A program made the translations under genes and the position numbers. A DNA stretch of 22,434 nucleotides from an uncultured bacterium. GTDB taxonomy: Bacteria; Hydrogenedentota; Hydrogenedentia; Hydrogenedentales; CAILVY01. The first letter of the stretch is position 1; the number at the start of each line of letters is the position of its first letter. Below the pieces are notes generated by a model, which saw only the letters and a list, made by a program, of their open reading frames with translations, was not told the DNA's origin and did not search any database. The DNA is taken from positions 1 to 22,434 of the forward strand of contig CALEDJ010000062.1 in the NCBI GenBank assembly GCA_937951485.1, in the 5' to 3' direction. Below, one piece after another: positions 1 to 22,434 of this stretch.

Positions 1-129
1 GCCTACTGCTTTTGCGAATTGCCGCCGAAGGCGGTGGGGGACCCGCAAGCGCCACACCCCCTGCAACCTTGTCATCTTTTCCCAAGTGTCTGTCGCGCCC
101 CCCCGGACACACTCGCGCAGGTAATGTCC

Positions 130-353
130 ACCCCCTCTCCCGGAGGGAGAGGGAGCAACGGCCTGCAATTCGATCATGCGCTACCCCCCTCACCCCACCC
201 CTCTCCCAGAGGGAGAGGGAGCAGCGGCATGCAATTCGATCATGCGCTACCCCCCTCACCCCACCCCTCTCCCGGAGGGAGAGGGAGCAGCGGCATGGCT
301 CAGGTTGCGCGCTAAACACCCTCTCCCTCTGGGAGAGGGGTGGGGTGAGGGGG
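130..353. repeat. 66-bp tandem repeat with an inverted terminal copy
   Basis: The block CCCCTCTCCC occurs at 132, 198 and 264, giving an exact 66-bp period. Each unit holds a small palindrome (CCCTCTCCC facing GGGAGAGGG) followed by a spacer that contains CAATTCGATCATGCGC. The 35-bp stretch 185-219 reappears as a perfect reverse complement at 319-353, so the array ends in an inverted copy and could fold into a long hairpin. Because 66 is a multiple of three, all frames read through the repeat and give misleading open frames of about 70-140 codons; I do not regard these as genes. Bases 1-129 show nothing I recognise. Confidence 0.9.
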
Positions 354-440
354 AACAAAACAGGACCCCATGGTACACGGGTCAATGATGCCTCAGGAAT
401 CCCACGGAAAGGTTTGCGTATGGACTAAGCCCGCCGGATC

Positions 441-462
441 ATCCTGATTCAACAGGATTTTT
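441..462 (+). terminator. Small stem-loop followed by a T run
   Basis: ATCCTG (441-446) pairs with CAGGAT (453-458) across a six-base loop, and T residues follow to 462. The shape is that of a short intrinsic terminator on the + strand, but the stem is only 6 bp and no gene is recognised just upstream, so it may equally be part of a repeat. Confidence 0.3.
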
Positions 463-494
463 GCAAGGGTTTTGGTCATGGTCTTTCATCTGCT

Positions 495-579
495 GTTACA
501 TTTCGGCGCAGTGGCGTGCAGGGGGGATGTAGAAAGGACACAACATTCCCCGCAGCGCGTCACTCCGCTGAAATGTAAT
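495..579. repeat. Short inverted-repeat element (85 bp)
   Basis: The left end GTTACATTTCGGCGCAGTGG faces the right end CACTCCGCTGAAATGTAA as an imperfect inverted repeat. The interior (about 521-562) closely matches 22315-22357 near the right end of this window, including GATGTAGAAAG, ACACAACATT and GTCACTCCGC. It therefore looks like a short member of the same repeat family as the composite element at 21954-22380. No coding potential is evident. Confidence 0.75.
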
Positions 580-602
580 CTCAATTCCATTTCTATCATT
601 GC

Positions 603-616
603 ATCGAACGTTCGAT
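603..616. promoter_or_regulatory. Perfect 14-bp palindrome, possible operator
   Basis: ATCGAACGTTCGAT reads the same on both strands. It lies about 190 bp before the start of the secreted protein at 804, in a leader (580-803) that also holds small hairpins at about 666-680 and 759-772. A dimeric regulator could bind here, but no regulator is known and no convincing -35/-10 pair is seen beside it. Confidence 0.25.
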
Positions 617-803
617 CGCAAAATCCCTTTATTTTTCGGGGTAATGAATACCGTTTCCGCGGGTATCGTCTAATGAAGACGAAAGGGTTCAACCAATTGA
701 ATCGGTTGCTGCAGTCTGCATGGAACCAATGACTCCGCCGTCTGTCGCGTGGATGCATGCCCGCAGGCGGGCGGCGGCAACACTTCGGGGAAGGGCACAT
801 ACC

Positions 804-1541
804 ATGAAACAGAAAACACAGTTGTTCGGACTCACACTGACCATGGTCGGCGTCGCAGGCCTTGTCGCGCTGCCGGCGTTTGCCGGGCCATACGCCCCAC
901 GCGCAAGCGCGGGGGGGGCTGTCAGCCGAAGCACAAGCACCGGAAGCACCGCCAACCGGGTAACCGCCACGCGGGGCGTGCGCAACCTTTCCGGCGGTTC
1001 CTCCATTTCCCGCGGCCCATCGGGTAATCCTTCGATCTCCCGCGCGCCGGGCATATCCGGCGGCAGTCCCTCTCGCGGTTCGGGCTACGGTGGTTCCAAC
1101 AGGAGTTCGCCTGGTGACAGTGGAGCCGGCGATGTGCTGCGTTCGCTGGGAGAAGCCATCGGCCAGCGCGTGCGCGACCGGGACTACGCCGACGGCCGTT
1201 ATGATCATCCCTTCGGTTCCCGTGACCGCCGCGGCGACGATGCCATGGCCAAGGCATATCGCGATGTCGGCATCGCCAATGCCGTGGTTAATCTCGTCGG
1301 CGTGATGGTGCAGGCCTCCCAGGCAAATCCGTATTGTCAGCCGCAGGGGCAATGGGTGCGCGATCGTGTGATGGTCGCCCCGGCCCGTTATGAAACCCGG
1401 CAGGTGTGGATTCCGGAAATGTTCGACCCGTACACCGGCAGGAAAACAGGCGGCGGCTATTACGAAACCCGGACTGAATATGTGCCGGCGGTCTATGAAG
1501 AGCGCAGCGTGCTGGTGACTTCCACGCCGGTGCGGTATTGA
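804..1541 (+). CDS. Secreted low-complexity protein of unknown function
   Basis: This 245-aa protein begins with a clear Sec signal peptide: a KQK basic start, a hydrophobic core and a likely cut after Ala-Phe-Ala at residue 27. ATG 804 is chosen because it places this signal at the N-terminus; the frame is open further upstream to 720, but that would bury it. A GGGGAAGGG stretch lies 7-16 bases before the ATG. Residues 28-110 are rich in Ser, Gly, Arg and Thr and probably disordered. The C-terminal third has recurring aromatic/charged motifs (RYETRQVWIPE, YYETRTEYVP, YEERSVLV), a pattern seen in poorly characterised envelope proteins. There is one cysteine near residue 181. It appears to be a single-gene unit. 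I do not recognise a named family and propose no function beyond export to the periplasm or surface. Confidence 0.78.
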   Translation: MKQKTQLFGLTLTMVGVAGLVALPAFAGPYAPRASAGGAVSRSTSTGSTANRVTATRGVRNLSGGSSISRGPSGNPSISRAPGISGGSPSRGSGYGGSNRSSPGDSGAGDVLRSLGEAIGQRVRDRDYADGRYDHPFGSRDRRGDDAMAKAYRDVGIANAVVNLVGVMVQASQANPYCQPQGQWVRDRVMVAPARYETRQVWIPEMFDPYTGRKTGGGYYETRTEYVPAVYEERSVLVTSTPVRY

Positions 1542-1602
1542 AGCCGGAACCAGCGTCTGGATTTCAGGCGGGTGCATGCGCCGATAATTTCAGACGGAAC
1601 AT

Positions 1603-2386
1603 CTACCGTGTGCTGTCCTGCCATATGCGCATGTCTTCAAGGGTTTCCCGAATCATGGCGAGGTGTTTTCCGGCTTCGCGGCGAAGGATCAGCCGGTAGA
1701 GGGAATCCGAGATTGCCTTGATCGCCGGCACGAAGCGCAGTTGCGGAGAATCGAGAATATACAACCTGTTCTTCCTGATTCCGGCGATGTATCGGCGCAC
1801 TGCCTTGTCCATTGACATGCGCTGTTGGTTGAACCGTTTCCAATAGTGCGCCTTGAACTCTGCAATCCGGTGGGAGAATTCCTCCCCGCTGACGCCGCCG
1901 CTCCGGCCGTGGCCCCGCGGGTCGAAACCCACAATGTTGTTGCCATGATCAGCCAGCGCCGACAGAAATTCCTTATAGAGGATGGCATAGGCGTTGGTCC
2001 CGGGCATGAACACTGCTGTCGGGCGGTTTTTGTCCACCTCGATGATGTCGAGATGCAGTCGAATCTTTCCGGAAAATGATTTCGGCCTGTTCAAAACGGT
2101 CGAAAAAATCCGTCATGCCGCGCCTGGCGGCGATATCTTCCAGGAATGCTTTTATCCGTCTCGACTTGAGGAAAGGCACAATGCCCGGTTCCTGCGAGGC
2201 GACGGATTCCGGCGTTCTGCCGGCGACAAACACCCCCGAAGCCATCAGTTTGGATCCATAGGCCGCGCCGGCATCAGCGCCGGCCCACAAGAACCATGCC
2301 GCGAAACCCATCGCGGCAAGCAGCATCGTCGCCATCCCGGGCAGCAATCCACACAGGCATTTTTTTATTTTCGTCACGATAGGCAA
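1603..2386 (-). pseudogene. Decayed gene: serine-hydrolase, alpha/beta-hydrolase and SDR-like remnants in two frames
   Basis: Two overlapping minus-strand frames share one apparent gene. The first (2386 down to about 2050) opens with a hydrophobic anchor, then YGSKLMASGVFVAGRTPESV, which resembles the N-terminus of serine hydrolases of the 6-aminohexanoate-dimer hydrolase type. It continues as an FFDRFEQAEIIFRKD segment. Coding sense then passes to another frame (about 2060 down to 1603): RLHLDIIEVDKNRPTAVFMPGTN and GFDPRGHGRSGG fit the first strands of an alpha/beta hydrolase. No GxSxG nucleophile elbow follows. The tail (RMSMDKAVRRYIAGIRKNRLYILDS onward) resembles the C-terminal end of a short-chain dehydrogenase. 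The simplest reading is a remnant of three genes joined by deletions plus a frameshift. Family matches are by eye; decay is likelier than each parental identity. Confidence 0.6.
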
Positions 2387-2480
2387 TCCTTGGCGTCGGT
2401 ATTACTCATGTGTGACCCATGCAGCGCGTAGTTCATTGATTTCGAGACTGAAGATGTGCGCCGCGCCGTGGGATGCCCCG

Positions 2481-2566
2481 AAAATCCCCCTTTGAAGGGG
2501 GTGGCGCGCCGCGCCGGGGGATGTCAAAGGCTATACAGTGCGCCCCTGCGATCTGTGCGATGCCGC
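2481..2566 (+). repeat. Palindromic repeat modules shared with the right end of the window
   Basis: Bases 2481-2528 (AAAATCCCCCTTTGAAGGGG, then GTGGCGCG and GCGCCGGGGGATGT) recur at 22125-22174 and 22279-22327. They contain nested palindromes (CCCCC with GGGGG, GGCGCG with CGCGCC). Bases 2515-2566 (GGGGGATGTCAAAGG, then CGCCCCTGCGATCTGTG) recur inverted at about 21970-22020. No gene is recognised between 2387 and 2854. Confidence 0.8.
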
Positions 2567-2658
2567 TAAACCCAGATAATGCAACAGGCATAGTGACGCC
2601 ATTAACGTCCCGTAAAATCGAAGCGTTTGTTTAGTCTCTGTCGTTTCATGCAGTATTT

Positions 2659-2783
2659 CCGTTGTGGCCGGTCTCCCGGCCGTGCCACGCCCTTGACCGA
2701 AGGTCTCCAGTGCGTCGCCAATCAGTCCAAGGGGGAGACCTTCGGTCGAACCTGTGGCGCGGTCAGGAGAGCGGCCACAACGG
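2659..2783 (-). repeat. Long palindromic element, full-length copy
   Basis: The ends CCGTTGTGGCCG (2659-2670) and CGGCCACAACGG (2772-2783) are perfect inverted repeats, and pairing continues inward imperfectly through GACCGAAGGTCTCC and GGAGACCTTCGGTC to a short loop. The centre, read on the minus strand, contains CTGATTGGCGACGCACTGG, also present in both copies at 22028-22335. This copy keeps both arms, whereas those at 22028 and 22182 lack most of the right arm. Confidence 0.85.
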
Positions 2784-2790
2784 ATTGGCA

Positions 2791-2817
2791 GTCGGACGAG
2801 TCGGACGAGTCGGACAT
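2791..2817. repeat. 9-bp tandem repeat (GTCGGACGA x3)
   Basis: Three units of GTCGGACGA lie in tandem, the last ending in AT instead of GA. GGAC recurs every 9 bp, as in arrays at 9147-9182, 15403-15438 and 15618-15667. Confidence 0.85.
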
Positions 2818-2854
2818 CTCCGGGTAATTTCTTTGGCATCCCCGCATGCCGCCG

Positions 2855-3583
2855 TCAGAGGTCCACCCCGTTCTCGCGGGCGACGAGCAGGTTGGATCGC
2901 ATCAGCGCTTCGAAACTGCCGCAATCGGCCCACCACCCTTCGAGGATTTCATAGGTCATTACGCCGCGGCGGATGTAATCGTTGTTGACGTCGGTGATTT
3001 CCAGTTCGCCGCGGGCACTTGGTTTGAGTGTGCGGCATATATCGAAGACCCGGTTGTCGTACAGGTAGATGCCTATCACCGCAAGTCTGGATACAGGTTG
3101 CTTCGGCTTTTCGACGATATTGACGACCTTGCCGTCTTTCAGTTCAGCCACGCCGAATTCGTGTGGATTCGGCACCTCTTTCAGAAAAATCTTGGCGCCT
3201 TCGGGTTGCCGTTCAAAATCCTCCACGGCGTTGCGGATGCTTCCCTGGATGAAATTGTCGCCGAGGATGACCACCACCTTGTCGTCACCGACAAAATGTC
3301 GGGCGAGCGCCAGCGCGTCGGCGATGCCGCCTTCCCGTTTCTGGTAGGTGTAGTGCATCTGGTTCAGCCCGAAATCCTCCCCGTTGCCGAGCAGCCGCAG
3401 AAAGTCGCCCGCATTGTTGCCGCCCGTAACGATCATGATTTCGGTGATCCCCGCATCCACCAGGGTCTGAATGGGATAAAAGATCATCGGTTTGTTGAAC
3501 ACAGGCAGCAGGTGCTTGTTCGTAACCCTGGTCAGGGGAAGCAGCCTTGTCCCCAGTCCTCCCGCAAGTACGACGCCTTTCAT
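2855..3583 (-). CDS. Short RmlA-type sugar nucleotidyltransferase (glucose-1-phosphate thymidylyltransferase-like)
   Basis: This 242-aa protein belongs to the nucleotidyltransferase family that joins a sugar-1-phosphate to a nucleoside triphosphate, releasing pyrophosphate, to make activated sugars such as dTDP-glucose for surface polysaccharides. Visible motifs are the N-terminal nucleotide loop GGLGTRLLPLT (8-18) followed by NKHLLPV (22-28), the metal-binding GDN at 108-110, EKP at 158-160, and ITDVNN and WADCGSFEAL near the end. The length matches the short RmlA form (about 240 aa) rather than the 290-aa form, which has a C-terminal allosteric extension. GGAGAG lies about eight bases before the ATG. 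No rmlB, rmlC, rmlD or glycosyltransferase gene is adjacent, so the exact sugar and nucleotide are inferred. It follows the DUF5610 gene on the same strand after a 103-bp gap. Confidence 0.93.
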   Translation of the reverse strand: MKGVVLAGGLGTRLLPLTRVTNKHLLPVFNKPMIFYPIQTLVDAGITEIMIVTGGNNAGDFLRLLGNGEDFGLNQMHYTYQKREGGIADALALARHFVGDDKVVVILGDNFIQGSIRNAVEDFERQPEGAKIFLKEVPNPHEFGVAELKDGKVVNIVEKPKQPVSRLAVIGIYLYDNRVFDICRTLKPSARGELEITDVNNDYIRRGVMTYEILEGWWADCGSFEALMRSNLLVARENGVDL

Positions 3584-3660
3584 CGGGTGTTTCTCTCCGC
3601 GTGGGTTATAGCCCCCCAGCGGCCATTATGCACAGAGGCAGGACAGAGACGCAAGGGAGC

Positions 3661-3684
3661 GCGGAATGCGGAATGCGGAGTGCG
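3661..3684. repeat. 7-bp microrepeat (GCGGAAT x3)
   Basis: GCGGAAT occurs twice and then as GCGGAGT, in tandem, in the 103-bp gap between the DUF5610 gene and the nucleotidyltransferase gene. Confidence 0.7.
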
Positions 3685-3686
3685 CA

Positions 3687-4211
3687 CTAGCCCTTGAGGC
3701 CGTTCAACACGAAATCCTCAAGGCGTTGCTGGATGATGTCGGCGGTTTTGTTGATGTTGGCATTGATGTCAGGGCCGAGGGAATTCAATGCGCCGAGGAT
3801 ATCGCGGGCTTCGGAGATGCCCTGCCAGATGGCTGCGCCGATGAACGCCGCGAACTGCGCGCGACCTTCCTCATTGTCTTCGAGATTGTTGTTCTTCGCG
3901 TAGCGGTCGAAGAATCCCAGCGCGAAGGTGAGGATGCGTTCGGCGGTGGCTTCGGGGGAGGTGTCAATGATCGCGTTCTGCGGGATACCCAGTTCTTCAC
4001 GGGCCTGATTGACGACCGTGAGTAGTTTCTCATAGGCGCGGTTCAGGACGACGTCCATCGCCTGGCCGTTGCCCAGCGGCCCGCTCTTGCCAAATTCCAC
4101 CGTGTCTTTCGGCTGCCCCAATCGCAGGTCTTTGGGAATCAGGCGGGGCGTTGTTGCGCTTTGATTTGTGGTTGCAGGCTGATACGCCGCAGGAAGAATC
4201 GTATTGATCAT
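3687..4211 (-). CDS. DUF5610-domain protein, predicted flagellar-regulon member
   Basis: This 174-aa protein has a flexible N-terminus of about 55 residues (rich in Thr, Gln, Pro) followed by a helical domain. SPEATAERILTFALGFFDRYA, ISEARDILGAL and INKTADIIQQRLEDFVLNGL match what I recall of DUF5610, a family without a known function. ATG 4211 is chosen because GAGGAGG lies six bases upstream; the frame stays open far beyond it, to about 4763, but that part overlaps the release-factor-like gene. There is no signal peptide or membrane segment. The tail motif DTVEFGKSG resembles a D-V-x-[FL]-S/G pattern seen in some flagellar regulators and export substrates, which is a weak hint. A sigma-28-like promoter at 4270-4297 is stronger evidence of flagellar co-regulation. 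Role unknown; an exported or export-linked flagellar factor is an inference. Confidence 0.87.
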   Translation of the reverse strand: MINTILPAAYQPATTNQSATTPRLIPKDLRLGQPKDTVEFGKSGPLGNGQAMDVVLNRAYEKLLTVVNQAREELGIPQNAIIDTSPEATAERILTFALGFFDRYAKNNNLEDNEEGRAQFAAFIGAAIWQGISEARDILGALNSLGPDINANINKTADIIQQRLEDFVLNGLKG

Positions 4212-4269
4212 GGCTCCCTCCTCGTGAGTATGTCCCATTTCTTTGATTTTTGACCCGTCGCTGTGGGTA

Positions 4270-4297
4270 TTATCGGTCCGAATCGGAAAAGACTTTA
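4270..4297 (-). promoter_or_regulatory. Sigma-28 (FliA/SigD)-type promoter for the DUF5610 gene
   Basis: On the minus strand TAAA (4297-4294) is followed after 16 bases by ACCGATAA (4277-4270). The known flagellar sigma-28 pattern is TAAA, 14-16 bases, GCCGATAA, so 11 of 12 fixed positions agree. It lies about 59 bp before the ATG at 4211. A weak sigma-70-like TATTAT (4268-4273) for the divergent gene overlaps it, so the two genes may share or compete for this region. Confidence 0.6.
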
Positions 4298-4314
4298 GTG
4301 CGATCGTCTTACGC

Positions 4315-4650
4315 ATGAAACAGGGGATTGACATAGCAGAGGAGGAACTGGAATACACGTTCTTCCGATCCTCCGGTCCCGGCGGACAGAAAAAGAACAC
4401 GACCGATTCGGCCGTGCGTCTGCGCCATATACCGACAGGGATGGTGGTCATTGCTACCCAGTCCCGTTCCCAGCATCGCAACAAACTTTTGGCATTGCAG
4501 GAGTTGGCGCGGCGACTGGAGCGTCGATCACGACGCCCCGCCCCGCGCATTCCCACCCGGCCCGGCGTGGCCGCCCGACGCGCCCGCCTCGAACGGAAAC
4601 GCCGGCGGGGGGAGATCAAACGCCTCCGCCGCACCCCGGACTTGGAATAG
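4315..4650 (+). CDS. Small GGQ peptide-release-factor-like protein (putative ribosome rescue hydrolase)
   Basis: This 111-aa protein has only the catalytic RF-1 domain. SSGPGGQKKNTTDSAVRLRH carries the GGQ motif (residues 23-25) that enters the peptidyl transferase centre and hydrolyses peptidyl-tRNA. SQSRSQHRNK and the very basic tail (about residues 85-108, many Arg/Lys) fit small release-factor-like proteins, in which a basic tail can bind the empty mRNA channel as in ArfB/YaeJ. There is no codon-recognition domain, so it is not RF1 or RF2. ATG 4315 starts just before the conserved domain; an upstream in-frame ATG at 4243 would add 24 residues unlike the family. No good Shine-Dalgarno is seen at 4315, so the start is less certain. 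It is divergent from the DUF5610 gene and convergent with flhG. Confidence 0.87.
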   Translation: MKQGIDIAEEELEYTFFRSSGPGGQKKNTTDSAVRLRHIPTGMVVIATQSRSQHRNKLLALQELARRLERRSRRPAPRIPTRPGVAARRARLERKRRRGEIKRLRRTPDLE

Positions 4651-4688
4651 CCTGTAAGGGAAGGCGACGGGATTTCTTTTCCATTTCC

Positions 4689-4720
4689 CCTCGTTGCACC
4701 ACGGGATCGGTGCAATGAGG
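4689..4720. terminator. 12-bp hairpin between convergent genes
   Basis: CCTCGTTGCACC (4689-4700) pairs with GGTGCAATGAGG (4709-4720), 11 Watson-Crick pairs and one G-T, with an eight-base loop. It lies between the + gene ending at 4650 and flhG ending at 4819 on the minus strand, where a two-way terminator is expected. Neither flank has a strong T run, so termination is only likely. Confidence 0.42.
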
Positions 4721-4818
4721 AAAAATATTTGTAACGCACCACCGCGACGCTCCCGCGTCGCAAGATACGTCAGCACATCACAAAGGAATGCGTCGTCACC
4801 AGGCGCAGAGCGCCCCGA

Positions 4819-5682
4819 TCATGCGTTCCCGGCGAGGCCCAGGCTCTGGGCGAAACGTTTGAGGAAGCCTTCCTTGGAGGGTTCGGCGGCGGACTGCTCG
4901 TGGACGATGCGGCCGGCGATGACCTGGAGGTACTTGGTGGCGGGGGCGTTGGGATAGATGAGGACGAAGGGACGGCTCTGCATGACGGCCTGGGAGACAT
5001 GGGGATCGCGGGGCAGACACCCGAGGTAGGATAGGTTGCGTCCGAGGTATTGCTGGGAGACGCCGGCGAGTTTGCCGGCGACGGCCCGCGCCTGGGCGTC
5101 GCCGGCGACCATGTTCACGAGCAGGCGCACGACGGCGTTTTCGCGGCAGGCGTGGACGGTCTTGAGCATGGCGTAGGCGTCCACGATGGCGGAGGGTTCG
5201 GGCGTGGCGACGAGGATGACCTCGTCGGCGGCGGCGGCGAAGGCGACGGCGTTGCGCCCGATGCCTGCCATGGTGTCAATGATGATGAAATCGGCGAGTC
5301 GCTGGAGGTCTTCGAGTCCCTGAAGCAGGTTTTGTCGGGCGGCGGCGGGCAGGTCGGCCATCTTGGCGAGGCCGGAGGATCCGGGGATGATCTCGATACC
5401 GCCGGGCGCGCGTACGAGGATGTCGGACATGCGCCGCTCGCCTTCGATGACGTGTTCGAGGTTGTAAAGCGAACTCAGTCCCATGAGCACCTCGACATTG
5501 GCGAGACCGAGGTCGGCATCGAGCAGGATGACCCGGCCGCCGCGCGCGGCCATGGCGATGGCGAGGTTCACGCTGGCGCTGGTCTTGCCGACACCGCCCT
5601 TGCCGCTGGTGATGGCGATGACACGGGCCTTGTTGCGGCTTTTCCAAACAAGTTCTCTGAGACTTTGGGCTTGGTCAACCAC
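4819..5682 (-). CDS. flhG: FlhG (YlxH/FleN) MinD-like ATPase controlling flagellar number
   Basis: This 287-aa MinD/ParA-family ATPase regulates flagellar number and placement together with the GTPase FlhF. The N-terminal DQAQSLREL (residues 3-11) is the FlhG DQAxxLR motif that stimulates FlhF. The deviant Walker A loop KGGVGKT (28-34), LLDADLGLANVEVLMG, and DTMAGIG (catalytic Asp) follow. The end, EGFLKRFAQSLGLAG, looks like the amphipathic MinD-type membrane-binding helix. I choose GTG at 5682: it places DQAxxLR at the N-terminus as in known FlhG proteins, and GGAGGG lies about 11 bases upstream. The frame extends to a TTG at 5715, deeper in flhF, with no comparable ribosome site. The 8-base overlap with flhF implies translational coupling. 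Confidence 0.94.
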   Translation of the reverse strand: MVDQAQSLRELVWKSRNKARVIAITSGKGGVGKTSASVNLAIAMAARGGRVILLDADLGLANVEVLMGLSSLYNLEHVIEGERRMSDILVRAPGGIEIIPGSSGLAKMADLPAAARQNLLQGLEDLQRLADFIIIDTMAGIGRNAVAFAAAADEVILVATPEPSAIVDAYAMLKTVHACRENAVVRLLVNMVAGDAQARAVAGKLAGVSQQYLGRNLSYLGCLPRDPHVSQAVMQSRPFVLIYPNAPATKYLQVIAGRIVHEQSAAEPSKEGFLKRFAQSLGLAGNA

Positions 5683-6982
5683 GGTGGTCTTTACCCTCCA
5701 GGATGAGGTTGGCAATCATCGCGGGCGAAGCGGGCCGAATGTCGTCGGGCACGTTCTGGCCGATGCTGACATAACTCAACGGCAGGTCGGTTTCGACCAT
5801 GATGCTGAACATGGCGCCGTACTGCCGGGTTTCGTCAATCTTTGTAAACAGGGCGGCGGTGGGCAGCAGGCACTTGAAATTCGCCACCACGTTGCGCAGA
5901 TCTTCGATCTGCGTGGTCGCGCTCATGACCAGCAGGGTTTCGTGCGGCCTGACGGCGTGCAGCACGGTCTTTAATTCGTTGATCTGCTCCAGGTTGAACT
6001 GGCTGCCGCCCGCTGTGTCCATGAGGATCAGGTCGTAATCGCGGAAATCGCGCACGGCATCCGCCGCTTCGCGGGGATCATTGACAACACGCAGCGGCAG
6101 CCCGATGATGTTGGCGTAGATGCGCAGTTGCTCGGAGGCCGCCACGCGATAGGTGTCGCAGGTGAGCAAGGCGACGCGCGCGCGCTCGTTCACGGCGAAA
6201 TGCGCGGCGATCTTGGCGAGATTGGTTGTCTTGCCGACGCCCGTGGGGCCGCAAAGCGCCACGATGCGGCACTGGCCGCCGTGCAGGGCGATGCCGCCCG
6301 TCACCCGAATGGCGCGGCGGATTTCAAAGTGAAGCCGCTCGGTGAACACGCGCGGGTCGCGCAGCACGCTCAGGTCGCCGTTCTTCAGCACGCCCGCCAC
6401 GAGCGCCGCCGCGGCCTTGCGCGACACGCCGCGCCGCACCAGCGCGCGGTAATGCGGGGCGAACTCCGTCGGCAGCCCCGCGCCGGGGCTTTCCGCATAG
6501 ATCACCTGCATCATCTCGCGGATTTCCTGCACCTCGCGTCGCAGGTCGTCGCCGGCCGCATCCGGGGCCGGCTTGCGCTTGGGGAAGGCCAGCATCGGGG
6601 CAGCGCCGCCCTCGGCCACCGGCGGCGCGGGTGTTTCCGCGCGGCCCGCCACGTGCGGCGCGCCGACGATGCGACGCTGGGCGTCGCGGATCATGCGCTC
6701 ATATTCCAGGCGTTTTGCGGCGTCCTCTTCGGGGCGGTCCAGCCGGCTGTGCTCCACGTATTTCCGCTCGACCATGCTCCGGGGGCGGTCGGCCGGCGTT
6801 TCGGGCGGTCCGGGAACCGATGCCGTGATTTCCACGACCTTCCGGCCCAGAATGCCGAAGATGCCGCCTTCCGTCACCTGGTTCGTGCTCAGCACGATGG
6901 CATTCAGACCCAGTTTGTCGCGCATCTTGCGGTAGGCGTCTTCGAGGGTGTTGCCCCGGACTTTGTAAAAGCGCTGTGCCAT
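5675..6982 (-). CDS. flhF: FlhF, SRP-type GTPase for flagellar placement
   Basis: FlhF marks the cell site, often a pole, where a flagellum is built. This 435-aa protein has the expected order: N-terminal B domain starting FYKVRGNTLEDAYRKMRDKLG, a variable linker, an N domain (about 150-225) and the SRP-family G domain. G-domain motifs are G1 GPTGVGKTT (245-253), G2 DTYRVAASEQL (from 276), G3 DTAGG (322-326), G4 TKID (380-383) and the G5 region SIGQNVPDD (406-414). ATG 6982 is one base after the flhA stop, with AGGTGG about 11 bases upstream; an in-frame TTG at 6991 is less likely. The tight spacing to flhA and overlap with flhG show one operon. Confidence 0.97.
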   Translation of the reverse strand: MAQRFYKVRGNTLEDAYRKMRDKLGLNAIVLSTNQVTEGGIFGILGRKVVEITASVPGPPETPADRPRSMVERKYVEHSRLDRPEEDAAKRLEYERMIRDAQRRIVGAPHVAGRAETPAPPVAEGGAAPMLAFPKRKPAPDAAGDDLRREVQEIREMMQVIYAESPGAGLPTEFAPHYRALVRRGVSRKAAAALVAGVLKNGDLSVLRDPRVFTERLHFEIRRAIRVTGGIALHGGQCRIVALCGPTGVGKTTNLAKIAAHFAVNERARVALLTCDTYRVAASEQLRIYANIIGLPLRVVNDPREAADAVRDFRDYDLILMDTAGGSQFNLEQINELKTVLHAVRPHETLLVMSATTQIEDLRNVVANFKCLLPTAALFTKIDETRQYGAMFSIMVETDLPLSYVSIGQNVPDDIRPASPAMIANLILEGKDHRG

Positions 6983-6983
6983 C

Positions 6984-9068
6984 TTATGCAACCACCTGTC
7001 CTTCGCTCTGCAGCGTCACCGATGGGTCAATCTCATTATAGGATAACACGACGATGCGCGGCAGCCGCCGCTGCACGATGCGGCGGAAGAAGCGGCGTGC
7101 CGGCGCGGAACACAGAATCACCGGCTCCTGTCCCTCGAGCACCAGCGGCTGCACTGCCTGGGCCGCGCGCTCGGCGATGGCGTCGGCGCGCGCCGGCGCC
7201 ACGGGGATGTACTCGCCGGTTTCACTCTGGCTGACCGCGTTGAGGATTTCCTGTTCGAGTTCCGGGGCGAGCGTCACAACACGCAGGACGTTCTTCTCGT
7301 CGGCGTAATTCGCGCAGATTTCGCGGCCCAGCGCGTGGCGGCAATATTCGGCGAGCACCTCCGTATCCTTGGTGCGCGCGCCGTAATCGCAGAGCACCTC
7401 GCAGATGGTTTCAAGATTGCGGATGGAGACGCGCTCTCGCAGAAGAATATGCAACACCTTCTGCACCTCGCCGTAGGTGAGAATGTTCGGCACAAGTTCA
7501 CTTACGACGGTCGGGGCGCGCTCCTTCAGGTGGTTCAGCAGGTTCTGTACGTCCTCACGGCCGAGCAGTTCGTCGGCATGCGCGTAGATAAGTTCGGTGA
7601 GGTGCGTGGCGAGCACCGCGGACGGTTCGACGATGGTGTAGCCGAGGCGCTCGGCCCGGTCGCGGTTCTCGCGCGACACCCAGATCGCCTGCAGGCCGAA
7701 GGCCGGCTCCTGTGTCGGGATGCCCTCGATTTTCTCCTCGACAAGGCCCGGGTTCATTGCGAGGAAATGATCGGGCAACAGTTCATACGACGCGATGACG
7801 GATTCGCGGAGTTTGACGCAATACTCATTCGGGCGCAGGCGCATGTTGTCCACAATGCGGATGACCGGCACGATGAACCCCATTTTCGCGGCGATCTGCT
7901 GCCGGATGACCTGGATGCGCGTGAGCAGGTCGCCGCCCTGCCGGGCGTCGGCCAAAAGGATCAGCCCGTAACCCAGTTCAATTTTCAGCGGGTCCACCGT
8001 GAGCAGGTCTTCCGTGCGCGGGGCGGGACGCTCCTCCGCCGCTTCCCGTGCCGCCTCCCGGGCGCGCGTTTCCGCTTCCATCCGGGTGCGCGTGCGCTGC
8101 GCGGCGTAGGTGATAAGCGCGAGCAGTCCCGCCACCGCCAGGAATGGTCCCGTGGGCATGCCCGGCACAATGCCGAAAAGCGCCAGCATCACCGCGCCCA
8201 CGCCCAGCGCCCGCGGATAGCGCGTGAGTTGTGCGCCGAAATCCACGCCCAGATTCTCCTCCGACACCGTCCGGGTGACGATCAGGCCCGCCGCCGTGGA
8301 CACCACCAGCGCCGGAATCTGCGAGACCAGCCCATCGCCGATCGTCAGGCGCGTGTAGGTGGCCGCCGCATCCGTCATGGACATTCCCATCATCGCCACG
8401 CCGATGATCAACCCGAAAACGATGTTCACCAGCGTAATCACCACGCCCGCGATGGCGTCGCCGCGGACGAATTTCGTCGCGCCGTCCATCGCCCCGTAGA
8501 AATCCGCCTCGCGTTCGATGTCGCGCCGGCGCTGCCGCGCCTGTTCCTCTGTGATGAGGCCGGCGTTCAGGTCCGAGTCCACGCCCATCTGCTTGCCGGG
8601 CATGGCGTCCAGCGTAAAGCGCGCCGCCACTTCGGAGATGCGCGTCGCGCCCCGCGTGATCACGACAAACTGGATCACTACCAGGATTACGAATATGACC
8701 ACGCCGACAAAGAGGTTGCCGCGCGTCACAAAGGTGCCGAAGGCCTGGATCACCATGCCCGCATTGGCCTGGGAAAGGATGAGGCGGGTGGACGCCACGT
8801 TCAGGCTCAGCCGGAACAGCGTCAGCATCAGCAGCAGCGACGGGAACACCGCAAAGTCCACCGGTCGCAGCAGGTACAGCGTCGTCAGAAGCACCACCAC
8901 GGATAGCGAGATGTTGATCGTGAGCAACACGTCGAGCAGCGCCGTCGGAATGGGGATGATCAGCACCAGCAGAATGCCCACCACGCACACGGCCAGCGCG
9001 ATGTCCTGGTTCCGCGCGAGGGAAGGCCGGCCCAATCGGGCGATGTCCTGCATCGGTTCCGCCATCAT
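6984..9068 (-). CDS. flhA: FlhA, flagellar type III export gate protein
   Basis: FlhA forms the nonameric ring of the export gate: its membrane part couples proton flow to export, and its cytosolic ring docks chaperone-substrate complexes. The 694-aa length is normal. About eight membrane segments lie between residues 22 and 330. The family signature EVAARFTLDAMPGKQMGVD and RGDAIAGVVITLVNIVFG are intact. A charged linker rich in Arg/Ala/Glu (about 335-370) leads to the cytosolic domain (GYGLILLADARQGGDLLTRI, RLRPNEYCVKLR, HLTELIYAHADELLGREDVQ). Two adjacent ATGs occur at 9068 and 9065; GAGAGG ends four bases before the second, so either may be used. A perfect GC hairpin (9076-9097) touches this ribosome site. 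Confidence 0.98.
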   Translation of the reverse strand: MMAEPMQDIARLGRPSLARNQDIALAVCVVGILLVLIIPIPTALLDVLLTINISLSVVVLLTTLYLLRPVDFAVFPSLLLMLTLFRLSLNVASTRLILSQANAGMVIQAFGTFVTRGNLFVGVVIFVILVVIQFVVITRGATRISEVAARFTLDAMPGKQMGVDSDLNAGLITEEQARQRRRDIEREADFYGAMDGATKFVRGDAIAGVVITLVNIVFGLIIGVAMMGMSMTDAAATYTRLTIGDGLVSQIPALVVSTAAGLIVTRTVSEENLGVDFGAQLTRYPRALGVGAVMLALFGIVPGMPTGPFLAVAGLLALITYAAQRTRTRMEAETRAREAAREAAEERPAPRTEDLLTVDPLKIELGYGLILLADARQGGDLLTRIQVIRQQIAAKMGFIVPVIRIVDNMRLRPNEYCVKLRESVIASYELLPDHFLAMNPGLVEEKIEGIPTQEPAFGLQAIWVSRENRDRAERLGYTIVEPSAVLATHLTELIYAHADELLGREDVQNLLNHLKERAPTVVSELVPNILTYGEVQKVLHILLRERVSIRNLETICEVLCDYGARTKDTEVLAEYCRHALGREICANYADEKNVLRVVTLAPELEQEILNAVSQSETGEYIPVAPARADAIAERAAQAVQPLVLEGQEPVILCSAPARRFFRRIVQRRLPRIVVLSYNEIDPSVTLQSEGQVVA

Positions 9069-9075
9069 TCCTCTC

Positions 9076-9097
9076 GCCGCGGCGATTGCGCCGCGGC
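9076..9097 (-). promoter_or_regulatory. GC hairpin abutting the flhA ribosome-binding site
   Basis: On the transcribed strand GCCGCGGCG, a CAAT loop and CGCCGCGGC form a perfect 9-bp stem. The next base (9075) begins GAGAGGA, the flhA Shine-Dalgarno, with no gap. Such a stem could hinder ribosome access, block upstream read-through or protect mRNA 3' ends. The pairing is certain; the regulatory role is inference. Confidence 0.5.
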
Positions 9098-9114
9098 CTG
9101 CTCCTTATCTCCTG

Positions 9115-9182
9115 TGCAGGCGGCACGCCTGCATCACAAACGCCATCGTCCTTGCCGTCCTTGTTGTCCTTGTTTTCCTTTT
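9115..9182. repeat. Hairpin plus 9-bp GTCC array in the flhB-flhA gap
   Basis: TGCAGGCG, GCA and CGCCTGCA (9115-9133) form a perfect 8-bp stem. It is followed by CGTCCTTGC, CGTCCTTGT, TGTCCTTGT and TTTCCTTTT (9147-9182), a 9-bp periodic array. A similar pairing of a GCAGGCG hairpin with a GGAC array occurs at 15368-15438. The 143-bp gap it occupies is the only long one in the flagellar block. Confidence 0.8.
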
Positions 9183-9211
9183 TGCTGGAGTGCTTTCTGC
9201 GCTACGCCCGC

Positions 9212-10318
9212 CTACACCGCCGCTGCGCGGGTTTCGCCCCAGGCGGCCTGGCGTTCGCGGATTTTCTCCGCGCGCCGGTCTATGCGATACACAAACGACA
9301 AGACCTCCGCCACGGCGTGAAACAGGTTCTCCGGAATACGCTGGCCGATATCAATCGTGCGGTAGATGGTCTGCGCCAGTTCCGGCTTCTGCACAATGGG
9401 CACGTCGTGTTCCGCTGCGACGTCGCGGATGCGCTCTGCGAGCAGGCGCGCGCCTTTGGCCACGACCACGGGCGCGCTCATCGTCGCCATGTCGTAGCGC
9501 AGGGCCACGGCGTATTCGGTCGGGTTCGTGATGACCACGTCCGCCTTGGGCACTTCGGCCATCATGCGCTGCATGGCGATCTGCCGCTGCAACTGGCGGA
9601 TGCGCCGTTTGATCTGCGGGTCGCCTTCCATTTCCTTCATTTCTTCCTTGGCTTCCTGTCGGGTCATGCGCAGGTCCTGTTCGCGCTGCCACCATTGAAA
9701 GCCGTAATCGAGCACGCCGATCGCGATCATCGCCAGCACGATGCGCCACCACACGGCGAAAATCATTCCGGCCACCGCATAGACCAGCGCGCCCGGCGAC
9801 AATTCCATCAGCGTGGGAAACTCGTCCATCCGCGCCTGAATCGCCATGACGACCAGTGTGCCGACAATGGCCAGTTTCAGCAGCGATTTCACCAGTTCAA
9901 CCAGCGTGCGCAGCGTGAAAAATTTGCGGAAGCCCGAAACGAAGTTGAGGCGTTCCGGCTTGGGTATTATCGGTTTCGCGGTGAACAGGAATCCCACCTG
10001 CGCCAGGTTGATCGCCAGCCCCGCCGCCAGCATCACCAGCATGAACGGCACAACGCACAGGGCGACATCCGCCAGCGCGCGGACCGCCAGCGACTGCAAC
10101 GGCACGCGGTCGGGGCTGAGTTCCAGCAGCGCGCCCAGGTAATAGCGCACCGCCGACGCCATGCCCGTGAACATGTGCATGCCCAGCAGCCACATCGCCG
10201 TCAGCGCCGCCGCCGAGTTCAGGTCCTGGCTCCTGGCGACATTGCCGTCTTCCCGCGCGCGCCGCTTCTTCTGCGGACTCGCGGGCAGCACTTTCTCGCC
10301 GCCGGTCTCCTCTGGCAT
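9212..10318 (-). CDS. flhB: FlhB, export gate and substrate-specificity switch, with NPTE instead of NPTH
   Basis: FlhB changes the flagellar export apparatus from rod/hook to filament substrates; its cytosolic domain normally cuts itself between Asn and Pro of NPTH. This 368-aa protein has the basic start SPQKKRRAREDGNVARSQ, four membrane segments, the linker TRQEAKEEMKEMEGDPQIKRRIRQ and ADVVITNPTEYAVALRYD. The motif reads N265-P266-T267-E268 (codons 9526-9515), where Salmonella has N269-P-T-H272. The rest of the domain, including VAKGARLLAERIR and PELAQTIYRTIDIG, is normal. ATG 10318 is used because AGAGG lies four bases upstream, and it starts 7 bases after the fliR stop; an in-frame TTG at 10333 lies inside fliR. 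Confidence 0.97.
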   Translation of the reverse strand: MPEETGGEKVLPASPQKKRRAREDGNVARSQDLNSAAALTAMWLLGMHMFTGMASAVRYYLGALLELSPDRVPLQSLAVRALADVALCVVPFMLVMLAAGLAINLAQVGFLFTAKPIIPKPERLNFVSGFRKFFTLRTLVELVKSLLKLAIVGTLVVMAIQARMDEFPTLMELSPGALVYAVAGMIFAVWWRIVLAMIAIGVLDYGFQWWQREQDLRMTRQEAKEEMKEMEGDPQIKRRIRQLQRQIAMQRMMAEVPKADVVITNPTEYAVALRYDMATMSAPVVVAKGARLLAERIRDVAAEHDVPIVQKPELAQTIYRTIDIGQRIPENLFHAVAEVLSFVYRIDRRAEKIRERQAAWGETRAAAV

Positions 10319-10325
10319 CCGTCCT

Positions 10326-11093
10326 CTAGCCAAGCCCCCGGATCAGCGTCGCCACGTTGCGGAACATCTGCTGGAACATCCCGTCCAGCACCCGCACATA
10401 CACGCCGACCACGAGCGCCGTGATAAACAACCCCGTGGCGATGGTCACGGGGAATCCCACGACAAACAGGTGAATCTGGGGCACCACGCGCCCCAGCAAT
10501 CCCATTGTCACATACGCCAGCAACATCGCCGCCGCCACCGGCGCGGCGATCATCAGTCCGTTCAGAAACATGGTCTGGCCCCACCTGCTCATCTCCAGCA
10601 GCAGTTCCGGGCGCGCCACGAAACCGCCCACCGGAACGCTCTGATAGGTCGAGCACAAGGCCCGGATCATCAGACGGTGTCCTCCAAAGATCAGCAGATA
10701 CAGCACCGCGATAATGAACAGGAAAAACCCGAAAATCGGAAACTGCGTCTCCATCGCCGGGTTGAACACGTTCATCATCCCGAAACCCGTCTGCAGGTCT
10801 ATGATCTGCCCCGCCACCTGCACCGCCGCGAACAACAGCGTCATCACGAAGCCGATCAAAACGCCGATGATCAACTCGCCGACCGCCAGCGCCGCAAACG
10901 GAACCGCCGCGTCCGGCAGCGTCTGATCGAGCGCCGGAACCATCGGCGTCACCAGCATCGCCGTCAGCGCAGTCAGGCCGATCTTCGCGATCACCGGGAT
11001 GTTCCGCGACGCCAGCACCGGCGCGCTGATCATCAATCCACTCAGCCGCACCATCACCAGCAGGAACACCTTGAAGATTTCGATCTCGATCAT
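10326..11093 (-). CDS. fliR: FliR, export gate membrane protein
   Basis: FliR joins FliP and FliQ in the helical core of the export gate and shares a structural relationship with FlhB's assembly site. This 255-aa protein has the usual length and hydrophobic profile with about six membrane segments. Family traits include VRLSGLMISAPVLASRNIPVIAKIGLT at the N-terminus, GELIIGVLIGF, GQIIDLQTGFGMMNVFNP and the C-terminal QIHLFVVGFPVTIATGL. GAGG lies about seven bases before ATG 11093. It starts 27 bases after the fliQ stop, and its own stop lies just before flhB. It is a separate gene, not a FliR-FlhB fusion. Confidence 0.97.
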   Translation of the reverse strand: MIEIEIFKVFLLVMVRLSGLMISAPVLASRNIPVIAKIGLTALTAMLVTPMVPALDQTLPDAAVPFAALAVGELIIGVLIGFVMTLLFAAVQVAGQIIDLQTGFGMMNVFNPAMETQFPIFGFFLFIIAVLYLLIFGGHRLMIRALCSTYQSVPVGGFVARPELLLEMSRWGQTMFLNGLMIAAPVAAAMLLAYVTMGLLGRVVPQIHLFVVGFPVTIATGLFITALVVGVYVRVLDGMFQQMFRNVATLIRGLG

Positions 11094-11120
11094 CCCGCGC
11101 CTCGATTCCCGTTGCGCGCG

Positions 11121-11390
11121 CTATTTCACCAATCCGTCTATGCTCATAAACAAATCGCGGACATACAACAGCAGCATGTCCGATATCCACGGCAACGTCA
11201 GGATAAACGCCAGCATCACCGCCATGATCTTCGGCACGAACGTCAGCGTGATCTCCTGAATCTGCGTCACCGACTGAAAAATACTGATGATCAACCCCAC
11301 CACCATCCCCGCCAACAGCATCGGCGCGGCCGCCATCAGCGTGACCAGCATCGCCTGCTGTCCCAGCGTTACCACGTCATCCGGGGTCAT
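11121..11390 (-). CDS. fliQ: FliQ, export gate membrane protein
   Basis: FliQ supplies four copies of a helical hairpin to the FliPQR export gate. The 89-aa protein is the usual length and has two membrane helices, with the recognisable start MTPDDVVTLGQQAMLVTLMAAAP and the segment GLIISIFQSVTQIQEITLTFVPK. ATG 11390 is chosen since this is the family's N-terminus; the frame runs upstream to 11468, but that part is unlike FliQ. GGAGAG lies about 11 bases upstream. This is the first gene of the block. fliP, which often precedes fliQ, is not in the window. Confidence 0.96.
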   Translation of the reverse strand: MTPDDVVTLGQQAMLVTLMAAAPMLLAGMVVGLIISIFQSVTQIQEITLTFVPKIMAVMLAFILTLPWISDMLLLYVRDLFMSIDGLVK

Positions 11391-11458
11391 GGCGCCCGAT
11401 ACTCTCCATTTACCTTCGTTTCTTCCGCGAAAACACAATATAACCCTATGGTAAAAAC

Positions 11459-11487
11459 AGATTACCACAACATATTGTTGGTGTCAA
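11459..11487 (-). promoter_or_regulatory. Possible sigma-70 promoter for the fliQ-flhG block
   Basis: On the minus strand TTGACA (11487-11482) is followed after 17 bases by TAATCT (11464-11459). The -35 is perfect but the -10 matches only half of TATAAT. It would give a leader of about 60 bases before fliQ. No sigma-54 or sigma-28 site is seen here. Confidence 0.4.
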
Positions 11488-11501
11488 CAAATAATCCCTC
11501 C

Positions 11502-11580
11502 GTTGTGGCCGCCCTCCCGCAGGTCCGCCGCAGCGTTCCGCGAAGGCGGGACCGTGCCACGCACCCGACCGAAAGCCTCT
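11502..11580 (+). repeat. Degenerate half copy of the TTGTGGCCG palindromic element
   Basis: CCGTTGTGGCCG followed by CCCTCCC, GGACCGTGCCACGC and CCGACCGAAAGCCTC matches the left arm of the element at 2659-2783, with a G/C-rich insertion of about 30 bases in the middle. No right arm follows. Confidence 0.7.
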
Positions 11581-11604
11581 AACGCAGGTTGTTCACGCTA
11601 CAGC

Positions 11605-11716
11605 GTGCCATGTGTGTTTACGCTTTTGTTGCGGCTGGTCCCGTTCCACCGGTGTCTTATGCGGCACTCGACGACGGGGTGCCATGTGTGTTTACACTTT
11701 TGTTGTGGCTGGTCCC
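11605..11716. repeat. Pair of 38-bp direct repeats
   Basis: Bases 11605-11642 and 11679-11716 begin GTGCCATGTGTGTTTAC and end GGCTGGTCCC, with two mismatches and starts 74 bp apart. The first lies beside ACGCTACAGCGTGCC, a small palindrome. No coding function is apparent. Confidence 0.85.
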
Positions 11717-11773
11717 CCGCCCACGCCACGCCGGAAGCGGCATCCGAAGGCTCAGTGTGAACAAGGACGGCGA

Positions 11774-11928
11774 GTAACCGTTCACGGGGTTGAACCCCCA
11801 AAAAACATGGGGGTTTTCGCAATTGCAGCGGGAGAACGGCGCGAAAATGCGGCAAAATGCGACGACTTGTGATCCGGAAAGTGCGGTTTTCCGAGTGTTT
11901 TTGCATTCTGGACCCCGTGAACGGTTAC
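11774..11928. repeat. 155-bp element with perfect 16-bp inverted ends
   Basis: GTAACCGTTCACGGGG (11774-11789) is the exact reverse complement of CCCCGTGAACGGTTAC (11913-11928). The interior has further palindromes (GGGGTTGAACCCC; CCCCCAAAAAACATGGGGG) and a short direct repeat, GCGAAAATGCGGCAAAATGCG. It has the shape of a small non-autonomous mobile element or a structured RNA. No transposase is present and no flanking duplication was seen. Bases 11929-12100 hold nothing I recognise. Confidence 0.75.
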
Positions 11929-12106
11929 GACCTGGTTTCACTGGAACGGCCGGATTGGCTTTCGTGTGGGACTTCCAGTCTCTTGCCATGATCATCCTCC
12001 GCATGGATTTGGTGTGGCAAAAAAATCACCCGATCTTGTCTTCAGTTATGCAATGACGCTTCCTGCAACCGTTCTGGATTGGGTCGGCATTCTTCCCCTG
12101 GTGTCC

Positions 12107-12136
12107 CTGACTCGACCCATTGAATTATGGCATAAT
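12107..12136 (+). promoter_or_regulatory. Possible sigma-70 promoter for proA-nadD-yqeK-methyltransferase
   Basis: CTGACT (12107-12112), an 18-base spacer and CATAAT (12131-12136) resemble a -35/-10 pair, placed about 33 bases before ATG 12170. This is the best candidate in the region, by eye only. Confidence 0.42.
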
Positions 12137-12169
12137 GACGCATCATCCACGTTCCGGGAGGCATTGGCG

Positions 12170-13423
12170 ATGACATTGACGCAGGAATTGGAGCAGATTG
12201 GGAAGCAGGCGCGGGCGGCGTCGGACGGGTTGCGCCCGTTGTCGCGAGCGGTGAAGGATGCGGCGTTGCGCGGCATTGCGGCGCGGCTGCGCGCGGCGCG
12301 CGCGGCATTGCAGGCGGCCAACGCGAAGGATTTGGATGAGGGCCGGGCGAAGGGGCTGTCCGCAGCAATGCTCGACCGGCTGGAATTGACGGAGAAACGC
12401 ATCGAGGCGATGGCGGAGGGGCTGGAGGTGGTGGCGGCGTTGCCGGACCCCGTGGGCGACATCACCCGCCAGTACGTGCATCCCAACGGCCTGCGCATCG
12501 CGCAGATGCGCCAGCCGATCGGCGTCGTGGGCATCATCTACGAAAGCCGTCCGAACGTCACGGCGGATGCGGCGGCCTTGTGCCTGAAATCCGGCAATGC
12601 GTGCATCCTTCGCGGCGGTTCCGAGGCGATCCATTCCAACCTTGCCATCGCCGACATCTTCATCGAGGGCGCGCGCGCGGCGGCGGTCCCGGACCACGCG
12701 GTGCAGATCGTGCGGACGACGGACCGCGCCGCGGTCGGGGAAATGCTCAAACTCGACAGATACATTGACATGATTGTGCCGCGCGGCGGCAAGAGCCTCA
12801 TCGCGCGGATACTCGACGAATCGCGCATCCCGGTCGTGGCGCATCTCGACGGCATCTGCCACACCTACATCCATGAAGACGCCGACCCGGACATGGCGGA
12901 ACGCATCGCGGTGAATGCCAAACTCCAGCGGCCCGGCGTGTGCAACGCGATGGAGACGATGCTTATCCACGAGGCGGCCGCGCCGATGCTGCTCCCCCGC
13001 ATCGCCCAGGCGCTGGCCGCAGGCGGCTGTGAACTGCGCGGCTGCCCGCGCACGCGCCAGTTGATTGATTGCGCCGAGGCGACGGAAGAGGACTGGGTCA
13101 CGGAATATCTCGACAAAATCCTCTCGATCAAAGTGGTCGCCTCGCTGGAGGAGGCCATCCACCACATCAATCATTACGGTTCCCACCATTCCGACGCGAT
13201 TGTGACGGAGAGTTACGCCGCGGCGGAGCGGTTTCTCGACGCGGTGGACAGCGCCACGGTCTATGTGAACGCCTCGACGCGCTTTACCGATGGGTTTGAG
13301 TTCGGCCTGGGCGCTGAGATCGGCATCAGCACGAACAAACTGCACTGCCGCGGACCGATGGCGCTGGAGGGACTCACCACGCTGAAGTACGTCATCCGGG
13401 GGACGGGTCAGGTCCGTGAATAA
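12170..13423 (+). CDS. proA: ProA, gamma-glutamyl phosphate reductase
   Basis: ProA reduces gamma-glutamyl phosphate with NADPH to glutamate-5-semialdehyde, the second step of proline synthesis. The 417 aa equal the E. coli length. Family landmarks are PIGVVGIIYESRPNVTADAAALCLKSGNACILRGGSEA, VPRGGKSLI, and RPGVCNAMETMLIH with the catalytic Cys at residue 258; the end, FTDGFEFGLGAEIGISTNKLHCRGPMALEGLTTLKY, is typical. ATG 12170 is chosen because GGGAGG lies eight bases upstream and the length fits; the frame is open further back, to about 11966, without family resemblance. proB is not in this window. Its last codons overlap the nadD start by 8 bases, so the two are translationally coupled. Confidence 0.98.
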   Translation: MTLTQELEQIGKQARAASDGLRPLSRAVKDAALRGIAARLRAARAALQAANAKDLDEGRAKGLSAAMLDRLELTEKRIEAMAEGLEVVAALPDPVGDITRQYVHPNGLRIAQMRQPIGVVGIIYESRPNVTADAAALCLKSGNACILRGGSEAIHSNLAIADIFIEGARAAAVPDHAVQIVRTTDRAAVGEMLKLDRYIDMIVPRGGKSLIARILDESRIPVVAHLDGICHTYIHEDADPDMAERIAVNAKLQRPGVCNAMETMLIHEAAAPMLLPRIAQALAAGGCELRGCPRTRQLIDCAEATEEDWVTEYLDKILSIKVVASLEEAIHHINHYGSHHSDAIVTESYAAAERFLDAVDSATVYVNASTRFTDGFEFGLGAEIGISTNKLHCRGPMALEGLTTLKYVIRGTGQVRE

Positions 13424-14027
13424 GCCGCAACGCATTGGTATTTACGGGGGCACCTTCGACCCCATCCACCGGACGCACCTGGACATCGCGCGCGCCGCGC
13501 GCGACACGGCAAGGCTGGACACGGTGGTCTTCGTGGTGGCGGCGCGCCCCCCGCACAAGCGGGGGGACGTTTATGCGTCCGCGGAGGACCGGTTTGCGCT
13601 GGTGCAGGCGGCCATCGCCGGGGAAAAAGGCATGGAAGTCTCCCGCATCGAAATGGACCGTGTCGGCCCCTCATACACCGTGGACACCTTGCGCGAAATT
13701 CACCAACAGCATCCGGACGCCGCGCTGTTTCTCATCCTCGGATATGATTCATTGCTGGACCTCCCGTTGTGGCACAAGCCGGAAGAAATTCTCGCGCTTG
13801 CCCGCGTACTGGCGGCGCGGCGCCCCGGCGTCAATGCGCCCTTGCATCCGATGGTGGAGGGACGTTTCGATGTGCTGCCCGTCGAGGAGAACGCCATGTC
13901 CTCCACGGAAATCCGGGCGCGCGTCGCGCGCGGCGAAGCCATTCACGAACTCGTGCCGCCTGCGGTCGAACGAATCATCCAGGAGAAGGGACTATACCGT
14001 GAAATTGCCCAACATCCCCAGGCTTGA
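13416..14027 (+). CDS. nadD: NadD, nicotinate-mononucleotide adenylyltransferase
   Basis: NadD joins nicotinate mononucleotide and ATP to form deamido-NAD, the penultimate step of NAD synthesis. The 203-aa protein has GGTFDPIHRTHLDIARAA at residues 11-28, GPSYTVDTLREI, FLILGYDSLLDLPLWHKPEEIL, and SSTEIRARVARG (from 162). These fit the nucleotidyltransferase alpha/beta phosphodiesterase fold. The active-site motif is usually HxGH; here it reads H18-R-T-H21, keeping both histidines but with Thr for Gly. The start is GTG 13416, overlapping the proA stop; the next in-frame Met would remove the nucleotide-binding strand. The next gene starts 29 bases before its end. Confidence 0.96.
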   Translation: MNKPQRIGIYGGTFDPIHRTHLDIARAARDTARLDTVVFVVAARPPHKRGDVYASAEDRFALVQAAIAGEKGMEVSRIEMDRVGPSYTVDTLREIHQQHPDAALFLILGYDSLLDLPLWHKPEEILALARVLAARRPGVNAPLHPMVEGRFDVLPVEENAMSSTEIRARVARGEAIHELVPPAVERIIQEKGLYREIAQHPQA

Positions 14028-14586
14028 CGAATACCTTGCACTGCTGCGCAAGCGACTGCCGGAGAAAAAGGTTCGGCATTGCCTCTCCGTGGCCGAATAC
14101 CTGGTGTCCTTCGCGCCGACCATCGGTTTGGCCATGGAACCCAGTGTCACTGTGGGCGTGCTGCACGACATATGCCGGGAGTGGGATGACGACAAAATGC
14201 TGCGTAAGGCGGAAAAATACGGGCTGCCCATCAGCGCGGCCGTCCGCGAAAAGCCCAATATTCTCCATGGTCCGGTGGCGGCGGAACAGTGCCGCCGCAA
14301 ACTGGGCATTGAAGACCCCGACATCTACGAGGCGATCTACTGGCATACGACGGGGCGACCGGGGTTGAACCTGTTGGGCCAGGCGCTGTATTGCGCCGAT
14401 TTCGCCGAGCCACTGCGCGGCAACGGCGAAGCGGAACGCGCCCGCGCCCTGCTTGACGCCGGAGATTTCGATGCCGCGTTGCGGCATGTCGCCCGCGCCA
14501 AGATTGCTTTCTTCGCCGGGAAAGGCGTGGACACCACGCTGTCGGAAGTCTTCTGCCGATGGGTCGAAGAGGGGCGGCCCGCATGA
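13999..14586 (+). CDS. yqeK: YqeK-family HD hydrolase (symmetrical Ap4A hydrolase)
   Basis: YqeK proteins are HD-domain metal enzymes; characterised members split diadenosine tetraphosphate (Ap4A) into two ADP. This 195-aa copy has all metal-binding positions expected of the fold: H27 (RHCLSVAEYL), H56-D57 (GVLHDICREW), H90 (ILHGPVAAEQ), H116 (YWHTTGRPGL) and D134 (ALYCADFAEPLR). The start is GTG 13999, within the end of nadD, with AAGGG eight bases upstream. The frame is open upstream as far as 13435, but that is antiparallel to nothing and merely shadows nadD. The nadD-yqeK pairing is widespread. Its TGA overlaps the ATG of the following methyltransferase gene. Confidence 0.93.
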   Translation: MKLPNIPRLDEYLALLRKRLPEKKVRHCLSVAEYLVSFAPTIGLAMEPSVTVGVLHDICREWDDDKMLRKAEKYGLPISAAVREKPNILHGPVAAEQCRRKLGIEDPDIYEAIYWHTTGRPGLNLLGQALYCADFAEPLRGNGEAERARALLDAGDFDAALRHVARAKIAFFAGKGVDTTLSEVFCRWVEEGRPA

Positions 14587-15359
14587 CCGCTTTGGACCCC
14601 TTCGACAGTATCGCCCGATACTATGACCCGATCATGGAACATGTGGATTATGAGCGCTGGTTCCGCACGGTGTCCGCGCTTGGGGGATTGCTGCCCAAGG
14701 GCTTCCGCCATCTCGACGCCGCCTGCGGCACTGGCACGCTCCTGCACATGCTGCGCCAGGCAGGGTGGAACAGCATCGGCGTGGACCTTTCCCCCGCGAT
14801 GCTGCGCACGGCGCGAAAGAAGCACGCTGACCTGCCCGTCGCAGTCGCCGATTTGCGCGCATTGCCCGTGTGCGGCAGTGTGAACCTGATCACCTGCCTC
14901 TTCGACAGCATGAATTTTCTCCTGGACGACGACGGCCCGGCCGCCGCCCTGGGCGCATTTGCCGCCGCGCTTTGTCCCGGTGGCATCCTTTACTTCGACA
15001 TCGTCACCGAACGCATGGTGACGGACCATTTCGAGGACCAGTATTGGACAGAACACAACGGAACGTTCACGACCACCTGGACCAGCGCCTACGACCACGC
15101 CACGGGCGTGGTGGACACCGGCGTCCGCATCAACACCGGCGCGGAAGCCGTTGTGCGCGAGCGCATCCATCCCACGGCCCGCTTCGTGGATGGCATCGCC
15201 GCCGCAGGGCTGCGCCTGGTCCTCATGGTGGACGCCAGTACCTGGCAACCCCCGAACGACAAGACCGCCCGCATAGATTTCTATGCCCTGAAACAGCCCT
15301 CCCGCGCCATGATCAAAGCCTTGGAAAAAGCCCTCGACGCCTTGCGCCGCAACCGCTGA
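14583..15359 (+). CDS. YqeM-like class I SAM-dependent methyltransferase
   Basis: This 258-aa protein has a Rossmann methyltransferase fold: FDSIARYYDPIMEHVDYERW at the N-terminus, motif I LDAACGTGT (44-52), GVDLSPAMLRTARKK (motif II), and FDSMNFLLDDDG, then PGGILYFDIVTE. The pattern fits YqeM of Bacillus, which also follows yqeK, so the name is by resemblance plus position. The target of methylation is unknown. ATG 14583 overlaps the yqeK stop (ATGA), with GAGGGG nine bases upstream. In Firmicutes rsfS lies between yqeK and yqeM; here there is no room for it. No strong terminator follows; only a GCAGGCGG hairpin without T run. Confidence 0.9.
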   Translation: MTALDPFDSIARYYDPIMEHVDYERWFRTVSALGGLLPKGFRHLDAACGTGTLLHMLRQAGWNSIGVDLSPAMLRTARKKHADLPVAVADLRALPVCGSVNLITCLFDSMNFLLDDDGPAAALGAFAAALCPGGILYFDIVTERMVTDHFEDQYWTEHNGTFTTTWTSAYDHATGVVDTGVRINTGAEAVVRERIHPTARFVDGIAAAGLRLVLMVDASTWQPPNDKTARIDFYALKQPSRAMIKALEKALDALRRNR

Positions 15360-15367
15360 AAAGCCGG

Positions 15368-15438
15368 GCAGGCGGCAACGCAGCGCAGACGCCCCGCCTG
15401 CAAAGGAAGATAAGGACAGCAGGGACCAAAAGGGCAAA
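15368..15438. repeat. Hairpin plus 9-bp GGAC array after the methyltransferase gene
   Basis: GCAGGCGG (15368-15375) pairs with CCGCCTGC (15394-15401). AAGGAAGAT, AAGGACAGC, AGGGACCAA and AAGGGCAAA follow in register (15403-15438), so GG recurs every 9 bp. The arrangement mirrors 9115-9182. Bases 15439-15617 show nothing I recognise. Confidence 0.7.
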
Positions 15439-15617
15439 AAACATAAGTTCTATGTGAAACGCTGTGGGGAGATTCGAGAAACAGTGCTTTCGCAGAATCT
15501 GTCCAAAAAAAGTCTGGAGTACAGGTTTCAGCCTGCGTGTCAGTTGTTCGTATCTGGTTCCCAGTTAACGCATATTTTCATCATGATCTGGGGAACATTA
15601 AAGAACTGCGCCACAGT

Positions 15618-15667
15618 GTCCACATTGTCCAAATGGTCCACACCGTCCATGCCGTCCATCACGTCCC
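15618..15667. repeat. 9-bp GTCCA array
   Basis: GTCCACATT, GTCCAAATG, GTCCACACC, GTCCATGCC, GTCCATCAC and GTCCC follow one another; GTCC is fixed and the last four or five bases of each unit vary. It lies 31 bp after the stop of the minus-strand oxidoreductase. Confidence 0.9.
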
Positions 15668-15697
15668 GCTGCAATTGTGCATCACCTGGATTACCCC

Positions 15698-16681
15698 TTA
15701 CGGCACGCGGACGGGCTTGCCGGCGGCCATGGAACGCCATGCGGCCTCGGTGACTTCGATGGTGCGCAGGCCGCATTCGGGCGGGGTTTGGGGCGTGTCT
15801 TTGCCGAGGATGCTGTCCAGGAAGTTGGAGTCCGGATTCTTCGTGTATTTCGGCAGTTTCACGGCAATCGGCTTCCCGACCGCGTCGAGATGGATCAGCC
15901 CCAGACCCTGTCGCAGATAAAGCGCGCCCTTGCTGCCGACAATGGAGTGGTCCTCATACCATGACGGCGCATTGCCGATGATGGACATGCTGCCCAGCGC
16001 GCCGTTCTCAAAGGTCATGGCGAGAGTGGAATTGATGTCCACTTCCGTGTCGAAGTTTTCGTTGCGCGCGAAGACTTCCTTGACCTTCATGCCCGTGACC
16101 CACATCACGATGTCCACGAGGTGGCTGCCGGAGTCGTTGAGTTGGCCGCCGCCGGAGAGCGCGAGTTGCTGCCGCCAGGTGCCGCGCGTGGCGCGCAGCC
16201 ATTCCTGCGCCTGGATCGCCTGCACGAACTGCACCTCACCCAGCGCACCCTTGGCAATCACCTGGCGCATGTAGCGGAAGGTAGGATCGAAATGCCGCTG
16301 GTAGGAGATCATCAGAATGCGCTTCTTCTCCTGCGCCTTTTTGATCAGCGCCTTCGCGTGGCGGATGGTGCAGGTCATCGGCTTTTCCGCGAGCACGTGC
16401 AGTCCCAGATTCAACGCTGCGTTGATTTGCTCGTAATGAACCGTATGCGGGCTTTGCACCACCACGCCGTCCAGTTCCTCGTTGCGCAACATGTCGCGGT
16501 AGTCGGCATACACCGGCAACGCTTCAGAACCCGGACAGTGCGCATAGAACTGTTTCAACGACGACGCGCTCGGCTCATTCAGCGCCGTCACCACGGCCTT
16601 CTTCGTCGCCGTCAAGCGCTGGTAGTGTCCAATCGCGATGCCGCCCGCGCCAATAAACCCGATCCGCAGTTTCTTCCCCAT
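15698..16681 (-). CDS. Gfo/Idh/MocA-family NAD(P)-dependent oxidoreductase
   Basis: Members of this family oxidise or reduce sugars, inositols and related polyols with a tightly held NAD(P). The 327-aa protein has the dinucleotide loop GFIGAGGIAIGHY (8-20), the conserved AEKPMTCT with EKP at 99-101, and GGGQLNDSGSHLVDI with Asp183 and His187 in the usual catalytic positions. The C-terminal half (RNENFDTEVDINSTLAMTFENGALGSM) is the typical substrate domain. ATG 16681 is chosen because AAAGGAG lies about seven bases upstream; an in-frame ATG at 16699 overlaps this ribosome site. The substrate cannot be told from the sequence. No partner gene is adjacent; a sugar symporter lies 3 kb away on the same strand, separated by an opposite gene. 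Confidence 0.95.
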   Translation of the reverse strand: MGKKLRIGFIGAGGIAIGHYQRLTATKKAVVTALNEPSASSLKQFYAHCPGSEALPVYADYRDMLRNEELDGVVVQSPHTVHYEQINAALNLGLHVLAEKPMTCTIRHAKALIKKAQEKKRILMISYQRHFDPTFRYMRQVIAKGALGEVQFVQAIQAQEWLRATRGTWRQQLALSGGGQLNDSGSHLVDIVMWVTGMKVKEVFARNENFDTEVDINSTLAMTFENGALGSMSIIGNAPSWYEDHSIVGSKGALYLRQGLGLIHLDAVGKPIAVKLPKYTKNPDSNFLDSILGKDTPQTPPECGLRTIEVTEAAWRSMAAGKPVRVP

Positions 16682-16929
16682 GGCGTTTCTCCTTTGCATG
16701 TCTGCCGCATTTCGTCAGCGATGTATTCCTGATTTCCGGATGGTTCCCTGCCCCGACGCGCTTCCCAACACCACGTTGCGCAGCGGGGGCGCATCATCCT
16801 ACTCAGACCCGCAGCGGGATGCAAACGGATTCATTCGCCGGATTCGCCTCTGCATTGATGGATGAATCGGAGCGGATTATAATCGCGGTAACATGTTGGC
16901 CGACTGAAGCAATCGCTGCGCATGACTCC

Positions 16930-17004
16930 GTCATTGTGAGCGTGGCGAAGCGCAGCGCGGCAATCCGGATACACAGTGCGCCTCACATTGCTTCGCTCAG
17001 CGGC
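16930..17004. repeat. Degenerate CATTGTGAGCG/GAAGCAAT-type repeat
   Basis: GTCATTGTGAGCG, GCGAAGCGCAGC and GCAATCCGG (16930-16968) are followed by an inverted, looser copy, CCTCACATTGCTTCGCTCAG (16981-17000). This resembles short intergenic repeats found in many bacterial genomes. The rest of 16682-16929 shows no gene; a TATAAT palindrome at 16876-16883 lacks a good -35. Confidence 0.5.
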
Positions 17005-17047
17005 GCAGTGCGGCGTACCGCTCGCATTGACCAAAAGAGAATCTCAT

Positions 17048-17147
17048 GAGGCATTTGCAAAACAGGTGTCAGGGACCTGAGCCCCGGCCAAAAACCGGGA
17101 TATTTCTTGTTCTTATGCCCGGAAACAGCCCATTTCGCAAATGCCTC
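17048..17147. repeat. 100-bp element with 11-bp inverted ends
   Basis: GAGGCATTTGC (17048-17058) is the exact reverse complement of GCAAATGCCTC (17137-17147). Inside are two small hairpins: CAGGT with ACCTG (17063-17079) and CCCGG with CCGGG (17083-17099). The form suggests a REP-like or MITE-like element, or a folded RNA, 99 bp before the next gene. Confidence 0.65.
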
Positions 17148-17246
17148 GTTATGTGTGTTGATGCCAAAGGTTACACCAGTCGGCTAAAATGCCACTGATC
17201 GCGCTGCATACGGGGTTGTGTCGGATTTCACCGAAGGGAGGATAAC

Positions 17247-19688
17247 GTGGCCGAGGAAACGCCGGCGGACATGTCAGCATCCGATGTGGCGGATGCGCCG
17301 CAAGACGACCGTGGGACCGCGGCGGCGCAGGCGGCAGTGGCCGCGTTTCTGATCCTTATCGTGGGCTTCTTCGCGCTGTTGCCGGTGCTGGACACGCCGC
17401 TCCATGGCGAAGACCTCGAACTGATGATCGAAAACGACGCCCTGCACCGGCTCGTCACCGCGCCACAGGCGCATGACCGGATGCCCTATGCGCCGCTGAC
17501 CTTGTACGCCCTGGCCGCGAACTGGGTGCTTGCACCGCACGACGCGGCCCTCCTGCGTGCCGTCAGCCTCCTGCTCCATCTGGCCAACGGCGTGCTGCTT
17601 TTCCTGCTGTGCCGGAAACTCCTGGCGGGCAAACTGCCCGACACCGTCAGCATGTTGGCGGGCATGCTCTTCGTGGTGCATCCCGGCCTCTTGGAAAGCG
17701 TGCAGACCCTCCACGGCCGCCCGGCGGTTCAGGGATTGTTTTTCGTGCTCGTGGGCATATTGTGTTATTTCCGGGCCACGCGGGAAACATCTGTTGACTG
17801 CATATGGTTGTCAATCGTGGCAGTCTGCCAGACCCTCGCCTTCGCCAGTTACGCTCCCGCTTGGGCCATGCCCCTGCTGCTGATTGCAATTGACCAATAT
17901 CGCGGCCGCCTGGCGGCGCGGGGAAAAATTCACATCGCTTTCGGCGGCATTGCCATCGCCCTCGCGGCGGCGCAACTGGCCGCAGGCATCCCATGGGCGC
18001 TATTCGCCGGCGAAACGCCGGCGCTCCCAGGGGTGAGTTCTGAGTTGTTTATGGACGTGTTAATTGCCCTGGCGGCACAATCACCGTGTGTTTTACAGAA
18101 TTATTCCTTTGATATCGTGAATGGGTATCCGTTTATCTATGCGTTGGCCGAAGCCGTTCCCTTTGCGTTCTTCCTTGTCATTGCAGTGATATCTTTGTAT
18201 CACCGTAGAATGGCGGGTGTGGCGCTGGTATGGACCACGGCAACAATTGCCGCAACGGCGGTTATTCTGCCCGCCAGGCACGTGTCGCCTGCGAACATTT
18301 ATATCCCCTTGGCGGGCTTGGCATTCCTGGTTCCGTGGCTTTTTCTGTCCCTGCGTAAAGCAGGAGCGCGCACAGCGCTGGGCTGCATCATGGCGGGGCT
18401 GGCGCTGTTTGCGGGGGTGGCAACGCATCAGCGCGCCGCCGCCGGACGCGAGCCGGCGGCATTGTGGATGCGGCACGCCAAGGAAGGCGATTCTTTCGAT
18501 GCTGTTCCCCACATGCACCTTGGCCGCTACCTGATGCATGTGGCACAGGAAATGGAGGGGGGGGAACGCGAAGCGACGCTGCTGCGTGCGGCGGACGCAT
18601 TTCGCGAGGTCTTGAATCGCATTACGATCCAGCAAACTATGGATACATTGCCCGGTCTGCGGGCGCGCGCGCCTGACGAAGCAGAGGTGATGGCGCGTCT
18701 TGGCGTTGCGCTGTATGAGGCCGGTCGGCCGGACGAGGCGCTGCCGGTGTTGCTGGATGCCCTGCGGCGGAGGCCGATCGACCATGACACCAACCTGCGC
18801 GTAGCGGTCATCCTCGCGCAAAAAGCACAGGAAAACCCCGAACCGGCGCAATTGCGCACTGCCGCCGACCATATCCGCCGGGCGCAGCGGCTCGGCCCGA
18901 TACCGGCGGACGCCGCCGGCCTGTTCGGCGTCACCCTGGCGGGACTGGGCGATTTCGAGGCCGCGCTGCCCCTTCTGCAACAGGCCACCGCAGGTGATGC
19001 GGAATCGCCCTGGATTGCCGCTGCGCGGCAGGTGCAGATGTTTGCGGATCAGACGCGCGCCGTGGAACAGGCCGTCGAGGAGAAATTGCGGCAATCCCCG
19101 GGCGACCTCGGCGCGGTGGTGATGCAGGCCGAAGCGCAGGCGATGCGCGGGCATTGGCTCAGCGCCGCCTATATGCTTGATGCGGTGCTCCGGAAATCGC
19201 CGGAAAATAAGCAGGCCTGGATGCTGCTCGGCGTGGGCCGCGCCCGCATGGATGCGGCGGACGGTTTTCTGGCGGAATGGCGCGAAGCGCCCGCCGCCGA
19301 TGCGGACGCCTGGCACGGCCTTGCGCTGCGTTGCGCCGGGTCCGGATTGTGGGACGCAGCGTTGGAATACCTGAAGGCCGCGCCCGCGCGCAGCGGCGAC
19401 CCGGCATCCGCCGCGGTCCGTCTCGCAGCCATTGCGACGGAACTGAAACAGCCCCAGCGGGCGGCGCAGTATCTGGAACTGGCCGCGCAAGAGCATCCCG
19501 AAGACCCCGAACCCTGGCTGCGGCTCTGCGACATGGCCATTGCCGCAAAACAATTGAACCGCGCCCGGCAATACCTCGAAGAAGCCGAAAAGCGTCACGC
19601 TTTTCCCGAAGAAGTGGAAAAACGCCGCGCACAACTCGGCGAGGCCCCCCAACACCCCGCCCAGCCGGTGCGCACGATCATCCGATAA
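17247..19688 (+). CDS. Membrane protein with TPR domain, TMTC/GT-C glycosyltransferase-like
   Basis: This 813-aa protein has two halves. Residues 28-400 hold about nine to eleven membrane segments. The first periplasmic loop has DTPLHGEDLELMIEN (acidic pair E55-D56), followed by YAPLTLYALAANWVL, LLHLANGVLLFLLCRKLL and VVHPGLLESVQTLHGRPAVQ. This order (acidic loop, LLHLANALL-type helix, HPxxxESV) fits bacterial relatives of TMTC/PMT-type GT-C glycosyltransferases. Residues 405-813 are tetratricopeptide-like helices (for example LGVALYEAGRPDEALPVLLDAL and AAQYLELAAQEHPEDPEPWLRL), which usually bind partner proteins. Start GTG 17247 has AGGGAGG six bases upstream. It stands alone. A glycosyl transfer role is inferred; no donor or acceptor can be named. 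Bases about 18020-18330 are visibly poorer in GC than the rest of the gene. Confidence 0.87.
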   Translation: MAEETPADMSASDVADAPQDDRGTAAAQAAVAAFLILIVGFFALLPVLDTPLHGEDLELMIENDALHRLVTAPQAHDRMPYAPLTLYALAANWVLAPHDAALLRAVSLLLHLANGVLLFLLCRKLLAGKLPDTVSMLAGMLFVVHPGLLESVQTLHGRPAVQGLFFVLVGILCYFRATRETSVDCIWLSIVAVCQTLAFASYAPAWAMPLLLIAIDQYRGRLAARGKIHIAFGGIAIALAAAQLAAGIPWALFAGETPALPGVSSELFMDVLIALAAQSPCVLQNYSFDIVNGYPFIYALAEAVPFAFFLVIAVISLYHRRMAGVALVWTTATIAATAVILPARHVSPANIYIPLAGLAFLVPWLFLSLRKAGARTALGCIMAGLALFAGVATHQRAAAGREPAALWMRHAKEGDSFDAVPHMHLGRYLMHVAQEMEGGEREATLLRAADAFREVLNRITIQQTMDTLPGLRARAPDEAEVMARLGVALYEAGRPDEALPVLLDALRRRPIDHDTNLRVAVILAQKAQENPEPAQLRTAADHIRRAQRLGPIPADAAGLFGVTLAGLGDFEAALPLLQQATAGDAESPWIAAARQVQMFADQTRAVEQAVEEKLRQSPGDLGAVVMQAEAQAMRGHWLSAAYMLDAVLRKSPENKQAWMLLGVGRARMDAADGFLAEWREAPAADADAWHGLALRCAGSGLWDAALEYLKAAPARSGDPASAAVRLAAIATELKQPQRAAQYLELAAQEHPEDPEPWLRLCDMAIAAKQLNRARQYLEEAEKRHAFPEEVEKRRAQLGEAPQHPAQPVRTIIR

Positions 19689-19852
19689 GGCTTTTCATGC
19701 CCCGGCGCAAGCCGATTGTTTTCCTTTCACAACGCTTCGGGCTAATGACGGAATGTGCCAGGGCTTGAACTGACAATCATGATCCCTTTTCATAGTTCAG
19801 AAAAATGTTCGAGATGGTCGGGAGCGCCGGGGGATCTAAAAGGCCATATGGC

Positions 19853-19918
19853 ATGCCCCGGAAAATTAAAGCCATTTCGTCAAAATGGCATGTCTTTTCT
19901 CGGGCTTATCTGGGGCAT
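19853..19918. terminator. Nested hairpin between convergent genes
   Basis: ATGCCCC (19853-19859) pairs with GGGGCAT (19912-19918) around an inner stem GCCATTT-CGTCA-AAATGGC (19871-19889). The inner stem is followed on the + strand by ATGTCTTTTCTC, a T-rich run. It lies between the TPR protein (ends 19688, +) and the symporter (ends 19953, -), so a two-way terminator or a small repeat element is plausible. The remainder of 19689-19952 holds no gene I recognise. Confidence 0.45.
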
Positions 19919-19952
19919 TCCGCTGAAACCAAACGACGACCGCGTGGATTCT

Positions 19953-21716
<1,764 letters not shown>

Positions 21717-21743
21717 GCCATCTTCCCCTTCCTGTACGCCGTG

Positions 21744-21796
21744 CGGCGGCATGCGCCGCCGGGTGCGCCCGCATCGCCGCTGTGCGGCATGCGGGC
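21744..21796. promoter_or_regulatory. Two strong GC hairpins upstream of the symporter gene
   Basis: CGGCGGC-ATGC-GCCGCCG (21744-21761) is a 7-bp stem. GCCCGCAT, a single C, GCCGC-TGT-GCGGC and ATGCGGGC (21767-21796) make a 13-bp stem with one bulge. They lie 28-80 bases before the symporter ATG on the leader side. They could be leader structures, or palindromic repeats; no transcription data are available. The rest of 21797-21953 shows nothing I recognise. Confidence 0.5.
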
Positions 21797-21953
21797 AAGA
21801 CCGTCGCCGGACGCCCCGGCCCCGAAAAGGTGCGCCCAGGGCGCAACGCGCAAAGTCTACCCGAAACAGATACCGTGCGCAACAGCGTCCCGGGGGTCGG
21901 GAAGTCTTGGAATGGAGAGATTTTCGGGATAGATTTCCTACTGCACACAGGTT

Positions 21954-22380
21954 GTGATTTCGTAACATTTCAGCGGAGTGGCACAGATCGCAGGGGCGTA
22001 CTGTATCGCCTTTTACATCCCCCTTTCTTGTTGTGGCCGGTCTCCTGACCGCGCCACAGGTTCGACCGAAGGTCTCCCCTTTGTGCTGATTGGCGACGCA
22101 CTGGAGACCTTCGGTCACGGGCGTAAAATCCCCCTTTGAAGGGGGGTGGCGCGAAGCGCCGGGGGATGTAAAAGGGTATTTTTGTTGTGGCCGGTCTCCT
22201 GACCGCGCCACAGGTTCGACCGAAGGTCTCCCCTTTGTGCTGATTGGCGACGCACTGGAGACCTTCGGTCCCGGGCGTAAAATCCCCCTTTGAAGGGGGG
22301 TGGCGCGAAGCGCCGGGGGATGTAGAAAGAACACAACATTTCCCGCTGCAGGTCACTCCGCCATAACGTAACGTGATTTC
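21954..22380. mobile_element. Composite MITE-like repeat with inverted ends and a possible 8-bp target duplication
   Basis: GTAACATTTCAGCGGAGTG (21962-21980) and CACTCCGCCATAACGTAAC (22354-22372) are imperfect inverted ends, 14 of 19 positions agreeing. GTGATTTC lies immediately outside both ends (21954-21961 and 22373-22380), as a target-site duplication would. Inside are two 154-bp tandem units and modules found elsewhere in the window. There is no open frame with transposase motifs; the translated frames are repeat artefacts. A caution is that bases just right of the element also loosely resemble those right of the element at 495-579. Confidence 0.55.
22028..22327. repeat. 154-bp tandem duplication of two palindromic modules
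   Basis: The units start at 22028 and 22182 and each runs TTGTTGTGGCCGG, CGCGCCACAGG, GACCGAAGGTCTCC, GCTGATTGGCGACGC, GGAGACCTTCGGTC, then AAAATCCCCC, GAAGCGCCGGGGGATGTA. Over about the first 145 bases I find one difference (A or C after CTTCGGTC). The near identity suggests a recent duplication. Confidence 0.92.
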
Positions 22381-22382
22381 TA

Positions 22383-22434
22383 TTATGGCGATTCAGGCGC
22401 GGGCTCGGATTCTGCGGGCGGTGTCGGCGCGGGT
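22383..22434 (-). CDS. Possible 3' end of a minus-strand gene (partial)
   Basis: Reading inward from the window's end on the minus strand gives PAPTPPAESEPAPESP and a TAA stop at 22385-22383. A Pro/Glu/Ala-rich tail is common at bacterial protein ends. Only 16 codons are visible, so this is a guess. The + strand also opens at ATG 22385, without a ribosome-binding site. Confidence 0.25.
   Translation of the reverse strand, partial: PAPTPPAESEPAPESP

Follow-up and report, generated by a model that had tools for sequence, protein, structure and literature searches.

The window, that is, the whole 22,434-nt stretch of DNA analysed here, comes from a bacterium of the phylum Hydrogenedentota and carries a gene of the DUF5610 family with a motif upstream that resembles the promoters of the flagellar sigma factor, sigma-28. 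This locus raises the question of whether the DUF5610 gene is expressed as a late flagellar gene and, if so, what becomes of its product. The features concerned are the following.

3687..4211, minus strand: DUF5610 gene, 174 codons plus stop (Pfam PF18433, E = 1.2e-21)
3711..4049, minus strand: DUF5610 helical domain (Pfam; pLDDT >90 for most of residues 81–170)
4074..4211, minus strand: flexible N-terminal tail, approximately residues 1–46, carrying D-T-V-E-F-G close to its end; proposed location of an export signal (low pLDDT, composition, D36)
4214..4222, minus strand: strong ribosome-binding site AGGAGGGAG, preceding the DUF5610 ATG (from sequence)
4270..4297, minus strand: sigma-28-type promoter, with TAAA at 4297–4294, a 16-base spacer, and ACCGATAA at 4277–4270 (kept in 29 of 29 relatives)
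4315..4650, plus strand: divergent ArfB-like gene (RF-1 domain, GGQ), outside the proposed system (Pfam PF00472, E = 2.1e-25)

The motif upstream of the DUF5610 gene

The complete motif, TAAAGTCTTTTCCGATTCGGACCGATAA, occupies positions 4297–4270 of the minus strand, and the end of its −10 element is 58 nt from the ATG (4211) of the DUF5610 gene, which confirms the original prediction of a TAAA motif with 16 bases placed approximately 59 bp before the start. The one difference at a fixed position that had been claimed was also found: the first −10 base is A where the sigma-28 consensus has G. In addition, the spacer is 16 bases long, compared with 15 in the consensus. Both departures occurred among the relatives, with a 16-base spacer in 19/29 and the −10 G missing in 4/29. 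The motif was the only match to TAAA-N14-16-NCCGATAA in the window, and 100 dinucleotide shuffles of the window yielded none. The ArfB-like peptidyl-tRNA hydrolase gene starts 17 bases past the −35 element and shares the intergenic region with the DUF5610 gene; an ArfB-like gene occurs near DUF5610 in only some of the relatives.

The survey of sigma-28 sites in the host genome (4.55 Mb) was limited to pattern searches; this genome encodes FliA (C30:21800-22474, 253.9 bits over the TIGR02479 cut-off). Mismatch-free TAAA-N16-NCCGATAA occurred three times, in the regions upstream of flgK, a SurA-like gene, and DUF5610. The pattern TAAA-N14-16-GCCGATAA occurred four times, before a flagellin gene, flgK, and the SurA-like gene, and at one spot without a clear gene, and related forms of the motif were located upstream of the second flagellin gene and both flgM genes. 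The genome scan that had been suggested for flagellin, motor, and chemotaxis genes was therefore positive for the two flagellins, flgK, and the two flgM genes, but with the patterns used, no motif was detected upstream of the motor and chemotaxis genes. The one-mismatch pattern was counted 36 times in the genome versus 41 times in the reversed control, and a looser TAAAG pattern 8 times versus 6 in the control. The rarity of the motif was therefore dropped as evidence, and because one-mismatch sites were no commoner than in the reversed control, the case was built on position and conservation. A single near-consensus site is by itself weak proof and only suggestive; the comparative tests bear the case.

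Several further sites were observed in the host genome. The two FlgM genes (G000:C9:20003-20143 and G000:C34:15485-15661) are each preceded by a sigma-28-like site, and two flgM copies are also common among the relatives. A perfect sigma-28-like site, TAAA-N16-GCCGATAA, lies directly before the gene for the SurA-like peptidyl-prolyl isomerase (L002; G000:C6:99945-99972, minus strand). A strong site, TAAAGAACAAGACATGTTTGCCGATA (L174; G000:C28:34927-34952, plus strand), lies 51 nt before a 124-aa ORF that is cysteine-free and contains EF-hand-like stretches (DADGNRRIS and DLNGDGELS), making this ORF a candidate for a further late flagellar gene.

Conservation of the motif and co-occurrence with flagella

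Among 68 genomes of the phylum Hydrogenedentota, DUF5610 was found in 31, and the upstream DNA was readable for 29. A site was defined by a match to at least 10 of the 12 sigma-28 consensus positions, with the G after TAAA left out of the score. All 29 relatives had a site matching 10–12 of the 12 positions, located 45–78 nt before the start (median, 57), whereas a score of 10 was reached in <2% of cases in shuffles of the relatives' upstream DNA and by only 3 of 135 control genes at the DUF5610 loci of the phylum. In the known sigma-28 consensus, TAAA is followed by G, and this unscored base was retained in 28/29 relatives, whose spacers had diverged. In other groups, 24 of 50 DUF5610 genes reached the threshold compared with 4 of 195 control genes; approximately half of the DUF5610 genes outside Hydrogenedentota fell below it. 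The DUF5610 sites of these groups include TAAAGTTGTGTAAAAAATGTCCGATAA in Shewanella (L094), TAAAGTTTATTCTAAACCTGCCGATAA before a long-form gammaproteobacterial gene (L126), and TCAAGAAGATAAAGACGCTGCCGATAA in Latescibacterota (L105). The comparison of upstream regions of DUF5610 homologues, which had been proposed as a check, was thus in favor of the motif, which stood far above the controls both within and outside the phylum.

The flagellar block in the window near the DUF5610 gene comprises FlhB, FlhA, FlhF, and a FleN-like ATPase, identified with Pfam, and FliR and FliQ, identified by inspection. The original prediction had placed the gene just beyond this block, which is correct for this genome but does not hold as a general trait: in none of the relatives was DUF5610 on the flhA contig, and its neighbors were mixed. 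The neighborhood was therefore dropped as evidence, and the conserved link is the promoter rather than the neighborhood. Elsewhere in the window, at approximately 2600–2840 and 21970–22356, the mechanical translations are alike (e.g., RRSPVRRQSVQGGDLRSNLWRGQE), which suggests a dispersed intergenic repeat.

DUF5610 was found in Hydrogenedentota, Nitrospirota, Latescibacterota, Gemmatimonadota, and Proteobacteria, with a single copy in the host genome, and, in agreement with the predicted link to flagella, it was not common in non-flagellated genomes. FlhA was present in 48/68 genomes of the phylum and in 30 of the 31 DUF5610-bearing ones (Fisher p = 9e-6, ignoring shared ancestry); the only exception was G053, a genome of 72% completeness that encodes FlgM and FliS. 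In family f2, FlhA and DUF5610 occur together in the two genomes of genus g8 and are both missing from the remaining genomes. Of 369 gammaproteobacterial genomes, 26 contained DUF5610, and FlhA occurred in 24 of these versus 178 of the other 343 (Fisher p = 5e-5, again ignoring shared ancestry). One of the two exceptions has a DUF5610 copy interrupted by a stop codon (G411); in the other (G147), the DUF5610 protein contains a cysteine and its gene lacks a site. In a set of 27 DUF5610 genomes, mostly from other phyla, FlhA was present in 23, and the four without it (the carriers of L092, L105, L109, and L115) are all metagenome-assembled. Conversely, 18 of the 48 flagellated genomes of the phylum lacked DUF5610, which is therefore not essential, and it was detected in none of 14 control genomes; its absence from these and from many flagellated genomes indicates that it is accessory rather than core.

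These results bear on the simplest alternative, that the motif arose by chance and the gene is unrelated to flagella. The frequency of one-mismatch sites in the genome, no higher than that in the reversed control, speaks for chance; however, the site is present in 29/29 relatives despite their diverged spacers and recurs in other phyla, and the gene co-occurs with FlhA, making chance extremely unlikely. The conservation of the site and the co-occurrence with FlhA instead support the predicted late-flagellar expression of the gene. DUF5610 appears to be under the control of the flagellar late sigma factor both here and in distant bacteria, and, judging from these genome comparisons, it almost certainly belongs to the class III regulon transcribed by sigma-28 (FliA).

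The DUF5610 protein and signs bearing on its export

The Pfam DUF5610 match covers residues 55–167 (77.9 bits versus the curated cut-off of 26.4). Nothing but DUF5610 exceeded the Pfam cut-offs, the FlgM model was not matched, and an NCBIfam search yielded no match. The conserved core across 43 sequences consists of the segments DTSPEATA-x-RI and G-x-x-EA-x-x-IL, and D36 is invariant in 12 sequences of the phylum. AlphaFold2 confidently predicted a five-helix domain, preceded by an N-terminus of approximately 46 residues with low confidence (pLDDT of approximately 50 over residues 1–30). The sole credible match in both fold and sequence was 3SJR (Foldseek E = 1.2e-3; profile E = 8e-5; superposition with Z 11.6 and 1.6 Å over 83 residues), an uncharacterized structural-genomics crystal structure of CV_1783 from Chromobacterium violaceum that has the same helical fold. 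A viral fold library gave no credible match, and the weak similarity to PaxB in the profile search (E = 0.02, 44 residues) was judged to be due to chance. We found no mention of DUF5610, PF18433, or 3SJR in the papers searched; the only match to the name CV1783 was an unrelated paper on a human cell line. Many gammaproteobacterial DUF5610 proteins are longer, at 360–450 aa (L123, L124, L126, L128, L129, L132–L136, L138, and L139), with a conserved C-terminal region (GELDE..AI..L...) of approximately 200–250 residues after DUF5610, which had no Pfam match in the long proteins scanned.

No cysteine occurred among the 5,239 residues of 30 DUF5610 proteins of the phylum, and 71/77 DUF5610 proteins from all groups were cysteine-free, whereas the neighboring predicted proteins contain approximately 1–2% cysteine. 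FlgM, the exported anti-sigma-28 factor, had 1 cysteine in 2,833 residues in the same genomes, and the flagellin and FlgK of the host genome had none. In contrast, FliS, the cytosolic flagellin chaperone, had 23 cysteines in 3,359 residues in the same genomes, and only 7/30 FliS proteins were cysteine-free (Fisher p = 2e-10 for DUF5610 versus FliS, ignoring shared ancestry). Because we found no statement in the papers searched that cysteine is missing from exported flagellar proteins, the rule was tested on FlgM, FlgK, flagellin, and FliS, and the depletion is a correlate of export rather than its definition. The tail also differs from the domain in composition: residues 2–31 are 4% acidic and 37% Ser/Thr/Asn/Gln, compared with 17% and 19% in the domain. 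Among the sequences listed, the region near the start contained no strongly hydrophobic run of 12 residues of the kind that would mark a Sec-type signal. In FlgM of the phylum, a similar flexible tail terminates in D-x-V-x-[IL]-S, and the counterpart in DUF5610 is D-x-V-x-[FL]-[GS]. We infer from these features that the N-terminal tail may contain an export signal, with the cysteine depletion adding support; together, the depletion and the tail composition are indirect signs that favor flagellar type III export over a cytosolic role.

The similarity to FlgM (PF04316) could mean that DUF5610 acts as another anti-sigma factor of the FlgM type, exported and tuning sigma-28, since both have a sigma-28 promoter, a flexible N-terminus ending in the D-x-V motif, and almost no cysteine, and both occur in the same genomes. 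However, FlgM is a protein of approximately 95–100 aa with a sigma-binding region, whereas the folded domain of DUF5610 comprises five helices and approximately 120 residues and does not match Pfam FlgM. Because FlgM is present separately, with one or two genes already in these genomes, we rejected this identity as very improbable.

A cytoplasmic role within the sigma-28 regulon is less probable than export: DUF5610 could assist late substrates as a chaperone or regulate the motor or chemotaxis, similar to FliS, FliT, and FlgN, and its small size, helical structure, and class III promoter would fit such a role. FliS (PF02561) is likewise small and helical and occurs in the same flagellated genomes, but it has an ordinary level of cysteine where DUF5610 has none, and the two families have no Pfam sequence match. 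Moreover, a separate FliS is encoded in 45/68 genomes, and no gene for a possible substrate lay beside DUF5610 in the loci read. DUF5610 had no Pfam match to flagellar chaperones, and no such fold was among the structural matches listed, which does not exclude one. Given its apparent control by sigma-28 and its freedom from cysteine, a trait shared with exported flagellar proteins, DUF5610 is probably a flagellar part or cargo that has been overlooked.

Proposed role of DUF5610 and its significance

We propose that DUF5610 is encoded by a class III (late) flagellar gene that stands alone. When the hook is finished, FlgM would exit the cell and sigma-28 would be freed; the freed sigma factor would recognize TAAAG-N15-ACCGATAA, and DUF5610 would be made alongside flagellin, FlgK, and FlgM. 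The product, consisting of the flexible tail of approximately 46 residues and the compact, cysteine-free five-helix domain, would be a late substrate that exits through the flagellar type III export gate; it would then be either a minor protein associated with the hook or filament or an accessory factor that is released. That DUF5610 leaves through this gate is fairly probable from the composition of the protein, and we hold the complete explanation, a sigma-28 late gene combined with flagellar export, to be probable to a similar degree. The broader reading is slightly favored, that is, that DUF5610 is an unrecognized late type III substrate in several phyla, either a minor protein associated with the filament or hook or one released through the flagellum; the absence of DUF5610 from E. 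coli, Bacillus subtilis, and Caulobacter would explain why such a substrate was overlooked.

An orphan sigma-28-dependent gene outside the flagellar clusters has a precedent in aer of E. coli (PMC2859248). Like such genes, DUF5610 lies apart from the flagellar clusters and has its own sigma-28 promoter; however, it occurs in several phyla and its product looks exported, whereas that of aer is a membrane receptor.

The late flagellar regulon provides a first functional setting for the DUF5610 family, and the orphan crystal structure 3SJR gains the same setting. The question of what DUF5610 does now comes down to a brief laboratory test in Shewanella, which can be cultured. These findings suggest that flagella export more proteins than the model organisms reveal.
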